A DNA stretch of 64,000 nt from Clostridiaceae bacterium (GTDB lineage Bacteria; Bacillota; Clostridia; Lachnospirales; Lachnospiraceae), in contig CAJTGE010000006.1 in the NCBI GenBank assembly GCA_910575795.1, positions 1-64,000 of the forward strand, written 5' to 3'. Numbering within the stretch: position 1 is the stretch's first letter; the number at the start of each line of letters is the position of its first letter. This document shows, piece after piece, positions 1-64,000 of the stretch. Both the position numbers and the translations under genes were made by a program. The notes under the pieces are model-generated. The model did not search any database, was not told the DNA's origin, and saw only the letters and a program-made list of their open reading frames with translations.

Positions 1-537
1 CCCGGAGGTGTTCTCCGGCTTCTCCCACCTGGCCTCTCCTAAGTTGTTCTCGAACCAGTAGGCGTCCTTCGGGGCGTCGTAATCGCCTTTGACGGCCTTG
101 ACTCGCAGCGTTACGACCAGGCTGTCGCCGTCCCGCCTGGCAGACACAAAGGAGCCGCCGCTGACCTTCACGTCCGATTCCTTATAGCTTGCAAGGAAAT
201 AATCCTCGCTGACATCCCCGGGCTGCAGCGTCACGCGCATCTGCGGTTCGTCGGCAGCTTTTAGCTCCTTGTTTGAACCCTTGTTGACCCACTCGGCGTC
301 CGTGACATGGTACTTGGAATTGCCGGCATTCACATTCACGCCGCCCTTTTCCGGCGTTCCGTCCCCGATGCCGATGTCCGGAAGGGCGGAACCGGCCTCC
401 AGCCTGGAGTCCACGCGCACGCTGACCTTATTGATCGCCCTGGAAGCGGCCAGGGCCGTAATGGGAACCATCACTGCCATGCACAGTGCAAGAAGCGCGG
501 CGCAGCGCTTTTTTAAACTTCCGGCTCTTCTGTCCAT
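1..537 (-). CDS. Secreted protein, N-terminal part (runs off left edge)
   Basis: The open frame reads leftward from an ATG at 535-537 to the window edge, giving 179 residues without a stop. It starts with a classic signal peptide: basic residues (MDRRAG, KKR), a hydrophobic core, then an ALA-A type cleavage region near residue 35. The mature part is polar with no recognised catalytic motif. Its start overlaps the 3' end of the FlhB-like gene by 25 bases and has a GGAGG-type ribosome site, so it is probably cotranslated with it. Such proteins in Lachnospiraceae often carry cell-wall-binding repeats further downstream, but that part is outside the window. Function is unknown. Confidence 0.75.
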   Translation of the reverse strand, partial: MDRRAGSLKKRCAALLALCMAVMVPITALAASRAINKVSVRVDSRLEAGSALPDIGIGDGTPEKGGVNVNAGNSKYHVTDAEWVNKGSNKELKAADEPQMRVTLQPGDVSEDYFLASYKESDVKVSGGSFVSARRDGDSLVVTLRVKAVKGDYDAPKDAYWFENNLGEARWEKPENTSG

Positions 538-842
538 TCCCCATCCTCCTCTGCTCCCTCTTCTGGGCCGGCGTCCGGCACATAGCCCAGAAAATATACA
601 TATATTTCAACAACTGCCTGATATAATTCTTCCGGAATCGCGGCTCCCAGCTTCATCTGGCTTAGCAGGCTGGCCAGGGAATCATCCTCATACACCGGCA
701 CTCCCGCCTCTAACGCAGTCTCCGTAATCCGCTCTGCCATATAGCCCATGCCGGACGCCACTACAATCGGGGCCCCGCTCTTCTCCGGATCGTATTTTAA
801 GGCTACCGCCTTTTTCTGCATCAGCTCATCAAATTCTGACAT
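513..842 (-). CDS. FlhB C-terminal-domain paralogue (YlqH/FhlB-like)
   Basis: This 109-residue protein matches only the cytoplasmic C-terminal domain of the flagellar export switch protein FlhB. Residues about 8-90 (KKAVALKYD through YQAVVEIYVYFL) align with the segment of the full FlhB in this window that follows its NPTH cleavage site. The NPTH itself and all membrane segments are absent, so the protein resembles the cleaved FlhB-CC fragment. The C-terminus is a short acidic tail. The start at 842 follows GGAGAGAGG and overlaps the end of the FliK-like gene. Bacillus ylqH beside ylqG has the same arrangement. Inferred role: accessory or alternative substrate-specificity switch. Confidence 0.85.
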   Translation of the reverse strand: MSEFDELMQKKAVALKYDPEKSGAPIVVASGMGYMAERITETALEAGVPVYEDDSLASLLSQMKLGAAIPEELYQAVVEIYVYFLGYVPDAGPEEGAEEDGEWTEEPEV

Positions 843-2253
843 TAATGCCTCTCTCCTTCTGTCTGAATTCCGGGAATGCCTCTTTAAGCCCAATCTCCTT
901 TTCCTTTTTCTTCACAAGAATACGGTTCAGCCCCAGGCCGTTCTTCTTTAAGATTCCCGCTATGTTCTCCTGTATGTCTTCCTTCTCCCCGGACAGACGC
1001 TCGGGAACATAGAGCTGCATATCGATCTTGCGGTTCTGCAGCGCCATAACCATGTCGAACTTCCCAAGGTTCTGGACGTCGAATTTCAGCAGGAGCTTGA
1101 TCTTCCTGGCCTCGTCCTCGCTGTCCTTCTTCGCGTCCGGGTCGATCCATACCTCGGACATAACCTCCTTTTCCTGAAAACGGAAGGGGAGCAGGATGTG
1201 CATCAGAGGAAGATACACGCTCTCATTGAGCAGCATCCCGTTAAATATATCGTAAAACTGCTGGATATTCTCCAGCCCGGCCTGGCCGTTGGCGCCTTTC
1301 ATCAAAAGTGTGGAAAACGCGTCGGCAAAGCTCCTTCCGAATGTCTGACGGCCCAGGGCGCTCACTGTCTCCTGCAGATCCTCCTCCGCGTCGCCCTTGT
1401 ACATCTGCTGAAAATCTTTATTTCCGATCATCCGGTTAAAAAGCTGCATGAGGCGGTCATGCCCGCCGTTTTCATACTTCACGGCATGAAAAATAAACAT
1501 CATCGCAGCGTTGCGGATCGGGCCGTAGTCATGCGTGCGCGAAACGTAATTCGACAGAAACGGGATCAGGCGGCTGTTAATGACCTCCGTGTTGGCCTCC
1601 GTATTGCCATTCTGCGCCTCCCAGTCCATCTCCTGCACAAGCTGGTTAAAATCCTCACGGAATGAGCTCAGCATCAGACGGCTGATATCGCCGGTAAGGG
1701 AATGCATCTGCTTAAGCTGATGTTCTCCCGAAGAAAAGTCATTAAACGCCTTTAAAAATGCCGTCACCGAATCCTTCACGCCCTCCGGCGCATTCCGCGC
1801 CAGGAGATTGCGCAGGCCGTCAAACAGAGGGCCTGAAAACTTCACCTGGGCGGCCTGCTGCTCCTTGAGAAGCTGCATAAGCTCCTCCGGTGAATCGGTC
1901 TGGATCGAGGAAAAAAGCTGCTCAGCCAGATTACCGACCTCCGCCTTCTCGCCTGTGACGAGGCTGGCGAGGTCATCAAACATAAGCTGTTTTAAAAGTC
2001 CGGGAAGGCCCAGCGCATCCTCCAGCTTCTGCACAAAGGCCCCGTAATTACTCTCATAATCAATAATGCCAAACGCGCCTTCGCCCGTCGCGGTGCCGGC
2101 CTGGCCGTTCGTCTGGCCATCCGCCCGCACGACCCTGGTAGGATCAACGGGATTCTGGACATGCGGGCCGCCAGCCTCATTTTTAACCCCCTGGCTGTCG
2201 ATAATGTTTCTATTGTTTATGGAAGGGGTCGTCACCTGCAAAATATTTGCCAT
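829..2253 (-). CDS. FliK-like protein (YlqG-type), flagellar locus
   Basis: This 474-residue protein has no signal peptide or membrane segment. Residues about 385-455 (IKLLLKFDVQNLGKFDMVMA onward, ending ILKKNGLGLNRILVKK) have the pattern of the C-terminal Flg_hook domain of FliK, which contacts FlhB: an L-x-N/P-x-x-LGK core, two beta strands and a helix. The long helical N-terminal part is unassigned. An upstream in-frame start at 2307 is rejected because the ATG at 2253 has the ribosome site GGAGGAG. It lies directly upstream of the FlhB-domain gene, so the two probably form a partner pair. A SigD-type promoter lies at 2296-2323. Confidence 0.75.
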   Translation of the reverse strand: MANILQVTTPSINNRNIIDSQGVKNEAGGPHVQNPVDPTRVVRADGQTNGQAGTATGEGAFGIIDYESNYGAFVQKLEDALGLPGLLKQLMFDDLASLVTGEKAEVGNLAEQLFSSIQTDSPEELMQLLKEQQAAQVKFSGPLFDGLRNLLARNAPEGVKDSVTAFLKAFNDFSSGEHQLKQMHSLTGDISRLMLSSFREDFNQLVQEMDWEAQNGNTEANTEVINSRLIPFLSNYVSRTHDYGPIRNAAMMFIFHAVKYENGGHDRLMQLFNRMIGNKDFQQMYKGDAEEDLQETVSALGRQTFGRSFADAFSTLLMKGANGQAGLENIQQFYDIFNGMLLNESVYLPLMHILLPFRFQEKEVMSEVWIDPDAKKDSEDEARKIKLLLKFDVQNLGKFDMVMALQNRKIDMQLYVPERLSGEKEDIQENIAGILKKNGLGLNRILVKKKEKEIGLKEAFPEFRQKERGINVRI

Positions 2254-2295
2254 AGCTCCTCCTGTCGTGCATGTTGTGTATAACCCATCTAATAT

Positions 2296-2323
2296 ATATC
2301 GGCGCAAATCACATTATTCATTA
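2296..2323 (-). promoter_or_regulatory. SigD (sigma-28) type promoter for the FliK-like gene
   Basis: On the minus strand there is a perfect -10 box GCCGATAT at 2303-2296, with TAAT at 2323-2320 sixteen bases upstream as the -35 element. The sigma-28 consensus is TAAA-N15-GCCGATAA/T. The 5' leader to the ATG at 2253 would be about 35 bases. This places the FliK-like/FlhB-like/secreted-protein operon in the late flagellar class. Confidence 0.7.
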
Positions 2324-2387
2324 GTAATTTCCCTGTTTTTTTTACCCTGTAAAGCCATTATAAAAACCGATAATTTTGCCTCCAGAC

Positions 2388-2414
2388 TTATTCTTCCAGA
2401 ATTTTTGCCGATAA
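2388..2414 (+). promoter_or_regulatory. SigD type promoter for the flgM operon
   Basis: The -10 box GCCGATAA lies at 2407-2414, with TTAT at 2388-2391 exactly fifteen bases upstream. The -35 match is weak, but the same TTAT-N15-GCCGATA layout precedes fliD at 14.0 kb. A second, poorer element (TAAAG at 2350, ACCGATAA at 2366) lies further upstream. The leader to flgM is about 40 bases. Confidence 0.65.
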
Positions 2415-2460
2415 TGTAGGTAAAGTATATATTTGACCCGTCGAAAGAAAGGAGGGCGGC

Positions 2461-2763
2461 ATGAACGTTAAGCTTTATACAAGAGGTAGTGAATATGCGG
2501 GTTTCCGCACCCTTACCACAGCGGCCGACAAGCCTTGCGCGGCGCCCGAAAAGACGGCAGGCAATTATGATAAAGTGACTATCCGCCGGCCGGCGGCAGG
2601 CAGCGAGTCCGGTTTTGCGCGCGCGCTGGCAAAGACGCTGAGTGAAAAGCTGGATGAAGGCGCCAGTCAGAGCGAGGTGATGCGGCTGAAATCGGCCGTT
2701 GCGTCCGGAAGCTATCACCCGGATGCGAGACACATTGCAGAGCGCATGCTTTGCTACCGTTAG
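2461..2763 (+). CDS. flgM: Anti-sigma-28 factor FlgM
   Basis: FlgM binds SigD and holds late flagellar genes off until the hook is complete, when FlgM is exported. This 100-residue protein has the usual disordered N-terminal half. Its C-terminal pattern VMRLKSAVASGSYHPDARHI followed by AERML is the SigD-binding region. The ribosome site AAAGGAGGGCGGC is strong. It is the first gene of a late operon with flgN, flgK and flgL, the order found in Bacillus and Clostridium. The upstream SigD-type promoter suggests feedback control by its own target. Confidence 0.93.
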   Translation: MNVKLYTRGSEYAGFRTLTTAADKPCAAPEKTAGNYDKVTIRRPAAGSESGFARALAKTLSEKLDEGASQSEVMRLKSAVASGSYHPDARHIAERMLCYR

Positions 2764-2776
2764 AAAAGGAGTGTAT

Positions 2777-3220
2777 ATGGCGTTTACTGACAGCAGCACA
2801 GACGAAGCCGTTTCCGGCTTTTCCCATACACTGGAGCAGCTTCTGGGCCTGATGGTTTCCATCTCGGAGCTGGAGGAGGCCAAGGCGGAAGCCGCTTCCA
2901 CAAGGCAGCATCAGAAGATAGACGGCTTCTTAAAAGAAGAGCAGGCTCTGATACTGAAACTGCGCGGCCTTGAGCAGCTCCGCATGAAGCAGGCCGGCGC
3001 GCTGGGATGGCAGGGGCTTACATTCCGTCAGATTCTCGAGAGGGCTGACGGCGGGCAGAAGGAGCTTCTGTCCCCTCTGTTTGATAAGATGAATTCACAG
3101 CTTAGGCGGCTCACTGATTCAAAGGATTCCGCAGATCGGATTCTCCGGCTGCGGCTAAAGGAGCTGGAGGAGGCTTTGGCAGGCTCTCCGCAGCCCCATC
3201 TGCATGATGCGTATGGCTAA
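2777..3220 (+). CDS. flgN: FlgN-type flagellar export chaperone
   Basis: This 147-residue, mostly alpha-helical protein lies between flgM and flgK, the standard position of flgN, whose product escorts FlgK and FlgL to the export gate. Long coiled-coil helices are visible at residues about 15-70 and 100-135, with heptad-spaced Leu, Glu and Lys. An earlier in-frame start at 2699 lies inside flgM and is rejected; the ATG at 2777 follows AAAAGGAG. Sequence conservation in this family is low, so the call rests on length, helicity and position. Confidence 0.85.
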   Translation: MAFTDSSTDEAVSGFSHTLEQLLGLMVSISELEEAKAEAASTRQHQKIDGFLKEEQALILKLRGLEQLRMKQAGALGWQGLTFRQILERADGGQKELLSPLFDKMNSQLRRLTDSKDSADRILRLRLKELEEALAGSPQPHLHDAYG

Positions 3221-3283
3221 TCTTCGCGTCTTTGCCGTGATGCTGACCTGTTACCTGTAACCTGAATTTTGGAGGATATATCT

Positions 3284-5026
3284 ATGTTAAGAGCTACTTT
3301 CGCCGGTTTTTCCACCGCGCTTTCCGCCCTGCAGGCAAACCAGAAGCGCCTGGACATTACCGGCCAGAACCTGGCAAATATGAATACGGTTGGCTATACG
3401 CGCCAGCAGTTGGAGACTTCCAGTTTAAATTATACGAACCCGGTTTCCAAATATATGAGCAATCCCACATTCAACGTGGGATTCGGCACACAGATGAACT
3501 GTGTTTCCCAGATTCGCGACCCTTATCTGGATGCCCAGTACCGCATGCAGATGACGAAGTCCAGCTATACGGACGGCGTGCAGACAGCGCTGGATTCCTT
3601 ATCCAGGATATTGGATGAGTCGAGTATTTCAGGTATCCAGAAGGCGTTTGACAATATTCAGTCCGTCCTGAGCAATATACAGGATTTAGCAAATGCAAAC
3701 GACGCCGTGTTCGAGAGCGAGCTGCGCTCCCGTATGCAGGCTTTGACCAACCTGCTGAATGATTCTGCCAACAAGATTACAGAGGCAAAGCAGGATGAAT
3801 TTGACCGGCTCAAGGGCGAGGGAACCAGCGAGCAGGGCGCAGTAGAGAAGGTGAATGATCTCCTGCGCAATATCGGTGATCTGAACGTCCAGATCAAGAG
3901 GAATCAGATCGTCGGCCAGCCAAGCCTCGAGCTGTTGGACGAGAGGAACCGGATGATCGACGAGTTATCCAGCTATATTCCGATTGAGGTCACGTATTAT
4001 AAGGATGACGATCACAGCGGGACATATACCGCGCCGGACGGTTCCATCCGTGATAAGATGTACGAATACGATCAGAACGGCAAAGTGATTGGCAAAAAGG
4101 AATGGCCGGATGATCTGAGAATTACGATGTCTTATAAAGATCAGGACGGCAACACGAACAGCCTTATCCTCGTAAACGGCACAGAGGGCGGTCAGGGTAA
4201 GAATTATGCGGAAGCAACGGTAAACGGCACACGTGAGAATCCGGAAGGCACCTCGATGACCTTCTCCGGGTGGGCTGCATACAATGCTGCGAACAAAACG
4301 CCTGTCACCATATCATCCGGCGATAATGCGAATCCCACGAATGCGCACAATTATCTGGAAGGCGGCTCTATCCAGTCCAGTATTGACATGCTGGCAGCGA
4401 CGAAAGACGGCCCGGCTCATAAAAGTGTGGAATGCTATCAATATTATACTGAAAAACTGAATATGCTCGCAAATACCTTTGCAACTGTAATCAATACAAT
4501 AAATAAAGATGGCAATGGCGGTCAGCAGGCTGATTTATTAAGCTCGAGAGATGGATCTGCCATCACTGCCGCCAATATCACAGTCAACACGGACTGGTAC
4601 AGCGGCACGGTTCATTTCGGAAATACTTCACTCACCAAACCGGCCGGTTCTACAGACACTGCCCTGAATATGCTTGAGGCGATGAAGACACGTTTTGACG
4701 GCAACAGGGATATACAGGGTATTTTTGCTAATCTTGGCGTTGCCCTGCCGGATTTAGGCGATAAAACCTTTTCCGATTATATGACGAACGTTTCCACGGT
4801 TTTGGCAAATGATTCCCTGGCCAACCAGACTGCGCTTAAAACGAACGTTACTGTTTTAAACGGCCTTCAGGATTCGAGAGATTCTGTGTCCGGCGTGAGC
4901 CTGGATGAGGAGGCTTCCAATATGATGACCTACTTATCTGCTTATAATGCAGCCTCCCGGCTTATGACCGCATTGGATGAGGCCCTGAATACGCTGATCA
5001 ACAACACCGGGCTTGTAGGCAGATAA
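3284..5026 (+). CDS. flgK: Hook-associated protein FlgK (HAP1)
   Basis: FlgK forms the first junction zone between hook and filament. The 580-residue protein opens with the rod/hook-type motif STALSALQANQKRLDITGQN then LANMNTVGYTRQ and closes with VSLDEEASNMMTYLSAYNAA plus a terminal helix, the two halves of the D0/D1 coiled coil. The start is the ATG at 3284, nine bases after GGAGGATAT; an upstream TTG is rejected. The central variable domain (residues about 240-440) is rich in Gly, Asn and Thr. It is cotranscribed with flgN upstream and flgL 23 bases downstream. Confidence 0.96.
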   Translation: MLRATFAGFSTALSALQANQKRLDITGQNLANMNTVGYTRQQLETSSLNYTNPVSKYMSNPTFNVGFGTQMNCVSQIRDPYLDAQYRMQMTKSSYTDGVQTALDSLSRILDESSISGIQKAFDNIQSVLSNIQDLANANDAVFESELRSRMQALTNLLNDSANKITEAKQDEFDRLKGEGTSEQGAVEKVNDLLRNIGDLNVQIKRNQIVGQPSLELLDERNRMIDELSSYIPIEVTYYKDDDHSGTYTAPDGSIRDKMYEYDQNGKVIGKKEWPDDLRITMSYKDQDGNTNSLILVNGTEGGQGKNYAEATVNGTRENPEGTSMTFSGWAAYNAANKTPVTISSGDNANPTNAHNYLEGGSIQSSIDMLAATKDGPAHKSVECYQYYTEKLNMLANTFATVINTINKDGNGGQQADLLSSRDGSAITAANITVNTDWYSGTVHFGNTSLTKPAGSTDTALNMLEAMKTRFDGNRDIQGIFANLGVALPDLGDKTFSDYMTNVSTVLANDSLANQTALKTNVTVLNGLQDSRDSVSGVSLDEEASNMMTYLSAYNAASRLMTALDEALNTLINNTGLVGR

Positions 5027-5049
5027 CGAAGGAATGGAGGTAGGATAAT

Positions 5050-6198
5050 ATGCGGGTAACAAATCGTGTGACCAATACGGCGATGAACAGAAAGTATACC
5101 ACCGGCGTGAATGATGTGCATGGCAGGCTGAACAAGGCCATGAACCGGGTATCCAGCGGAAAGGCATATGAAAACGCGGCCGAAAACCCCTTAGCTTATT
5201 ATCAGGGGAAAAAGCTCGATAACCAGTATCAGGATGTTGAGAGTAAGATGGAACTGATCTCGGATCTGGAAAAACGTCTGGAGGAACAGGAAGGCGGGGC
5301 CTATGCTATCCAAAACCAGTTAGCAGAGGCCCAGAAGAAAGTCGTCTATATTACTTCTGACAGTAATAACGGCGAGCATACGGTAGCGACGGTCCGGGAG
5401 GATTTTGTCCAGAGAGCGCAGTTCATGGTGAATGAACTGAATTCCCAGTACCGGGATTACTATATTTTCGGCGGCTGTGATGTAACTACGACTCCGTTCG
5501 AGTTATCGATTGAGACGAATCAGTCCGTTACATTAACTTATAACCATACGTTTCCGGGAACTACTACAGTTGAAACGATGAAGCTTACCTGGACACTGAA
5601 TGGTGATAAGCTGGAGATGAATGAGGGTACGGCCGGAGATCTTGACAAAATTATTAACGCAATGCAGGAGCAGGGCCGTGTTGATATAGGTTATGGACTT
5701 ATCTCTGACCGAAATACTCTGATGGACACGTATACAGGCGGTATGAATGTTCTTGCAGGATTAAGCTCTGATGCCGTTGTTGCCGGTATGAAGGGCGCTA
5801 ACCCGGCTGATATGAAGCAGAAGGTTTTTGATCAGCTTAAGGAATCCCCTATCGGTCTCCTCGCGGAAGGTATTTTACGATGCGATGATCGTATGAATGG
5901 CGGCGACGCCGGAACTTTTTCCAACGGCATGAACGCGTTGATCGATACCATGTCCGATACCCATACACGGATCGGTATCGTATACAGTGATCTGGGCAAC
6001 AAGTATTCTCTTCTGGAGGATATGGAATCAAAGCTGAAAAAACAGCACCAGTCCCTTGAAGCGCAGTACAAGGATAAACTCGGCGCCGATCCCTATGAGG
6101 CGATCATGGATATGTTCTCCGAGCAGTATTCCTATTCCGCCTGCTTACAGCTTGGCTCCAAGATGATGCAGTCCTCGCTCTTTGATTTCATCCGATAG
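5050..6198 (+). CDS. flgL: Hook-associated protein FlgL (HAP3)
   Basis: FlgL is the second hook-filament junction protein. The 382-residue product has the flagellin-like N-terminus (MRVTNRVTNTAMNRKY, LNKAMNRVSSGKAYENAAEN) and C-terminus (SLEAQYKDKLGADPYEAIMD then YSACLQLGSKMM). Motifs such as YIFGGCDVTTTPF are typical of FlgL. It is longer than the common ~300 residues, with the surplus in the central region. The start ATG at 5050 follows ATGGAGGTAGG. It lies 23 bases after flgK in the same operon. Confidence 0.95.
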   Translation: MRVTNRVTNTAMNRKYTTGVNDVHGRLNKAMNRVSSGKAYENAAENPLAYYQGKKLDNQYQDVESKMELISDLEKRLEEQEGGAYAIQNQLAEAQKKVVYITSDSNNGEHTVATVREDFVQRAQFMVNELNSQYRDYYIFGGCDVTTTPFELSIETNQSVTLTYNHTFPGTTTVETMKLTWTLNGDKLEMNEGTAGDLDKIINAMQEQGRVDIGYGLISDRNTLMDTYTGGMNVLAGLSSDAVVAGMKGANPADMKQKVFDQLKESPIGLLAEGILRCDDRMNGGDAGTFSNGMNALIDTMSDTHTRIGIVYSDLGNKYSLLEDMESKLKKQHQSLEAQYKDKLGADPYEAIMDMFSEQYSYSACLQLGSKMMQSSLFDFIR

Positions 6199-6234
6199 TT
6201 TGTACTACTATATTACAATTAAGGAGGTGTTTCT

Positions 6235-6861
6235 ATGGGTCAGCTTATCAGAGCTACGACTACTCCAATTGAGATCATTCGTTTTTCTCAGAATGCACGG
6301 CTGATCCCTTCCAATATGGTCGATGTTGAACGCCGAAAGGTGATAGCCCGGCATAATGCGTTCCAGCATCAGACCAAAGGCAGCGCATCCGTTGATATGA
6401 ATTTTATGAGCCGTGTAAACAGAACCTTTTCCGCCAGGCAGCATACGTCTCCGGCTGTTCCGGAGCCAGTGGATCTTCCGAAGGCTTCTTCACATTCTTC
6501 CGCACAGGGCGCGGCTGTCCGCCAGCAGGCGGCATACAGCCGCCGGATTTCATCTGTTCCGGCAGCGGAGCAGGCGGCAGAACTGCCGATACCGTCCGGA
6601 GCCGCCCAGACAGAGGTATCCTTTTCCGATGTGGACGCTGTATCCATGCCGCTTGACACTCAGTCCCAGGCCGCATACACCGCTCAGAGAGGCGCTTTTG
6701 AATTGCGCGTGGCAAAGGGCGAGCTTTCGTATGTGCCTGCTATGGTTATGACGATTGTGACACAGCTCCCGCAGGTTAATTTCGAGTATATCGGCGGATT
6801 TAATTATGTGCCTCCTGATTGGGGCCAGCCATTAGGCAGTAACTTGAATTGTTCGATTTAG
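6235..6861 (+). CDS. DUF6470 family protein (YviE-like)
   Basis: This 208-residue soluble protein sits between flgL and fliW, exactly where Bacillus has yviE. It begins with a region resembling FlgL-neighbour DUF6470 proteins, continues through a low-complexity Ala/Ser/Pro stretch (residues about 70-135) and ends with a conserved-looking block, YIGGFNYVPPDWG. Its biochemical role is not established. The ribosome site AAGGAGGTG precedes the ATG at 6235, and the stop lies 11 bases before fliW. Confidence 0.75.
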   Translation: MGQLIRATTTPIEIIRFSQNARLIPSNMVDVERRKVIARHNAFQHQTKGSASVDMNFMSRVNRTFSARQHTSPAVPEPVDLPKASSHSSAQGAAVRQQAAYSRRISSVPAAEQAAELPIPSGAAQTEVSFSDVDAVSMPLDTQSQAAYTAQRGAFELRVAKGELSYVPAMVMTIVTQLPQVNFEYIGGFNYVPPDWGQPLGSNLNCSI

Positions 6862-6872
6862 GAGCGTTTTAT

Positions 6873-7352
6873 ATGACTATTCATACTGATTATTACGGTG
6901 AAGTAGAATATGAGAAGGAGGATCTGGTATTCTTTGCGGACGGCCTGTTTGGTTTTCCCGAGCTGCGCTATTACCTTCCACTCTATCTTGAAGATGGGGA
7001 TGAGTCTGTTATACTGATGCAGTCCACAGAGAATCCGGATATCTCTTTTGTAACTATGAACCCTATGTCCTTTTATCCGGATTACCAGCCCTGTCTTAAG
7101 CCTGAGGAGCTTTCTATCCTGTCAGCTCAGGACAGCGGAGATCTTTCCTATTATGTCATCTGTGTGATGAAAGAGGATTACCTTGACAACACGGTCAATT
7201 TAAAATGTCCCCTGGTTATCAACCCTGGCACGCGCACAGGTATGCAGGTGATACTGGAAGGCTCTCATTATGGCTTTCAGCACAGGCTCGGTTCTTTTGT
7301 AAATGCAGATTCTGAAAACAGAGGTGACACAGATGCTGGTTCTACGACGTAA
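6873..7352 (+). CDS. fliW: Flagellar assembly factor FliW
   Basis: FliW binds both flagellin and CsrA and so couples flagellin secretion to flagellin translation. The 159-residue protein carries the family hallmarks FADGLFGFPELRYYLPLYLE, NPDISFVTMNPMSFYPDY and LKCPLVINP. The start ATG at 6873 follows GGAGCG; an in-frame start at 6849 lies inside the preceding gene. The gene overlaps csrA by 20 bases, which implies coupled translation of the two antagonists. The flagellin gene itself is not in the window. Confidence 0.96.
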   Translation: MTIHTDYYGEVEYEKEDLVFFADGLFGFPELRYYLPLYLEDGDESVILMQSTENPDISFVTMNPMSFYPDYQPCLKPEELSILSAQDSGDLSYYVICVMKEDYLDNTVNLKCPLVINPGTRTGMQVILEGSHYGFQHRLGSFVNADSENRGDTDAGSTT

Positions 7353-7599
7353 AAAGAATGAGAGTATTTTGATTGGTAATGATATTAGAATTACGATACT
7401 TGAGTGTGCCTCAGACGGAATCCGCATTGCGATCGATGCTCCTAAACAGATTTCTATTATACGGGAAGAGCTGTCACAGGCCGAGCTGGCGAATAAAAGC
7501 GCCATTTCTCCTGCAAGCAGTTCTGTCCGTTCCTTTCAGGCTGCCATGGCCAGACATACTCAGAACACGGATGCGTCTATGTCAGCCCAAAGCGAATAG
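7333..7599 (+). CDS. csrA: Translational regulator CsrA
   Basis: CsrA is a small RNA-binding repressor that in Firmicutes blocks flagellin mRNA translation until FliW sequesters it. The core MLVLRRKKNESILIGNDIRI and the IAIDAPKQISIIREEL segment are standard. At 88 residues it has about 20 more C-terminal residues than typical, rich in Ser and Ala; an extended C-terminus is where FliW docks in Bacillus. The ATG at 7333 follows AGAGGTGA and lies within the fliW reading frame. It is the last gene of the operon and is followed by a terminator. Confidence 0.95.
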   Translation: MLVLRRKKNESILIGNDIRITILECASDGIRIAIDAPKQISIIREELSQAELANKSAISPASSSVRSFQAAMARHTQNTDASMSAQSE

Positions 7600-7629
7600 C
7601 CTCTCTTCGATGGCTAATAATATGATGAT

Positions 7630-7680
7630 AAAAAAAGATATCAGGATGCGCAATGATGCCGCTGTCCTGATATCTTTTTT
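7630..7680. terminator. Bidirectional intrinsic terminator between csrA and the convergent gene
   Basis: A 16-base perfect inverted repeat, AAAAAAGATATCAGGA at 7631-7646 against TCCTGATATCTTTTTT at 7665-7680, gives a strong stem with a U-tract in both directions. It ends the flgM-csrA operon on the plus strand and the fliD-to-nucleotidyltransferase unit on the minus strand. Confidence 0.9.
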
Positions 7681-7715
7681 CCTGTTCATGCGCGCTTAAC
7701 CATCTCCCCCAGCGC

Positions 7716-8894
7716 CTATTTCCTCATTTTTATCATCCCGCTGATCAGCCTTGTTCCGCGTATCAGCCAGCTTACCGGAAGCAGTATGGGGGCCTTCTCC
7801 AGCCATGGATACATGGATCGCATATAGGAGAGCTCCGGAAAGATCCAGCTCATCTTCTTTTTGAAACGTTCCACGCGCTTTTCAAATTCCATTTTTATGC
7901 GCTGCAGCTTTTCAGCACGCCTCTCCCGCTCCTCCTCACGCTGTATCTGGCGGGTGAGCTCAAGGGCCTGGGTATCAGATTCCTTGTTGAGCGCGCCGCG
8001 GCTGAGTATCCTGTTCTCCAGCACATCATATACGGACATATCATCCCGGGGACCGAATATCTGTCTGCTTCCTTTATCCCCAAACCACATATAACCAATA
8101 GACAGGATCTTTGCCGCCAGTTGATCAATCTGAAGCTCAATCAGCATATGCTTTATGAAATCCTGATTTAACTGTTCGGCCCACGCCCTGTGGTAGAGAT
8201 ATAAATCCAGAATCTCCCGTATCAGCAGTTCATCTGTCACATAATGGTACACTGCCTGCGCCATCCGGAACACAAAACGATCGGAGGCTGACATTCCTCT
8301 GATATACTGATACGATTTTTGAAGAGTCGCCCGCTCCAGAAGATAAAGCATCGTCTTCTTATATAAGCTGGTGATAAATGGCAGATCGTGGTAAATCTCT
8401 ATCGTAAAGCCAGACACACGTTTCAGCCGTTCTCCGCAGCCTGAATAAACCCGATCCGTCTCATATCCGAGATCCACTAAATAGCCCTTTGTAAAAATAT
8501 AGCTCTCCATATCCATATAGAGGATAAGGGGACTGTTCGACGCCATCTCCGGTACCTGATACAAATCTCTGACGGCCGTAGAGGCCAGAATAATGCAGGA
8601 AATCTCCTTCATCTCTAAAAGAGTCAGTATCTCTTTTTCTGCGTCGCTGCATATCTCACCAAACAACAGGCTTTCCTGGTAGCGCTCAAAAAAGCGCTCC
8701 CGCCATCGCGCGGGCACATGCTCGTTCTTCCCCAGAAGCCCGATATACACCATATTGGCCAGCCTGTGGTAATCTGCATTGCGGTATATCTTCTCCCAAT
8801 TTAATCCGCCGCGAATCGGGCTTAATGCATCCTGACGGATAATCGAGCCGGCCATATTAACCAGAAAGCGCCCTTCAAATATTAATTGATTCAT
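7716..8894 (-). CDS. Nucleotidyltransferase-like protein (PF14907-type), uncharacterised
   Basis: The 392-residue product resembles the uncharacterised nucleotidyltransferase family (NTP_transf_5): ADYHRLANMVYIGLL near residue 45, a split core around MDMESYIFTKGYLVDLGYET, and KRVSGFTIEIYHDLPF near residue 165. No signal peptide is present, and the C-terminal ~70 residues are basic, with a coiled coil. The start at 8894 follows GGGTGAG; a GTG at 8906 is possible. Family members often sit with surface-glycan or peptide-modification genes. Here it lies downstream of the fliD cluster, so a link to filament-tip or flagellin modification is only a guess. Confidence 0.65.
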   Translation of the reverse strand: MNQLIFEGRFLVNMAGSIIRQDALSPIRGGLNWEKIYRNADYHRLANMVYIGLLGKNEHVPARWRERFFERYQESLLFGEICSDAEKEILTLLEMKEISCIILASTAVRDLYQVPEMASNSPLILYMDMESYIFTKGYLVDLGYETDRVYSGCGERLKRVSGFTIEIYHDLPFITSLYKKTMLYLLERATLQKSYQYIRGMSASDRFVFRMAQAVYHYVTDELLIREILDLYLYHRAWAEQLNQDFIKHMLIELQIDQLAAKILSIGYMWFGDKGSRQIFGPRDDMSVYDVLENRILSRGALNKESDTQALELTRQIQREEERERRAEKLQRIKMEFEKRVERFKKKMSWIFPELSYMRSMYPWLEKAPILLPVSWLIRGTRLISGMIKMRK

Positions 8895-8947
8895 TTTCTC
8901 ACCCACATCAAGCGCAAGCGCTTATATCATCCTTGCTCCTTCCGGAT

Positions 8948-8989
8948 AAGGGATAGAGCTGTACACAATCGTATACAGCTCTATCCCTT
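8948..8989 (-). terminator. Strong hairpin after the FliD-like gene
   Basis: AAGGGATAGAGCTGTA at 8948-8963 pairs with TACAGCTCTATCCCTT at 8974-8989, leaving a loop of about 10 bases. The stem is long, but the minus-strand downstream bases (ATCCGG) are not a U-tract, so it may be an mRNA-stabilising or partial-termination hairpin rather than a classical terminator. Confidence 0.55.
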
Positions 8990-9050
8990 CAGGCTAATAT
9001 CCGCTTATACGGACAAGCCTGCCTGCCCGGCCGCCCGCAGGAATATAATG

Positions 9051-10412
9051 TTATGCCAATGTATTAAGAAGCATGCCAACTGCATAGTAATTGCTCAGGT
9101 TAAACGCCCCGCCTCTTGCAAATGAAGAGAAATACTGGAAGCTTGAAGAACCGATGCCTTTGGTTACAGCCGATGTCACGGAATCAGAATCGGAGCCTGA
9201 CCCCTGGCCATTGGACAAATCCTTGTCTACGATGCTCTGTACCGAGTCTGACAGCGCGCTGTCCGCTCTGGTAGCCGCCTTCTGGGCAATCCCAAACTGT
9301 CCGCCGATCATATCTCTGGTCCAGTTATAATCATTTTCAAGAGATTCCTTTAATTTGTCCTCATCAACGTGCATCTTGCCATACTCGTCAAAATTAATAC
9401 CAATTGCAGCGAGGGTCTTTTTGTCCGCCATCCCGCGCTGGAACGATGCCAGATGGGACGCCGCGCCTGAACCCCTGCCAGCGTTGGCAGAAAGCATGGA
9501 GGTAACGGAATTGTACTTATCAACCAGATCCTTTACAGCAGCGACAACGTCATCCTCGTCCACACCGGTGTAAACATTCGTCTCTCCGGTTGCTTTGAGC
9601 TTTGCGTCGATCCTGCCGTAATCCAGAGTGATATCATTCGTCGATGAGCGGTACTCCTGGGTATAGCCATTCTCTGTCACTGAATATACAGCGTCCTGCG
9701 CCGCCACGGATGCATTCTCAATGCCTGCCGCCGCGCCTGTCTTGCCCTCAACCGTGAAGCCCTTGGACTCCCCTGTATCCTTTGCGGTAAGAACCAAAGA
9801 AACCTTGCCCTCCACATTGGATACCGTCGCTCTCACGCCGAGATGCGAGTTGGCATTGATCGCTTTTGCCGCATCCTGATACATGTCATTGTAGGTCCTT
9901 GCAGAGCCGTCCTTGTTTGTGCTGCTGATCGAAATCTCCGCACTCATACCGGAAGCCCCGGTAATCTTAAACTCCATGTCCGCGCCTGCTTCAACCTTTT
10001 CCTGGGAATAGTGGGCTGCGCTTTCGTTCTTCTGCGCCTGCGCTAAGGACGTCACGTTTAACGTGATATCCGTGTTTCCATTCAGACGCCAGTTGCCTTT
10101 TACCGAAGCCACATCCTCGTTCGTCGAAGCTGCCTTGAAATCCGTGAAAACGTTCTTACTGTTTCCATAGATCAGCTTTGACGCCGCGGACTCAAGTGCT
10201 GTGAGCTCTGACTGATAATCTCTCAGAAAACTCTCTGTACTCGAATACGATGACTTCACACTGCTCGTACTGGAACTCGACGAACCGGATTCAAGCTTTT
10301 TCTTTGCCTCTTCAGCCGCGCTCGCGCTGTTCTTTGAATACTCAAGCCAGCGCATCTGGTTAAGAGAACTCGCATACTGATAATTGTAACTGCCGATTCC
10401 ACTAATTGCCAT
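9051..10412 (-). CDS. Second FliD-like filament-cap protein
   Basis: The 453-residue protein has FliD features in its middle and C-terminal half: LNVTSLAQAQ, the VYSVTENGYTQEYRSSTNDI block followed by TLDYGRIDAKLKATG, and VAAVKDLVDKYNSVTSMLSA then LAAIGINFDEYGKMHVDEDK. It lacks the usual N-terminal GMASGIDxDxLI signature and the C-terminal long coil of true FliD. The N-terminus instead has Ser-rich low complexity (residues about 41-62). The start at 10412 follows GAAAGGAGGAA. It lies downstream of fliD, fliS and the FliT-like gene, so it may be an accessory cap or filament protein. Confidence 0.7.
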   Translation of the reverse strand: MAISGIGSYNYQYASSLNQMRWLEYSKNSASAAEEAKKKLESGSSSSSTSSVKSSYSSTESFLRDYQSELTALESAASKLIYGNSKNVFTDFKAASTNEDVASVKGNWRLNGNTDITLNVTSLAQAQKNESAAHYSQEKVEAGADMEFKITGASGMSAEISISSTNKDGSARTYNDMYQDAAKAINANSHLGVRATVSNVEGKVSLVLTAKDTGESKGFTVEGKTGAAAGIENASVAAQDAVYSVTENGYTQEYRSSTNDITLDYGRIDAKLKATGETNVYTGVDEDDVVAAVKDLVDKYNSVTSMLSANAGRGSGAASHLASFQRGMADKKTLAAIGINFDEYGKMHVDEDKLKESLENDYNWTRDMIGGQFGIAQKAATRADSALSDSVQSIVDKDLSNGQGSGSDSDSVTSAVTKGIGSSSFQYFSSFARGGAFNLSNYYAVGMLLNTLA

Positions 10413-10481
10413 AAATGATTCCTCCTTTCATTTTAATAGGCCATATCTCAGCCACGCATCCCTTCCATATCTGAAATATGG

Positions 10482-10889
10482 TTATCTATCTGTCTTTCCA
10501 TAGAAAGACTTATCGCCGCCCACCCTACGGTTTAGCATCCGATCCCTTTCCTGGATTTCCTTAAGGAGCGTCCTGCTTTTACGGCGGATTTCGTAAATCT
10601 TCTGCTCCTCAAAGCTTCCTGGAGGACGGGCGGCAGCGGGATCAGACGTCATCAACTGACGCACCATACCGGCCTCTTCCTGGCCCTTTTCTGCCATAAG
10701 CCAGATTTCCTGCTGGCACCTCTCCGTATTCTCTATCTCTTCCGCACGCATATCCAGGAGAAGCGAGGCCGAAACCTCGTCTCTCCTGGATACAGCATTC
10801 TGAATCTCAGATGTCAGCTTCCCTATCTCCTGCAGGGAATGGTAGCGTCTCTGGAGAAGAATCATTATCTGTTCCAGATCAAGCCTCAT
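10482..10889 (-). CDS. FliT/FlgN-type flagellar chaperone-like protein
   Basis: A 135-residue helical protein immediately after fliS (8-base gap), the usual position of fliT, which chaperones FliD. Residues 1-75 form heptad-rich helices (LLQRRYHSLQEIGKLTSEIQ, MRAEEIENTERCQQEIWLMA). The C-terminal 50 residues are basic with a second helix. Sequence-level evidence is weak because these chaperones diverge quickly. The call rests on size, helicity and the fliD-fliS-fliT order. Confidence 0.6.
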   Translation of the reverse strand: MRLDLEQIMILLQRRYHSLQEIGKLTSEIQNAVSRRDEVSASLLLDMRAEEIENTERCQQEIWLMAEKGQEEAGMVRQLMTSDPAAARPPGSFEEQKIYEIRRKSRTLLKEIQERDRMLNRRVGGDKSFYGKTDR

Positions 10890-10897
10890 ATCTCCCC

Positions 10898-11302
10898 CTA
10901 TCCCCGAGCGCTCTTCCCCGGCACATAATGGGAACCCGAAACCTTATGGCCCGCCTGCTCGAATGCATCCCGCAGCTCGGAGAGAATATGGCTGATACGC
11001 CCAATCTCGTCCTTACGGCGCTCACGGCCGGACTTCACCAGGCTCAAATCATAAATCAGATACGTATAGATATCCCACAAATCCTGTGCCAGAGGCTGGC
11101 TCATATCCAATATATCAATCAAATAACGGACAATCCTGGTAACACGCCGCAGGCAATCCTCAAATATCGCATAGTCCTTATCCTCCAACGCTAACTCAGC
11201 TTTGGAAAGGCGGCTGACTGCCTCATCATAAAGCAAAAGCAACAATTCTAAATTGCTCATAGAATAGATACTTTGTTCTTTATACTTCTGGTATCCAGGC
11301 AT
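10898..11302 (-). CDS. fliS: Flagellin export chaperone FliS
   Basis: FliS binds the C-terminus of flagellin and keeps it export-competent. The 134-residue protein shows the family pattern YKEQSIYSMSNLELLLLLYD near the N-terminus, then AIFEDCLRRVTRIVRYLIDI and LWDIYTYLIYDLSLVKSGRE. The ribosome site GTAGGAGGAG lies just before the ATG at 11302. It is 31 bases after fliD in the same unit, the common Firmicutes order. Confidence 0.93.
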   Translation of the reverse strand: MPGYQKYKEQSIYSMSNLELLLLLYDEAVSRLSKAELALEDKDYAIFEDCLRRVTRIVRYLIDILDMSQPLAQDLWDIYTYLIYDLSLVKSGRERRKDEIGRISHILSELRDAFEQAGHKVSGSHYVPGKSARG

Positions 11303-11333
11303 GATACTCCTCCTACATTATAAAAATATAGCT

Positions 11334-13943
11334 TTACATAGATCCGCTTAAGCTGGAAAGATAACTGGACTGGGAATTCATCTGGCTGATCAGCGTCTCC
11401 ATGGATGTAAACTGGCTGATATAGCTGTCCCGCTCTGTGGAAAGCCTCTCTTTCAGTGTCTCCAGCTCTTTCTGCATCTGCTCCAATTGTTTGTAAATCT
11501 GATTCTTCTTAAGGCTGGTGGACAGCTTCTCCGTTCCGGCCACATCAACCAGGGTTCCGTTGGAGCCGCCGTGCTTGTAGGAAAATCTGGTCGCGTAATT
11601 GCTCAGGACATTATTAATCGTTCCAACCATACCTGTCTTTCCGTCGCCGTTGCCGGAGATAACGGACGCAACCTTATCCGGATCATTCTTCATGGCGTCT
11701 TTAAATTTCTGTTCGTCGAATATCAACTGACCGCCGCTGTAGACATCATCTGAAACGCTGATACCAATCTCCTGCAGAGCCTTCAGATCCACTCCGTTCT
11801 TCTTCATAGTGGCGTACATGCTCTGGAGAGCGTCGCTCACCGAGCGCAGATTGCTGTCGCCGAATAAGAGGCCCTGCTTCGCTTTCTTCTCCCAGTTCTC
11901 AATGGAGGTCTCGCTCATCTCGTCCTTCTGCTCATCCGTCAGCGGGCCATAATCTTTGTCCGGGCGGGTGGTCATCTCTAAATTCACTGCGGCTGCAAGG
12001 GCGTTGTACTCGTCGATAAACTTCTTCACGCGCTCCGCAACGCCGTCCGCATCCGCCTTGGCGTTGAAGGTAACCGCCTTGCTGCTGTCATACGTGCCTG
12101 TTGTCTTATCATAGCCGAACTCGCCGCTTACCGTTATCTTTAATCCCTCTAAATCGATTGTATTTGTCGTACTCTCCACGGTCGTGGTAACGCCATTTCC
12201 GTAGCTGACGCCTATCTGCGCATTTTTCCCGTCTTCTGTTTCAAAGCCCTTGTCTTTAGAACCGCCGAAGATTGTCCATGTGGCGTCTTTCTTCTGGGCA
12301 GCTTCCAATTCTGCCAGATGGTCTTCCGCCTTTTGTATTTTGTCCGGATCAGCGCCCTGCGTTTTCAGATTTTCAAGCTCCTCACGGGCCTCCTTGATCT
12401 GGCCATCATAGCCCAGTTCTATCTCCCTTCCCTTTCCGGTTTCCGAAGCTAACAGGGTGAACTGGTTCGTAGCGCTCATATAAGTCGCTTTCACACCCGC
12501 CTTGCTGGAATTGATCGCGTTCATCATCTGATTAACCGTTGTATCGGCATTGATGTCAATCTTCACTCCGTTGATGACTAAACCGTTCTCCAGGGCTTTC
12601 CTGCGGCTGTCTTCATCCATGGTTTTGTCAAATCCAAGCTTTTCCCAGTTTGCCAGGATGCTGGAGTCCAAATCAATTTTATTGGACATATTCTCCAGGC
12701 CAAGCAAATTCCTCATTTCGCTTGAATTGCTGCTCACGGTCAGCGAGGTGTCCTTTGACGCATTCCCGCCCAGCTTAAAAGTCAGTTTTCCGCCTTCGGC
12801 TGACGCCACTACGTTGTCCCTGCCAAATGCATCCTGAAGGCGTTTATTGATATTCGCAGCGAGTTCCGCTACATCCGTCACGCCATTCTTTGCCTCTTCT
12901 TCGGTAATCAGCTCTATCTGCTTTGTCTGGCCTCCAAATGAGACGTTTACCTTTTTTCCCGTCATGTACTCAACCAGGCTCTGCTTTTTAACGGAACTCT
13001 CTTCAAGAGTCTTGTCAACATGGGAGTTAAAATCTGCGAATGTAACTCCCTTTGCCGTATCAAGCTTCGTCCCGTCCTTCTCTGCGTTAAAGCCGAGAGC
13101 TGACAGAGCGGAAGAATAGTCCTTTATACGCAGCTCCCCGCTCGGAGACTTGTCGCCTGCTTCCACCTGGAAATTCCCGTTATCGTCAATCTTGAATTTC
13201 ACGAGATCTTTCAGGTAAAAATCTGTACCTTCCAGTTTGGTATTGGACTGTTTAAGGGCTTCATTTAATTGTTCCTCCAGCTTCTTTCTGCCATCTGCCG
13301 TTGACAGATCTGCTTTGGTGTAGTCAATGGTTATCGTCTCTTCCTTGCCGTCTTTCTCTATCTTATACGAGGTCGGGAATGTAAAACTGGCTGAATTTAC
13401 AAATTTACCGCCGCTGGCCTCCGTCCAGATGCCGAACTCAAGACGGGTTCCCGCAAGATTGGACGTCCGGCAGGTTCCATCTGTATTAAGCCCTGTCGCA
13501 TCTGTGATCTTGGCAAAGTCGATATCTGAAGTCCCCTTATAGGCCGATTTCGTATAGGCCGAAGAAGCCATCTGCTTTACTCCCTGTATGGAGAGGTACT
13601 CCAGCATCTTGGAATTGCCTGTAGCGGTGATGTACTTTGTCACACTCGAATCGCCCAGCGCGGTAATCTGATTTTTAGAAAAAAAGCCGGTATCAATCAG
13701 GCTGGTAGAGGAGGAATAAGAAAAATAATTGTCCTCCATGCCTATAATCTTGTCAATAACGTTCCGATATGCCTCCTGCTTCCACTGCAGGCTGGTAATA
13801 TCACTCTTTTTATTTGTTATCTTCGTGGTGGTTCCTAACGTCATCTGCTCAATGAGAGAGTCACGGTCAATGCCCGACGCCATACCGCCAAATCCTCTTA
13901 AGCTGGTATTGCCAAGGCCGCTTGCTCCTGATACACTTGCCAT
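11334..13943 (-). CDS. fliD: Filament cap / hook-associated protein FliD (HAP2)
   Basis: FliD caps the filament and folds incoming flagellin. The N-terminus carries the signature RGFGGMASGIDRDSLIEQMT, followed by TTKITNKKSDITSLQWKQEA. The C-terminal FliD_C region runs from about residue 630 (VKKFIDEYNALAAAVNLEMT) to the terminal coil ETLKERLSTERDSYISQFTS. At 869 residues it is clearly longer than the usual 450-700; the surplus lies in the surface-exposed central domains (about 130-600). The ribosome site GGAAAGGAGA precedes the ATG at 13943. A SigD-type promoter lies upstream at 14034-14060. Confidence 0.95.
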   Translation of the reverse strand: MASVSGASGLGNTSLRGFGGMASGIDRDSLIEQMTLGTTTKITNKKSDITSLQWKQEAYRNVIDKIIGMEDNYFSYSSSTSLIDTGFFSKNQITALGDSSVTKYITATGNSKMLEYLSIQGVKQMASSAYTKSAYKGTSDIDFAKITDATGLNTDGTCRTSNLAGTRLEFGIWTEASGGKFVNSASFTFPTSYKIEKDGKEETITIDYTKADLSTADGRKKLEEQLNEALKQSNTKLEGTDFYLKDLVKFKIDDNGNFQVEAGDKSPSGELRIKDYSSALSALGFNAEKDGTKLDTAKGVTFADFNSHVDKTLEESSVKKQSLVEYMTGKKVNVSFGGQTKQIELITEEEAKNGVTDVAELAANINKRLQDAFGRDNVVASAEGGKLTFKLGGNASKDTSLTVSSNSSEMRNLLGLENMSNKIDLDSSILANWEKLGFDKTMDEDSRRKALENGLVINGVKIDINADTTVNQMMNAINSSKAGVKATYMSATNQFTLLASETGKGREIELGYDGQIKEAREELENLKTQGADPDKIQKAEDHLAELEAAQKKDATWTIFGGSKDKGFETEDGKNAQIGVSYGNGVTTTVESTTNTIDLEGLKITVSGEFGYDKTTGTYDSSKAVTFNAKADADGVAERVKKFIDEYNALAAAVNLEMTTRPDKDYGPLTDEQKDEMSETSIENWEKKAKQGLLFGDSNLRSVSDALQSMYATMKKNGVDLKALQEIGISVSDDVYSGGQLIFDEQKFKDAMKNDPDKVASVISGNGDGKTGMVGTINNVLSNYATRFSYKHGGSNGTLVDVAGTEKLSTSLKKNQIYKQLEQMQKELETLKERLSTERDSYISQFTSMETLISQMNSQSSYLSSLSGSM

Positions 13944-14033
13944 CTGTCATTCTCCTTTCCAACATCTATCTTCTCTGTAATACAGGCTCTGCACTTCCAT
14001 TTCCATCATGAAGCCTTATTTTCTATACTATAT

Positions 14034-14060
14034 CTATCGGCGTTTTTTTCAGGAAAATAA
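14034..14060 (-). promoter_or_regulatory. SigD type promoter for the fliD-fliS cluster
   Basis: The minus strand has GCCGATAG at 14041-14034 and TTAT at 14060-14057, separated by exactly 15 bases. This is the same layout seen before flgM. It would give a leader of about 85 bases to fliD. The promoter sits between the terminator of the large operon and fliD, which makes fliD a separate late transcription unit. Confidence 0.65.
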
Positions 14061-14146
14061 TCCGGCGGAGCTAAATTTCTGTGACGGGGCCGGCTTTTAT
14101 CCTGAATTCCGCGATCCGGCGGCAAAGGTATATGAGACAGCAGAAA

Positions 14147-14184
14147 CAAAAAAGCGCAGGTTTGAAATCAATCCTGCGTTTTTT
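14147..14184 (-). terminator. Terminator at the end of the fla/che operon
   Basis: AAAAAAGCGCAGG on the plus strand at 14148-14160 pairs with CCTGCGTTTTTT at 14173-14184, giving a stem flanked by six or more U residues on both strands. It lies 17 bases downstream of the ComFB-domain gene and upstream of the fliD promoter. Confidence 0.88.
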
Positions 14185-14200
14185 GACTGCCTTTCCCTGC

Positions 14201-15346
14201 TCACCGCAGCACATCCCCTGTGATCTCATATTCTTTATGCCGCGGTTTTTCCTTCACAAGCATACATGCTTTCACAATTTCCGTAATGATCCTGGCCCGG
14301 TTTCGGCTTTCATAGTATCCGATGATAGGAGCAGTCGGGCTGCTGTCCACCACCACGTATTTGGGCGGCAGGCAGGTCAGGCATAATGCTATAACATCCG
14401 CGCAGCATCTGCTGCAGGTGCATACATCGTACTTTTCCATCTGATCTTTCAGATTTGTCCTTCCCAGCACCTTCTCCACCACGTTTAATATCTGGTATTC
14501 TTTTTCCTGAACCGGACTCATATCTCCGGACGCAGGCGTCTGCTCCTGCACAGGTGAGGGGCCAGCGCTGACGGCGCTATCCGTTTCGGACGCGGACTCC
14601 TCCAAAGCCTCTGCGCTCTCATCCGGCGCGCCGCCTTCCTGCAAAATCTCCTCCTGGGGCGCTTCTGTTTCAGCCGCCTCTTCTGCCGGAACAGCCGGCT
14701 CCGCTGCGGCCGGTTCCGTCTCCTGTTCCGATATATCCTGTTCGGATTCGGAGTCTGACACATCATCAGCCGGCTCTGATAAGCGGCTCTCAGCCTGCCC
14801 TTCCTCTCCTACAGCGACGCTGCTCTCCGGCTGGCTTCCGCTTTCCACAGCGCTGTCGCTCTCCGGCTGGTTCCCGCTTTCCACAGCGCCTTCGCTCTCC
14901 AGCCGCTCCGCCTCCGGTGCTTCCGGTTCACTTTTTGCCTCTTCTTCCGCCGCCTGCAGCAAGGTCTGCTCCAGATGTTCCTCAAGGCGTCCTTTGATCT
15001 CTTCCGATATCTTATCGCTGTCGCTGTCATCGACTACTATCACTTTTTTGTCGGTTCCCGCCTGCGGCGCTGCCGGAGCGGCCGCGCCTGCTCCCGGGGA
15101 CGCTGTCTGGGCAGAAACCGACGCTGCCGGGGCGGATCCGGGAGCAGCCTCGCCTCCGGCCTGTGACAGCGCTCCAGCCGGCGCTGCGCCGGATTCCCCG
15201 GCGTTCTCCGCCGGCGCGTTCAGGCCGCCATCTGTCTCCGGATTCCCGGCCTCTGCGTCTTCCGCTGCTTTTGTTTCCGGCTCCGCCGGAGCGCCGTTGG
15301 TAATCAGATTGAGCACATGCGAGGTTTTATTCGTTTTCCTGGCCAT
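14201..15346 (-). CDS. ComFB-domain protein with long acidic linker
   Basis: The C-terminal ~95 residues match the late competence protein ComFB family: YQILNVVEKVLGRTNLKDQM, then the cysteine cluster VCTCSRCCADVIALCLTCLP and PKYVVVDSS. ComFB proteins have been reported as cyclic-dinucleotide receptors in other bacteria (established knowledge, not visible here). The first ~25 residues are basic (MARKTNKTSHVLNLITNG). Residues about 25-275 are a low-complexity Glu/Pro/Ala/Ser linker with imperfect repeats such as ESGSQPES, probably disordered. The start overlaps the ParA gene by 20 bases. Last gene of the fla/che operon; function unknown. Confidence 0.8.
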   Translation of the reverse strand: MARKTNKTSHVLNLITNGAPAEPETKAAEDAEAGNPETDGGLNAPAENAGESGAAPAGALSQAGGEAAPGSAPAASVSAQTASPGAGAAAPAAPQAGTDKKVIVVDDSDSDKISEEIKGRLEEHLEQTLLQAAEEEAKSEPEAPEAERLESEGAVESGNQPESDSAVESGSQPESSVAVGEEGQAESRLSEPADDVSDSESEQDISEQETEPAAAEPAVPAEEAAETEAPQEEILQEGGAPDESAEALEESASETDSAVSAGPSPVQEQTPASGDMSPVQEKEYQILNVVEKVLGRTNLKDQMEKYDVCTCSRCCADVIALCLTCLPPKYVVVDSSPTAPIIGYYESRNRARIITEIVKACMLVKEKPRHKEYEITGDVLR

Positions 15347-16127
15347 CTCCCAACACCTCCTTTAAGTGAATCGTATCTGCTATTTCTTCCAAAAATTCCC
15401 TGTAATCCTGTACGGCGGCGGAACGGGGATTGTATTCAAAGATACTTTCTCCATGCGCAGGCGCTTCGGCGACTGCCACTCCGGTCCGGATCTTGGTTTC
15501 AAAGACCTTTGTCCCAATCTGATCGGCGAGCTGCTGCGCCATCTCTAAGACATCCCTGGAAAGCAGGGTACGCTTGTTAAAACGGTTTAACAGGATTCCC
15601 AGTACATTCAGCCTTGGGTTTAAAGAGTCGCGGACCGATTCAATGGTTTCCTTAAGCTGGGAGAGCCCGACCAGGCTCAGGATGTCGGAGGCCATGGGGA
15701 TGATGAGGAAATCGGATACAGCGTAGGCATTTACAGTCAGAAGATTCAGGGCCGGAGGAGTATCGATGACCACATAATCATATTCCCCGATAACAGGGGC
15801 GAGCGCGTCCCTCAGGATATATTCTCTGTGTTTTGTCGCGACCTGCTCCAGGCCCCCGCTGCTTAAGGTGATGTCAGAGGGGAGAATATCACAGATTTCT
15901 GTTTTATGGATTGCCTGCCGTGCGGACATCCGTCCCTTAAGAGCGTCCAAAACCGTAGGACCATTTGACAGCTCCGCGCCCAGGCAAAAGCCTAAGTTAC
16001 CCTGCGGATCTAAATCAATACATAATATACGCCCGCCGGCTAAAGCGATCCCTGCGGCCAGTGCCGCTGAAGTGGTCGTTTTCCCGACGCCGCCCTTCTG
16101 ATTTGTTACAGTGATAATCGTAGCCAA
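15327..16127 (-). CDS. ParA/Soj-family ATPase
   Basis: A 266-residue P-loop ATPase. The deviant Walker A, KGGVGKTT at residues 11-18, is preceded by TVTNQ; CIDLDPQGN is the A' motif and YDYVVIDTPP is Walker B. Relatives position chromosomes, plasmids, chemoreceptor arrays or flagella by dimerising on DNA or partner proteins. It resembles Soj/ParA (NQKGGVGKTTTS) more than the flagellar FlhG/YlxH type, whose membrane-targeting C-terminal helix is not evident. It lies in the fla/che operon beside a ComFB-domain gene instead of ParB, while flhF and flhG are absent. Role in positioning flagella or chemotaxis clusters is inferred. Confidence 0.9.
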   Translation of the reverse strand: MATIITVTNQKGGVGKTTTSAALAAGIALAGGRILCIDLDPQGNLGFCLGAELSNGPTVLDALKGRMSARQAIHKTEICDILPSDITLSSGGLEQVATKHREYILRDALAPVIGEYDYVVIDTPPALNLLTVNAYAVSDFLIIPMASDILSLVGLSQLKETIESVRDSLNPRLNVLGILLNRFNKRTLLSRDVLEMAQQLADQIGTKVFETKIRTGVAVAEAPAHGESIFEYNPRSAAVQDYREFLEEIADTIHLKEVLGDGQENE

Positions 16128-16169
16128 AGCATTACCTCCGAGTCTTCCTTTGTTTGATACTGTTCTCTG

Positions 16170-17114
16170 TTATGATTCCCATAGAAGCAGCTCCGCCTCG
16201 CTGGGAAACATATCAACCGTCTGATTAATATTGTCCTCTGTAAGGAATATAACCGGATTCGGGAGCGGGCTTCCGGCGTCCGCCGCGGCTTCTGCAAGCC
16301 CCTCGTCCCATTCCTCGCGGCTGCTTTCGCTGCCGTTGATATAGAACAGAGGCGTATCCCAGTCGTCCTGTCTTGTCGTAAAGTGCCAGACATTATCAAA
16401 GAAAAGCCCCCCGTCGTCCAGGAGAAAATAGTCTTTATCCCAGCCGTTGCCGTAATCCGATACCAGCCAGGTCGTCTCCGTCTCAGCATTGCGTGCCAGC
16501 CATGTGGCTTCTGTTCCCTCCGCATCCGCCAGGGCGGCGGGAACGAGCTCTGCCTCATCCCTGTCCCATATGCCGATATACAGCATACGGCGGGGCGCGG
16601 AGGCGCGATCCACGACCGCCAGATCCTTGTAACCGTCGCCGTTTAAGTCTGCAATCACAAAACCCGGGCGCTGCGATGCGTCCGCCTGTTTAAATTCTTT
16701 GCTCTTTAAATAGGAATTGAGCTGCTTTTTCATATCCTTGCGCCAGTCGTCATACTTCTCCAGGATCACGCCGTCCGAGCCCACAAAATGGCCGTCATGC
16801 GTAAAGGAATTGTAGCGTTTGGCGCCGTCGTCTCCCAGATAATATTTGTTTCCGTCGTCCTTATCTTTATACCATCCGGTTTTCATATAGCCCTTGGAAT
16901 CAAAGTAGTATTCCTTTCCGTCAACTTCAACCCATTTATCCTCAGCCGGTTCGTCCGGGGCGTACATATACATCCAGTGCTTCCCGTCCTCAGACATATC
17001 CCAGTCGCCGCCATAAGCAGCAAAAGGGCCTGCGGCTGCAGTCAAAGCCGCCAGGCAGAGGGCGGCAGAAAGCAGACGTCTTTTACCGGTTCTTTTTCTG
17101 TTTTTCATGTGCAT
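16170..17114 (-). CDS. Secreted cell-wall-binding-repeat protein
   Basis: The 314-residue product begins with a basic stretch (MHMKNRKRTGKRR) and a hydrophobic signal sequence ending in an Ala-rich cleavage region near residue 34. Residues about 38-100 contain glucan/choline-binding-type aromatic repeats (KWVEVDGKEYYFDSKGYMKT, GWYKDKDDGNKYYLGDDG). Residues about 148-160 (VIADLNGDGYKDLAVVD) resemble a calcium-binding FG-GAP-like DxNxDGxxD loop. It lies inside the fla/che operon between cheV and parA, unusual for a surface protein. Possibly it helps the flagellum traverse or anchor in the wall; this is a guess. The start follows AAAGGAGAGGGGAG. Confidence 0.75.
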   Translation of the reverse strand: MHMKNRKRTGKRRLLSAALCLAALTAAAGPFAAYGGDWDMSEDGKHWMYMYAPDEPAEDKWVEVDGKEYYFDSKGYMKTGWYKDKDDGNKYYLGDDGAKRYNSFTHDGHFVGSDGVILEKYDDWRKDMKKQLNSYLKSKEFKQADASQRPGFVIADLNGDGYKDLAVVDRASAPRRMLYIGIWDRDEAELVPAALADAEGTEATWLARNAETETTWLVSDYGNGWDKDYFLLDDGGLFFDNVWHFTTRQDDWDTPLFYINGSESSREEWDEGLAEAAADAGSPLPNPVIFLTEDNINQTVDMFPSEAELLLWES

Positions 17115-17203
17115 TCTCCCCTCTCCTTTTCAGCTCTGACATGAGCCCTTTGTCCGGCGCCTGCGCCGGGCTCTCCAACACGCTGTTTTTACTCTGAACC
17201 GCC

Positions 17204-18148
17204 TTACTCTTCCGGCTTGTTCTGTATAAATTTTGCCAGCAGCTCATCCAGAATCATCACGAGATGGCCGATCTCCGGTTTCGTGAGCTGTTCGTCCGCG
17301 CCCAGCTCTTTTCCTTTTTTGCGCATCTGCTCGTCAATCAGGGATGAGAAAATGACAACCGGAATCTTTTTAAGCCTTGGGTCGGTCTTGATGAGCTTGG
17401 TCAGACGGTGTCCGTCCATCTCAGGCATCTCAATATCTGTGATGACCAGATTCACCTCATCGTAGAGGTTCGGAGCGTCCTTGATGGAAGAAAGATAATC
17501 CCAGGCCTCCTGCCCGTTTGTGAAATCGCGCAGGTTGGTAAAACCGGCTCTCTCAAGGGAATCATCGATCATTCTGCGCAGCAGGATAGAATCCTCTGCG
17601 ATCACGATCGGGCAGTCGCATAACGGGCGGTCGCCCAGCTCTTCGATCTCAGACATCTGGATCGTGGTTTCCGGCGCAATCTCCGCTACGATCTTTTCAA
17701 AATCCAGAATCGTTACGAGCTGATCCTCGCACTGGGCGATTCCTGTGGCTACGCTCTCGTCTCCGTTGGAAATCGTCTTATCCGGCTTCTGGATGTCTTT
17801 CCAGGAGATGCGGCTGATTCCCTCAATGCTCTGCACGCGGAACGCCACGGTCATGCGGTTGAAGTTTGTCACGATAAACAGATCCCTGGGGCCGTTCTCA
17901 ATCCGCTCGCCGGACAGGTAGTAGGCTAAATTAATCACAGTGATGAGCGTATCCCTGGGCTTAAAGATACCCTCTACCGCCGGGTTGGCGTGCGGCATGG
18001 GCTTTACCTTCTCGCTCATGATAATCTCCTGTACCTTTGCTACATTGATTCCGTAGAATTCTCCCAGAACCCGGAATTTCATGACCTCAATCTCATTCGT
18101 ACCGGACTCCAGAAGGATACCTTCTTTGTTCTTATCTTTCTTCGCCAT
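17204..18148 (-). CDS. cheV: Chemotaxis coupling protein CheV
   Basis: CheV links chemoreceptors to CheA and has a phosphorylatable receiver. Residues about 20-165 form a CheW-like domain (EVMKFRVLGEFYGINVAKVQ, VEGIFKPRDTLITVINLAYY). Residues about 180-305 are a receiver domain with CPIVIAEDSILLRRMI, the phospho-acceptor Asp in LVITDIEMPEMDG, the switch residue in VVIFSS and the Lys in LTKPEI. Its ribosome site is GAGGGGAGAA. No cheA, cheW or cheB is in this operon, so CheV must work with genes elsewhere. Confidence 0.95.
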   Translation of the reverse strand: MAKKDKNKEGILLESGTNEIEVMKFRVLGEFYGINVAKVQEIIMSEKVKPMPHANPAVEGIFKPRDTLITVINLAYYLSGERIENGPRDLFIVTNFNRMTVAFRVQSIEGISRISWKDIQKPDKTISNGDESVATGIAQCEDQLVTILDFEKIVAEIAPETTIQMSEIEELGDRPLCDCPIVIAEDSILLRRMIDDSLERAGFTNLRDFTNGQEAWDYLSSIKDAPNLYDEVNLVITDIEMPEMDGHRLTKLIKTDPRLKKIPVVIFSSLIDEQMRKKGKELGADEQLTKPEIGHLVMILDELLAKFIQNKPEE

Positions 18149-18163
18149 CGTTTTCTCCCCTCT

Positions 18164-18649
18164 CTACAAATGCCTCTCCGGCCTTCCAAAGGTGCGGACC
18201 CCCACATCGCCTGTCGCCAGATCAATATACATCGTCCTGGCATAGGATGCTCCGGTATCCTCTCCGGAAATACGGAGGCCCTCCTCCATCAGTACCTTTT
18301 TTACGCTGACTGTGTTTCTTTGTCCAATATTTCCGAAATCGGAATTTCCGCTGATCTCGAACATCTTTGCACCGCCGGCTATCTTTACCACCGTCCTGGA
18401 TTTTACCATCCCGAAGGCGGACATCTTGCGTACCGTCTCATGAATTCCTGAATCCGCATATTTAAAAACATTCGGATCCGATGCATTAAACCTTGCAGGC
18501 AGCATTATATGCAGCAGGGCTCCCAGCCGGATAGCCGGGTCATAAAACGATATTCCGATGCAGGACCCCAAAGCGTACGTGATGATGCGCCCCTCTCCCC
18601 TGCTCAACTTCATATCTCCAATTCCTACTTTTAATTCCTTTTGCATCAC
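18164..18649 (-). CDS. cheD: Chemoreceptor glutamine deamidase CheD
   Basis: CheD deamidates glutamines on methyl-accepting receptors and pairs with CheC. The 161-residue protein keeps the expected catalytic residues: Cys30 in YALGSCIGISFYD, His47 in GALLHIMLP and a Thr six residues before the Cys (T24). The start is probably GTG at 18649, one base into the cheC stop (TAGTG), seven bases after AGGAG; an ATG at 18646 is the alternative. The tight overlap with cheC fits the CheC-CheD regulatory pair known from Bacillus and Thermotoga. Confidence 0.94.
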   Translation of the reverse strand: MMQKELKVGIGDMKLSRGEGRIITYALGSCIGISFYDPAIRLGALLHIMLPARFNASDPNVFKYADSGIHETVRKMSAFGMVKSRTVVKIAGGAKMFEISGNSDFGNIGQRNTVSVKKVLMEEGLRISGEDTGASYARTMYIDLATGDVGVRTFGRPERHL

Positions 18650-19269
18650 TATGAGACTCCTAATTTATCCAGAATATCGTTCAGAGAACGGATGTCAGGG
18701 AGCATGAGAAGCCAGTCTGAAAGCTGCTTCCCGTCCATGACAAAATCTGCATTACAGTACATCAGCTTGTCAGTTTCATATCCGTACTCTGCGATGGGCA
18801 CGGTCAGAATCGCCCCCAGCATGTTCATCGTCGCGCTGGGTACGGACAGCTCAATATCTACGTTCACAAGCTGTGAAAAGGCGTTGATATAGGAGCAGAT
18901 GATAATATTACCGATCTCGGTCAGGGCTGATCTGGCGAGCTCATCCATTTCCTCAAAGCCCTTATAGCTTTCCCCAATCATCTTCTCAAGGACCGTATTG
19001 GCAAAATCGAGATTGAACAGGAAAAGCATCAGCCCATCCACATCTCCCGACATCTTTACCAGAGTGGCGGCAACGATCTGCTCCATATCCCCAATCCTGT
19101 CCACAGCCTCCTCATAGCCTAAAATATTGACCTGGGGAATGGTGATCCGTATCTCTTTCTGAAGCATCTTGGATAATGATGTGGCAGCATGACTGGTTCC
19201 GATACTGCCAATTTCCCTCATCACATCCAGCTCCTGAAGGTTCATGTCGTCATAACTCCTGAGTTTCAT
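18649..19269 (-). CDS. cheC: CheY-P phosphatase CheC
   Basis: The 206-residue CheC family protein has two pseudo-symmetric helices that in this family carry ExxN active sites. The second is intact (EIGN, E118 and N121). The first reads EIGS (E19, S22), with Ser in place of the expected Asn, so it may be weak or inactive. The pattern REIGSIGTSHAATSLSKML near residue 18 is otherwise canonical. It lies downstream of the rod genes and upstream of cheD. Confidence 0.93.
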   Translation of the reverse strand: MKLRSYDDMNLQELDVMREIGSIGTSHAATSLSKMLQKEIRITIPQVNILGYEEAVDRIGDMEQIVAATLVKMSGDVDGLMLFLFNLDFANTVLEKMIGESYKGFEEMDELARSALTEIGNIIICSYINAFSQLVNVDIELSVPSATMNMLGAILTVPIAEYGYETDKLMYCNADFVMDGKQLSDWLLMLPDIRSLNDILDKLGVS

Positions 19270-19297
19270 ATCTTATCTGCTCCTCGTCTTTCTACCA

Positions 19298-20092
19298 TCA
19301 GCCTCTTAAGTTATTGATGGTGTTTGTGATCTCGTCTGAGGTCTGTACCATCTTCAGCGCGTAAGAAAAGGCGCGCTGGCACTCAATCAGACGGACATAT
19401 TCCTTAGCAACGTCCGTGCCGGATGCCTCCAGGGCCCTGGATGCCAGGATGGGCTTTTCCACCAGCGTTGCCTCCATTCCCTCGTCCATCGGCACATATT
19501 CGTTGTCCCCCACGCTCATCAGCCGGCTCGGATTCCGGAAAGTATAAAGGCTTATTCTCGGGCTGTCGTCATCCTCGTCGTCCTCGTCGTCGTCCTCCTC
19601 CACCTCTTCCTCGTAATCCTCCTCCATCTCGGCCTGCATCTTTTCCACGTCCTTTACCTCTAACTGCAGCGGCTCCTGGTTCTGATCAAGCACCAGTTTT
19701 CCGGACTCAGTCATGAGATAAAAGCCATCCTCCATCTCCGCGCGGTAAAAATGCCCGTTGCGGGTATACGTGATCTCGTTTGTCTGCGGATCCCGCAGCA
19801 TGAAGAACGCATTGGGCTGCATGATGGCATAGTCATACTCGCTCTCTGTCTGGACAACAGGCGCCACGTCAAAGCCTGTGTAGGTTCTCTCAACCCTCAT
19901 GCCCGCTCCGGCCTGCAGCTCGGTCACCGCGTCCGGCGAATCATTTAAATTGTAATTGATAAGCTCCGAAAATACCGTGGTTTTTGGCTTAAAACCCGTG
20001 TTATTCACGTTTGCCAGGTTATTTGATATAACGCTGAGCTTTTCGGTGCAGTTTGCAGCGCCCAGAGCGCCTACGTAAAATGACATATCCAT
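19298..20092 (-). CDS. Flagellar rod/hook-basal-body protein, FlgG/FlhP type
   Basis: The 264-residue protein has the rod-protein N-terminus (LSVISNNLANVNNTGFKPKT) and C-terminus (ASGTDVAKEYVRLIECQRAF and YALKMVQTSDEITNTINNLR) of the FlgF/FlgG family. It corresponds by position to flhP of Bacillus. Residues 156-177 are an almost pure Glu/Asp tract in the middle domain, which is not usual for this family and is encoded at about 19561-19630. Start ATG at 20092 with GGAGGAAG. It is the second of a pair with the gene at 20112. Confidence 0.9.
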   Translation of the reverse strand: MDMSFYVGALGAANCTEKLSVISNNLANVNNTGFKPKTTVFSELINYNLNDSPDAVTELQAGAGMRVERTYTGFDVAPVVQTESEYDYAIMQPNAFFMLRDPQTNEITYTRNGHFYRAEMEDGFYLMTESGKLVLDQNQEPLQLEVKDVEKMQAEMEEDYEEEVEEDDDEDDEDDDSPRISLYTFRNPSRLMSVGDNEYVPMDEGMEATLVEKPILASRALEASGTDVAKEYVRLIECQRAFSYALKMVQTSDEITNTINNLRG

Positions 20093-20111
20093 CTTGGCTT
20101 CCTCCTTAACC

Positions 20112-20921
20112 CTAGCTTATCCTGCCGATATCCGTCGCGGATCTGCTCATGATCTGATCATACATCTTGAGAACCTGCGCGGCGCTCTGCAGCGCCCTCT
20201 GGGAGGACATCATGGATGTCATCTCCTCAACCATATCCACATTCGATTTTTCAATCGCCTTCCAGACAATGGGAGCCGCCGCCTGGCCTTCCCCGGGCAC
20301 AATCTGCGCCTGATCCGTGGAAATCAGGCCGTTATCCTCTTTGTGGAGCTGATCGTAATCCGCAAAATCCACTACCTTTAACGTGCCGTAATCCCTTATC
20401 TCCGTCTCCACCTCGCTGTCCTCGTCGCCGCCCCCTGTGGTGATGGTGACCGTGATATGGCCTCTGCCGTCTACCGTAAAGTTCTCATTGTCAATCTGGA
20501 TGGGCTGGTTGTCTGTGGAAAGCACCCGCCCGAAGTGATCCAGAACCAGAAAGCCCTCCTGATCCACGGAAAAGGAGCCATTTCTCGTATAGCGCTCCCC
20601 TGCCTCGGTCTGTATGCAGAAAAAGCCGTTTCCGCCGAGGGCAAAATCATAGATCCCGTCTGTCTGCTCAAAGCCTCCCTGCGTATAATTCACATAGGTT
20701 CTCTCCGCTGTCTTGATCTTTGACGTGGTTGCAAGAGGAGTCGGATCCTCTTTTTTCGTTCTTCCGGTCCGGTAGAGCATCTCCTCCTGAAAGGTACTGC
20801 TCACCATCTTGTCGCTCTTATATCCGGCGGTCTGTATATTAATCATATTATTACTGATCACGTTCAGATTCCTGCTCTGTGTCAGCATACCGGACGCAAG
20901 ATTATAAAATCCCTGATACAT
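20112..20921 (-). CDS. Flagellar rod protein, FlgF/FlgG (FlhO) type
   Basis: The 269-residue distal or proximal rod subunit. The N-terminal motif is GMLTQSRNLNVISNNMINIQ followed by TAGYKSDKM. The central YDFALGGNGFFCIQTEAGER then YTRNGSFSVDQEGFLV is the conserved FlgG/F block, and the C-terminal SNVDMVEEMTSMMSSQRALQ forms the second half of the coiled coil. It lies 14 bases downstream of sigD and 19 bases upstream of its paralogue, matching flhO-flhP order in Bacillus. Confidence 0.92.
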   Translation of the reverse strand: MYQGFYNLASGMLTQSRNLNVISNNMINIQTAGYKSDKMVSSTFQEEMLYRTGRTKKEDPTPLATTSKIKTAERTYVNYTQGGFEQTDGIYDFALGGNGFFCIQTEAGERYTRNGSFSVDQEGFLVLDHFGRVLSTDNQPIQIDNENFTVDGRGHITVTITTGGGDEDSEVETEIRDYGTLKVVDFADYDQLHKEDNGLISTDQAQIVPGEGQAAAPIVWKAIEKSNVDMVEEMTSMMSSQRALQSAAQVLKMYDQIMSRSATDIGRIS

Positions 20922-20935
20922 CGCTGTCTCCTCCC

Positions 20936-21706
20936 TTATAGATGTGTATTCATATAGGCCTTCAGCTTGCGGATCGCTCCGCTGTGGATCTGGGAAATCC
21001 TTGGTTCGCTGACCTCCATCACCTGTGCAATCTGGCTCATATTCAGTTCTTCCACGTAATAAAGCGAAATAACCATCTGTTCCTTTTCTTTTAGGCTTCC
21101 TATGGCCTCTGTCAGGATCCTCAGCGTTTCCTCCCGGAGAAAGGCCCGTTCGGGCTGGGAGGCGATATCCCTGCTGGGGATCTGAACCGGCTGGCGCTCA
21201 TCGTCGTCGCCTGTCATCATATCCAGGGACAGCACATTGACCATAGCGCTCATCCGCTGGATCTTCTGGCACTTTTTGAGATCCATCTGCAAATGCCTTG
21301 CGATCTCCTCGTCCGTGGGCTGGCGCCTCAGCGTCTCTGACAGATGAAGCCTCGCCGCCTCAATGGATTTGTTCTGCCTGTGGTAATCTCTGGGCATCCA
21401 GTCATTTTTCCGAACCAGGTCGATCACCATGCCGCGGATGCGCCTTGATATAAAAGTTTCAAATTTGTTGTCTTTTTCCGGGTCATACCGATCGATTCCC
21501 TTCATTATGGCAATGACCCCTTCGTTGATAATGTCTTCCATCTGCATGATGCCGGAGTAAAGGTTGTGCATCTGCACCGCTATCGCCCGCACGATATATA
21601 CGTACCGCAGGGTCAGTTCCTGCTTGACAGGCTGGCTCTGATCCCTCTGATACAGGGCGAACAGCTCTTCATTCGTCTTTTCCTTTAACTCATCCAACTG
21701 CTGCAT
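20936..21706 (-). CDS. sigD: RNA polymerase sigma-28 factor SigD/FliA
   Basis: The 256-residue sigma factor directs transcription of late flagellar, chemotaxis and autolysin genes. Region 2 is at residues about 25-95 (MEDIINEGVIAIMKGIDRYD, FETFISRRIRGMVIDLVRKN). Region 3 starts near 110 and includes TDEEIARHLQM. Region 4 at about 200-250 contains LKEKEQMVISLYYVEELNMS then QIAQVMEVSEPRISQIHSGA. Its presumed promoters (GCCGATA boxes) lie in this window before flgM, fliD and the FliK-like gene, and FlgM is its anti-sigma. It follows flhA directly, without flhF/flhG. Confidence 0.96.
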   Translation of the reverse strand: MQQLDELKEKTNEELFALYQRDQSQPVKQELTLRYVYIVRAIAVQMHNLYSGIMQMEDIINEGVIAIMKGIDRYDPEKDNKFETFISRRIRGMVIDLVRKNDWMPRDYHRQNKSIEAARLHLSETLRRQPTDEEIARHLQMDLKKCQKIQRMSAMVNVLSLDMMTGDDDERQPVQIPSRDIASQPERAFLREETLRILTEAIGSLKEKEQMVISLYYVEELNMSQIAQVMEVSEPRISQIHSGAIRKLKAYMNTHL

Positions 21707-21724
21707 CTATCATCACCCTTTGCC

Positions 21725-23857
21725 TCAATTCCCTCTAAAGCCTGGTGATTCCAGCTTCAGGCTGCCTATTGACTGTATCTGGATATTGTTTGAAATCTCA
21801 TTGAAGGAAAGTATCCTCACATTCGGATAAAACTGGTCGATCAAACGGTAAAAATGCATCCGCATCACCTGAGATGTCAGGATCACAGGCGTCTGCGTCA
21901 GGCCGTTGAACTTCTTAAGCTGCTCCGCAAGCTGGCGTATCAGGCTCTGGAGCACATCCGGGCTCAGCGCCAGGTAGAAGCCGTTCTCCCCCTTTGCCAG
22001 GGAGCCGACCATGGTCCTCTCCAGCTCCGAATCAAGCGTGATCACCTTCATACTGCCATCCTCGCAGTACATACGGGTAATCGTGCGCTTTAAGTTACTT
22101 CTGATCTTCTCAATGATCGCATCAATATCCTTCACAGGAAGTCCTGTCTCCGTAATGGCCTCGATCGTCGTCTCTATAATCGTCTCCAGATCCTTGATCG
22201 GAACGCCTTCTTTTAAAAGGCTTATCAGGATGCGCTGGAACAGGCTGTAGGTAACAAGCTGCGGGAACGCCTCCTCCACCAGTTCAGGCGCTGACTTTTT
22301 CACATTCTCGATCAGGTGGATGACCTCCTGCCTTGTAATCAGCTCATAGGCATGCTGTTTGATTACCTCCGACAGATGCGTTACCATAACGGACAGGGGA
22401 TCAATGACCGTATATCCGTAAAGCTCCGCCTTTTCCCGGTCCTCCGGCCGGATCCACCGGCTGGGAATCCCGTAGGCAGGCTCAATCGTCTCAATACCGT
22501 CAACCTCCCGCTCGAGATGCTCCGGCTCCAGGGCCAGGAAATAATCCATCAGGATCTCTCCGCGGGCAACTTCCTCCCCCTTTATTTTAATACAATATTG
22601 GTTGATACTCAAGCCCGAACTGTCGCGAAGGCGGATGGACGGGATAACAAATCCCATATCCTGCGCGTACTGCCTCCGGAAAATCACGATACGGCTTATC
22701 AGCCGTCCTCCCACGGACTCGTCGGCAAGAGGAATCAGGCTGTAGCCGAACTCCATCTCCACCGGCTCCACCGACAGAAGCGTGTAAACATTATTGACAT
22801 CCTTGAAGTATTCCTCCTCTGTAACCGTCTCCGGCGCGCTCTCTGCGGGAGCTTCTTCCCCGGCCGTGCCGGAGCCGCTCTCCTGAAAGAATGCCTGTGA
22901 GGCCCGCGACGGCTCTTCCTGGATCCGTCTGCCAAGGAAATAACCGCCTGTGATCAGGGATACCGATACAAGCCCCATCTGAATAATGGGCATGCCCGGT
23001 ATCACGGTCAGGATCGCCACCGCTGCGCCGCTGACCATGATCGCCTGCGGCTGAGCCAGGAACTGTTTGGAAATATCCTCATTGAGGCTTCCCTCTGCGA
23101 CAGCCCTGGTCACGATCATGCCGGTCGCCGTGGAGATCAGCAGGGACGGGATCTGGCCCACCAGCCCGTCGCCCACAGTCGCAATGGAATACGTGTTTAA
23201 TACATTCCCGATCGTATCTCCTGACTGGACGATTCCGATGATGCTTCCGCCGATCAGGTTGACGGCAGTGGTGATAAGAGACATCACCGAGTCGCCCTTT
23301 ACGATCTTCGTGGCGCCGTCCATGGAACCGTAGAAGTCAGCCTCTCTCTGTATCTTTTCTCTCCGTATCTTCGCCTGCTGTTCGTCAATCAGGCCGGAGC
23401 TTAAGTCCGCGTCGATCGCCATCTGCTTACCGGGCATAGCGTCTAAGTTAAACCTGGCGGCCACCTCGGCCACGCGCTCCGCGCCCTTGGTGATAACAAT
23501 GAACTGCATGAGTACAATGATCAGGAAGATGATAATACCTACCACAACATTTCCCTGCAGGACGAAATCGCCGAAAGCCTTAATCACATGCCCCGAGGAA
23601 CCGCCGCGGCTTAAGATGTTTCTGGTGGTCGATACGTTAATCCCTAACCGGAACAGGGTGGTAATCAAAAGCAGGGACGGGAATATCGCAAATTCCAGCG
23701 GCTCCCTGATGGTCATGGTTATCACCAGTATCATCATTGATAAGGATATATTCAAAATAATCGCCACATCCACCAATGCCGGAGGCATGGGTATAATCAG
23801 CAGCAACACGATCGTGAGTACAAATAGTACCACTGAATAGTTTAGTAACTTTTTCAT
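21725..23857 (-). CDS. flhA: Flagellar export gate protein FlhA
   Basis: FlhA is the major inner-membrane export gate, and its cytoplasmic ring docks chaperone-substrate complexes. The 710-residue protein has about eight membrane helices in residues 1-320 and the FHIPEP signature region (ERVAEVAARFNLDAMPGKQM, AIDADLSSG). The cytoplasmic domain follows, with GFVIPSIRLRD and PVILTSQVMRMHFYRLIDQF. The ATG at 23857, with GGAG eight bases upstream, is preferred over a GTG at 23878 that overlaps the flhB stop. Confidence 0.96.
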   Translation of the reverse strand: MKKLLNYSVVLFVLTIVLLLIIPMPPALVDVAIILNISLSMMILVITMTIREPLEFAIFPSLLLITTLFRLGINVSTTRNILSRGGSSGHVIKAFGDFVLQGNVVVGIIIFLIIVLMQFIVITKGAERVAEVAARFNLDAMPGKQMAIDADLSSGLIDEQQAKIRREKIQREADFYGSMDGATKIVKGDSVMSLITTAVNLIGGSIIGIVQSGDTIGNVLNTYSIATVGDGLVGQIPSLLISTATGMIVTRAVAEGSLNEDISKQFLAQPQAIMVSGAAVAILTVIPGMPIIQMGLVSVSLITGGYFLGRRIQEEPSRASQAFFQESGSGTAGEEAPAESAPETVTEEEYFKDVNNVYTLLSVEPVEMEFGYSLIPLADESVGGRLISRIVIFRRQYAQDMGFVIPSIRLRDSSGLSINQYCIKIKGEEVARGEILMDYFLALEPEHLEREVDGIETIEPAYGIPSRWIRPEDREKAELYGYTVIDPLSVMVTHLSEVIKQHAYELITRQEVIHLIENVKKSAPELVEEAFPQLVTYSLFQRILISLLKEGVPIKDLETIIETTIEAITETGLPVKDIDAIIEKIRSNLKRTITRMYCEDGSMKVITLDSELERTMVGSLAKGENGFYLALSPDVLQSLIRQLAEQLKKFNGLTQTPVILTSQVMRMHFYRLIDQFYPNVRILSFNEISNNIQIQSIGSLKLESPGFRGN

Positions 23858-23874
23858 TCTGCTTACTCCATATG

Positions 23875-24981
23875 TCACAATTTATTGAACATATCCTCCC
23901 TGTTCGTCGCCTTGTATATATAAACCAGAAGTTCCGCTATCGCGCCGTAAAATTCGGCGGGTATCTCCCGGTCCAGCTCACAGGAAGCATATAATGCTCT
24001 GGCAAGGGGCCTGTTCTCTATCACAAATACCCCGTGTTCCTCTCCCACCTTTATGATACGCAGCGCCAGCTTATCCTGGCCCTTGGCCAGGACCACAGGC
24101 GCAAGGTTCTGATCCGGATCATACTTGAGGGCAACCGCAAAGTGGGTCGGGTTTCTTACAATCACATCCGCCTGCGGAACCTTCTGCATCATACGGCTCA
24201 TAGCCATCTGTCTCTGCAGGCGGCGGATACGGCCCTTGATCTCCGGATTTCCCTCGGTCTGCTTGTATTCGTCCTTAACCTCCTGCTTGGTCATCTTCAG
24301 CTCTTTCTCATATGTCCATCTCTGATAGAGGTAATCAAAAAATGCAACCACAGTAAAGGCCAGGGCCACCTTGAGAATCAGATTGAATATCCGGTTCAGC
24401 ATGAAAATCGCCGAATTAAAGGGAACCATATCGATCGTCCTGGAAACCGGCGTCAGATCCCCCTTTATTATGTTATAGAGAATGGCCAGAAGTATGCTGA
24501 TTTTAATCAGGTTTTTGATCAGCTCAACCGCCTTCTTTAAGGAAAACATATTTTTAATACCCTTTAAAGGGTTCAGCTTGCTGAATTTGGGCCTTATTAC
24601 CTTAAAGGATACATTAAAGCGCGTCTGTATGCCTCCTGCGATAATACCGCAGACCATGGCCACCAGTAAAAGCGGCAGGGCGCATTTTGCAAAGGCAACC
24701 ACCGTAGCCATAAACAGCTTATAAGACAGGAAGGAGCTCGAAATCTGGCCGATTCCGCCGAACACCCACTTCATGTAATCGCGAAGCGTCCTGTAAATGA
24801 GCGGCATCATAATACGCGCAACCCAGAAAACCCCTACCAGCATCACGACGGTAATAACATCCCGGCTCTGGAATACATTACCTTCTTTTCTCGCGTCGCT
24901 CCGCCGTTTACCAGTAGGCTGTTCGGTCTTTTCCTGACCGTTGCTCTCCGCCAAGCCCTCACCACTTCCTTTCTGCTGCAA
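23875..24981 (-). CDS. flhB: Flagellar export switch protein FlhB
   Basis: FlhB switches export specificity from hook to filament subunits. Four membrane helices lie between residues about 40 and 215. The cytoplasmic domain carries the autocleavage motif NPTH at residues 277-280 (VIVRNPTHFAVALKYDPD), intact. Total 368 residues. The start is a TTG at 24981 or, more likely by spacing to GGTGAGG, a TTG at 24954; both are non-ATG. It lies between fliR and flhA. A separate gene at 513-842 encodes a stand-alone copy of this cytoplasmic domain. Confidence 0.95.
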   Translation of the reverse strand: MQQKGSGEGLAESNGQEKTEQPTGKRRSDARKEGNVFQSRDVITVVMLVGVFWVARIMMPLIYRTLRDYMKWVFGGIGQISSSFLSYKLFMATVVAFAKCALPLLLVAMVCGIIAGGIQTRFNVSFKVIRPKFSKLNPLKGIKNMFSLKKAVELIKNLIKISILLAILYNIIKGDLTPVSRTIDMVPFNSAIFMLNRIFNLILKVALAFTVVAFFDYLYQRWTYEKELKMTKQEVKDEYKQTEGNPEIKGRIRRLQRQMAMSRMMQKVPQADVIVRNPTHFAVALKYDPDQNLAPVVLAKGQDKLALRIIKVGEEHGVFVIENRPLARALYASCELDREIPAEFYGAIAELLVYIYKATNREDMFNKL

Positions 24982-25005
24982 CCGGCGCGATCCGGACCGT
25001 TCCTC

Positions 25006-25767
25006 TTACGCCCCCGGCCTGACCAGCATCGCCAGCCCTTCCATAGACAGGTACATATCATTCAGGATCGCGTACAATTTATCTGACATGGGGCTGAACA
25101 TGAACAGAAGCATAAAAAGCCCCACGATAATTTTCATCTGGAAATTGATCGAAAACACATTAATCTGGGGGATCATCCTCATCAGAATCCCCACCGCAGT
25201 CTCCGCAAGCAGCTCCATGGCGATAATCGGAAACGCAAGCTGCATTCCAAGCAAAATCCCCTCGCGGAACATGTCCAGCACAGCCGCGGCAAGCTCCGGC
25301 CGGAAGGTAACGGTCCCAAAGGGAACTGCCCGCGCAGAGTTAAAATAAATGGCAAGCAGGCGTAAATGCCCGTTTGAAGCAAAAAAAAGCAGTACCAGAA
25401 ACGCATTATAAAGGCCCGCAGTAATCGTCATCTGGCTGCCGTGGATTGGATCATAAACCTGAGCCATATTTAAGCCCATGACCGCATCCATAATCGAAGT
25501 CCCAAACCGCACCGTCATAAGCGACAGCTCCATGGCAAACCCCAGGGTCAGGCCGAAAAACAGCTCCATTAAAAGCGCGGCTCCATACTGTATCAGACTG
25601 TCCGGCCGGACAGACGCCGCGTCCGGAAAGCTTAAATAAAGCATCACCGAAAGAACCAAAATAAACGCCGCCCTTGCTGTCCTGGGCAGACCGGACTGGC
25701 TGAAAATGGGGTTCAGGGCTATCGCCCCGCTCATGCGCATCACAATGAGGGAAAATAAAAACAGCAT
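25006..25767 (-). CDS. fliR: Flagellar export protein FliR
   Basis: FliR is a core subunit of the FliPQR export channel. The 253-residue protein has about six hydrophobic segments. The N-terminal LMRMSGAIALNPIFSQSGLP and the middle ELFFGLTLGFAMELSLMTVR are typical of the family, as is the C-terminal LLAETAVGILMRMIPQINVF. It is 5 bases downstream of fliQ, in the invariant fliP-fliQ-fliR-flhB order. Confidence 0.95.
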   Translation of the reverse strand: MLFLFSLIVMRMSGAIALNPIFSQSGLPRTARAAFILVLSVMLYLSFPDAASVRPDSLIQYGAALLMELFFGLTLGFAMELSLMTVRFGTSIMDAVMGLNMAQVYDPIHGSQMTITAGLYNAFLVLLFFASNGHLRLLAIYFNSARAVPFGTVTFRPELAAAVLDMFREGILLGMQLAFPIIAMELLAETAVGILMRMIPQINVFSINFQMKIIVGLFMLLFMFSPMSDKLYAILNDMYLSMEGLAMLVRPGA

Positions 25768-25772
25768 CTATC

Positions 25773-26036
25773 CTATCCCCCGGCTACCATGGAAAAAATC
25801 CCACGGGTAAAATCCTGCAGCATCACCAGCATGGTGCTCCCCAAAAAACCCATCATCGCCATAATCGCCAGGAGCTTTGGCACAAAGGTCAGCGTCTGTT
25901 CATTAATCTGCGTGGCGGCCTGAAAAATGGCAATCAGCACGCCCACAACCATACTCACAACCAGAAAAGGCAGCGCAAGCTTCAGCGCAAGCTGAAACGT
26001 CTGATACATCACATCCAATACTTCTAAGTTGCTCAT
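25773..26036 (-). CDS. fliQ: Flagellar export protein FliQ
   Basis: The 87-residue protein with two membrane hairpin helices has the family pattern FQLALKLALPFLVVSMVVGV followed by LIAIFQAATQINEQTLTFVP. It is one of four FliQ subunits per export channel. The ribosome site GAGAGGAGG precedes the ATG at 26036. A 78-base spacer separates it from fliP. Confidence 0.95.
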   Translation of the reverse strand: MSNLEVLDVMYQTFQLALKLALPFLVVSMVVGVLIAIFQAATQINEQTLTFVPKLLAIMAMMGFLGSTMLVMLQDFTRGIFSMVAGG

Positions 26037-26114
26037 TACAGCCTCCTCTCTGCCTGCTGCTTAAGCCCCCGGCCCCACAGCGGCAAAATCGTATCGTTTT
26101 CCTTACCCCGTTTG

Positions 26115-26771
26115 TCAGCGGAAGCTCTGGACAATGCTCGAAAACAGAAGCTCCCACCCGTCTACCGTCACAAAAAGCAGCAGCTTAAAGGGAAGGGACA
26201 CCATCGTCGGCGGCAGCATTACCATACCCATGGACATCAGCGTCGTGGCAACCACTACGTCAATCAAAAGAAACGGAAGGTAAATGAGGAAACCGGCCGT
26301 AAAGCCTCTTTTCAGCTCATTAGTCATAAAGGCAGGAGTCACGACAGTCAGAGGGTAATCTTCCACATTCTCCTCCACCTCGCTTCCCGACAGCCTGACA
26401 AACAGATCCAGCGTGCTTTTCTCTGTGTTTCGCAGCATGAATTCCTTAATCGGGCCGCTGAGCCTTGTTACCGCCTCCTGCTGCGTGATCTCGCCCCGCA
26501 CATACGGTTCATAGGCATTCTCCTGAAGCTGTCCCAGCACGGGATTCATGATGTACAGTGTCAGAAACAGGGCGATCCCGGTCAGGACCATATTCGGCGG
26601 CGTCTGCTGAACGCCCATCGCATTCCTCGTAAGGGCCAGAATAATGATGATCCGCGTAAAAGAGGTCATCATCACCACAAGCGAGGGCAAAAGCGCTACC
26701 ATGGTCAGCGTGAAAATCGCGTCCAGGGCAGGCACGTTACCGCCGTTTAAGCCTGTCAGAAGTTCATTCAT
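26115..26771 (-). CDS. fliP: Flagellar export protein FliP
   Basis: FliP forms the core of the export channel with FliQ and FliR. The 218-residue protein shows the signature TSFTRIIIILALTRNAMGVQ plus QTPPNMVLTGIALFLTLYIM, and PAFMTNELKRGFTAGFLIYL plus PFLLIDVVVATTLMSMGMVM. The N-terminus is short and hydrophobic, without the cleavable signal peptide of proteobacterial FliP. The ATG at 26771 overlaps the fliO stop by 8 bases. Confidence 0.96.
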   Translation of the reverse strand: MNELLTGLNGGNVPALDAIFTLTMVALLPSLVVMMTSFTRIIIILALTRNAMGVQQTPPNMVLTGIALFLTLYIMNPVLGQLQENAYEPYVRGEITQQEAVTRLSGPIKEFMLRNTEKSTLDLFVRLSGSEVEENVEDYPLTVVTPAFMTNELKRGFTAGFLIYLPFLLIDVVVATTLMSMGMVMLPPTMVSLPFKLLLFVTVDGWELLFSSIVQSFR

Positions 26772-27123
26772 CTTCTTCCTCCTTCTTCTGTTTATGGGAG
26801 AAAGCGTATTTCTTCAGAACATCTCCGAACGCATGCTCTGCCAATATCCCCGCAGGCTGCGTATTCTCCTTAAGCTCCCCCTCAATCTCGGTCAGAAGCT
26901 CAATGCCGGCCGAACTGACTCCGAGAAGAAAACAATGCTCCTGCACTTTTACGAGAAGAAGCTGCCTGTCCGCTCCCACCTGAAGGCGTTCGAGGACGCG
27001 CATATTGCCGCCCGACGCCGCTCTCCCCCAGCTTCTCCCAAGGAGGCGGCTGCACCACCATGCCAGGAACAAGACGCATGCCACTGCCACAAGCGCTCCC
27101 GTCAGAGCTGTAAAGTCCTCCAT
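26764..27123 (-). CDS. fliO: Flagellar biosynthesis protein FliO (FliZ-like)
   Basis: A 119-residue protein with a single membrane helix at residues about 8-30 and a small cytoplasmic domain containing MRVLERLQVGADRQLLLVKV, the FliO pattern. FliO stabilises FliP assembly. The ATG at 27123 shares bases with the fliY stop (TGATG), giving coupled translation. An earlier in-frame start lies within fliY and is rejected. The C-terminus is a Lys/Glu-rich tail. Confidence 0.9.
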   Translation of the reverse strand: MEDFTALTGALVAVACVLFLAWWCSRLLGRSWGRAASGGNMRVLERLQVGADRQLLLVKVQEHCFLLGVSSAGIELLTEIEGELKENTQPAGILAEHAFGDVLKKYAFSHKQKKEEEDE

Positions 27124-28532
27124 CACAGGCACTCCGGAATCAGGTTCCTGGCTACAATCTCCGTAATTCTTATGCCGAAATTGTCCTCTACGACTACGAT
27201 ATCTCCTCTGGCAATACATTCCCCGTTTACATACAGGTCAGCCTGCTCTCCCGCCATCTTGTCAAGCACAACGAGCGAGCCCTGGGTAAATTCCAGAATA
27301 TCCTTTACCAGCTTCTTGGTGCGTCCTATCTCCACGGAGATTTCGAGCGGAACCTTCATCAGCATCTCCTGATTGGTCCGGTTCTCCTGTCCGTCTCCTG
27401 CCTCGTCCTCCAGCACAGGGGAACTCATCGGGCGGATCAGGGAAGGCTCTGAGCTCTTCTTTGTCTCCTTTGCCTTGTTGTTCTCCCGCATGCTCTGCAT
27501 AAGCTCCATCATCTGCATCTGGGACTGCTGCATCTGGTTTAAAAGCTGCAGCATCATCGGATCCTGAGCGGCCTGATAAACAGCCTGCGGCGCGGCATAG
27601 ACAGGCGCGCTCTGCACAGGCGGTACGGGAACCGGGGCCGGAGCAGGCGCAGGCGCGGCTGGCTGTGAAGCCGCCATCATCGCCTCAATCTCCGCCTGTG
27701 ACATCGCTGCTCCCGACGCGGCGGCCGGTTCGGCGGCTGGCTGTGAAGCTGCCATCATCGCCTCGATCTCCGCCTGTGACATCGTCGCTCCAGGCGCGGC
27801 GGCCGGTTCGGCGGCTGGCTGTGAAGCTGCCATCATCGCTTCGATCTCCGCCTGTGACATCGTTGCTCCCGACGCGGCGGCCGATTCGGCGGCCGGCTCT
27901 TCTTTCTTCTCCTCCCGGGCCGGTGGCTCCGACTCATCCAGGCTCACCTGGAATGGCTCAAGGAGGCGTTTGACCAGATCCTCGGACATGATATTAAAGA
28001 ACTCACTCTTTAACTGCCCTTCAATCTCCAGTGAAAAACGAACCACGACTCTGCTGCAGTTTTCCGGAAAATATTTTTCTTTAAAAACCGTGTCGCTCTC
28101 AATCTCAAAGGATACCGGAGTGGAGATATCCACAGGAATCCCTAAAAATTCGGCCAGCGCTGTGGCGGAGGAACCCATCATCTGGTTCATAACCTCACAG
28201 ATTGCGCTGCGGTTCATCTCGTCCAGCTCGAACTGATCCGGCGGGATCTCCTCTCCCATCATCATCCCTACAATGATTCTGACGTCATTGCGGCTGAACA
28301 TCATGATATTACGGCCGTCCAGGCCCTTCACATAGGCAATCTCAACGCCCACTGCCGGCTCAAGCTTTTTGAATTCAAATTCGCTGCCTGCAAGGACTCT
28401 GACAACAGGTGTGGTAATATTTACTGCCGTGCCCAGCATGGTGGAAACCGCGGTTGCCGAAGCGCCCAGGCTTATATTCATTATCTCGCCGATGGCGTCT
28501 ATTTCCATTTCATTAAAGCTGTTAGCACCCAT
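27123..28532 (-). CDS. fliY: Flagellar switch protein FliY/FliN with triplicated CheY-binding-like motif
   Basis: The N-terminal CheC-like phosphatase domain (residues about 1-200) keeps both active-site pairs: E16/N19 in EIMN and E113/N116 in EVMN. The C-terminal SpoA/FliN domain is at about 385-469 (MLMKVPLEISVEIGRTKKLV, YVNGECIARGDIVVVEDNFG). The linker holds three 26-residue tandem repeats whose core MSQAEIEAMM occurs at 225-234, 251-260 and 277-286. That core resembles the FliM N-terminal motif LSQSQIDALL, which binds CheY-P. Pro/Ala-rich and Gln/Met-rich stretches follow. Likely a switch-complex component that both binds and dephosphorylates CheY-P. Confidence 0.93.
   Translation of the reverse strand: MGANSFNEMEIDAIGEIMNISLGASATAVSTMLGTAVNITTPVVRVLAGSEFEFKKLEPAVGVEIAYVKGLDGRNIMMFSRNDVRIIVGMMMGEEIPPDQFELDEMNRSAICEVMNQMMGSSATALAEFLGIPVDISTPVSFEIESDTVFKEKYFPENCSRVVVRFSLEIEGQLKSEFFNIMSEDLVKRLLEPFQVSLDESEPPAREEKKEEPAAESAAASGATMSQAEIEAMMAASQPAAEPAAAPGATMSQAEIEAMMAASQPAAEPAAASGAAMSQAEIEAMMAASQPAAPAPAPAPVPVPPVQSAPVYAAPQAVYQAAQDPMMLQLLNQMQQSQMQMMELMQSMRENNKAKETKKSSEPSLIRPMSSPVLEDEAGDGQENRTNQEMLMKVPLEISVEIGRTKKLVKDILEFTQGSLVVLDKMAGEQADLYVNGECIARGDIVVVEDNFGIRITEIVARNLIPECL
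27661..27894. repeat. Three 78-bp in-frame tandem repeats inside fliY
   Basis: Units start at 27661, 27739 and 27817 (each beginning GGCTGTGAAG on the plus strand), giving an exact 78-bp period, or 26 codons. They are nearly identical, with mostly synonymous differences, pointing to recent duplication or ongoing homogenisation. Copy number could vary between strains by slippage or recombination. Confidence 0.9.
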
Positions 28533-28557
28533 CCTTCTAATCTCCTTTTGTTATGCG

Positions 28558-29007
28558 TTATTTCCCTATATCTAATGCTCTCTGGGCCATCAGCTTCATT
28601 GCGTTTAAGGCTGTGACGTTTGCCTCGTAGGATCGTGTCGCGGACATGCTGTCCACAGTCTCTTTCAACAGATCCACATTGGGCATATTCACATAGCCCT
28701 CTTCATCTGCATCCGGATGATCCGGATTATAGACCCGCTTCATCTCCCGGTCGTCCTGTATAATCCCTGCAACCCTCACGCCTCTCGCCGCGCTGGCATA
28801 TCCGCGGCCGTGCGATGCATTGCGCAAAGCTTCGCGAAAAGAATTGCCGCCAAAGCTTTCAAAGACGACATCCTTTCTCTGGTAGGAACCGCCTCCCTGG
28901 GTCCGGGTCGTGTCAATATTTGCGATATTCTCTGCGGCAATATCCATCCTGAGGCGCTGCGCGCTTAAGCCGGAAGCGCAGATATCAAACGAACCTAAAA
29001 ATGCCAT
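28558..29007 (-). CDS. flgC: Flagellar basal-body rod protein FlgC
   Basis: FlgC is a proximal rod subunit. The 149-residue protein has FDICASGLSAQRLRMDIAAE then NIANIDTTRTQGGGSYQRKD at the N-terminus. The conserved VRVAGIIQDDREMKRVYNPD then HPDADEEGYVNMPNVD block is followed by the C-terminal YEANVTALNAMKLMAQRALD. It is normally encoded between flgB and fliE; here it lies between cheY and fliY, about 13 kb away. Confidence 0.95.
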   Translation of the reverse strand: MAFLGSFDICASGLSAQRLRMDIAAENIANIDTTRTQGGGSYQRKDVVFESFGGNSFREALRNASHGRGYASAARGVRVAGIIQDDREMKRVYNPDHPDADEEGYVNMPNVDLLKETVDSMSATRSYEANVTALNAMKLMAQRALDIGK

Positions 29008-29022
29008 TTTAATTCCCCCTGC

Positions 29023-29385
29023 CTATTTGCCCAAAACGGCGTTGACGGTCTGGACAATCCTGTCTGCATTGAACGGCTTAACGATGAAATCCCTGGCTCC
29101 GGACTTAATAGCGTCCACTACCATACTCTCCTGGCCCATGGCTGTACACATCACAACCTTGGCTCCGGCGTCAGACTCTTTGATCTTCTTAAGCGCCTGC
29201 AGACCGTCCATGTTCGGCATAGTGATATCCATAATCACCATATCTGGCTTCTCCTCGCCGTACTTCTGCACAGCTTCCGCGCCATCCTGCGCTTCCACAA
29301 AATCGGTATACCCGCTGGCGGTCAGCGCTTTTTTAATCATCATCCGCATAAATGCCGCATCATCAACCAACATAATCTTTGCCAT
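29023..29385 (-). CDS. cheY: Chemotaxis response regulator CheY
   Basis: The 120-residue single receiver domain has the acidic pair D8-D9, the phospho-acceptor D53 (MVIMDITMPNMDG), the switch Thr81 and the invariant Lys103. CheY-P binds FliM and FliY to change rotor direction. It lies 108 bases after fliM and 16 bases before flgC. The ribosome site is AGAGAGGAA. Confidence 0.97.
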   Translation of the reverse strand: MAKIMLVDDAAFMRMMIKKALTASGYTDFVEAQDGAEAVQKYGEEKPDMVIMDITMPNMDGLQALKKIKESDAGAKVVMCTAMGQESMVVDAIKSGARDFIVKPFNADRIVQTVNAVLGK

Positions 29386-29492
29386 TTTTATTTCCTCTCT
29401 TTTTCTTTAATTCGCAGCAGCTTTTAACTCCTCACTGACTGCCGCATAAATTCTCTATGTATAAAATCTGCTCAGATTTTAAAGCAGTCCGG

Positions 29493-30584
29493 TCATCCTT
29501 CGCCCGAGGCATACGCAGGTTCAAACTCCTCTGCGTTCTCTTCGCTCTCTTCGCTCTCGTAGGTCCTTTCTTCAATGCGTACAGCCACATTTTTCTTATA
29601 TACGCCCATCTGTCCGGTAAACCAGGGCTGTCTGCCCACATACAGCTTCACGCTGCTGTTCTTGGGCTTGTTCAGATCAATGATGTCGCCCACCTTCAGA
29701 TGATAGATATCCTTCAAGTCAAGCTCAACCGTACCAAGCTGCCCGGTTACCGGGAGCTGCGTATAACGGATATTGTCCATAATGATATCCTTGTTATCCT
29801 CATAGGCAAAGCCCCTCGCGATATGCTTACGGCTGTCTATCATGGAGAAGATAAATTCCAGAAGCGTACCCGGCATACAGATCCGGATTTTTTCCACCGC
29901 AAGGCCGGACACATCCACATTCAGGTGGATAATCGCCACCGTCTCGTCGAGTCCGAGCTCCTGCACCATGCTGGGATTCTCTTCTATCCTCTGTATCTGG
30001 AACAGGATGTTGATATAATTGGAAAATCCATCCTTTAAAGCCGCTGTAAAATACTCCACCACCCGGCGGTAAAGAGCCACCTCTACGTCGGAATAACGAT
30101 ACTCCGGCTCTACCTTCATTACTTCCTCGCCTCCGCCCAGCATACGGTTGATCAGGGTGATCACCAGGCCCGGCGTGACGTACATCATCAGAGGAACATT
30201 ATTCTTTCCCCTGTCCACCACAGTGGCATCAATCAGCGTCATACAATCATTCTCATGGAATGCGTTTACATATTCATAATACCTGCGCTCCTGAACCTCC
30301 ATCACCGTTATGTCTGTCATAACGCGGAAGATTCCGTTTACCTGGGAGGTAATGATCCGGGCGTAGTTTTCAAATACGCTGGTCAGGATCTTCATCTTCT
30401 CCTTTGTAAACTTCCGGGGACTGTAGAAGTCATACCTGCTGTATTTCCTCTCATCTGCCTCCGGCTTTGGCTTCTGCGTCTGAGCTTGCTTCTGTTCAAC
30501 TACCTCGGGCTCCTGCTCAGGTTCGCTGTTCTGCATGGACTTCAAAAGCGCGTCTATCTGACTTTGGGATAATACATCTGCCAT
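29493..30584 (-). CDS. fliM: Flagellar motor switch protein FliM
   Basis: FliM links the FliG ring to the C-ring and receives CheY-P. The 363-residue protein starts with the CheY-P-binding peptide LSQSQIDALLKSM at residues 5-17. A Glu/Lys/Gln linker follows, then the CheC-like middle domain (about 60-250, GGGEEVMKVEPEYRYSDVEV) and the C-terminal SpoA domain (about 260-335, LPVTGQLGTVELDLKDIYHL). The acidic C-terminal tail is about 25 residues. No fliL precedes it; motB is the upstream neighbour with a 23-base gap. Confidence 0.96.
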   Translation of the reverse strand: MADVLSQSQIDALLKSMQNSEPEQEPEVVEQKQAQTQKPKPEADERKYSRYDFYSPRKFTKEKMKILTSVFENYARIITSQVNGIFRVMTDITVMEVQERRYYEYVNAFHENDCMTLIDATVVDRGKNNVPLMMYVTPGLVITLINRMLGGGEEVMKVEPEYRYSDVEVALYRRVVEYFTAALKDGFSNYINILFQIQRIEENPSMVQELGLDETVAIIHLNVDVSGLAVEKIRICMPGTLLEFIFSMIDSRKHIARGFAYEDNKDIIMDNIRYTQLPVTGQLGTVELDLKDIYHLKVGDIIDLNKPKNSSVKLYVGRQPWFTGQMGVYKKNVAVRIEERTYESEESEENAEEFEPAYASGEG

Positions 30585-30607
30585 TGCTTTAAGCCACCTT
30601 TTCTATA

Positions 30608-31696
30608 TTATTCTGATGCCGGAACCTCGAATGAAGAAGGCATCGGAAGATCTCCTGCCACATCCGTATCAGCCGGGACTGCCGGCTCCACGGGGGCCGC
30701 TCCGTCTGCTGAAGGGAGCGGCATCGGGAAACCACCCTCAGGAGCTACATCACCGGTCGGAAGGGGCATCTGGAATTCTTCTGCCCCGGCATCCGCCGGA
30801 AGCTGCTCTTCCTCTCCTGTCAGAGGAGCCATCATGCTCGCCTCTGCGTCCGCATTCTCCGGCGCTCCCGGTTCTGAGGACTCAAAGCCATGTTCGCCAG
30901 TATCTGTCTGACCGCCGACGATGACTGTACTATCCTCGTTGATTCCGCTGGTGTACTCCTCATAATACTCATTCAATGAGCGCACATCCGCGCCTTCATC
31001 AATCAGCAGGAGCTCAACGCGCCGGTTCTGCGCCCTGCCCTCCCGCGTTTCGTTGGAGGCAATGGGCCGAAACTGACCGTAACTGACATCAATCATCTTC
31101 TCCGGATCCAGCACATTCTTGGCCTGCATATAGATAGTAACCTCAGCGGAACGCATGGCTGACAGCATACGGTCTGTCCTGGGATTGTTCGGCTTATCCG
31201 GATCGCCCTGCGCTGTATGAGCCATAATGTTTACCTGCTGGATCTGGCTGTTGGCCGGCCCCACCGCCTCGCAGAACACATCCATGACCTTCCTTCCCTC
31301 TGCCGTAAGCTGGGAGCTGTCTCCGTCAAAGAAAGCGTTGTCATGGAATACGATAAAGGTATAGCCGTCTCCGCGCGACACGGTTACGTCGTTAATCCCC
31401 TCTTCTTCCATCATCTCGGCGATGGTTAAGTACAGGGTATCCATATCCACTTCCGTCTCCGGAAGCTCGTCGAGTCCTGTGGAATCAGCATCATCGCTGA
31501 TCTCGCCATTGATCACAACGTCGTCTATAATTTCCTTATCCGGAGTAATACTGCGGACAAATACTTCCCATTTCTTCGAGTCAAGGCTTGACATGGAAAA
31601 CAGGAGAACAAAGAAACACAGGAGCAGCGTCACCATGTCCCCGTATGTATCCATCCAGTTTCCGCCGCCGTCTGTGGGACGATCCTTCTTTTTCAT
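30608..31696 (-). CDS. motB: Flagellar stator protein MotB with long C-terminal tail
   Basis: MotB anchors the stator to peptidoglycan and carries the proton/sodium-binding Asp. The single membrane helix is at residues about 21-40, with the critical Asp at D20 (YGDMVTLLLCFFVLLFSMSS). The OmpA-like peptidoglycan-binding domain is at about 110-250 (NIMAHTAQGDPDKPNNPRTD; EGRAQNRRVELLLI). Beyond it lies an extra tail of about 110 residues, rich in Pro, Glu and Ala with PMPLP repeats, not usual for MotB. Overlaps motA by one base. Confidence 0.95.
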   Translation of the reverse strand: MKKKDRPTDGGGNWMDTYGDMVTLLLCFFVLLFSMSSLDSKKWEVFVRSITPDKEIIDDVVINGEISDDADSTGLDELPETEVDMDTLYLTIAEMMEEEGINDVTVSRGDGYTFIVFHDNAFFDGDSSQLTAEGRKVMDVFCEAVGPANSQIQQVNIMAHTAQGDPDKPNNPRTDRMLSAMRSAEVTIYMQAKNVLDPEKMIDVSYGQFRPIASNETREGRAQNRRVELLLIDEGADVRSLNEYYEEYTSGINEDSTVIVGGQTDTGEHGFESSEPGAPENADAEASMMAPLTGEEEQLPADAGAEEFQMPLPTGDVAPEGGFPMPLPSADGAAPVEPAVPADTDVAGDLPMPSSFEVPASE

Positions 31697-32514
31697 TAAT
31701 CGTCACCCCCCGCAGCAGGCGTGGGAGCATTAGCCGCCTTGGAAAGCAGCTTTTTCTGCTGGGACTGCTTGAGGGAAGCAAGCAGATGCTCTCTTAAATA
31801 TTTGGGATTCTCTCCCGCCTGGATCGCGATGATACCTTCAATAATCGTAGAGCAATACAGCTCCTCCTCATCCTGACGGATGCGGAGCTTTTTGGCAATC
31901 GGATGGAAGATCAGGTTCGACAGAACACTTCCATAGAAGGTGGTAATCAGCGCCACACCCATATCCTGGCCCAGGGTCGCAGCGCCGTCGCTGGAACCCA
32001 GATCCATGCCCTTAAGCATGTTTACCAGACCTACCAGCGTACCGATCATACCAAAGGCCGGCGCATAGGCAGATCCCTTTTCATAAAGCCCCGCCACCTG
32101 GTCATGACGGGTCATCTGGTTTTCCAGCTCCCGCTCCAGCAGCACGCGCACCCGATCCGGATCATTCGCATCGACGATCATCAAAAGACTCTGCTTTAAG
32201 AAGGGATCCTTGATCTCTTCCGCCTTTTCCTCCAGAGCGAGCAATCCGCTCTGCCTGGCCACCATCGCCAGATCCACGAGCTGATCCACGAGCTTCGGAA
32301 TATTGTACTGCTTCCCCCGGAGCAAAACCATGAAATGTTTGGGCATATCCTTCAAAATCGATAACGGATAGCTTGCTATAATCGCCGCAAAGGTTCCTCC
32401 CACTACGATCAGGATACTGGGCATGTCAAAGAAATTCCCCAGCTTCGCTATGCCAATACCATTGACGATCAACACCGTTCCCAAAACGATTCCGATAATT
32501 GTTGTTAAATCCAC
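31696..32514 (-). CDS. motA: Flagellar stator protein MotA
   Basis: The 272-residue stator subunit has four membrane segments (about 1-22, 30-50, 150-170, 180-205) and the large cytoplasmic loop that contacts FliG. Motifs are IVVGGTFAAIIASYPLSILK and APAFGMIGTLVGLVNMLKGM then MGVALITTFYGSVLSNLIFH. It is cotranscribed with motB inside the fla/che operon rather than in a separate unit. The ribosome site AGGAGGTACGG lies before the ATG at 32514. Confidence 0.96.
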   Translation of the reverse strand: MDLTTIIGIVLGTVLIVNGIGIAKLGNFFDMPSILIVVGGTFAAIIASYPLSILKDMPKHFMVLLRGKQYNIPKLVDQLVDLAMVARQSGLLALEEKAEEIKDPFLKQSLLMIVDANDPDRVRVLLERELENQMTRHDQVAGLYEKGSAYAPAFGMIGTLVGLVNMLKGMDLGSSDGAATLGQDMGVALITTFYGSVLSNLIFHPIAKKLRIRQDEEELYCSTIIEGIIAIQAGENPKYLREHLLASLKQSQQKKLLSKAANAPTPAAGGDD

Positions 32515-32546
32515 CTTGCCGTACCTCCTATGCTATGCTGCTCTCT

Positions 32547-32577
32547 GCGCAGCAGTCCTATATTTGCACTGCTGCGC
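32547..32577. repeat. Hairpin between flbD and motA
   Basis: GCGCAGCAGT at 32547-32556 and its exact complement ACTGCTGCGC at 32568-32577 form a 10-bp stem with an 11-base loop in the 75-base spacer. No U-tract follows on the minus strand, so it is not a classical terminator; an mRNA processing or stability role is possible. Confidence 0.7.
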
Positions 32578-32589
32578 CCTTTGACTATT

Positions 32590-32790
32590 TTACAGGAGTT
32601 TATCCTTAAAAGCAACACAAGCATGCAAAAAAACTTTCACTTGCTGTAATATCTCCTCCACCGAATCCTTTACAAGGTAATAATCTCCGTTTACCATCAT
32701 GACTTTCGTCTCCGGGATTGACTCGAGATATTGTATTTGGATGTAATTCAGATAAATGACTTCCCCGCTCAAACGGGTCATTTTAATCAT
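32590..32790 (-). CDS. flbD: Flagellar protein FlbD (SwrD-like)
   Basis: The 66-residue FlbD family protein shows the standard pattern MTRLSGEVIYLNYIQIQYLE then PETKVMMVNGDYYLVKDSVE. In Bacillus the equivalent SwrD increases flagellar torque. It lies between flgE and motA as in many Firmicutes. Start ATG at 32790 with AAGAAGGG upstream. Confidence 0.92.
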   Translation of the reverse strand: MIKMTRLSGEVIYLNYIQIQYLESIPETKVMMVNGDYYLVKDSVEEILQQVKVFLHACVAFKDKLL

Positions 32791-32816
32791 CTGCGCCCTT
32801 CTTTCCCGTCACAGCA

Positions 32817-32852
32817 GCCATTCCGGGCCCCGAAAAGGGGCGCCGGGATGGC
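32817..32852. repeat. Strong hairpin between flgE and flbD
   Basis: A GC-rich imperfect inverted repeat (GCCATTCCGG...CCCC with GAAAA loop and GGGG...CCGGGATGGC) fills most of the 85-base spacer. It has no U-tract on the coding side. It may moderate flgE versus motAB expression by protecting or cutting the transcript. Confidence 0.7.
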
Positions 32853-32875
32853 CGCTCTTTATATTATGTCATGGA

Positions 32876-33829
32876 TTATCGTTTCATGTTTACTAATTCG
32901 TTTAAAATTTCATCGCTTACCGTGATAAGCTTGGAATTGGCCTGGAAACCTCTCTGGGTGGTAATCATGTCAGAGAACTGCTGGGCCAGGTCTACGTTGG
33001 AGGCTTCGAGGTAGCCACTCATCAGGTCTGCTGTAGAACCACCAGGGATTGTAGCTGAACATTTACCAGTATTATCCCCGTTTGTAGCTCCATAATAATA
33101 CTGTCCCTTTTTTGTCATACCTTCCGGGTTCTGGAAAGTTGCAATAGCTAATTTACCGAGAGAAATAACCTTTCCATCCATTTTCGAGTTCGCTGTAGGA
33201 TCCTTAATAGTGGCAGTTATTTCACCCAACTTATTAATCTGTATATCAATTAACTCCACAACTGCATCTGAAGGGCTATTTGCATAGGCGGTATCACTAG
33301 CCGGAGCCCTCAATGCTACAAGAGCATCTGTTTTAAATGTATCTGTAGTTCCATTAGGCGTATCTTTTTGGAAACCATACACAAACCGCCCGTTTCCATC
33401 TACCAGATAACCATTACTGTCAAGTTTAAACTGACCTACACGAGTATAGTCAAAATCAATACTCTTCATCAAAGTCGGAATATCGGTTGCAGCAGTATTG
33501 CCAAGGTCATTCTTTGCATATGTTATAAAGAAACCATCTCCATTAATACTGGCATTCAATCCTCCCACATACGTAGGCGTAGATGCCGTCATATCCGTAG
33601 CTATCGTTCCCATCAAGGCGCCATAACCAAACTGGGCTGCGTTTGTACCACCGGCACTGGAGGTTCCGCCCGTCGATGAATTCGTTGTCTGATACATCGC
33701 CTCCTGGAAGCTGTACATCTGCGACTTAAAACCAAATGTATTCACGTTTGCGATATTATGTCCGATTACGTCCAGTTTATTCTGGTGCGCGCGCAGCCCT
33801 GCGACTGCTGAATCCATTGCTCTTAACAT
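32876..33829 (-). CDS. flgE: Flagellar hook protein FlgE
   Basis: FlgE polymerises into the hook. The 317-residue protein has the N-terminal MDSAVAGLRAHQNKLDVIGH then NIANVNTFGFKSQ and the C-terminal SGYLEASNVDLAQQFSDMIT then TQRGFQANSKLITVSDEILN. It is at the short end for FlgE, which is typical of a minimal hook protein lacking extra surface domains. An upstream in-frame start at 33868 is rejected because the ATG at 33829 follows AAAGGGAAAG. Confidence 0.94.
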   Translation of the reverse strand: MLRAMDSAVAGLRAHQNKLDVIGHNIANVNTFGFKSQMYSFQEAMYQTTNSSTGGTSSAGGTNAAQFGYGALMGTIATDMTASTPTYVGGLNASINGDGFFITYAKNDLGNTAATDIPTLMKSIDFDYTRVGQFKLDSNGYLVDGNGRFVYGFQKDTPNGTTDTFKTDALVALRAPASDTAYANSPSDAVVELIDIQINKLGEITATIKDPTANSKMDGKVISLGKLAIATFQNPEGMTKKGQYYYGATNGDNTGKCSATIPGGSTADLMSGYLEASNVDLAQQFSDMITTQRGFQANSKLITVSDEILNELVNMKR

Positions 33830-33902
33830 TTCTTTCCCTTTCTGCTGTTCTCTATGCCGGCCGCGCATCGGGCGTCCGGCACGGCCTCCTTAGCGGTCCT
33901 GC

Positions 33903-34289
33903 CTACATCAGAACAGCGCTGTCAATATTTGTGAAAATTTTTTTCTCTGTCTCGTCCTGCGACATCGTGGTGACAACAATGTTGTTCGGCACATTCACGA
34001 TGAATACGCCTTCCCTGCCGATCACCGCTACGTCCCTTGCTCCCTTTTGCCGGGCCGCCTCCACCGCCTGCTCTAAGTTTCCCAGAAGACGGCTGTCCAT
34101 GCGGATGCCCCGTTCGTCCATGCGCTTTGCCGCGTGCTTTGAAAAGTTCAGGCTCTCATTGACCTTGCCCCGCAAAAGCTCCCCAAAGCTCGCCCCTGCA
34201 TGCCCCGCCTGACTGACGGGCTGTGACTGTCTCCGATCTGCCCCGGAGGCACTCTCAACACTCAGATGATGTACTCCGTTTAAACCCAT
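33903..34289 (-). CDS. Flagellar operon protein, TIGR02530-like
   Basis: A 128-residue soluble protein between flgD and flgE, a position in many Firmicutes held by the putative flagellar operon protein family (TIGR02530 / PF12611-like). The core LNFSKHAAKRMDERGIRMDS and the C-terminal DVAVIGREGVFIVNVPNNIV then VTTMSQDE match that family's pattern. Its function in hook assembly is not established. Confidence 0.85.
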   Translation of the reverse strand: MGLNGVHHLSVESASGADRRQSQPVSQAGHAGASFGELLRGKVNESLNFSKHAAKRMDERGIRMDSRLLGNLEQAVEAARQKGARDVAVIGREGVFIVNVPNNIVVTTMSQDETEKKIFTNIDSAVLM

Positions 34290-34323
34290 GATATGGTCCT
34301 TTCCAGCCGCGTATGAGGCTCAG

Positions 34324-34914
34324 CTACATGAAGAGAGTCGGATCATACAGCGGATTGCTGTTTTTATCGTTTGTACTGTTTCCCGCCAGCTTCGCGGCAG
34401 CTCCCGAGCTGCTATCGCCTTTGCCGTCTTCCTCGCCGCTTGATGCGTACGGGTCGTCAATCTTGCCCATGCCGAGCACGTGGGAAAGCGGGTATTTCTT
34501 GTTGTCGTCCTTCAGTTTAAATACCGGGGTTCCCGCTGTAAAGTCAACCGACTCTACAATACCGTATTTCACACCGCTCGGAACACTTCCCGTCCCGTTT
34601 TCATTCTCCTTTGTTATAGCGACCGTGATTTCCTGCCCTATCAGCCCGGCTGCATACGTCTGTGTGGATACCGCCGTGGATGTCTGAACGGACTCGGTCA
34701 TTGCGCTTAAGGACTGCACCATCGCCATCTGTACCATCTGCGCCATCATCTCGCTGTTATCCATGGGATTGGACATATCCTGGTTCGCAAGCTGCGCTGC
34801 CAGAAGTTTGAAATAGCTTGTGATGGTCAGCGTATTCTTTTCATTCTGTCCCGGATTATAGGACGTCGGTGCGTACGGATCTGCCGTGCTGCTGACTGCT
34901 CCAACATCTGCCAT
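34324..34914 (-). CDS. flgD: Hook-assembly scaffolding protein FlgD
   Basis: FlgD caps the growing hook. The 196-residue protein shows LTITSYFKLLAAQLANQDMS NPMDNSEM followed by the Met-rich helix and a Gly/Asp small domain (AAGLIGQEITVAI, GIVESVDFTAGTPVFKL). The C-terminal region is truncated relative to proteobacterial FlgD and ends with a low-complexity Gly/Ser/Asp tail. It is 17 bases downstream of fliK, with the ribosome site AGAAGGAGGAG. Confidence 0.93.
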   Translation of the reverse strand: MADVGAVSSTADPYAPTSYNPGQNEKNTLTITSYFKLLAAQLANQDMSNPMDNSEMMAQMVQMAMVQSLSAMTESVQTSTAVSTQTYAAGLIGQEITVAITKENENGTGSVPSGVKYGIVESVDFTAGTPVFKLKDDNKKYPLSHVLGMGKIDDPYASSGEEDGKGDSSSGAAAKLAGNSTNDKNSNPLYDPTLFM

Positions 34915-34931
34915 TGCATCTCCTCCTTCTC

Positions 34932-36167
34932 TTAAACCAGCCCCAGGCGAAGCATCTGCGTAAAGGACTCCGACTGGTTCTTCTTATTCTGCTGCTCACG
35001 GCTTTCCTGCCGCTGCTGTTCTCTCTCCTGGCCTCCCTGGCCATCATCATAGGGCTGTTTCTGCTCCGGCGTGTACACAACCGTCTCCTGCCCTGTCTTT
35101 TCCTCCAGAATCCGGGCGATCTCGCCCGCTCTCTGGCTCAGGAGTTCCACGGTCTTCGGATTCGCCGACAGAATCGATACCGCCGCCTTTCCGGCCTCAT
35201 ATACGACCCGGATCGTCAGCTTTCCCAGCGAAGCGGGTTCCAGCTCAATCGTGAGCGTCCCGTTGCTCTTCGGAAGCGAGGAAGCCAGCCTGTTTCCCAG
35301 GTCATAGCCAAGCGTATCCGGCGATGTCTTAAGCGTCTGCGCCTTCTCCTGCGGGATCTCCCTGACATCAAATGCGTCCTGCGGCCGCCCTGCCGCCATA
35401 TCGGAAACAGCCATCTTCTGAACCTCCGCCTCTTCTGTGCGGCCGTCCTGTCCGGTTCTGTCCTCCTGTGAATCAGCCTGCGGGGCAATGTCCGTCTTCT
35501 CCGTATCCTGTCCTCTGTCAGCGGACACCTCCTGCGGACGGAAATCCTCCTCGGATTTCTCCTTCACCGCTGCGGGTTCTGCCTTAACAGCCTTTTCCTC
35601 CGCGGGCTGCTCCGGCCTGTTCTGCCCTGCCGCCGCTGCATGTGGCTGCGCAGATAAAACATCCTGCGCCTCAGGCGTCTGCTGTACGGCCTCTGCCGGC
35701 TGTGCCTCCGTCTCCGGCAGCGCTTCTGGAATTACCCTCTCTGAAACGCCTGTCTGCGCCTGCAGCCCCTCCGCGGCTTTCACCGCCTCCGGCTGCCCTC
35801 CCAAAGCAAGCTCAGCCTCCGGCGTCCCGCCTGCTTCCTCTCCCGCGGCCTGCACCATCATCTGGCCCAGCGCTGCCTGGAGCTCCTGCATCGCTTTAGA
35901 CGGATCCGCTTCCTCTTTAACAGGAACCGTATCTTTCTTGTCCTCATTTCCGACCGGCTTCCCGTTTGCGTCCTTATCCTGCCCTTTTACCGGAGCATCC
36001 TTTTTCTGCTCCCCGGAGGCAGCCCCATCCGCTTTGCCCTGCATCATGCTGGCAAAATCCGATTTGGACGTCTCCTTTGCGGATGCGGACGATGCGCTCC
36101 CCTTTTTGACGGACGAAGACTTCACAGACGAAGCTGCGGTCAGACGCGCCATGTCAATTCCAGCCAT
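34932..36167 (-). CDS. fliK: Hook-length control protein FliK
   Basis: FliK measures hook length and triggers FlhB to switch export. The 411-residue protein has a long disordered Glu/Ala/Gln-rich N-terminal region (about 1-270). The Flg_hook domain lies at about 280-370 (NGTLTIELEPASLGKLTIRV VYEAGKAAVSIL). A Gln/Arg-rich tail ends in FTQMLRLGLV. Start ATG at 36167 with GAAAGGAGGGAAAG; an in-frame start at 36206 is rejected. Position between fliJ and flgD is canonical. Confidence 0.92.
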   Translation of the reverse strand: MAGIDMARLTAASSVKSSSVKKGSASSASAKETSKSDFASMMQGKADGAASGEQKKDAPVKGQDKDANGKPVGNEDKKDTVPVKEEADPSKAMQELQAALGQMMVQAAGEEAGGTPEAELALGGQPEAVKAAEGLQAQTGVSERVIPEALPETEAQPAEAVQQTPEAQDVLSAQPHAAAAGQNRPEQPAEEKAVKAEPAAVKEKSEEDFRPQEVSADRGQDTEKTDIAPQADSQEDRTGQDGRTEEAEVQKMAVSDMAAGRPQDAFDVREIPQEKAQTLKTSPDTLGYDLGNRLASSLPKSNGTLTIELEPASLGKLTIRVVYEAGKAAVSILSANPKTVELLSQRAGEIARILEEKTGQETVVYTPEQKQPYDDGQGGQEREQQRQESREQQNKKNQSESFTQMLRLGLV

Positions 36168-36216
36168 TCTTTCCCTCCTTTCTGAATGATCGTAACACTG
36201 TGTCAACTGGTTCTAT

Positions 36217-36247
36217 ATAATTATCAGCCGTCTCCGGCTGTAATTAT
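36217..36247. repeat. Hairpin between fliJ and fliK
   Basis: ATAATTATCAGCCG and CGGCTGTAATTAT form a near-perfect stem with a TCTC loop in the 95-base spacer. There is no U-tract on the minus strand. It is the third non-terminator hairpin between co-directional genes in this operon. Confidence 0.6.
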
Positions 36248-36262
36248 CCGATTCGCTTACTC

Positions 36263-36721
36263 TCACTCCCCGGAGGACAAACCGCCCACCGTATATCCCC
36301 GCGTAACAAACTCCTCAATAAAGTTCTCCTCTTCCTTTGCCTCCGCTTTCCTGTACTCCTCCTGCCTGCGCCCCTTCAGTTTTTCAAACTTAGAAGCATC
36401 CACCTTAGCCGCAATCACCTGCTGCTTTTTCTTTTCCTCTTCCTTCTTCAAATGGCTGAGCTGCTCCTTGCGGATATTGATCTTCTCCTCCATCAGCCCG
36501 ATACACATATCATACAGCCGAAAGCTCTCGATCGGCGCCCCAACGCTCTTCGACTCATCGAACCCGTGGTGAAACCCCATCAGCTCATCCTTCAGCCTGC
36601 GTATCTCTTCCTTTTTCTGATCCACCCGCCTGATAATCACAGCATGCTCCGCCTTCTCATTATCAAGAATCTGCTGCTTATAATCCAAAACCGTCTCAAG
36701 GCTGTACCGAAACCGCTTCAT
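36263..36721 (-). CDS. fliJ: Flagellar protein FliJ
   Basis: FliJ is the coiled-coil stalk of the FliI ATPase and an escort for export chaperones. The 152-residue protein is nearly all coiled coil and starts with the family pattern MKRFRYSLETVLDYKQQILD. The ATG at 36721 is preceded by GGAGGGATGAG; a GTG one codon upstream is possible. It lies directly after fliI. Confidence 0.9.
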   Translation of the reverse strand: MKRFRYSLETVLDYKQQILDNEKAEHAVIIRRVDQKKEEIRRLKDELMGFHHGFDESKSVGAPIESFRLYDMCIGLMEEKINIRKEQLSHLKKEEEKKKQQVIAAKVDASKFEKLKGRRQEEYRKAEAKEEENFIEEFVTRGYTVGGLSSGE

Positions 36722-36746
36722 CACTCATCCCTCCGGACCTGCCGGC

Positions 36747-38051
36747 TTACCGGCTGACAATCTCTTCAATCATCTTCAGGGTTTCCTCATATGAAAAGCT
36801 CTCTTTGATATCCTGCTGTAAAAAGCCGTTGATGCGGTTAATCTTTGCCACCGCCTCGTCCAGGGCTATGTTCGTGCCCTTCTTGTAAGCTCCGATCGAA
36901 ATCAGATCCGCGTTCTTCTGATATAGCCCCAGAAGATTTCGCATGCGCGCCGCGGCCTGCCTGTGGCCGTCTGACACAATCTCCACCATAAGCCTGGAAA
37001 TGCTCGCCCCTATGTCAATAGCCGGGAAGTGATTTTCGTTGGCAAGCTGGCGGCTGAGTACGATATGGCCGTCCAGAATACCTCTGACCGTATCGGCGAT
37101 CGGCTCGTTGGTGTCGTCGCCCTCGACCAGAACCGTATACACGCCTGTGATTGAGCCCTTGCTGAAATTACCGCTGCGCTCCAGAAGCTTTGGAAATTCG
37201 GCGTAAATTGATGGAGTATAACCTCTGGCAATCGGGGGTTCGCCGATTGCCAGGCCAATCTCGCGCTGCGCCATGGCATAGCGCGTCAGGGAATCCATCA
37301 TCAGAAGGACGTCCATCCCCTGATCCCTGAAATACTCTGCTATCGTCGTGGCGACCAGCGGGCATTTCATGCGCAGCATCGCGGGCTGGTCCGATGTGGC
37401 GACCACCAGCACGGAGCGCTTCATACCCTCTTCCCCCAGGTCCTTCTGTATAAACTCCAAAACCTCGCGGCCGCGCTCGCCCACCAGGGCAATGACGTTA
37501 ATGTCTGTCTTTACATTTTTGGCAATCATGCCCATCAGGGTGCTCTTTCCGACGCCGGATCCGGCGAAAATACCGATTCTCTGCCCTTTTCCGATGGTAT
37601 TTAAGCCGTCAATCGCCTTGACGCCAAATTCCAGGCGTTCCCGGATCGGAGGACGGTTTAAGGGGTTCGTATAGGGGCTGTTGACCGTATAGCAGACGCT
37701 CCGGTCAATTGCCGGACCGCCGTCCATGGGCTCGCCCATGGCGTTTATAATCCTGCCGCGCAGGAAATCGCCGACCGGAACCTTTAAACGCCTCCGGGTA
37801 TTTCGCACAAAGCTGCCGGATGTGATTCCGCTTGTGGCCTCATAGGTCATAAGCTGAATCCTGCCCTCCTTGAAGCCCACCACCTCAGCGGGCGTCTGGC
37901 GGCCCTCCTCTTCATTGTAAATCATCACAAGATCCCCAATCCCGGCCCGGCCTCCGGAGGCTTCCATGGACATACCCACAACATTTTCAATTTTTCCAAT
38001 ACGCCCTACTGTCTCGGACTTTTTAATGAGCTGGGGTATCTGTTCATACAT
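36747..38051 (-). CDS. fliI: Flagellar export ATPase FliI
   Basis: The 434-residue ATPase of the type III export apparatus is related to F1-beta. Walker A is GSGVGKST at residues 164-171 and Walker B is MDVLLMMDSLTRYAMAQREI, with RAGIGD-type N-terminal barrel features before it. It acts with FliH and FliJ at the export gate. Located between fliH and fliJ as expected, with a 25-base gap to each side. Confidence 0.97.
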   Translation of the reverse strand: MYEQIPQLIKKSETVGRIGKIENVVGMSMEASGGRAGIGDLVMIYNEEEGRQTPAEVVGFKEGRIQLMTYEATSGITSGSFVRNTRRRLKVPVGDFLRGRIINAMGEPMDGGPAIDRSVCYTVNSPYTNPLNRPPIRERLEFGVKAIDGLNTIGKGQRIGIFAGSGVGKSTLMGMIAKNVKTDINVIALVGERGREVLEFIQKDLGEEGMKRSVLVVATSDQPAMLRMKCPLVATTIAEYFRDQGMDVLLMMDSLTRYAMAQREIGLAIGEPPIARGYTPSIYAEFPKLLERSGNFSKGSITGVYTVLVEGDDTNEPIADTVRGILDGHIVLSRQLANENHFPAIDIGASISRLMVEIVSDGHRQAAARMRNLLGLYQKNADLISIGAYKKGTNIALDEAVAKINRINGFLQQDIKESFSYEETLKMIEEIVSR

Positions 38052-38076
38052 ATCGCATCACCTTATACTATGCAGA

Positions 38077-38928
38077 CTATACGGAAACGCTGCCTAAAAT
38101 CTCCCGCATATTGTCCATCTGTGTGTCTACGCTGATATCAATGATCTCATCCGGTACTTCGATGATGCAGCTCCCGCTCTGGGCCTTTTTCATCACAATG
38201 AATTTGATATTATCAGAAAGCCTTGACAGCTCGCCTATCACGTCTGCATCGGCCTGAGTCATCATCTCATAGTCTGTCTTTTCCATGTAAATCTTTACCC
38301 AGGCTGTCTTCTTCAGGCGTTCTGTCTCAGCCAGGATCATCCGCTTTATGATCTCGCCGCTGGACTCCAGGCTGATGTGAATCACCTTCTCCGCCACGGC
38401 CACGGCACAGTCCTTGAGTTCTCCCAGATACTGCCTGATACAGTCTTCCTTTGCCTCGCGGACCGATGCCAGGGCGCGTTCCATATCCTGCTTAAACTCT
38501 GTCAGAGTATCCTCGTATTCTTCACGGATCTCTGTGTGAGCCGTGTCTACGCCTTCCTGGCGTCCCTGCTCAAAACCCTCCTGATAGCCGTCCCCCAGCG
38601 CCTTTTTCTTCATCTGCTCCGCCTGCGCCCTGGCGTCCCGGAGGATCCCCTCGGCCATATCATTGGCTTTTTTGATGATCTCTCTGGCCTCTTCCTTGGC
38701 TCCTTCCCGGATACGGGATGCCTGGCGGTACATCTCCTCGTCCTGATCGAGGGAGACCCAGCGCCCCTCGGAGGGCTTTTGGATATCATTGACAAGAGAC
38801 TTTGGCACAAAGGGCGTCTCCTTGCCCGGGGGCGGAGCAGGCGCCTGAACCGGAGGGATGAAGCTGCGGACATTCGCCGTTCTTCCGGCTGCCCTTACAA
38901 TACCCTTACAAGAGGACATCTTCCTCAT
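38077..38928 (-). CDS. fliH: Flagellar assembly protein FliH
   Basis: FliH regulates FliI and tethers it to the C-ring. The 283-residue protein has a central coiled coil (about 60-165: YRQASRIREGAKEEAREIIK, MKKKALGDGYQEGFEQGRQE with the GxxxG-like run) and a C-terminal domain related to the V-ATPase E subunit (MILAETERLKKTAWVKIYME). The start at 38928 or at the ATG 38919 overlaps the fliG stop; spacing to GGGAGG does not decide between them. Confidence 0.88.
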   Translation of the reverse strand: MRKMSSCKGIVRAAGRTANVRSFIPPVQAPAPPPGKETPFVPKSLVNDIQKPSEGRWVSLDQDEEMYRQASRIREGAKEEAREIIKKANDMAEGILRDARAQAEQMKKKALGDGYQEGFEQGRQEGVDTAHTEIREEYEDTLTEFKQDMERALASVREAKEDCIRQYLGELKDCAVAVAEKVIHISLESSGEIIKRMILAETERLKKTAWVKIYMEKTDYEMMTQADADVIGELSRLSDNIKFIVMKKAQSGSCIIEVPDEIIDISVDTQMDNMREILGSVSV

Positions 38929-39973
38929 CGCCTCCCTTATTGATAATCACCTCGCCGGCATCTTCTAACTGGCGGATGATATTTACAATACGCTGCTGCG
39001 CTTCCTCTACGTCCTTGAGCCTTACATTGGTTGTAATTTCCAGATCGCCCTGAACCGTCTCCGCCATACGCTTGGACATGTTGGAGAAAAAGATCTGCTT
39101 CATCTCATCCGAAGCGTTCTTAAGGGCATATACGATATCCTTGGAATCGCAGTCACGCACAAAACGCTGTACAGAGCGGTCGTCCATGTCGAGGATGTTC
39201 TCGAATACGAACATCTTGTCGCGGATGCTCTGGCTCAAATCCGGATTGGTCTTATCCAGTTCGTCGAAGATACGTCTCTCATTACTGCGGTCTACATGGT
39301 TCATGACATCCGCCACGAAGTCCACGCCGCCGAGGTTCATGTTATCCTCACTCGTAATAATCGTCGCAAACTTGCGCTTCATCTCCTCCTCTACGATCGC
39401 GATCGCCTCAGGCGATACGCGGTCCATATTGGCCATACATTCAACGGTTGCTATACGCTTGGCATCCGGGAGCTGTTCCAGCACCTTGGCCGCCTGCTCC
39501 GGATCCATGTAGGCCATGATCAGGGCAATCACCTGCGCCCGCTCATGCTGCAGCAGGGAAAGGAGCGCCTTGGGATCCCCTTTCATAAAGAAGTTGAACG
39601 GCCTCGACTGAAGCGTCTTGGACACCTTCTCAAGCAGGGAACGGGCCGTAGTTTCGCCAAAAGCCTTTTCCAGAACGTCTCTCGCGTAATCCAGGCCGCC
39701 GTCTGTCATCATCTTATGCGTCAGGCACAGCTTGTAAAATTCATCGAGAGAGCTCTCTACCTGTGCGTTGGTGGTCTTGCCCATCCTGGCCACCTCAAAG
39801 GTCAGATCCTCAATATCCTGCTCATTTAAGTATTTATAAATCTGCGAGGCTCTGTCCGCTCCAAGAGAGACTACCACAATAGCGGCCTTCTGCTTCGTAT
39901 CTAATGCTTTAACTTCTGCGTTCTCTTCCGAGGGCGCTTCCGCTTTATTTACGCTTACCTCTGCTCTCGCCAC
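38906..39973 (-). CDS. fliG: Flagellar motor switch protein FliG
   Basis: FliG converts ion flow into torque and sits on the MS ring. The 355-residue protein shows the N-terminal KQKAAIVVVSLGADRASQIY, the middle LLQHERAQVIALIMAYMDPE QAAKVLEQLPD (where the usual EHPQ reads HERAQ) and the C-terminal torque helix with SDEMKQIFFSNMSKRMAETV. The N-terminus has about 25 extra Glu/Ala-rich residues. Its start overlaps the fliF 3' end by 29 bases. Confidence 0.96.
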   Translation of the reverse strand: MARAEVSVNKAEAPSEENAEVKALDTKQKAAIVVVSLGADRASQIYKYLNEQDIEDLTFEVARMGKTTNAQVESSLDEFYKLCLTHKMMTDGGLDYARDVLEKAFGETTARSLLEKVSKTLQSRPFNFFMKGDPKALLSLLQHERAQVIALIMAYMDPEQAAKVLEQLPDAKRIATVECMANMDRVSPEAIAIVEEEMKRKFATIITSEDNMNLGGVDFVADVMNHVDRSNERRIFDELDKTNPDLSQSIRDKMFVFENILDMDDRSVQRFVRDCDSKDIVYALKNASDEMKQIFFSNMSKRMAETVQGDLEITTNVRLKDVEEAQQRIVNIIRQLEDAGEVIINKGGDEEDVLL

Positions 39974-41621
39974 CGTCTTCCTCCCCTCTCAGCCAGCTCT
40001 GTACCAGCTTCGCTGCAATCTGCGGATTCTGTTCAATAAACTCGCCAATATTCTGTTTCAGTCTCAGGCTGTGCTGCATGCGCAGATTGAGAATCTCCTC
40101 GTTCTGCTCCATCTCGGCATTCTCTTCCCTGAACTGACGGGCCGCCTCTGTCTCAACAACAGGCGGCGTCTCGCCTTCCTGATTCTCTGTCTGCGGCCAT
40201 TCGTCCGCGCTCTCCTCTAAGGCGATTGCCTTCTTCCTGCGGCTTCGGGCCAGGAGAAGGATGATGATCAGGAGGAGCAGCAGAAGCACGCCTCCGGCGA
40301 TGAGGGCGATAATGATTGGGGTTGGGATGCCGGTCTCTGGTTCTGTACCCGCCTGTTTTGAATCTTCGTCTTCATCTTCTTCGCCTTCCGTTGCTGACGA
40401 AGCGCGGATAATCGTTATCTTATCCGCCGCCTGATCCTGCGCTATACCCGACGCGTTCGCCACCAGACTTATAAGATCCCTCTCATCAATACTCTTATCC
40501 GCCGTATCAATCACAATCGCAATCGTCGTATTTTCAAGCACGCCCGGATCCACCTGACGCTGCTCGCGGAGCGTGTCAAAAAGCCACTCCCGGCTGGCGC
40601 TCCCATTCGCGTAAGTATCCGTGCCGTTCCCATTGCCATTCCCGGCCGTATAACGCGGTGTGTCTGCGTTCGCGTCCGCTCCTGCGACGCCTCCGGCCCC
40701 GTTTTCCTGCGCACCCTGGTTCTCAAAGGTTGTGTCTTCACGTTCCAGAAGGCCGGTCTTGTCTTCGGCGTCTATCCTTTCCGGAACCGTATATCTCGTC
40801 ACTTCCTGTATCAGCTTATCCGTATTCAAAGTCCCTTTAACGGATACAGCTACATTGCCCTGCCCGTACAGCTTCTCCAGCACGCGGCGGACATTGCCTG
40901 CGATATGGTTCTCGATCTCGCTCGTAAGCTCTGTATATTCTCCGGAACCGCCTGTCCCGTCGTTCGCCCCAATCTCCACCATGGACTCTGCGTCGAACAC
41001 TGACACATTCGTAAAGGTCATCCCGCGCACGGAGCGGGCGATGAGGTTCTTGATCGCGGCGGCCTGATTATCCGTAAGGCTTCTTCCGCTCTTCATGGTC
41101 ACTGTAACCGCAGCGGAGGACTCCTCTGCCACCGTATCCAGAGCATATTTCTGCTCGCCCGCCTCCGCGATGGTCACCTTCGCGTCCTGAACACCTTCAA
41201 AGAGGCGGATCTGCGCGCCCAGGCGATCCTGAAGCTCATATTTGGTATACTGCTTCTTATCTGATTCGGTTGTCATGAGGCCGGAGTTATCCCGGTACAT
41301 GTCGTATGTAAAACCGCTCTTGGGATAGCCCTGGCTGAGAAGCTGCACCCTGGCCTGATCCACACTCGCTGAAGGCATCCGTATCGCGCCGTCATTGTCA
41401 TCATAACGATATGGATACCCCTGTTCCTGAAGGAGAGACACGACCTGCTGGGCCTCTTCCTGATTCAATCCCGTAAAGAGGACGCTGTAATCCCTCTGCG
41501 CCAGATAATTCAGCGCCACAACGCCCGAAATAGCGATCACCGCTGTCGCCGACACAATCGCTATCAGTAATTTTTTTGTTTTACCTGACAGGTTTTGCCA
41601 GTATTCTTTCATATTCTGCAC
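39945..41621 (-). CDS. fliF: Flagellar MS-ring protein FliF
   Basis: FliF forms the membrane-supramembrane ring on which the flagellum is built. The 558-residue protein has membrane helices at residues about 20-40 and 435-460. The ring-building motifs lie between them (YSVLFTGLNQEEAQQVVSLL, GYPKSGFTYDMYRDNSGLMT, VTVTMKSGRSLTDNQAAAIK). The C-terminal cytoplasmic tail that binds FliG includes EEILNLRMQHSLRLKQNIGE. Position between fliE and fliG is canonical. Confidence 0.96.
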   Translation of the reverse strand: MQNMKEYWQNLSGKTKKLLIAIVSATAVIAISGVVALNYLAQRDYSVLFTGLNQEEAQQVVSLLQEQGYPYRYDDNDGAIRMPSASVDQARVQLLSQGYPKSGFTYDMYRDNSGLMTTESDKKQYTKYELQDRLGAQIRLFEGVQDAKVTIAEAGEQKYALDTVAEESSAAVTVTMKSGRSLTDNQAAAIKNLIARSVRGMTFTNVSVFDAESMVEIGANDGTGGSGEYTELTSEIENHIAGNVRRVLEKLYGQGNVAVSVKGTLNTDKLIQEVTRYTVPERIDAEDKTGLLEREDTTFENQGAQENGAGGVAGADANADTPRYTAGNGNGNGTDTYANGSASREWLFDTLREQRQVDPGVLENTTIAIVIDTADKSIDERDLISLVANASGIAQDQAADKITIIRASSATEGEEDEDEDSKQAGTEPETGIPTPIIIALIAGGVLLLLLLIIILLLARSRRKKAIALEESADEWPQTENQEGETPPVVETEAARQFREENAEMEQNEEILNLRMQHSLRLKQNIGEFIEQNPQIAAKLVQSWLRGEEDGGESRGKRK

Positions 41622-41662
41622 CGTCTTCAGCCCTTTGCCCTATGTATTTCAACTTCTATACA

Positions 41663-41974
41663 TTATACGCTAATCTTAATCAATTCATTATAGGATTCAA
41701 GCGCCTTGTTGCGCAAAGAGATTAAGAGGTCAACGCTCAGCGCCGCCTTTGCCTCCGCAATCGGCAGGCTGTGGGCATCGTCAAGCTGGCCTGTGGATAA
41801 AAGATACTGCTTATTCTCCACATCTGCCTGGGCTGTATAGACCTGCTGCACTGTGTTTTTAAACACGTCTCCGAAAAATGCCGCTTCCGTATTTTTGCCG
41901 TAGCTCCCCTTTTCTTCAAAAAGGCTGTTTACCGGCTCCCATGGCTTTATGGGGAGCATATATAATGGTTCCAT
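41663..41974 (-). CDS. fliE: Flagellar hook-basal body protein FliE
   Basis: FliE joins the MS ring to the rod. The 103-residue protein has GDVFKNTVQQVYTAQADVEN and the conserved C-terminal KAALSVDLLISLRNKALESY NELIKISV. Start ATG at 41974 after GGAAGGG; the longer in-frame option to 42043 is rejected. It follows flgB directly because flgC has moved elsewhere in the operon. Confidence 0.93.
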   Translation of the reverse strand: MEPLYMLPIKPWEPVNSLFEEKGSYGKNTEAAFFGDVFKNTVQQVYTAQADVENKQYLLSTGQLDDAHSLPIAEAKAALSVDLLISLRNKALESYNELIKISV

Positions 41975-42102
41975 CTTTTTTGCCCTTCCTTTTCCATTCT
42001 TACTTAATATAATATGTCTTATTTGCGAAAATGCCCTTCCCAATTTTACGGGAGCGCGCTATTGCGCGTTGAAGTGTTCACGAAGCAAAGCGAGACCGCC
42101 GC

Positions 42103-42492
42103 TTAAAAACTTCTGACCGCGCTCTGCAGACGGCTGATATCATTTCCTATTGAAGCAACCATATATTGGTATTCCAACGCCGTGCGTGCCAAATCCACCT
42201 GTTCCTGATCCATGTCCACATTATTTCCGTCCAGACGGGTTGACTCTGCTCTTGTGGTATGCAGGCTGGCCCTTGTGCTGTTGATCGCCTGTTCCACCTG
42301 CTTCATCGGCCTCCATCCTGCGCTGGCATCCTTTAACTTTTCTCCGAGAATATTCTCAAAACTGATATACTGGGATTTAAAGCCCGGGGTATCGTCGTTT
42401 GCTATATTGTTCAGCGTAACGGTCTGTCTTCCCCAGAGAAAATCAAGCATTTTCTCTGTCAGGGTAATCCCATTTCCATAGAATCCAAACAT
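42103..42492 (-). CDS. flgB: Flagellar basal-body rod protein FlgB
   Basis: FlgB is a proximal rod subunit and the first gene of the fla/che operon. The 129-residue protein shows LWGRQTVTLNNIANDDTPGF KSQYISFENIL and the C-terminal VDMDQEQVDLARTALEYQYM. The ribosome site AGAAAGGATGAAG precedes the ATG at 42492. It is preceded by a ~1 kb region without a supported gene. Confidence 0.95.
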   Translation of the reverse strand: MFGFYGNGITLTEKMLDFLWGRQTVTLNNIANDDTPGFKSQYISFENILGEKLKDASAGWRPMKQVEQAINSTRASLHTTRAESTRLDGNNVDMDQEQVDLARTALEYQYMVASIGNDISRLQSAVRSF

Positions 42493-42840
42493 ATGGCCAC
42501 TTCATCCTTTCTTTCATACTATCTGATTAAGAAATACTTTTTTCTGTCTTCCGAATCTCACAGCCTCTTCTGGCCATACAGGAAGCCTGATTTCTGCTAT
42601 CTCAATAAGCCGGGCAGTACAGACAGCCCGGACAAACCTGGAGGCAGCCTCCTCTGATTCAGATTTATTCCGAAAACCTGCCGCCCCTCTTCTCAGGCTG
42701 ACGACAGTCGTAAAACCGGCGCAGAACACACGCATGGTTATAACATAAAACATTACAGCGTTCCTGCGAACTCCCCCGCATATGCCTGACATACCTCCTG
42801 CGGGCTCTTCTGACCCGCCCTGCTCCGCTTTTTCCTTTCT

Positions 42841-42900
42841 TAATTATAATCAAGCAGGTTCTTAATGAAGAATTGTTTTTATCCTGCTTCTTCATAATTA
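42841..42900. repeat. 60-bp palindrome in the flgB leader
   Basis: The outer arms TAATTAT at 42841-42847 and ATAATTA at 42894-42900, and inner arms AAGCAGG at 42852-42858 and CCTGCTT at 42883-42889, pair across a 24-base loop with a 4-base internal bulge. It is not followed by a U-tract. In RNA it would form a stable hairpin in the leader of the fla/che transcript. Confidence 0.65.
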
Positions 42901-43051
42901 CTCTCACCCATACTCAATTATGCTTCGGATATCTGCATTTCAGATTGCTTCAAAACCTCACAGTCTATACTGTCTTTCCCCCCTGACAGATGAGAACTGC
43001 ACACATACTAATCTGTAAAGCTCATTTTACACCAGCTTTATGTACTTGTAT

Positions 43052-43080
43052 AGTTTATCACCTTTTAGACACTAAATCAA
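43052..43080 (-). promoter_or_regulatory. Sigma-A-like promoter of the fla/che operon
   Basis: On the minus strand TTGATT (43080-43075) lies 17 bases before TAAACT (43057-43052). Both boxes match the vegetative consensus at four or five of six positions. It is the best match in the gap upstream of flgB; no GCCGATA box was found there. The implied leader is about 550 bases. Confidence 0.45.
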
Positions 43081-43482
43081 CCTTAAAATATCTTCTATAT
43101 CTCAATTTTTAGACGATCTTAACATTCTTTTCAAGTCCTCACTGCCTGAAAATTGCTGGTTAAACGGACGTTTTGCCGTCCTACCGCTCTGACCGGCCTC
43201 CCAACGGCTTTCCAGCCGGACCAGTAATTCCCAGCGCCGCGCCCGGCAGGCAATAAAAAATTTAAATAATTTGAATTTTCCTTTTTTTTTCCTTTTTTTT
43301 TCCTTTATTGTATGTTATACTAAAATAGCTTATATAAACATTACGCTGTTACTTTCACAGAAGTTTTTACAAGAAAACTCTTTTTACATTGACCTGACAG
43401 CAGAAAGCGTTCTGTGAAGCTTCTGTCAAAATATCATGAATCCTCATAGCGCAGCGGAGGAATATCGAAGGAGGATACTTTT

Positions 43483-44100
43483 ATGACACTGAAAAAGTGC
43501 AGCAGATGTACCGTCTATTCTATGAAGGGACAGAGGCTTGGGGAGGCCCGCGTTACGCATTTTGGAGATACCGTTACACTGTTTTTCAGCGACGCCCGAT
43601 TAAGAGATCCGAAGATCAAAGCTAAGATAAATTTTTACGACGACGTTCTTGGTGTACTTCAGACTAATTGTACATTGAAGGTCGAACGAAATACCGTGGC
43701 AGGCGCCTCGGAGCCCCTGATGGCCGATTGTAAAATCACGGATGTGACCAATGTGATTCAGCGGCAAAAGGATGTGCGCGTTAAGGTCGAAATCGAAACC
43801 CCTTTTTTCTCGAACAAACGGGGCAGCTTTATGGGCGTTATTGATAATATCAGCGCTGGCGGAATTTACCTGATCACCAAGCAGACGCTGGAGCCGAATG
43901 AAATTATCAGCTTTGAATACCGCTTCAAATCCCTGGTGCGCCACTTTGACATCATGGCTATACGGGCAAAGCAGGAGAGCGGCGGCAGATATGGGTATGG
44001 ATGCCGCTTTATCAACCTGACAGATGGGGCTGATGCGGCGATACGATCCTATGTGTATAAAAAACAGTTGGAGACAAGGATGGACAAATCAGAGACATAG
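43483..44100 (+). CDS. PilZ-like domain protein (possible c-di-GMP effector)
   Basis: The 205-residue protein looks like an N-terminal YcgR-type beta domain (residues about 1-100) plus a C-terminal PilZ domain (about 102-200). The PilZ signatures are present but partly degenerate: QRQKDVRVKVEI, where the usual second Arg of the RxxxR motif reads Gln, and NISAGGIYLI, which fits the D/NxSxxG motif. YcgR/YpfA-type proteins slow the flagellar motor when c-di-GMP is high. Divergent orientation from the fla/che operon supports a motility role. The ribosome site GAAGGAGG is strong. Binding capacity is uncertain. Confidence 0.75.
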   Translation: MTLKKCSRCTVYSMKGQRLGEARVTHFGDTVTLFFSDARLRDPKIKAKINFYDDVLGVLQTNCTLKVERNTVAGASEPLMADCKITDVTNVIQRQKDVRVKVEIETPFFSNKRGSFMGVIDNISAGGIYLITKQTLEPNEIISFEYRFKSLVRHFDIMAIRAKQESGGRYGYGCRFINLTDGADAAIRSYVYKKQLETRMDKSET

Positions 44101-44135
44101 TATTTAGATGAAACCAGGAGGTTTAAGGCATTTAA

Positions 44136-44192
44136 AAAGCAGGAAGGATATTTCCCGGCAGGATCCGGGAGATGAGCCTTCCTGCTTTATTA
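44136..44192. terminator. Bidirectional terminator between the PilZ gene and spoVT
   Basis: AAAGCAGGAAGG at 44136-44147 pairs with CCTTCCTGCTTT at 44177-44188. On the plus strand the stem is followed by ATTATATTT; on the minus strand by a run of five T's. A MITE copy begins just after, at 44199. Confidence 0.75.
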
Positions 44193-44198
44193 TATTTA

Positions 44199-44360
44199 AT
44201 GTACTCTCGGAATCTCTCTGCACCTGCCTTTGCGGCTGATTTTCCGCCAGATGCACCCAAATTTAATCAACGTACGCTCCACGTACGCCTCATAAATTTG
44301 TGCACATCTGACAAAAAATCATCTCACAAAATCAGGCGCAGCGAGATTCCGAGAGTACAT
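44199..44360. mobile_element. 162-bp hairpin MITE, copy 1
   Basis: The element begins ATGTACTCTCGGAATCTC and ends with the exact inverse complement, GAGATTCCGAGAGTACAT (18-bp perfect terminal inverted repeats, extending imperfectly to about 34 bp). The inner part is also palindromic (CAGATG..AAATTTA against TAAATTT..CATCTG, with CGTACG repeats at the centre), so the whole sequence could fold as one hairpin. It is flanked by TTTA at 44195-44198 and TTTA at 44361-44364, a 4-bp target duplication. Copy 2 at 61304-61465 differs at four positions. It encodes no transposase; reading frames through it are artefacts. Confidence 0.85.
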
Positions 44361-44415
44361 TTTATATCTCTCCGTCCGCCCGGCTGTCCGGGCCGGCCGG
44401 TTAATCTCCTGCGCC

Positions 44416-44964
44416 CTATCCCTCCATCTGCCGCCCCAGAAACCCGGCCGCTGTTGAAACCAGCTTCATTTCCGTCTCGCCGAACTTCGCTTTTGGCTCC
44501 CTGCTTAAAATTGCCACTGCGCCTATCGCGTCTCCCTCACAGATGATGGGGACGATCGCCTCTGCAGTCACGCCTTCCGGTTCGTCCATGATTAACGGCA
44601 CATAAGCTTTATCCTCTTTCACGGCCAGAACATTCATTCTCTCTGTGATGATATTTTCCAACTGACGGCTGACCGGCTTTTGCAGGTAATCCTTCTTAGG
44701 CCCGCCCGATACGGCGATCACCTGATCCCGGTCTGTCATGCATACCATCAGTCCCGTAGACTGGGCCATGGCCTCTGCATACTGTACGGCAAACGCTGCC
44801 AGTTCTACCATGGGCGAGTATTTTTTCAGGATGATTTCTCCTTCGCGATCCGTAAATATTTCCAGAGGAGTACCCTCCCGAAGCCGCAGTGTACGACGGA
44901 TTTCTTTGGGGATAACGACTCTTCCTAAATCATCGATTCTTCTTACAATTCCTGTAGCTTTCAT
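44416..44964 (-). CDS. spoVT: Stage V sporulation regulator SpoVT
   Basis: SpoVT is an AbrB-type transcription factor of the forespore. Residues 1-50 form the swapped-hairpin DNA-binding domain (MKATGIVRRIDDLGRVVIPK EIRRTLRLREGTPLEIFTDR). Residues about 55-178 form the GAF-like effector domain (EAIVPIICEGDAIGAVAILS). The ATG at 44964 follows TGGAGGA. This suggests a spore-forming host. Transcription ends near the terminator at 44136-44192. Confidence 0.93.
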   Translation of the reverse strand: MKATGIVRRIDDLGRVVIPKEIRRTLRLREGTPLEIFTDREGEIILKKYSPMVELAAFAVQYAEAMAQSTGLMVCMTDRDQVIAVSGGPKKDYLQKPVSRQLENIITERMNVLAVKEDKAYVPLIMDEPEGVTAEAIVPIICEGDAIGAVAILSREPKAKFGETEMKLVSTAAGFLGRQMEG

Positions 44965-45090
44965 AAAAAATTCCTCCATTTACTGTACTGTCCGGTTCTG
45001 GATGTAGTATCTGTAAAATGGGGGAATTTATACTGTTCAAATCTTTTGGATTTTAATGCCATGAAGTGATGAGGCCCATCTAAAGCCTTC

Positions 45091-45651
45091 CTAAAAACGC
45101 AGCACAACCCCAGCCGCCGCTGAACATATAATATAGACAATTGGGTGCTTTTTAAACTTTTTAAGCCCGACATACACAGCTACAGCCAGAATAACCGCCT
45201 TCACATTCAGCCCCGGAAGAGCTGTCACCGCCTCATCATCCATGGTAAGAAAGGCAATTTTTGCCACCCCGAGCCCGGCAGCGGCGATCAGGGCCGCCGA
45301 CGCGGCGCGCAGCCCGTACAGGACATTCTGCACCACAGGAGCGCTTTTGAAGCGGTCAAGCACTCTGGAGATGATCAGAATGATTATCACAGACGGCAGC
45401 ACAAGACTTAACGGCGCTATGAGGGCCCCTGCTATCCCTTCTATATGAAAGCCAACATATGTTGCCATATTCACGCCCATGGGGCCCGGCGTCGATTCGG
45501 AGATCGCGATCATATTGGAAATATCCTGATACGTATACCAGCCCGTCTCTCTCGATATCTCATAGAGAAAGGGAAGCGTGGCCAGGCCGCCGCCTACTGC
45601 AAAGAGGCCGCAGCTAAAAAAACGGATAAAGATTTCAAGATATACATTCAT
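45091..45651 (-). CDS. Chromate transporter subunit (ChrA half)
   Basis: A 186-residue membrane protein corresponding to one half of the chromate transporter family (SCHR type). It has FLYEIS, the Gly-rich FAVGGGLATLPFLYE and about five membrane helices. It overlaps the second half by 4 bases (ATGA), so the two make a heterodimer. In this family chromate export is proven only for some members; the natural substrate here is unknown. Confidence 0.88.
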   Translation of the reverse strand: MNVYLEIFIRFFSCGLFAVGGGLATLPFLYEISRETGWYTYQDISNMIAISESTPGPMGVNMATYVGFHIEGIAGALIAPLSLVLPSVIIILIISRVLDRFKSAPVVQNVLYGLRAASAALIAAAGLGVAKIAFLTMDDEAVTALPGLNVKAVILAVAVYVGLKKFKKHPIVYIICSAAAGVVLRF

Positions 45652-46217
45652 GCCTGCTTCCTCTCCCTTTTTCCTGTGTTCTTATTCCCTGTGCTCCCTT
45701 TTATCATCACGCCGGCAACTCCGGCCGCTGCCACGAGGAGGGCAGACGACACGTTCGTAAAAAGCGAGATGCCCAGAACGATCAAAAATATGATTTTCGC
45801 CGCATTGTCAACCAGAGCCTTTTTTCCAAGCTTTAACACCGCGTCAAAGATCAGCACGCAGACGCATGCCCGGATCCCGGCAAAGGCGCTGCTCACAAAC
45901 CAGAGATCCATAAAATTAGAAATAAACGCTGTGATCACAGTGATAATCACCAGAGACGGGGCGATTACACCCAGGGTAGCCATAATTGCTCCCGGGATGC
46001 CTTTTACCTTATAGCCGATAAATGTGGCGGTATTGATTGCGATGATCCCCGGCGTACACTGTCCGATGGCGTAGTAATCCATCAGCTCCTCCTCTGTGGC
46101 CCAGTGTTTATTGTTTACCACCTCTTTTTCCAGCATCGGAAGCATGGCATACCCGCCGCCGAACGTAAAGCCGCCAATGCGGGCGAAAATGATAAACATC
46201 TCAAGCAGTTCTTTCAT
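45648..46217 (-). CDS. Chromate transporter subunit (ChrA half)
   Basis: A 189-residue membrane protein, partner of the gene at 45091. The family motif GGFTFGGGYAMLPMLEKEVV is near residue 15, followed by YYAIGQCTPGIIAINTATFI GYKVKGIPGAIMATLGVIAP and two further helices. Paralogous halves in tandem are common in Clostridia. The ribosome site AAGGAGGAGC precedes the ATG at 46217. Confidence 0.9.
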   Translation of the reverse strand: MKELLEMFIIFARIGGFTFGGGYAMLPMLEKEVVNNKHWATEEELMDYYAIGQCTPGIIAINTATFIGYKVKGIPGAIMATLGVIAPSLVIITVITAFISNFMDLWFVSSAFAGIRACVCVLIFDAVLKLGKKALVDNAAKIIFLIVLGISLFTNVSSALLVAAAGVAGVMIKGSTGNKNTGKRERKQA

Positions 46218-46387
46218 ATTTCTTTTCAGCTCCTCCTTACATAACTCTTATTGTCAGGCGCCGTTTCGGATGGACGCCTCAGAGGGTATCATAGCAAATT
46301 TTCCTGGGATTGTAAATCCTGCCATCACATTTTAATATTGGTTAAAATAAGCTGAACTTTTTCCTGTTTTTTTCACGAATAATGTGC

Positions 46388-46393
46388 TAAACT
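46388..46393 (+). promoter_or_regulatory. Extended -10 promoter for the oxidase-like operon
   Basis: TGCTAAACT places an extended TGn element before the -10 TAAACT at 46388-46393. The -35 region 17 bases upstream is T-rich with a poor match. Transcription would start near 46400, giving about 90 bases of leader before the operon. Confidence 0.45.
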
Positions 46394-46408
46394 TACGGTA
46401 CAGAGCAA

Positions 46409-46468
46409 GATGTACTTGGCGGAACATCGGCTGCAAAAGCGGGAGCAAAGAGGCTCCGGGAGTACATC
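46409..46468 (+). promoter_or_regulatory. Structured leader before the oxidase-like operon
   Basis: GATGTACT at 46409-46416 pairs with AGTACATC at 46461-46468, closing a 60-base domain. Inside it lies a second hairpin (GGAGC / GCTCC at 46442-46446 and 46453-46457). It sits between the promoter and the ribosome site AGGGAGGAG. The fold could be a regulatory RNA, but it matches no riboswitch consensus I recognise. Confidence 0.45.
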
Positions 46469-46490
46469 AAGATGAAAGGGAGGAGAATCT

Positions 46491-46802
46491 ATGAGAATTG
46501 ATCAGCATCCCATCCTCGAATTTGACCGCGGTGAAAAGGTCACCTTTTTCTACAACGGCCAGGAAATCGATGGATACACGGAGGAAACCATTGCCGCCGC
46601 GCTCCATGCGGCAGGCATCCGCACTCTCGGGCACAGCCCGGAGCTGCACCGGCCCAGAGGGTTATTCTGCGCAATCGGCAACTGTTCTTCCTGTTTTATG
46701 ACCGTGGACGGACAGCCCAATGTACGCGTGTGTGTGACAAAAGTAAAGGCCGGCATGCATGTGGAGGAACAGGAAGGAAAGGGGGTTATCCGGAATGATT
46801 AG
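46491..46802 (+). CDS. Small 2Fe-2S subunit of a flavin oxidase/dehydrogenase (HcnA-like)
   Basis: The 103-residue protein is a Fer2_4-type plant-ferredoxin domain with a Cys cluster LFCAIGNCSSC and VRVCV. It resembles HcnA and the N-terminal domains of sarcosine and proline/hydroxyproline oxidases, where it passes electrons from the FAD subunits. It is the first gene of a five-gene operon and overlaps the next gene by 8 bases. Strong ribosome site AAAGGGAGGAG. The substrate is unknown. Confidence 0.88.
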   Translation: MRIDQHPILEFDRGEKVTFFYNGQEIDGYTEETIAAALHAAGIRTLGHSPELHRPRGLFCAIGNCSSCFMTVDGQPNVRVCVTKVKAGMHVEEQEGKGVIRND

Positions 46803-47910
46803 AGAGGCTGAGGTCCTTGTCATCGGCGGAGGTCCCGCCGGGCTGTGCGCGGCCGCGGCAGCCGCTTCCCTGGGCGCCAGGGTCCTGGTCTGCGAAAGGG
46901 ATTACGTCCCCGGCGGCCAGCTCGTGAAGCAGACCCACAAATTTTTCGGCTCCGAAAAGCAGTACGCCGGAGATCGCGGCATACATATCGGCAAACGTTT
47001 AGTTGAAAACGCAATGGCGGATCCGAATATCGAGATCTTAACCGAAGCCACGGTGCTCGGTATCTATGAGGATGGCATTGTCACCGTGCTCCATGACAAC
47101 CGCCACTTAAAGATTTGCCCTCAGAAGACGATTGTCACCACAGGCGCATCCGAAAAGTTCCTCGCCTTCCCGGGCAACGACCTTCCGGGCATTTACGGCG
47201 CGGGCGCGGTGCAGACCCTGATGAATGTGGCGGGCGTGAAGCCTGCCGAGCGCGTCCTGATGGTCGGCGCCGGAAATATCGGCCTGATTGTATCCTATCA
47301 GCTCATGCAGGCCGGCGTAGAGGTGGCGGGCGTGATTGAGGCCGCTCCGAAAATCGGCGGCTATCTGGTGCACGCCTCCAAGATCCGCCGCGCGGGCGTT
47401 CCGATCCGCACGGGCTACACCGTCAAGGAAGCGCATGGGGACGGAAAGCTTGAAGGCGTTACCATCTGCAGGCTTGACGAGAAATGGCGGCAGATCCCGG
47501 GTACAGAGGAAGAGATCGCCTGTGATACCCTGTGCCTCGCCGTTGGCTTAACGCCTCTGACTGAGCTCTGCTGGCAGGCGGGCTGCGAGATGGCCTTCGT
47601 CCGCGAATTATCCGGCCATGTGCCGTTAGTCAATGAAGATCTGGAAACCACGGTTTCCGGCATCTACGCCGCCGGAGATGTATCCGGCATCGAAGAGGCG
47701 TCCTCCGCTATGGTAGAAGGACGGCTTGCCGGCTATGCAGCGGCCGAAAGTCTGGGCCATGAGCCTGAGCGGGCCAGAGAGCTTAAGAAAATGGCGGCCG
47801 CCGAGCTTTCCGAGCTTCGCTCCGGCCCCGCAGGCGCAAGGATCCTCGCAGGGCTTACAAAGGCATCCGGCCTGCTGGCTTCAAAGAAGGGAGGACAAGC
47901 GGTATGTTAA
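46795..47910 (+). CDS. FAD/NAD(P)-binding oxidoreductase subunit (HcnB-like)
   Basis: The 371-residue flavoprotein has an N-terminal FAD-binding fold (VLVIGGGPAGLCAAAAAASL), a second Rossmann fold (RVLMVGAGNIGLIVSYQLMQ) and the GD loop VSGIYAAGDVSGIEE. HcnB and related amino-acid oxidase alpha subunits usually also have a C-terminal BFD iron-sulfur domain. Here the protein stops after the flavin part, and the BFD is a separate gene. It overlaps its neighbours on both sides by a few bases, so translation is coupled. Confidence 0.88.
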   Translation: MIREAEVLVIGGGPAGLCAAAAAASLGARVLVCERDYVPGGQLVKQTHKFFGSEKQYAGDRGIHIGKRLVENAMADPNIEILTEATVLGIYEDGIVTVLHDNRHLKICPQKTIVTTGASEKFLAFPGNDLPGIYGAGAVQTLMNVAGVKPAERVLMVGAGNIGLIVSYQLMQAGVEVAGVIEAAPKIGGYLVHASKIRRAGVPIRTGYTVKEAHGDGKLEGVTICRLDEKWRQIPGTEEEIACDTLCLAVGLTPLTELCWQAGCEMAFVRELSGHVPLVNEDLETTVSGIYAAGDVSGIEEASSAMVEGRLAGYAAAESLGHEPERARELKKMAAAELSELRSGPAGARILAGLTKASGLLASKKGGQAVC

Positions 47911-48407
47911 TTCAAAACGGAATTCCCACAGCGGAAGATATTTTAAGCGTTACCCCTTCCGAGGAGCGCTTTGCAAAAGGAGCGGTTGCCATCGCGGAGT
48001 GTTTTCAGAAGATTCCCTGCAATCCCTGCACAAAAGCCTGCGTGAAACAGGCAATCCGGATGGAACCCGATATCAACGAGACCCCGAAGATCGACTTTGA
48101 CGTCTGTAACGGCTGCGGCGCGTGTATCGCGAGATGTCCCGGCCTTGCCATCTTTGTGGTTGACAAGACCTACAGCGACACCGAGGCGCTTGTAAAGCTC
48201 CCCTTTGAGTTTCTCCCGGTTCCAAAGGAAGGACAGCTCGCCTGCGGTTTAAACCGTTCCGGCGAGGAGCTGGGATGGTTCCCGGTTGTAAAGGCTGTCT
48301 CAGGAGGGAAGAAAAACATGACCTGGACCATCACTCTGGCTGTTCCCAAAGAGCTGGCCATGGAGGTTCGGAATATCAAGGCAGGAGGTTATCAGGATGG
48401 ACGATAA
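47904..48407 (+). CDS. Ferredoxin-like 4Fe-4S protein
   Basis: The 167-residue protein carries two Cys clusters: IPCNPCTKACVKQAI near residue 38 and VCNGCGACIARCPGLAI near residue 70. The second is a standard 4Fe-4S ligand set (CxxCxxCxxxCP). The C-terminal ~80 residues lack cysteines and are unassigned. It overlaps the flavoprotein by 7 bases and the BFD gene by 11. Probably an electron-transfer subunit of the same complex. Confidence 0.85.
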   Translation: MLIQNGIPTAEDILSVTPSEERFAKGAVAIAECFQKIPCNPCTKACVKQAIRMEPDINETPKIDFDVCNGCGACIARCPGLAIFVVDKTYSDTEALVKLPFEFLPVPKEGQLACGLNRSGEELGWFPVVKAVSGGKKNMTWTITLAVPKELAMEVRNIKAGGYQDGR

Positions 48408-48687
48408 AAATACGATTCTCTGCCGGTGCGAGGATTTAACAAGAGAAGCGATTCTTGACTGCATCAAGGCCGGTTACTGCACCATTGACGAGATTAAACG
48501 CGTAACCAGGGCCGGCATGGGCCCCTGCCAGGGGCGCACCTGCCGCATGCTCATTGCCCAGGAGCTCTCCTCCTATTACGGGATTCCCATGGAGGAGGTT
48601 CTGATGACGACCTTCCGCCCGCCCACAAAACCCATCAGTATGGGCGTTCTGGCGGACGCTTATGAGGAAGGAGGCGCTGAGGAATGA
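48397..48687 (+). CDS. BFD-like 2Fe-2S protein
   Basis: The 96-residue protein has the bacterioferritin-associated-ferredoxin pattern: ILCRCEDLT near the N-terminus and GMGPCQGRTCRMLIAQ in the middle (CxC and CxxxxC ligands), then a helix. In related oxidase complexes this domain is fused to the FAD subunit; here it is free-standing. It overlaps the next gene by 4 bases (ATGA). Confidence 0.88.
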   Translation: MDDKNTILCRCEDLTREAILDCIKAGYCTIDEIKRVTRAGMGPCQGRTCRMLIAQELSSYYGIPMEEVLMTTFRPPTKPISMGVLADAYEEGGAEE

Positions 48688-49829
48688 AAAAAGGCTATGA
48701 CGTGATTATCATCGGCGGCGGTATCGTCGGATGCGCAACTGCGTTTGAGCTGGCCAAACGGGGCATTACGGATGTGCTCCTGATCGAAAAGGGCTACTTA
48801 TCCTCCGGCGCCACCGGGCGCTGCGGGGCCGGTATCCGCCAGCAGTGGGGATCCGAGCTCAACGCCCGCATCGCCATGGAGAGCACCCATATTTTTGAGA
48901 ATCTGGAGGAATACACCGGCTACGGCCATAGCTGCGGCCTTCACCAGGGGGGGTATCTCCTTGTGGCCTACACGGAAAAGGAATGGGCGCAGTTTCAGGA
49001 GAACTTAAAGGTTCAGCACTCTCTGGGCATTGACTCCCGGGCCGTTGACTTAAAAGAGGCAAAGGAAATCGTTCCCTGCCTGAATACCGAAGGCATGTTC
49101 GGCGCCACCTTCTGCCAGAAGGACGGACATGCGGATCCCTTCCACTGCACCCAGGCATACGCCCAGGGCGCAAAAAGGATGGGCGTGGAGTTTCTGACCT
49201 ATACCGAGGCCACGGGCCTCATCATCCGCGGCGGTCATATCGCCGGCGTGGAAACCACAAAGGGGACTTTCGAGGCTTCCACTGTGATCAACTGCGCCAA
49301 TGTCCGCGCGCCGGAGCTGGCGAAGATGGCCGGTGAGGATCTTCCCATTGTATCAGAACGCCATCAGGCCCTTGTGACAGAGCCCGTGGCCCCGCTCATT
49401 GACTGTATGGTGATGTCCTTCCACCGCTCCTATTACGTGCAGCAGACCCCGCATGGCAGCTTTGTCATGGGCATCGGCCCCAAGGAAGAGCCCAGCTTTA
49501 ACTTCAAGTCAAGCTGGCAGTTCTTAGAGAAAAACTGCGCCGTGATGTGTGAAGCGCTTCCCATCCTGCGAAAGCTCAATGTCGTGCGCCAGTGGGCCGG
49601 ACAGTACGACTTAAGCCCGGACCGCAATCCCATTATCGACGAGGCAAAGGAGGCCAAAGGCTTTTACAGCGTCTGCGGCTTCTCCGGCCACGGCTTTATG
49701 GTCGCCCCGCGTATCGCGATCCTCATGGCAAACCATCTGGCAAACCAGGAGGATACCATGGATATCCATATGTTCAGCCAGGAACGCTACAAGACAGGCA
49801 AGCTCCTGTTAGAGCCCGCTGTTGTCTAA
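48684..49829 (+). CDS. FAD-dependent amino-acid oxidase/dehydrogenase subunit (DAO family, HcnC/SoxB-like)
   Basis: The 381-residue DAO-family flavoenzyme starts with YDVIIIGGGIVGCATAFELA and the ATG-R-GAGIRQQWG block, and ends with GFSGHGFMVAPRIAILMANH, both typical of sarcosine/proline/hydroxyproline-type catalytic subunits. It probably oxidises an N-substituted or cyclic amino acid. Electrons would pass through the other four gene products. The exact substrate cannot be read from the sequence. Last gene of the operon; a terminator follows at 49915. Confidence 0.88.
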   Translation: MKKGYDVIIIGGGIVGCATAFELAKRGITDVLLIEKGYLSSGATGRCGAGIRQQWGSELNARIAMESTHIFENLEEYTGYGHSCGLHQGGYLLVAYTEKEWAQFQENLKVQHSLGIDSRAVDLKEAKEIVPCLNTEGMFGATFCQKDGHADPFHCTQAYAQGAKRMGVEFLTYTEATGLIIRGGHIAGVETTKGTFEASTVINCANVRAPELAKMAGEDLPIVSERHQALVTEPVAPLIDCMVMSFHRSYYVQQTPHGSFVMGIGPKEEPSFNFKSSWQFLEKNCAVMCEALPILRKLNVVRQWAGQYDLSPDRNPIIDEAKEAKGFYSVCGFSGHGFMVAPRIAILMANHLANQEDTMDIHMFSQERYKTGKLLLEPAVV

Positions 49830-49914
49830 GCAGGCGCAGAGAGATTCCGGGCCTGCATTAAGCAGCCGGGCAGGGGAAACGCTTTTCTCCGTGCCCGCCG
49901 CGCGGCCCGCGCAT

Positions 49915-49962
49915 AAAAAAGGGAAATCTCCCGGAACACAATCCGGCGGATTTCCCTTTTTT
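49915..49962. terminator. Bidirectional terminator between the oxidase operon and the diguanylate cyclase
   Basis: AAAAAAGGGAAATC at 49915-49928 pairs with GGATTTCCCTTTTTT ending at 49962, with an internal CCGG stem between. Both strands end in six or more U residues, so it serves both convergent units. Confidence 0.9.
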
Positions 49963-49977
49963 ACGCGCGGTCCCGGC

Positions 49978-51423
49978 TCAGACCGTCCTCTCCTGCCCCG
50001 CTTCCTTCTCATCTTCCGGGAGAAGCGCAAACTGATTCCTGCCGTTTTCTTTGGCAAAATAGAGCGCCCGATCCGCCCGCCTGATTACTTCCTCATACAC
50101 GTCGCCCTTTGCGAAGAAGGAAACGCCCATGCTGATTGTAAATTCTGCTTCATCCCGGAAAGTCTGCACGAGCCGTTCTGCGATGCCCCGCACGATAAAC
50201 TCGTCGCGCAGCTCCCACAGCCAGATACAGAATTCATCGCCGCCATACCGGCTCACCACATCGTCATGGCGGACCTCCTGCTTCAGCAGGGAGGCGGCAT
50301 ACTGCAGCGCCCGGTCTCCGGCTACGTGGCCCTTTGTGTCATTGATGTTTTTGAAATTATCGATATCCAGGAAAAAGCAGCATCCGCTTCCTCCCTTTTC
50401 CAGATGGCGCTCCAGCATATATCTCGCTGTCTTCCGGTCATACACATCTGTCAGGAAATCTCGCTTTCCCTTTTCCGTCTCCTGACGAATCCGGTACATG
50501 ATCATACCCGCCAGAACTGCCACGCCGATAAAGCAGATAATCGTTATAGTGGAAATTAGAAGCAGATCCCGCCGCATCGCCCCTTTTTCCTTCTGGTATG
50601 CCTGCGCGTCCACCAGCGAAATGATACACCAGTCCTCCACTCCTGCAGGCTGATGGTACAAAAGCCGTCTGCGGCCGCTGCTGACATATTCCAGAAACCC
50701 CTTCTCCTTATTCCTGACAGACGCCTTCAGCCGTTCTACTGCATCCTCTCTGCGGTGATCCATACCTTCCATCATCTCATAAAAATCAGAGAACGCATCC
50801 ATTCCGGCATAGCTGAAAACCACCTTTCCCTTTTCGTTTATCACCAGCGTTGTACCGCTGTCAGTGCGGTCAACGGAATTTAAAGAATTCCCCAAATCAA
50901 CACAATTGAACTCTTCGCACAAGACGCCGGTGATGCTGCCGTCCGCCCCGTAGCGCGGCACCGCGATCACCAGGCTGCCTTCTCCTGAAAAGCCGGCCGG
51001 CCGGATCTCATAAGCGACCTGCTCCCCGTTCATAACCCGTTTGTAATAGTCACAATCCGAAATGTCCCTGTTCTCCGAATTACCGTACCACAGCTCCCCG
51101 TCTGTATCAGCCGCGCCTATACGGGCCCCCGAGCCCGCGCAGCTGCAAATGGTCTTTACCCAGTTATCACGGCTGTCTCCCGGCTCACTCCCGCAAAAGG
51201 AGGCCATAATCCGCAGCCGTTCCGCCCGGCTGTCAAGAGTGGCGCGCAGCACAATCATCCCGATATCACTATATTTGCGCAGTGCAACCTCTGTCTGATA
51301 GGAAATCCAGCTCTTAAATACTCTGTAATACAGAAAACCGTTTCCCACCATAATGCCAAGCAAAAAAATCAACACGGCCACAAAATGCTTCAAACGTCCG
51401 CTCTGTCCCCTGCTCCGCACCAT
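49978..51423 (-). CDS. Diguanylate cyclase with extracellular sensor domain
   Basis: The 481-residue protein has two membrane helices (about 13-35 and 285-310) enclosing a ~245-residue extracellular CACHE-like sensor (YGADGSITGVLCEEF). A GGDEF domain follows at about 320-470. The active-site signature RYGGDEF is intact and an RxxD inhibitory I-site (RHDD) lies five residues before it. It should make c-di-GMP, with feedback inhibition. It is the only GGDEF gene in the window and may supply the signal read by the PilZ and ComFB proteins. ATG at 51423 after AAAGGAGGTGAG. Confidence 0.93.
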   Translation of the reverse strand: MVRSRGQSGRLKHFVAVLIFLLGIMVGNGFLYYRVFKSWISYQTEVALRKYSDIGMIVLRATLDSRAERLRIMASFCGSEPGDSRDNWVKTICSCAGSGARIGAADTDGELWYGNSENRDISDCDYYKRVMNGEQVAYEIRPAGFSGEGSLVIAVPRYGADGSITGVLCEEFNCVDLGNSLNSVDRTDSGTTLVINEKGKVVFSYAGMDAFSDFYEMMEGMDHRREDAVERLKASVRNKEKGFLEYVSSGRRRLLYHQPAGVEDWCIISLVDAQAYQKEKGAMRRDLLLISTITIICFIGVAVLAGMIMYRIRQETEKGKRDFLTDVYDRKTARYMLERHLEKGGSGCCFFLDIDNFKNINDTKGHVAGDRALQYAASLLKQEVRHDDVVSRYGGDEFCIWLWELRDEFIVRGIAERLVQTFRDEAEFTISMGVSFFAKGDVYEEVIRRADRALYFAKENGRNQFALLPEDEKEAGQERTV

Positions 51424-51468
51424 TCCTCACCTCCTTTACACAGGATTCACCCTCGTCACAGCCAGCAA

Positions 51469-52950
51469 TTACTTTGCTCTGCTTTTAATTACAAACAAAA
51501 CTGCCGCAAGGAGCGCCAGACCGACGCCGCTTCCAACCCATCCGTTTCCGGTAATGCCCGCCGCCAGATATCCCACAAAGCAGCAGGAAGCCACACAGAG
51601 CACATACGGAATCTGCGTGGAAACATGGTTGATATGATCGCACTGAGCCCCTGCTGAGGCCAGGATTGTCGTGTCTGAAATCGGGGAAATGTGATCGCCG
51701 CACACCGCTCCTGCCAGAATCGAGGCCGTGGAAATCGTCAGCGCATTCATGTTCTCCGCCCCCACTACGGCAAAAGCGATCGGGATCAGGATGCCAAACG
51801 TTCCCCACGAGGTTCCCGTCGAAAATGCCAGGCCGGAAGCGACCGCAAACATAATCGCGGGCATCAGCGCGCCCACCAGAGCGCTGCCGCTCACCACCTC
51901 TTTTACATAGCCGCCAATATTCAGATAATCCGCGCTGCAGATACCGGAAAGCGTCCACGCAAGGCTTAAGATCATGATCGCCGGGATCATGGCCTTTACC
52001 CCGATGCCAAACGTCTCGCAGAATTCATTAAAGCGCAGCACTCTTCTCGCCAGGTAAAAGATAAAAATAAACACCAGGGTAAAAAAGGAGCCCAGCACCA
52101 GGCTTAAAGAGGAGTCGCAGTTTGCAAACGCGTCCACCACATTCGCGCCGGAAAGGATCCCGCCCGTATACAGCATGGCCGCGATACAAAACAGGATCAG
52201 AACAGCGATCGGCGCAACCAGATCCATCACCTTTCCATTTCCTGCCACCGTATAGGCATCCGCTTCCACGGTCTTTTCAAATCCATCCCTCTCTACCTTT
52301 TCATCATACCGCTTCATCGCCGAAAAGTCAAAGCCCCCGAGAATCATAACCAGCATAAAAATAATGGTCAATATCGCATAGAGGTTAAAGGGAATCGTGC
52401 GCAGAAACAGGTTAAAGCCGTCTACGCCGCTGCCCTCCGGAAGAGAAGAGCCCACCGCCGCCGCCCAGCTCGAGATGGGCGCAATGATGCATACCGGCGC
52501 CGCTGTGGCGTCAATGATATACGCCAGCTTTGCGCGGCTGATCTTGTGCTTGTCTGTCACCGGCCGCATCACCGTGCCGACTGTCAGGCAGTTAAAATAG
52601 TCGTCAACAAATATCAGGGAACCCAGAAACATGGTGGACAGAAGCGCTCCCTTTTTGTTTTTAATCGACCGGGAGGCCCATTCGCCGTACGCCTTCGACG
52701 CACCCGACTTGGTGATCAGGGCCACCACAATACCCAAAAACGATAAAAACAGCAGAATATTGACATTTCCGCCTATCTTATCTCCCATAATGGCAACCAT
52801 GGTTTCCACTGCATGAAGGGGGTTAGGCCCCACATAGAGAACCGCCCCGGAAAGAATCCCTATCAACAGGGAAAGATAAACCTCCTTTGTGGCCAGCGCC
52901 AGAGCAATCGCCACAACAGGAGGAATCAGAGAAAAAACTGTACCGCTCAT
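51469..52950 (-). CDS. NhaC-family Na+/H+ antiporter
   Basis: The 493-residue inner-membrane protein has about 12 hydrophobic segments and shows NhaC features: KSGASKAYGEWASRSIKNKK, SLIFVDDYFNCLTVGTVMRP, and the repeat AGAVCGDHISPISDTTILAS AGAQCDHINHVSTQIPYVL. NhaC-type exchangers trade sodium for protons, and some also carry malate/lactate. ATG at 52950 with GAGGAGG. It is probably an independent unit. Confidence 0.92.
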   Translation of the reverse strand: MSGTVFSLIPPVVAIALALATKEVYLSLLIGILSGAVLYVGPNPLHAVETMVAIMGDKIGGNVNILLFLSFLGIVVALITKSGASKAYGEWASRSIKNKKGALLSTMFLGSLIFVDDYFNCLTVGTVMRPVTDKHKISRAKLAYIIDATAAPVCIIAPISSWAAAVGSSLPEGSGVDGFNLFLRTIPFNLYAILTIIFMLVMILGGFDFSAMKRYDEKVERDGFEKTVEADAYTVAGNGKVMDLVAPIAVLILFCIAAMLYTGGILSGANVVDAFANCDSSLSLVLGSFFTLVFIFIFYLARRVLRFNEFCETFGIGVKAMIPAIMILSLAWTLSGICSADYLNIGGYVKEVVSGSALVGALMPAIMFAVASGLAFSTGTSWGTFGILIPIAFAVVGAENMNALTISTASILAGAVCGDHISPISDTTILASAGAQCDHINHVSTQIPYVLCVASCCFVGYLAAGITGNGWVGSGVGLALLAAVLFVIKSRAK

Positions 52951-53092
52951 TTTTTATGCCTCCTCATTTTGTACAAAAAGCAGTAACTTATCTTATTTTG
53001 TCTGAAAGCCAAAGCAGGGGAAGGTTCACCTCCTCCTGCCCGCGCGCCTGCCGGCTTTTCTGACAATCTTCTTTGAGCGCCCGTGTGCATAA

Positions 53093-53125
53093 ATACTCCG
53101 GCCGCCTGTTCGACAACCGGAGTAT
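53093..53125 (-). terminator. Likely terminator after spoVG
   Basis: ATACTCCGG at 53093-53101 and CCGGAGTAT at 53117-53125 form a 9-bp stem with a ~15-base loop, in the gap of about 210 bases between spoVG and the antiporter gene. On the minus strand it is followed by TTAT, a weak tail. Nothing else was recognised in the gap. Confidence 0.5.
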
Positions 53126-53167
53126 ACCTTCTAATTTTTAACGTTATCCACGCCGTCCCGCCGCCGT

Positions 53168-53449
53168 TTACTCGGTAGCTTCTTCCGCCATCTCAAGGGC
53201 CGTCGCTTCATACTTCGCAAGAATAATACTCTGTATCATATCGCGTGTGCCGGAATTAATCGGATGGGCGATATCACGGTATTCTCCGTCTGCAGCTTTG
53301 CGGCTCGGCATAGCAATGAAAAGGCCCTTCTCTCCCTCTATTACCTTGATATCATGAACCACAAACTCATTGTCAAGAGTGATGGACACAATGGCCTTCA
53401 TCTTTCCTTCCTTTTCAATCCTCCTTACTCGAACGTCCGTAATCTGCAT
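53168..53449 (-). CDS. spoVG: Septation/sporulation regulator SpoVG
   Basis: The 93-residue protein has the invariant SpoVG N-terminus [20 protein letters not shown] and the core [30 protein letters not shown]. SpoVG is an RNA/DNA-binding regulator in sporulation and cell division. Here it lies 26 bases downstream of glgD, suggesting cotranscription with glycogen synthesis genes. Confidence 0.95.
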
Positions 53450-53475
53450 ATTTTTTCCCTCTCCGTCTGTTTCTT

Positions 53476-54597
53476 TTATAACGTAAATCTCTCATTCTTT
53501 TCGATCACAATCTTGAGATTATCCGGTGTGCCGATATGTGTGGTGTTTGCCCGGATCGTATCACGGCTCTCTACGATACAGTTTTCAATTACGGTGTTAT
53601 CTCCAATATATACATCGTTAAGAACAATGGAGTTCTTAATCACACAATTGTTGCCGACATACACCTTTTTGAAAAGAACCGAATTCTCCACTGTTCCGTT
53701 CAGGATGCAGCCGCTGGATACAAGGCTGTTCTTCACAACCGCTCCCGGATTGTACTTTGCCGGGGGAAGATCGTCAACCTTGGAGTAAACCTCCGGATAT
53801 TCCTTAAAGAAATAGTTTCTCACTTCCGGCTTTAAGAAATCCATGTTCGTCTTATAATAAGCGTCCACAGAGGCGATGTTGTTCCAGTACGTGTTAAGCT
53901 TGTATGCATAGATTCTCTTTAAATTCTTATAGCGCACCAGGATATCCGTCACGAAATCGTAGCGGTCTTCGGCGGCGCAGCGCTCGATCAGTTCAATGAG
54001 CTGACGGCGGCGGATCACATAAATTCCGCACGAAATCGTGTTCGACGTGGCAACCATGGGCTTCTCATCAAAATCAATGATCCGCCCCGAATCATTCGTC
54101 TTCACCAGGCCAAAGCGCGTCACATCCTCCTCCGGGGCCATATCCTTGCAGACCACGGTGATATCCGCCTTTTTCTCCACATGGTATTCGAGAACCTTAT
54201 TGTAATCTAGCTTATAGATGCCGTCTCCGGCTGCCAGAACCACGTAGGGCTCATGGCTTTTCTTTAAATAATCCAGATTCTGGTAGAGCGCGTCCGCTGT
54301 GCCTCTGTACCAGTCGCTGCTCTCCGCCGTGATGGTCGGCGTGAATACAAACATGCCACCCTGCTTGCGCCCGAAATCCCACCACTTGGAAGAGCTTAAG
54401 TGCTCGTTCAGCGAGCGGGAATTATACTGGGTCAGCACCGCAACGCTCTGGATGTGGGAGTTGCTCATATTGCTCAGGGCAAAATCGACACTGCGGTAGC
54501 TGCCTGCGATAGGCATAGCAGCGATTGCTCTCTTGTTGGATAATTCTCTCATTCTCTTGCTGTTGCCGCCAGCTAAAACAATACCGATTGCTCTCAT
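53476..54597 (-). CDS. glgD: GlgD, regulatory paralogue of glucose-1-phosphate adenylyltransferase
   Basis: A 373-residue GlgD-type protein of the Firmicutes: N-terminal nucleotidyltransferase-like fold ([20 protein letters not shown]) and C-terminal left-handed beta-helix ([13 protein letters not shown] at the end). The key GlgC catalytic and substrate residues are partly replaced, as is usual for GlgD. It forms heteromers with GlgC. Start ATG overlaps the glgC stop (ATGA). Confidence 0.93.
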
Positions 54598-55868
54598 TGT
54601 ACTCCCCCTGCCTTTATGATATAGTCTCCGCTTTCAAGTATTCCGCCATGATAATCCTCTGCCGTCGTCTCGCCTGAAATCGCTGTGTTCTTGCCAATCT
54701 TCACTCCGTCCGGTACAGTAGAACGCTCGCCGATCGTCACCAGATCAAACTGATACACCTTGGGATCGTATTTGCTCGGCGCGTACTCACCGACGCCGAT
54801 CTGCGCATTGGCCCCTATCACGACATCCTCAGCCACAATCGCTTTATTCATATAGACGCCGGCGCCGACCACGCTGCCCTTCATGATGATGGAATCCTTC
54901 ACGACCGCGCCCTCTCCGATCGTCACGCCCGCGCCGATCACGGAGTTGCTCACCTCGCCGTAGATCTCCGTGCCCTCTCCGATGATGCTGCGCTCCACCT
55001 TTGAGTTCTCGGATGTAAACTGCGGAGGGATAATATCGCTCTTTGTGTAAATCTTCCAGTATTCCTCATATAAGTTGAATTCCGGAATAATGTCAATCAG
55101 CTCCATATTGGCCTCCCAGTAAGAGCCCAGCGTTCCTACGTCCTTCCAGTAGCCATTGTACTCGTAGGCGAATATCCGCTTGCCTGCCGCATGGCAGAAC
55201 GGAATGATATGTTTACCAAAGTCACAGCCCGGCTCGTCAGACAGCTTGAGCAGCGCGTCGCGTAAAACCGGCCAGCTAAAGATGTAGATACCCATGGAGG
55301 CAAGGTTGCTGCGCGGATGCTCCGGCTTCTCCTCAAACTCCGTGATGCGGTTGTTGTCATCTGTGATCACGATACCGAAACGGCTGGCCTCCTCAATCGG
55401 AACCTGCATGGCCGCGATCGTCACATCCGCATTGTTCGCCTTGTGGTACTCCAGCATCACCTCATAGTCCATCTTGTAAATATGATCTCCGGACAGAATC
55501 AGGACATATTCCGGATTGTAGTTCTCCATATATTCAAGATTCTGATAAATCGCATTCGCCGTACCTGTGTACCAGTCGCTTCCCTTGCTCTTCTCATACG
55601 GCGGAAGCACGGTTACGCCTCCGACATTGCGATCCAGATCCCACGGGATACCGATACCGATATGCGCATTTAAGCGCAGCGGCTGGTATTGTGTTAAAAC
55701 TCCGACGGTGTCAACTCCTGAGTTAATGCAGTTGCTCAACGGAAAATCGATGATACGATATTTCCCTCCGAAAGAAACTGCCGGCTTTGCAACCTTCTGG
55801 GTCAGGACTCCCAGGCGGCTGCCTTGTCCGCCTGCTAACAGCATAGCAATCATTTCTTTTTTAATCAC
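54594..55868 (-). CDS. glgC: Glucose-1-phosphate adenylyltransferase GlgC
   Basis: GlgC makes ADP-glucose for glycogen/alpha-glucan synthesis. The 424-residue protein has the nucleotide-binding start [40 protein letters not shown], the IYKMDY catalytic region near residue 125 and a C-terminal beta-helix. The start is GTG at 55868, preceded by AAGGGGTG. It is first of the glgC-glgD-spoVG unit. Confidence 0.94.
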
Positions 55869-55916
55869 GATATCACCCCTTGATGTTAGTTAATGTATAG
55901 CTTAATTGTATCCTCT

Positions 55917-55945
55917 ATTATACCATATCTTTACGAAATAGTGAA
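55917..55945 (-). promoter_or_regulatory. Sigma-A promoter of glgC
   Basis: On the minus strand the -10 TATAAT (55922-55917) has an extended TGG just upstream, and TTCACT (55945-55940) lies 17 bases before it. Leader length to glgC is about 45 bases. Confidence 0.7.
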
Positions 55946-56451
55946 CAATTATTTAACAGAATTTGACTGAAAAATGTACATTTTCTGACATTTCCTCCAG
56001 GGGGTTGTGTATTATTTACTAAATCCCTACTGTTCAGATGGGATTTGTTCATCGCAGTGAACAAATGTGACGGTAAAGGTAATTTAGTGATACTATATAC
56101 AGGTATTCCATAGTGATATTGCAACTATATGTAGGTATTATACACAATATGTCAAATAAAATTTCACAGATATGTTTTTTATTTCATGCCAATAAAACCA
56201 TCTTTTGAACGTATGTTCCTGGCAGAACCTGCTGAAGGCCGGGCGGTAAAGGCCGTCCAATTATGTTTCTGGTTACGCTTCACCTGTCAGCTACCTGAGT
56301 CAACAACCCCTCTGCAAGCAACGGGGCGTCAAACTTGCAGCGCTGCAGAGCAGCGGGGTATTTGACCCTCGCGGCAGCCGCCAAATGTGCATGCAGGCAT
56401 GCCCACCTGGCTCGTTGCCCGCGGGAATAAAGAAACCGATGGCTCTTGCCC
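55946..56451. other. Gap upstream of asnS with inverted repeats and a likely dispersed repeat
   Basis: No gene is supported here. TTTGTTCA at 56044-56051 and TGAACAAA at 56058-56065 form an 8-bp inverted repeat over a 6-base loop, a possible operator or hairpin. The GC-rich stretch at about 56295-56390 (CCCCTCTGCAAGC, ACGGGGCGTCAAA, GGGGTATTTGACC) looks like an intergenic repeat I recall from Lachnospiraceae genomes, not verified. No T-box specifier or AGGGUGG motif was found, so asnS is probably not T-box controlled. Confidence 0.45.
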
Positions 56452-56480
56452 TTGAATACCCGGACAAAATAAAGTATAAT
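56452..56480 (+). promoter_or_regulatory. Sigma-A promoter of asnS
   Basis: TTGAAT at 56452-56457 and TATAAT at 56475-56480 are separated by exactly 17 bases, a near-consensus vegetative promoter. Leader to the ATG at 56514 is about 27 bases and contains AAAGGAG. Confidence 0.9.
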
Positions 56481-56513
56481 ATCACCAGATCATTTTATAA
56501 AGGAGCAGTATTT

Positions 56514-57905
56514 ATGAATTTAGTAACAATAAGAGAAATCTACCGCGGCAGAGAAGCTTATCTTGATAAGGAAATCGAAATCGGCGGATGGGTTAAAAGC
56601 GTACGGGCCTCCAAGGCGTTTGGCTTTATTGTTGTCAGCGACGGAAGCTATTTTGAAACGCTTCAGATAGTTTATCACGATACTCTGGAGAATTTCGCCG
56701 CTGTTTCCAAATTAAATGTTGGGGCTGCGATTCTTGTAAAAGGCGTTCTGGTTGCCACCCCTGAGGCGAAGCAGCCGTTTGAGATTCAGGCGTCCTGCGT
56801 GACGGTGGAGGGCGCGTCCGCCTCGGATTATCCCCTGCAGAAGAAGCGCCATACGCTGGAGTATTTGCGGACCATTTCCCATCTGCGTCCCCGGACAAAC
56901 ACGTTCCAGGCCGTGTTCCGCGTGCGCTCCCTGGCCGCATATGCGATCCACCAGTATTTCCAGGAGAGGGATTTTGTCTATGTGCATACGCCCCTGATCA
57001 CGGGAAGCGACTGCGAGGGCGCGGGCGAGATGTTCCAGGTGACGACTCTGGATATGAATAATCCCCCCAAAACCAGCGACGGGGCTGTGGACTTTTCGCA
57101 GGATTTCTTTAACAAACCCACGAGCCTGACCGTGAGCGGGCAGCTCAACGGCGAAACCTTTGCCATGGCTTTCCGCAATATTTATACCTTTGGCCCCACG
57201 TTCCGCGCCGAGAATTCCAATACCACGCGCCATGCGGCGGAGTTCTGGATGGTGGAGCCGGAGATGGCGTTCGCGGATCTGAAGGACAATATGGCCGTGG
57301 CGGAAGGGATGCTGAAATATGTAATCCGCTACGTCATGGAGCACGCTCCGGAGGAGATGAATTTCTTTAACCAGTTCATCGACAAAGGGCTGATTGAGCG
57401 CTTAAACCATGTGCTGAATTCCGAATTCGGACATGTAACCTATACCGAAGCCGTTGAGCTTTTAAAGGAACACAACGACGAGTTTGATTATAAAGTATAC
57501 TGGGGCTGCGATTTGCAGACTGAGCATGAGCGGTACTTAACCGAGCAGATTTTTAAGCGCCCTGTCTTTGTCACAGACTATCCAAAGGAGATCAAAGCCT
57601 TCTATATGAAGATGAATGATGATAATAAGACCGTGGCCGCCATGGACTGCCTGGTTCCGGGCATCGGGGAGATCATCGGAGGCAGCCAGAGAGAAGATGA
57701 TTACGAAAAGCTGGCGGCCCGTATGGACGAGCTGGGGCTTAAGAAGGAAGATTACGGCTTCTATCTGGATCTGCGCAAATACGGCTCTGCCAGACATTCC
57801 GGCTTTGGGCTTGGATTTGAGCGCTGCGTGATGTACCTGACCGGGATCTCCAACATCCGGGACGTGATTCCGTTCCCGAGGACGGTGAATAACTGCGAGC
57901 TGTAG
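56514..57905 (+). CDS. asnS: Asparaginyl-tRNA synthetase
   Basis: AsnS charges tRNA-Asn with asparagine. The 463-residue protein has an N-terminal OB-fold anticodon-binding domain (about 18-105: [20 protein letters not shown]) and a class II catalytic core. Motif 2 is [20 protein letters not shown] and motif 3 is [27 protein letters not shown]. The upstream in-frame start at 56385 is rejected because the promoter and ribosome site lie just before 56514. A hairpin (57907-57933) follows. Confidence 0.96.
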
Positions 57906-57906
57906 C

Positions 57907-57933
57907 AACCGTTCAGAGGTTGTCTGAACGGTT
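57907..57933 (+). terminator. Hairpin after asnS
   Basis: AACCGTTCAGA and TCTGAACGGTT form an 11-bp stem with a 5-base loop right after the asnS stop. No U-tract follows, so termination may be partial and the next two genes may be cotranscribed. Confidence 0.55.
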
Positions 57934-57974
57934 ATGAGCTGTAAGCCATACTGTGAAAAGAAGAGGGGAATGAC

Positions 57975-59045
57975 TTGAAGTTTATCCATACCGGGGACAT
58001 CCACTGGGGCATGTCCCCTGACAGCGACAAGCCCTGGAGCAGGGAACGCGCCCGGGATATCCGGGATACCTTTGCCGCCATCATTGAAAAAGCAAAGCAG
58101 ATGGGCGTCGATTTTCTGTTTATCGCCGGCGATCTGTTCCACCGCCAGCCGCTTTTAAAGGATTTAAAGGAAGTCAATTATCTGTTTTCCACAATCCCGC
58201 GCGTGAAGGTGGTCATGATCGCCGGCAATCATGACCGCATCCGGAGCAGCTCGGCGGTTCTGAGCTTTTCCTGGAGCCCTAATGTCACATTCTTAAGCGG
58301 AGCGGAGATGGCTTCCGTGTATTTTGAGGAGCTGAATACAGAGGTGACGGGCTTTTCCTACTACACGCCCGAGATCCGCGAGCCGAAGATCAATCAGGCG
58401 TCTGCCCCGCGGGACGGACGCATCCATATTCTTCTGGGGCATGGCGGGGATATGAACCACTGTCCCATTGACCGGGCCTCCCTGGCCGCGTCGGGTTTTT
58501 CCTATATCGCGCTCGGCCATATCCACAAGCCGGAGATTCTCACAGAAAAGAAGATGGCCTTCTGCGGCTCCCCGGAACCGCTTGACAAGACGGAGACAGG
58601 GGCGCACGGGATTTTTTGCGGCGAAATCAGCCCCATCAGTTTAGAGGTTACCTCCCTGTCCTTTATCCCCATGGCCAAAATCCGCTATATCCCGCTGGTG
58701 GTCAACGTAACCCCTGCCACGGCCAATACGGAGCTTTACTTAAAGATCTCGCATGAGGTGGAGAAGCGCGGAACGGATCACATCTACCGCTTCCGCATCC
58801 GGGGCATGCGCGATCCGGAGACATGCTTTGATCTGGAGGCGCTTAAGCTTCGCTACCGCATCACGGATATCGTGGACGAGTCCGAACCCCAGTACGATTT
58901 CAGCGCCCTGTTTGCCGAGCATCCGGGCGATATGATCGGCTTTTATATCCGCGCCCTGCAAAAGCCCGAAATGAGCCCCGTTGAGAAGAAAGCCCTGTTC
59001 TACGGAATCCACGCGCTTTTACTCACGACCGATGAAAGGAGTTAG
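57975..59045 (+). CDS. SbcD/Mre11-type nuclease (YhaO-like)
   Basis: The 356-residue metallophosphoesterase has the Mre11/SbcD motifs: FIHTGDIHWG (motif I, first Asp and His), LFIAGDLFH (motif II), VMIAGNHDR (motif III) and ILLGHGG with ALGHIHKP (later His motifs). It likely processes DNA ends. Start is a TTG at 57975, following AGAGGGG. It is 5 bases upstream of an SbcC/YhaN-like ATPase, the yhaO-yhaN arrangement of Bacillus. Confidence 0.92.
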   Translation: MKFIHTGDIHWGMSPDSDKPWSRERARDIRDTFAAIIEKAKQMGVDFLFIAGDLFHRQPLLKDLKEVNYLFSTIPRVKVVMIAGNHDRIRSSSAVLSFSWSPNVTFLSGAEMASVYFEELNTEVTGFSYYTPEIREPKINQASAPRDGRIHILLGHGGDMNHCPIDRASLAASGFSYIALGHIHKPEILTEKKMAFCGSPEPLDKTETGAHGIFCGEISPISLEVTSLSFIPMAKIRYIPLVVNVTPATANTELYLKISHEVEKRGTDHIYRFRIRGMRDPETCFDLEALKLRYRITDIVDESEPQYDFSALFAEHPGDMIGFYIRALQKPEMSPVEKKALFYGIHALLLTTDERS

Positions 59046-59050
59046 AAGAC

Positions 59051-60925
59051 ATGCGGTTCCTTGATCTATATATCAGCGGCTTTGGGAAATTCCACAATAT
59101 GTCCGTCTCCTTTGAGGACGGCATCAATGTGGTTTACGGCAAGAATGAGGCCGGAAAGTCTACGATTCACACCTTTATCCGCAGCATGCTGTTCGGCCTG
59201 GAGCGCCAGAGGGGACGCGCCGCCAGGAATGATATCTACAGCCGCTACGAGCCCTGGGACAGCAGCGGGACATACGAAGGCCAGCTCCGCCTGGAAGCAG
59301 ACGGCATGGTTTACCGGATCGAGCGCAGCTTTCAGAAGAACCGGAAGGAATTTACGATCATCAATGAAACCACCGGGCGGGAGGAAACCGGCGGCAAAGC
59401 CTTTATGGACGAGCTCCTCGGCGGCTTAAGCGAGATGGCCTACAACAATACCATCAGCATCAGCCAGCTCAAAAGCGCCACCGAGGACGGCATGATCTCA
59501 GAGCTGAAAAACTATATTGCCAATATGAACACCTCCGGCAATATGTCCCTCAATATCACAAAGGCCAGCGATTATTTAAAGAAGCAGAAAAAGGAGCTGC
59601 AGGCCCAGCTAAGCCCCGAGGCGGCCAGGACCTATACCATGCTTCTGACCGAGATAAGGGGCATCGAAAAGGAGATCGCCTCGCCGGAATATGAGAACCA
59701 GATGCTGCAATACACCGCTCTGCGCGAAGAGCTGAAACAGGCGATTGACGAAAAACAGAGGGAAAAGAACGAGCTGGCCGCAAAGCTTGACCGCGGCTGG
59801 CAGATGATGGAGGAATTCGAGTTTTCGGACGACGCCTCAATCCAGTCCTATCTGAATAACGCCGAGGCGCTCTACCGCAATTATACGGAGTCTGAGGAGA
59901 TCGCGAAAAACCGTTCCGGGCGTATCCTGCCCGGCCTGTTCTTTACCGCCGCCGCTCTCCTCTGCGCTGTCTTTGGCGTTTGCCTTTACGCCTGGTATTA
60001 CCCGGACCGCCTCCCGCTTTTCTCCTCCCTTTACTTTGCCGGCGCGCCTGCCGCGGCGATCCTCTCCGGACTGGCCGGGGCCGCCTCCCTTGCGGCAGGG
60101 CTTTTTTCAATGTTCCGCCGCAGGAGGCACGATAAAGAAGCCCGCCTGTGCCATGCGGCTCTCTCCGAGATCTTCCGGCGGCATCTGGGCGACAGCGCCG
60201 TCAGCGATCCGGCTATGGAAGCGCTTCGGGTGCGGATCGCGGAATTTAACCAGCTCTATCAGAATATGTCCCATTCGCGGGAAACCTTAAAACAGCAGAC
60301 AGAAGCCATCTCGTCTCTTTTAGAGCGCCAGAATGCCTGCGGCGAGACGATCGAACGCCAGCAGCGCGTCCAGTGGGAGCTGGAAAAGAAGCTCGAGCAT
60401 CTCTCGGACTGCAAGGACCGGGCCGCGGCCTTAAAGCAGATTATCAGCGAAAACGACCGGCTGCATGTCGATATCGAGGCCATTGATCTGGCTCTGGAAA
60501 CCATGCAGGATCTGTCGTTCTCGATCCGCGACTCCTTTGGCCTGTACTTAAACAAGACCGCCTCGGATCTGATCAGCGGCATCACCGGCGGCGTCTATGC
60601 CAGCATAAGCATTGACGAAAACCTCAATGCGTTCCTGAATACCAGCCGCAAGCTGATCCCCCTGGAACAGACCAGCAGCGGCACAGCGGATCAGATCTAC
60701 CTGGCTCTCCGCCTGGCCGCCGCCCGGTTTATCCAGCGCGGGATCGACCGCATGCCTTTGATCTTTGACGACAGCTTCGTGCTGTACGATAATGACCGGC
60801 TCAAAACAGCCCTGCGCTGGCTGCCGCAGGCTTATAAGGGGCAGATGATCCTCTTTACCTGTCACGAGCGCGAGGAGCAGGCGCTCCGGGAGATGGATAT
60901 GCCGTTTCATCTTATTAGAATATAG
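59051..60925 (+). CDS. SbcC/Rad50-like ATPase with membrane segments (YhaN-like)
   Basis: The 624-residue protein has the Rad50-type N-terminal ATPase half (FEDGINVVYGKNEAGKSTIH, Walker A GKNEAGKST) and C-terminal half (SSGTADQIYLALRLAAARFI signature, then PLIFDDSFVLYDNDRLKTAL Walker B). A coiled coil links them. Two hydrophobic segments in the middle (about 296-318 and 330-356) interrupt the coil, so the protein is probably membrane-associated, as in YhaN. It works with the preceding nuclease. Confidence 0.9.
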   Translation: MRFLDLYISGFGKFHNMSVSFEDGINVVYGKNEAGKSTIHTFIRSMLFGLERQRGRAARNDIYSRYEPWDSSGTYEGQLRLEADGMVYRIERSFQKNRKEFTIINETTGREETGGKAFMDELLGGLSEMAYNNTISISQLKSATEDGMISELKNYIANMNTSGNMSLNITKASDYLKKQKKELQAQLSPEAARTYTMLLTEIRGIEKEIASPEYENQMLQYTALREELKQAIDEKQREKNELAAKLDRGWQMMEEFEFSDDASIQSYLNNAEALYRNYTESEEIAKNRSGRILPGLFFTAAALLCAVFGVCLYAWYYPDRLPLFSSLYFAGAPAAAILSGLAGAASLAAGLFSMFRRRRHDKEARLCHAALSEIFRRHLGDSAVSDPAMEALRVRIAEFNQLYQNMSHSRETLKQQTEAISSLLERQNACGETIERQQRVQWELEKKLEHLSDCKDRAAALKQIISENDRLHVDIEAIDLALETMQDLSFSIRDSFGLYLNKTASDLISGITGGVYASISIDENLNAFLNTSRKLIPLEQTSSGTADQIYLALRLAAARFIQRGIDRMPLIFDDSFVLYDNDRLKTALRWLPQAYKGQMILFTCHEREEQALREMDMPFHLIRI

Positions 60926-60966
60926 GTTACAGTTTTCCCCGCCCCGTGTGAGCTGTAACATTTTTT
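60926..60966 (+). terminator. Terminator after the YhaN-like gene
   Basis: GTTACAG at 60926-60932 and CTGTAAC at 60953-60959 pair across a GC-rich loop and are followed by ATTTTTT. It separates the nuclease operon from the toxin-antitoxin region. Confidence 0.7.
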
Positions 60967-60980
60967 CCTTAGTTTGCATA

Positions 60981-61009
60981 TTGAAAAGTAAAAATGCATA
61001 TGCTATAAT
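60981..61009 (+). promoter_or_regulatory. Strong sigma-A promoter of the antisense RNA
   Basis: TTGAAA at 60981-60986 and TATAAT at 61004-61009, 17 bases apart, with an extended TGC before the -10. It is one of the best promoter matches in the window and drives no protein gene, only a short region ending in a terminator. Confidence 0.9.
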
Positions 61010-61015
61010 GCCAGT

Positions 61016-61108
61016 AGGCAGAAAGAGATTGCAAGTCCACATGGACAAAGAACGAAATCCCCTGACCGTGTTGCAGCACAGTCAGGGGATTCTTCTTTTC
61101 TTTTTTAG
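61016..61108 (+). ncRNA. Putative antisense RNA antitoxin (RNA II-like)
   Basis: A transcript of about 90 nt is implied by a strong promoter (60981-61009) and the terminator at 61056-61108 (AATCCCCTGAC against GTCAGGGGATT, then a U-rich tail). Near its 5' end GAGATTGCAAGTCCACAT (61025-61042) repeats, in direct orientation, GAGATTGCAACTTCCACAT (61210-61228). That second copy is antisense to the toxin start region. So the RNA can pair with the toxin mRNA both at its ribosome-binding/start region and through the shared terminator. This is the DRa/DRb architecture of the par locus. No protein coding is expected. Confidence 0.7.
61056..61108. terminator. Shared bidirectional terminator of toxin and antisense RNA
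   Basis: AATCCCCTGAC at 61056-61066 pairs with GTCAGGGGATT at 61081-61091. The plus strand continues with CTTCTTTTCTTTTTT. On the minus strand the stem is followed by the weaker UUCGUUCUUUG. Convergent transcripts both end here. Confidence 0.8.
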
Positions 61109-61127
61109 TGGCAAAGCACCCACCAGG

Positions 61128-61226
61128 CTATTGTTTGCCCTTATCGTTCCTGTCTAGCCATTTGCAAATCAGGTGGCAGACCAGACCCGCTGCGACAGTC
61201 ACTAAAAAGGAGATTGCAACTTCCAC
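61128..61226 (-). CDS. Small hydrophobic toxin-like peptide (type I TA candidate)
   Basis: A 32-residue peptide from GTG at 61226 to TAG at 61128. It reads MEVAISFLVTVAAGLVCHLI then CKWLDRNDKGKQ: one hydrophobic helix (residues 3-21) and a charged tail. This layout is typical of single-membrane-segment type I toxins such as Fst and TxpA. The ribosome site GGAGGAGG is 7 bases upstream. It is convergent with a short RNA gene that has a complementary segment. Toxicity is inferred, not shown. Confidence 0.7.
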   Translation of the reverse strand: MEVAISFLVTVAAGLVCHLICKWLDRNDKGKQ

Positions 61227-61272
61227 ATAAACACCTCCTCCCGCTGCCGGGTATCGGTTGGGCAACACTGAA

Positions 61273-61301
61273 ATTATATCATGTAATACCACAGTTTTCT
61301 A
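61273..61301 (-). promoter_or_regulatory. Promoter of the toxin-like gene
   Basis: On the minus strand -10 TATAAT (61278-61273) and TAGAAA (61301-61296) are separated by 17 bases. The -35 touches the target-site duplication of the adjacent MITE (61300-61303), so that insertion sits directly against the promoter. Confidence 0.65.
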
Positions 61302-61303
61302 TA

Positions 61304-61465
61304 ATGTACTCTCGGAATCTCTCTGCGCCTGCTTTTGCGGCTGATTTTCCGCCAGATGCACCCAAATTTAATCAACGTACGCTCCACGTACGCCTCATAA
61401 ATTTGTGCACATCTGACAAAAAATCATCTCACAAAATCAGGCACAGCAAGATTCCGAGAGTACAT
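61304..61465. mobile_element. 162-bp hairpin MITE, copy 2
   Basis: This copy has the same length and ends as the copy at 44199-44360 and four base differences (about 97.5% identity). It is flanked by TATA at 61300-61303 and TATA at 61466-61469, again a 4-bp target duplication. It lies immediately upstream of the toxin promoter. It carries no transposase; a related full-length element elsewhere would have to supply it. Confidence 0.85.
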
Positions 61466-61507
61466 TATATTTATTTTATAAGTCCCGTATCACTGCGCTC
61501 TCCCTTG

Positions 61508-61619
61508 GTTACTGTTCACAGCAACCAGCAAAATCCATGAAAATCGCCTGCGGAGATGGGATTTTTGCCCGCCAGCCCAGGTTATCATACGGTCTGCGCA
61601 GACCTACCTGAACAGTAAC
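61508..61619. repeat. 112-bp inverted-repeat unit at the 3' end of the PRPP synthetase gene
   Basis: GTTACTGTTCA at 61508-61518 is the exact inverse complement of TGAACAGTAAC at 61609-61619. The second arm covers the last codons of the synthetase gene. Inside, AAAATCC and GGATTTTT form a second pairing. It may be a small dispersed repeat or a structured 3' end. Confidence 0.5.
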
Positions 61620-62809
61620 TCTCCCTTCTCTCCCCTCACCCCCGCGCGGTATCTCTCCAGAATCCGGTTAATCCGCCTCGTCGGGTTCAGCAGCTCGCTG
61701 AGCGACGCGTCGTGGTTCAGATTGTCAATAATCAACGCGATATATTTGCTCATATCCACATCGATATAGTAAGGCTTTGAGAGAAGCTCCGGCGTCTGGT
61801 AGACCAGATTTGTGGTCAGCACCCGGTCAATCAGCCCGTTTTCATAATACTTGTCAAACTTGCCCAGCCCGTTTGTAAAAAGCCCGAAGGTAGAGCAGAC
61901 AAAAACCTTTCCCGCTTTCCGGCTCTTTAGCTCCTTTGCCACGTCGAGCATGCTTTCTCCGGAGGAAATCATATCATCCACGATGATCACATCCTTGCCC
62001 TCCACGCTGGAGCCCAAAAACTCATGGGCCACAATCGGGTTGCGCCCGTTTACAATCTGCGTGTAATCACGCCGCTTATAAAACATCCCCATATCCAGGC
62101 CGAGCACGTTGGCAAAATACACGGCGCGCGACATGCCGCCCTCGTCGGGGCTTATCACCATCATGTGCTCGCTGTCAATCTGAAGCTCTGTCTCATATTT
62201 TAACAGATATTTGATAAACTGGTAGATCGGCTGCACTGTCTCAAAGCCTTTGAGGGGAATCGCATTCTGCACGCGCGGATCATGGGCGTCAAAGGTAATG
62301 ATATTCTCCACTCCCATGCTCACCAGCTCCTCCAGCGCCAGGGCGCAGTCTAAAGACTCGCGCCCGGAGCGTTTGTGCTGGCGGCTTTCATATAAAAAGG
62401 GCATAATCACATTGATACGCCTCGCCTTACCCCCTACGGCGGCAATGATTCGTTTTAAATCCTGGAAATGGTCGTCCGGGGACATGTGGTTTACCATCCC
62501 GCACAGGGAATAGGTTAGGCTGTAGTTGCATATGTCCACCAAAATATAGATATCGTCCCCGCGCACGGACTCTGAGATCGAGCCCTTGGCCTCGCCGGTC
62601 CCAAAGCGCGGCGTATCGGCGCCGATGATATACGTATCCCTCTGGTATCCCGAAAAGGCAATGGTGGTCTTGTGCTCGCTCTCCCGCTCTCTTCTCCACT
62701 CAACCAGATATCTGTCCACCTTTTTTCCCATCCCGGCGCACCCCTTTAAAGGAATTAAACCCAGCGGCCCCGCGGGGATCGTCTCAATAATTTTTTCTTC
62801 GTACAGCAT
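61604..62809 (-). CDS. Ribose-phosphate pyrophosphokinase family protein
   Basis: PRPP synthetase makes phosphoribosyl pyrophosphate from ribose 5-phosphate and ATP. The 401-residue protein has the tandem phosphoribosyltransferase folds, the PRPP loop VIIVDDMISSGESM near residue 277 and the ATP/ribose-5-phosphate region NVIMPFLYESRQHKRSGRES. It is longer than the standard ~315 residues because of an N-terminal extension and inserts, a form seen in Clostridia. Whether it is the main Prs or a paralogue is unknown. ATG at 62809 with GGAGGAGAG. Confidence 0.88.
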   Translation of the reverse strand: MLYEEKIIETIPAGPLGLIPLKGCAGMGKKVDRYLVEWRRERESEHKTTIAFSGYQRDTYIIGADTPRFGTGEAKGSISESVRGDDIYILVDICNYSLTYSLCGMVNHMSPDDHFQDLKRIIAAVGGKARRINVIMPFLYESRQHKRSGRESLDCALALEELVSMGVENIITFDAHDPRVQNAIPLKGFETVQPIYQFIKYLLKYETELQIDSEHMMVISPDEGGMSRAVYFANVLGLDMGMFYKRRDYTQIVNGRNPIVAHEFLGSSVEGKDVIIVDDMISSGESMLDVAKELKSRKAGKVFVCSTFGLFTNGLGKFDKYYENGLIDRVLTTNLVYQTPELLSKPYYIDVDMSKYIALIIDNLNHDASLSELLNPTRRINRILERYRAGVRGEKGELLFR

Positions 62810-62895
62810 TGCTCTCCTCCAGCTATCGTTCTGTCGCTGCCCGCGCCCCGCCCGGCAGCGGACAGCAGCATCGTGTTTCCCGGCATCGTATCTCC

Positions 62896-63906
62896 TTACA
62901 GGGAGCCGGCGGCGGTATACCCTTTCAGTTTCATCTGAATGCGGATGTCCTCGCCGAACAGCGGGATCACCCGGTATTTGCTGATAATACGGGACATCAC
63001 ACGATCCGTAAATTCATCCCGCATCTCATTGACCGGAAGGTTGGTGGAAATGATGGTTCCCTTTTTCCGGTTCAGGCGCTCATTGATCACATAAAAGAGC
63101 TGGGAGGTGGTAAAGGTATTGACCAGCTCTGTCCCCAGATCGTCGATGATCAGGAGATCGCACTCCATCAGATACCGCGAGCGATCCCTCTCTTCGTCTG
63201 TGGAGTCATAGGAAAAGCGCTCTTTTGAAAAGATCTCGAACATCTCCACCGCGGGAAGATAGACCACGCTGTGGCAGCGCTCGATCAGCTCCCTGGCGAT
63301 GCAGTTGCTCAAAAAGGTCTTCCCAAGGCCCGTCTTTCCGGTAAAAAGGATATTTCCCTTTTCGCTGTCAAAGCGGTCCACATACTCCCGGCAAATCTGC
63401 ACGACCTGGCGCATGTACTCCCTGGCTGTCTTGCCGCTGCGCCCGTCAATCCTGGTATCATCGAAAAAATCGTAGGAAAAACGGCTGAAATTTTCCTGCT
63501 TTACGATCTCCTTTATATTGGACTGGGAGTACAAAAGATCAATCTCCCTCTGACGGAAACAATGGCACTTCTTCCCGTCCCTGTATCCTGTATCCTTACA
63601 GTCCGGACAGTCATAGCGCATCTCCAAGTAATCCTTTGGATAGCCATAGGCCGCCAGCAGAACCTGCCTCTCCTCCCGAAGCCCTTCAATGGTCCTCTTA
63701 AGGCGCTCTGTTGCCGTCGTATCGCCGTCCAGTAACTGTCTGGCTCCTTTCACCGCTGACGAGGCGATCTCCTCATTCATCTCCCGGATGGCAGGTATCC
63801 TCTCATAGATCTCCGCCGTCCTCTGATCCAGCGCGTGCTTCTGAGAAAGCTGCGTCCGGTTGTAGAGCCGCATGATGGAATCATACTGCGAATTGCTAAG
63901 CGCCAT
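62896..63906 (-). CDS. DnaC-like helicase loader / AAA+ ATPase
   Basis: The 336-residue protein matches DnaC/DnaI-like loaders of Lachnospiraceae. An N-terminal helical region is followed by a zinc-binding cluster (CPDCKDTGYRDGKKCHC) and an AAA+ domain with Walker A GKTGLGKT and Walker B LLIIDDLGTE, plus the sensor STNLP. It loads the replicative helicase. ATG at 63906 is chosen because AGGAGGCAGAG precedes it. It overlaps the upstream DnaD-like gene. Confidence 0.9.
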   Translation of the reverse strand: MALSNSQYDSIMRLYNRTQLSQKHALDQRTAEIYERIPAIREMNEEIASSAVKGARQLLDGDTTATERLKRTIEGLREERQVLLAAYGYPKDYLEMRYDCPDCKDTGYRDGKKCHCFRQREIDLLYSQSNIKEIVKQENFSRFSYDFFDDTRIDGRSGKTAREYMRQVVQICREYVDRFDSEKGNILFTGKTGLGKTFLSNCIARELIERCHSVVYLPAVEMFEIFSKERFSYDSTDEERDRSRYLMECDLLIIDDLGTELVNTFTTSQLFYVINERLNRKKGTIISTNLPVNEMRDEFTDRVMSRIISKYRVIPLFGEDIRIQMKLKGYTAAGSL

Positions 63907-64000
63907 CTCTGCCTCCTGCCTCTTTTCCTGCATTAATCATGGTCCATATCATCTCATCATAATCATAGCCGTGCTCTTCCAAATTGTGGAAACGGTTCGA
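63896..64000 (-). CDS. DnaD-like replication protein, C-terminal part (runs off right edge)
   Basis: The frame enters from the right edge and ends at a TAG at 63896-63898. The visible residues include NRFHNLEEHGYDYDEMIWTM, the pattern of DnaD/DnaB2-type C-terminal tails (N-x-F-x-N-F...DYD). It lies directly upstream of the DnaC-like gene and overlaps it, the dnaD-dnaC order of Clostridia. Only 34 codons are visible, so the call depends on this motif and on position. Confidence 0.7.
   Translation of the reverse strand, partial: SNRFHNLEEHGYDYDEMIWTMINAGKEAGGRDGA

Follow-up and report, generated by a model that had tools for sequence, protein, structure and literature searches.

A tandem array of FliM-like motifs, a candidate CheY-P docking site, in the linker of a clostridial FliY

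In both FliM and FliY the EIDAL/EIDALL motif is a site at which CheY docks, as passages of PMC9126983 and PMC6946799 describe, and it is the alpha4-beta5-alpha5 surface of CheY that takes up the FliM N-terminus, according to a portion of PMC11528121. The fliY gene of a Clostridiaceae bacterium encodes a peptide resembling this motif three times over in the interior of the protein, which raises the question of what such a motif serves when it is moved and multiplied. We analysed the window that holds this gene (64,000 nucleotides, positions 1 to 64,000 of contig CAJTGE010000006.1, assembly GCA_910575795.1) together with FliYs from related genomes and from a sample of the class.

The fliY gene and the repeats in its linker

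The product is a FliY and predicted phosphatase whose CheC module has two intact signatures (Table 1). Pfam places CheC (PF04509, 2e-22) in two stretches and FliMN_C/SpoA (PF01052, 5.8e-21) at residues 390-460, the NCBIfam model NF005995 ('flagellar motor switch phosphatase FliY') scores 283.3 bits against a cut-off of 218, and PDB entry 4hyn, the Thermotoga maritima FliY with a homologous CheC domain, is matched at E 9.1e-33. Both D12/E16/N19/P42 and S109/E113/N116/P139, a pattern that we take to be the CheC active-site signature, are invariant in 40 sequences (alignment A2).

The first-pass annotation had reported MSQAEIEAMM three times at an exact period of 26 residues; direct reading of the DNA bears this out, and TRF finds a repeat unit of 78 bp, or 26 codons, with 92% matches. 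A frame or assembly artefact is ruled out by a 94% identical relative (L002/L031), in which the array recurs and differs in length only by one residue missing from one unit. The array lies between the CheC module and the SpoA domain, in a flexible Ala/Pro/Gly-rich linker. When modelled by AF2 on a 40-sequence alignment, the CheC module is confident and the linker of low confidence; short helices predicted in the linker coincide with the three motifs at a block pLDDT of only about 46-61, and are suggestive only. Met/Gln-rich stretches resembling residues 325-353 are found in many of those relatives' FliY linkers that were inspected.

Table 1. Features of the window around the fliY linker array
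Feature	Position	Strand	Description and basis
ParA-like ATPase	15327-16127	-	near chemotaxis genes, same cluster as fliY
717-aa ORF, then fliA directly	20936..23878	-	no flhF/flhG between; ORFs, FliA family
fliY CDS	27123..28532	-	469 aa, CheC - linker - SpoA; Pfam, NCBIfam NF005995, PDB relative 4hyn
C-terminal SpoA (FliN-like) domain	27147..27371	-	residues 388-462; Pfam
Met/Gln-rich linker helix	27474..27560	-	residues 325-353; AF2, block pLDDT about 73-85
78-bp tandem repeat coding for the linker array	27655..27898	-	TRF, 3.1 copies
Motif copy 3, MSQAEIEAMM	27675..27704	-	residues 277-286; FliM matrix; predicted helix 279-285
Motif copy 2, MSQAEIEAMM	27753..27782	-	residues 251-260; FliM matrix; predicted helix 254-259
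Motif copy 1, MSQAEIEAMM	27831..27860	-	residues 225-234; FliM matrix; predicted helix 228-234
CheC phosphatase module	27945..28514	-	residues 7-196; Pfam; two D/S-x3-E-x2-N-x22-P signatures; AF2 pLDDT mostly >90
Small ORF between CheY and fliY	28558-29007		same direction as fliY; ORF list
CheY	29023..29385	-	Pfam Response_reg; upstream of fliY, presumed ligand
FliM	29493..30584	-	Pfam FliM and FliMN_C
FliM N-terminal CheY motif, LSQSQIDALL	30543..30572	-	residues 5-14

Likeness to FliM was scored with a matrix made from FliM N-termini only (27 distinct 10-mers out of 127 FliMs), with which 212 FliY sequences were scanned; it was used instead of a motif pattern that misses the versions LSQEEIQAML, LDQSAVDALL and LTPDEIAAMV. 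The window FliY has three matches, all in the linker, and none to this matrix at its N-terminus. Each copy scores 14.0, to be set against the best score per shuffled FliY in 4240 shuffles, whose 99th percentile lies at 12.0 and whose highest value is 14.8. By this score a single copy is only marginal alone, but three identical copies in register are not chance; a chance motif is ruled out, and the resemblance to the FliM CheY-P peptide LSQSQIDALL that had been claimed for the repeats is upheld. In FliM itself the canonical N-terminal motif is present in 128 of 128 full-length proteins of the analysed loci (in the L046 FliM it stands at residue 74, the ORF being read from an upstream stop). The repeats match the FliM CheY-docking peptide (EIDAL) over 10 residues; the FliM peptide is N-terminal, whereas the window copies are internal and tandem, and they have Glu for Asp and, at positions 1, 9 and 10, Met for Leu, substitutions because of which their affinity for CheY could be low.

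Position, number and conservation of the motif among FliYs

A profile search of genome contigs with an alignment of six relatives gave the best 80 of 500 confirmed candidates, ranked by window similarity; the nearest relative among these best 80 of 500 is Clostridiaceae bacterium 1XD21-72, and the other records in that set bear the labels Lachnospiraceae, Enterocloster, Hungatella, Lacrimispora, Oscillibacter, Intestinimonas and the like. Further FliYs came from 30 loci of 41 relatives and from 243 genomes drawn evenly across the class. With a minimum length of 350 residues, we kept 190 distinct FliYs; the 22 of 212 that were dropped are identical duplicates (e.g. L031, L087, L149) or have fewer than 350 residues, many of these short ones being cut by contig ends.

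The motif is N-terminal only (before the CheC domain) in 97 of the 190 FliYs, with three N-type proteins that give two N-terminal matches read as one motif plus the first CheC helix. It is in the linker only, in 1-5 copies, in 69 of the 190, a number that draws on the best 80 of 500 and gives no prevalence estimate, the sampling being drawn towards the window; in the class sample, linker copies occur in 3 of 100 FliY-bearing genomes. Neither position is occupied in 24 of the 190, and both are occupied in none. The linker types all fall in one Clostridia clade of 83 tips (support 0.985), in which 69 tips, as sampled, have strong linker copies; the 14 others, two of which (L047 and L051) keep weak copies, include zero-copy FliYs scattered over several parts of the clade. 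As sampled, the array thus replaces the N-terminal motif instead of adding to it, and is a trait of the whole clade. The view of the usual FliY as having one N-terminal copy or none holds for ordinary FliYs; in the clade of the window FliY, as sampled, linker copies are the commoner condition, with 69 of 83 tips.

Counted by protein, linker copies number one (14 proteins), two (25), three (24), four (5) or five (1), with one genome sampled per species and with a possible undercount in draft assemblies, such as G040, whose contigs end inside the fliY array (L005 at its end, L157 at its start). Motif spacing ranges from 22 to 43 residues across the clade, and repeat units differ in length and sequence. 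The L051 linker contains three identical degenerate LTPDEIAAMV copies, the usual Gln being changed to Pro in all three; this array has changed or lost its motif in unison. Second, motif-free FliY-like sequences (L219, L220, L221) stand beside an ordinary N-type FliY in G280, G113 and G245. Among open-licence PMC papers, judged by titles and abstract starts, none was found that describes a FliY whose CheY sites are multiple, whether in tandem or otherwise repeated. CheC-SpoA FliYs and the FliM-type motif are known; what appears to be new is a motif relocated to the linker and multiplied there.

Is the motif maintained in these linkers? Over 13 close, partly overlapping pairs of FliYs, pN and pS are 0.023 and 0.404 for motif codons, 0.022 and 0.383 for CheC, 0.014 and 0.438 for SpoA, and 0.137 and 0.493 for the rest of the linker; these pairs share members, and motif positions are those called motif in both, which favours conservation. 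A comparison of 10 pairs in which motif regions are defined from one member only removes that bias, and gives changed residues at 17 of 230 motif positions versus 440 of 1669 in the other linker; the corresponding counts are 108 of 2050 for CheC and 18 of 820 for SpoA. Seven of the 17 motif changes are gaps in the pair L066/L090, which differs in copy number, and single pairs are mostly not significant alone. The motif is under purifying selection like the folded domains, while linker codons outside it drift.

In a set of 55 proteins, copies from one protein match each other at 9.13 of 10 positions and match those of the nearest neighbour (taken at core identity below 92%) at 7.87, the likeness being higher within the protein in 37, equal in 13 and lower in 5; motif column frequencies are those of matrix-chosen matches. 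In their codons, all three window copies have TCA for the motif Ser and GCT two positions further on from the motif, whereas the L031 copies all have TCG and a Ser codon at those two places. As each gene has its own codons common to all its copies, the copies have been homogenised within genes since the split of the window and L031. For the 83 tips of the clade, parsimony requires no fewer than 30 changes of copy number, some FliY tree nodes being weakly supported, against a mean of 47 and a minimum of 39 in 200 label shuffles; copy number is thus inherited, yet often changed. The first-pass annotation had named an invariant repeat number and unconserved motif residues as results that would tell against its reading: strong copies vary from 0 to 5 among relatives, and the motif residues are conserved where the rest of the linker is not.

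Motif position and the presence of FlhF and FlhG

The N-terminal end of FliY has a second reported partner. The N-terminal 36 residues of the Geobacillus/Bacillus protein (FliY-N36) are necessary and sufficient for FlhG binding, according to a section of PMC12327844, and FlhG of B. subtilis binds to FliY but not to FliM, as stated in part of PMC12826062. A B. subtilis-type FliY shares with the window FliY the CheC module with its two signatures, the SpoA domain, the motif family and the flagellar operon context; its EIDAL site is N-terminal, whereas the window FliY has none there and three in the linker, and the window genome is without detected FlhF/FlhG. The genes flhF and flhG are often located between flhA and fliA. 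In the window fliA follows directly on the 717-aa ORF (Table 1), which by its position is presumably flhA.

Genome-wide, no FlhF over the cut-off was found in the window's own genome (G000, 95.8% complete), nor any FlhG match at 1e-20. Among the 41 genomes (own and relatives), full-length FlhF matches occur in 21, 19 over the cut-off and two (G032, G039) slightly under it. An N-terminal FliY motif is present in 17 of these 21; G032 (L023) and G039 (L011) are without it, and G011 and G028 stand outside the count, not being assessable from loci. No full-length FlhF match was found in eight FliY-bearing genomes of the 41 (G000, G001, G002, G003, G007, G020, G022, G040). Of the 41, 20 have FlhG matches at 1e-20. 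None of these eight is among them, the four with arrays (G000, G002, G020, G040) and the array-free clade members G001 and G003 included; G032, which has FlhF, also gave no FlhG match at 1e-20. FlhF over the cut-off was found in 0 of 50 genomes with clade FliYs.

In the class sample, FliY is present in 100 of the 243 genomes, FlhF in 91 and both in 90; where both are present, the motif is N-terminal in 86 and in the linker in 0, and the ten genomes with FliY and without FlhF have linker copies (3), an N-terminal motif (1) or neither (6). The exceptions are G172 (L153, 91% complete), with an N-terminal motif and no detected FlhF, and four FlhF-positive genomes without an N-terminal match (L197, L199, L206 and L218, its start cut). 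FlhG can be ruled out as the partner of the array in the window genome, since neither FlhG nor FlhF was found in it, and this leaves CheY as the known ligand of a FliM-type motif. In FlhF-less lineages that split off immediately outside the linker clade, FliY is without any motif, so the linker motif may have arisen anew after loss of the N-terminal one, although not all tree nodes concerned are well supported.

What the linker repeats may dock

We consider it probable that the linker repeats are a CheY-P docking array of the FliM kind, serving both the FliY phosphatase and the switch. In the clade, the single N-terminal peptide of FliY would have been given up and a tandem linker array put in its stead. 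A repeat would take the form of a short helix when bound to CheY-P at its alpha4-beta5-alpha5 face. With several of these sites next to two CheC centres, the local concentration of CheY-P at the switch would go up, and the held molecules could be hydrolysed faster by FliY, handed to FliM, or both. The linker that follows the FliM peptide is discussed, in a passage of PMC7355467, as a flexible tether that could bring CheY to further C-ring sites; by analogy, extra FliY sites should hold more CheY-P near phosphatase and switch. What we infer is CheY-P binding, an effect on phosphatase rate or motor bias, and tuning by copy number.

Several observations count against docking of CheY-P. The T. maritima FliY is reported, in a part of PMC7355467, to have no higher affinity for active CheY. 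The 14 clade members without a strong linker copy still carry genes for FliM and CheY in the vicinity, which makes the array dispensable. In CheY no difference between array and no-array species was evident on comparison, though the CheYs of both differ at several positions from those of N-type loci. In favour of docking, the alpha4-beta5-alpha5 stretch of CheY is largely conserved and the FliM motif is kept throughout.

As a partner of the array, the ParA-like ATPase encoded in the same cluster ranks second to CheY. An array that docks this MinD/ParA-type protein in place of FlhG could serve C-ring assembly or flagellar placement, for which the docking of FlhG by FliY-N36, described in a section of PMC12327844, is a precedent. 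A homologue at 50% identity or more is present in 33 of 37 clade genomes searched; in G007 and G022, which are FlhF-less and do not belong to the clade, it stands at 47 and 44%, and the best match in 11 N-type genomes searched is 41%. It is present, however, in all seven strong-copy-free clade genomes (G001, G003, G049, G055, G062, G064, G076), whereas no match above 40% was found in the array genomes G051, G061, G065 and G074, some of whose assemblies may be incomplete and which have 4, 2, 2 and 3 strong copies (L042, L055, L061, L078). The homologue thus tracks the lack of FlhF and not the array, and we regard this partner as unlikely. In chemotaxis clusters of other bacteria, ParA-type proteins position chemoreceptor arrays, which also speaks against a role at FliY; the protein is possibly either an FlhG substitute or a positioning protein of this type. 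On one side, the ParA-like gene is adjoined by that of a ComFB-domain protein (14201-15346, minus strand) with a long acidic low-complexity N-terminal part and a 36-bp tandem repeat at 14811-14900. On the other, between it and a CheW-receiver (CheV-like) gene, sits the gene of a choline-binding-repeat protein (16170-17114, minus strand) with a signal-peptide-like start, odd company in a chemotaxis cluster.

The repeats might instead have no partner outside the ring, as amphipathic helices that contact FliM, SpoA domains or a neighbouring FliY and set ring geometry without a role for CheY. Salmonella FliM residues 34-45 bind a FliN dimer, according to a portion of PMC11528121, and the FliY linker has a further predicted helix; but the motif matches the CheY-contacting FliM peptide, the FliN-binding stretch of FliM being another one, and a variable copy number is hard to square with a fixed ring contact, so that we think this explanation quite improbable. 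We give slightly less credence still to neutral slippage, in which an Ala/Pro-rich linker expands and contracts and carries along a motif-like stretch without function. The 78-bp units, 92% alike and homogenised within genes, would suit such a process, as would strong-copy numbers of 0-5, with zero occurring at several places in the clade; against it, motif codons are constrained like folded domains where flanking linker codons are not, and this constraint holds in units of differing sequence and length (spacing 22-43 aa).

Returning to CheY-P docking, a wider account can be given, which we offer tentatively and rate at somewhat less than an even chance. In a large clade of Clostridia that are without FlhF/FlhG, a dual-use N-terminal peptide (for FlhG in assembly, for CheY in signalling) would have been given up for a dedicated, multivalent CheY-P antenna in the linker, kept uniform by homogenisation, whose copy number would change often enough to be an evolutionary gain control on both switch and phosphatase.

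Drawings of the chemotaxis switch usually give every subunit a set number of CheY sites. In this clade the candidate sites per FliY vary from 0 to 5 across related species while the FliM site stays constant, and this variation makes the effect of extra CheY sites on gain, cooperativity and signal termination directly testable. The link of FliY motif position with the occurrence of FlhF/FlhG suggests, in turn, what may become of a peptide with two partners once one of them is lost.
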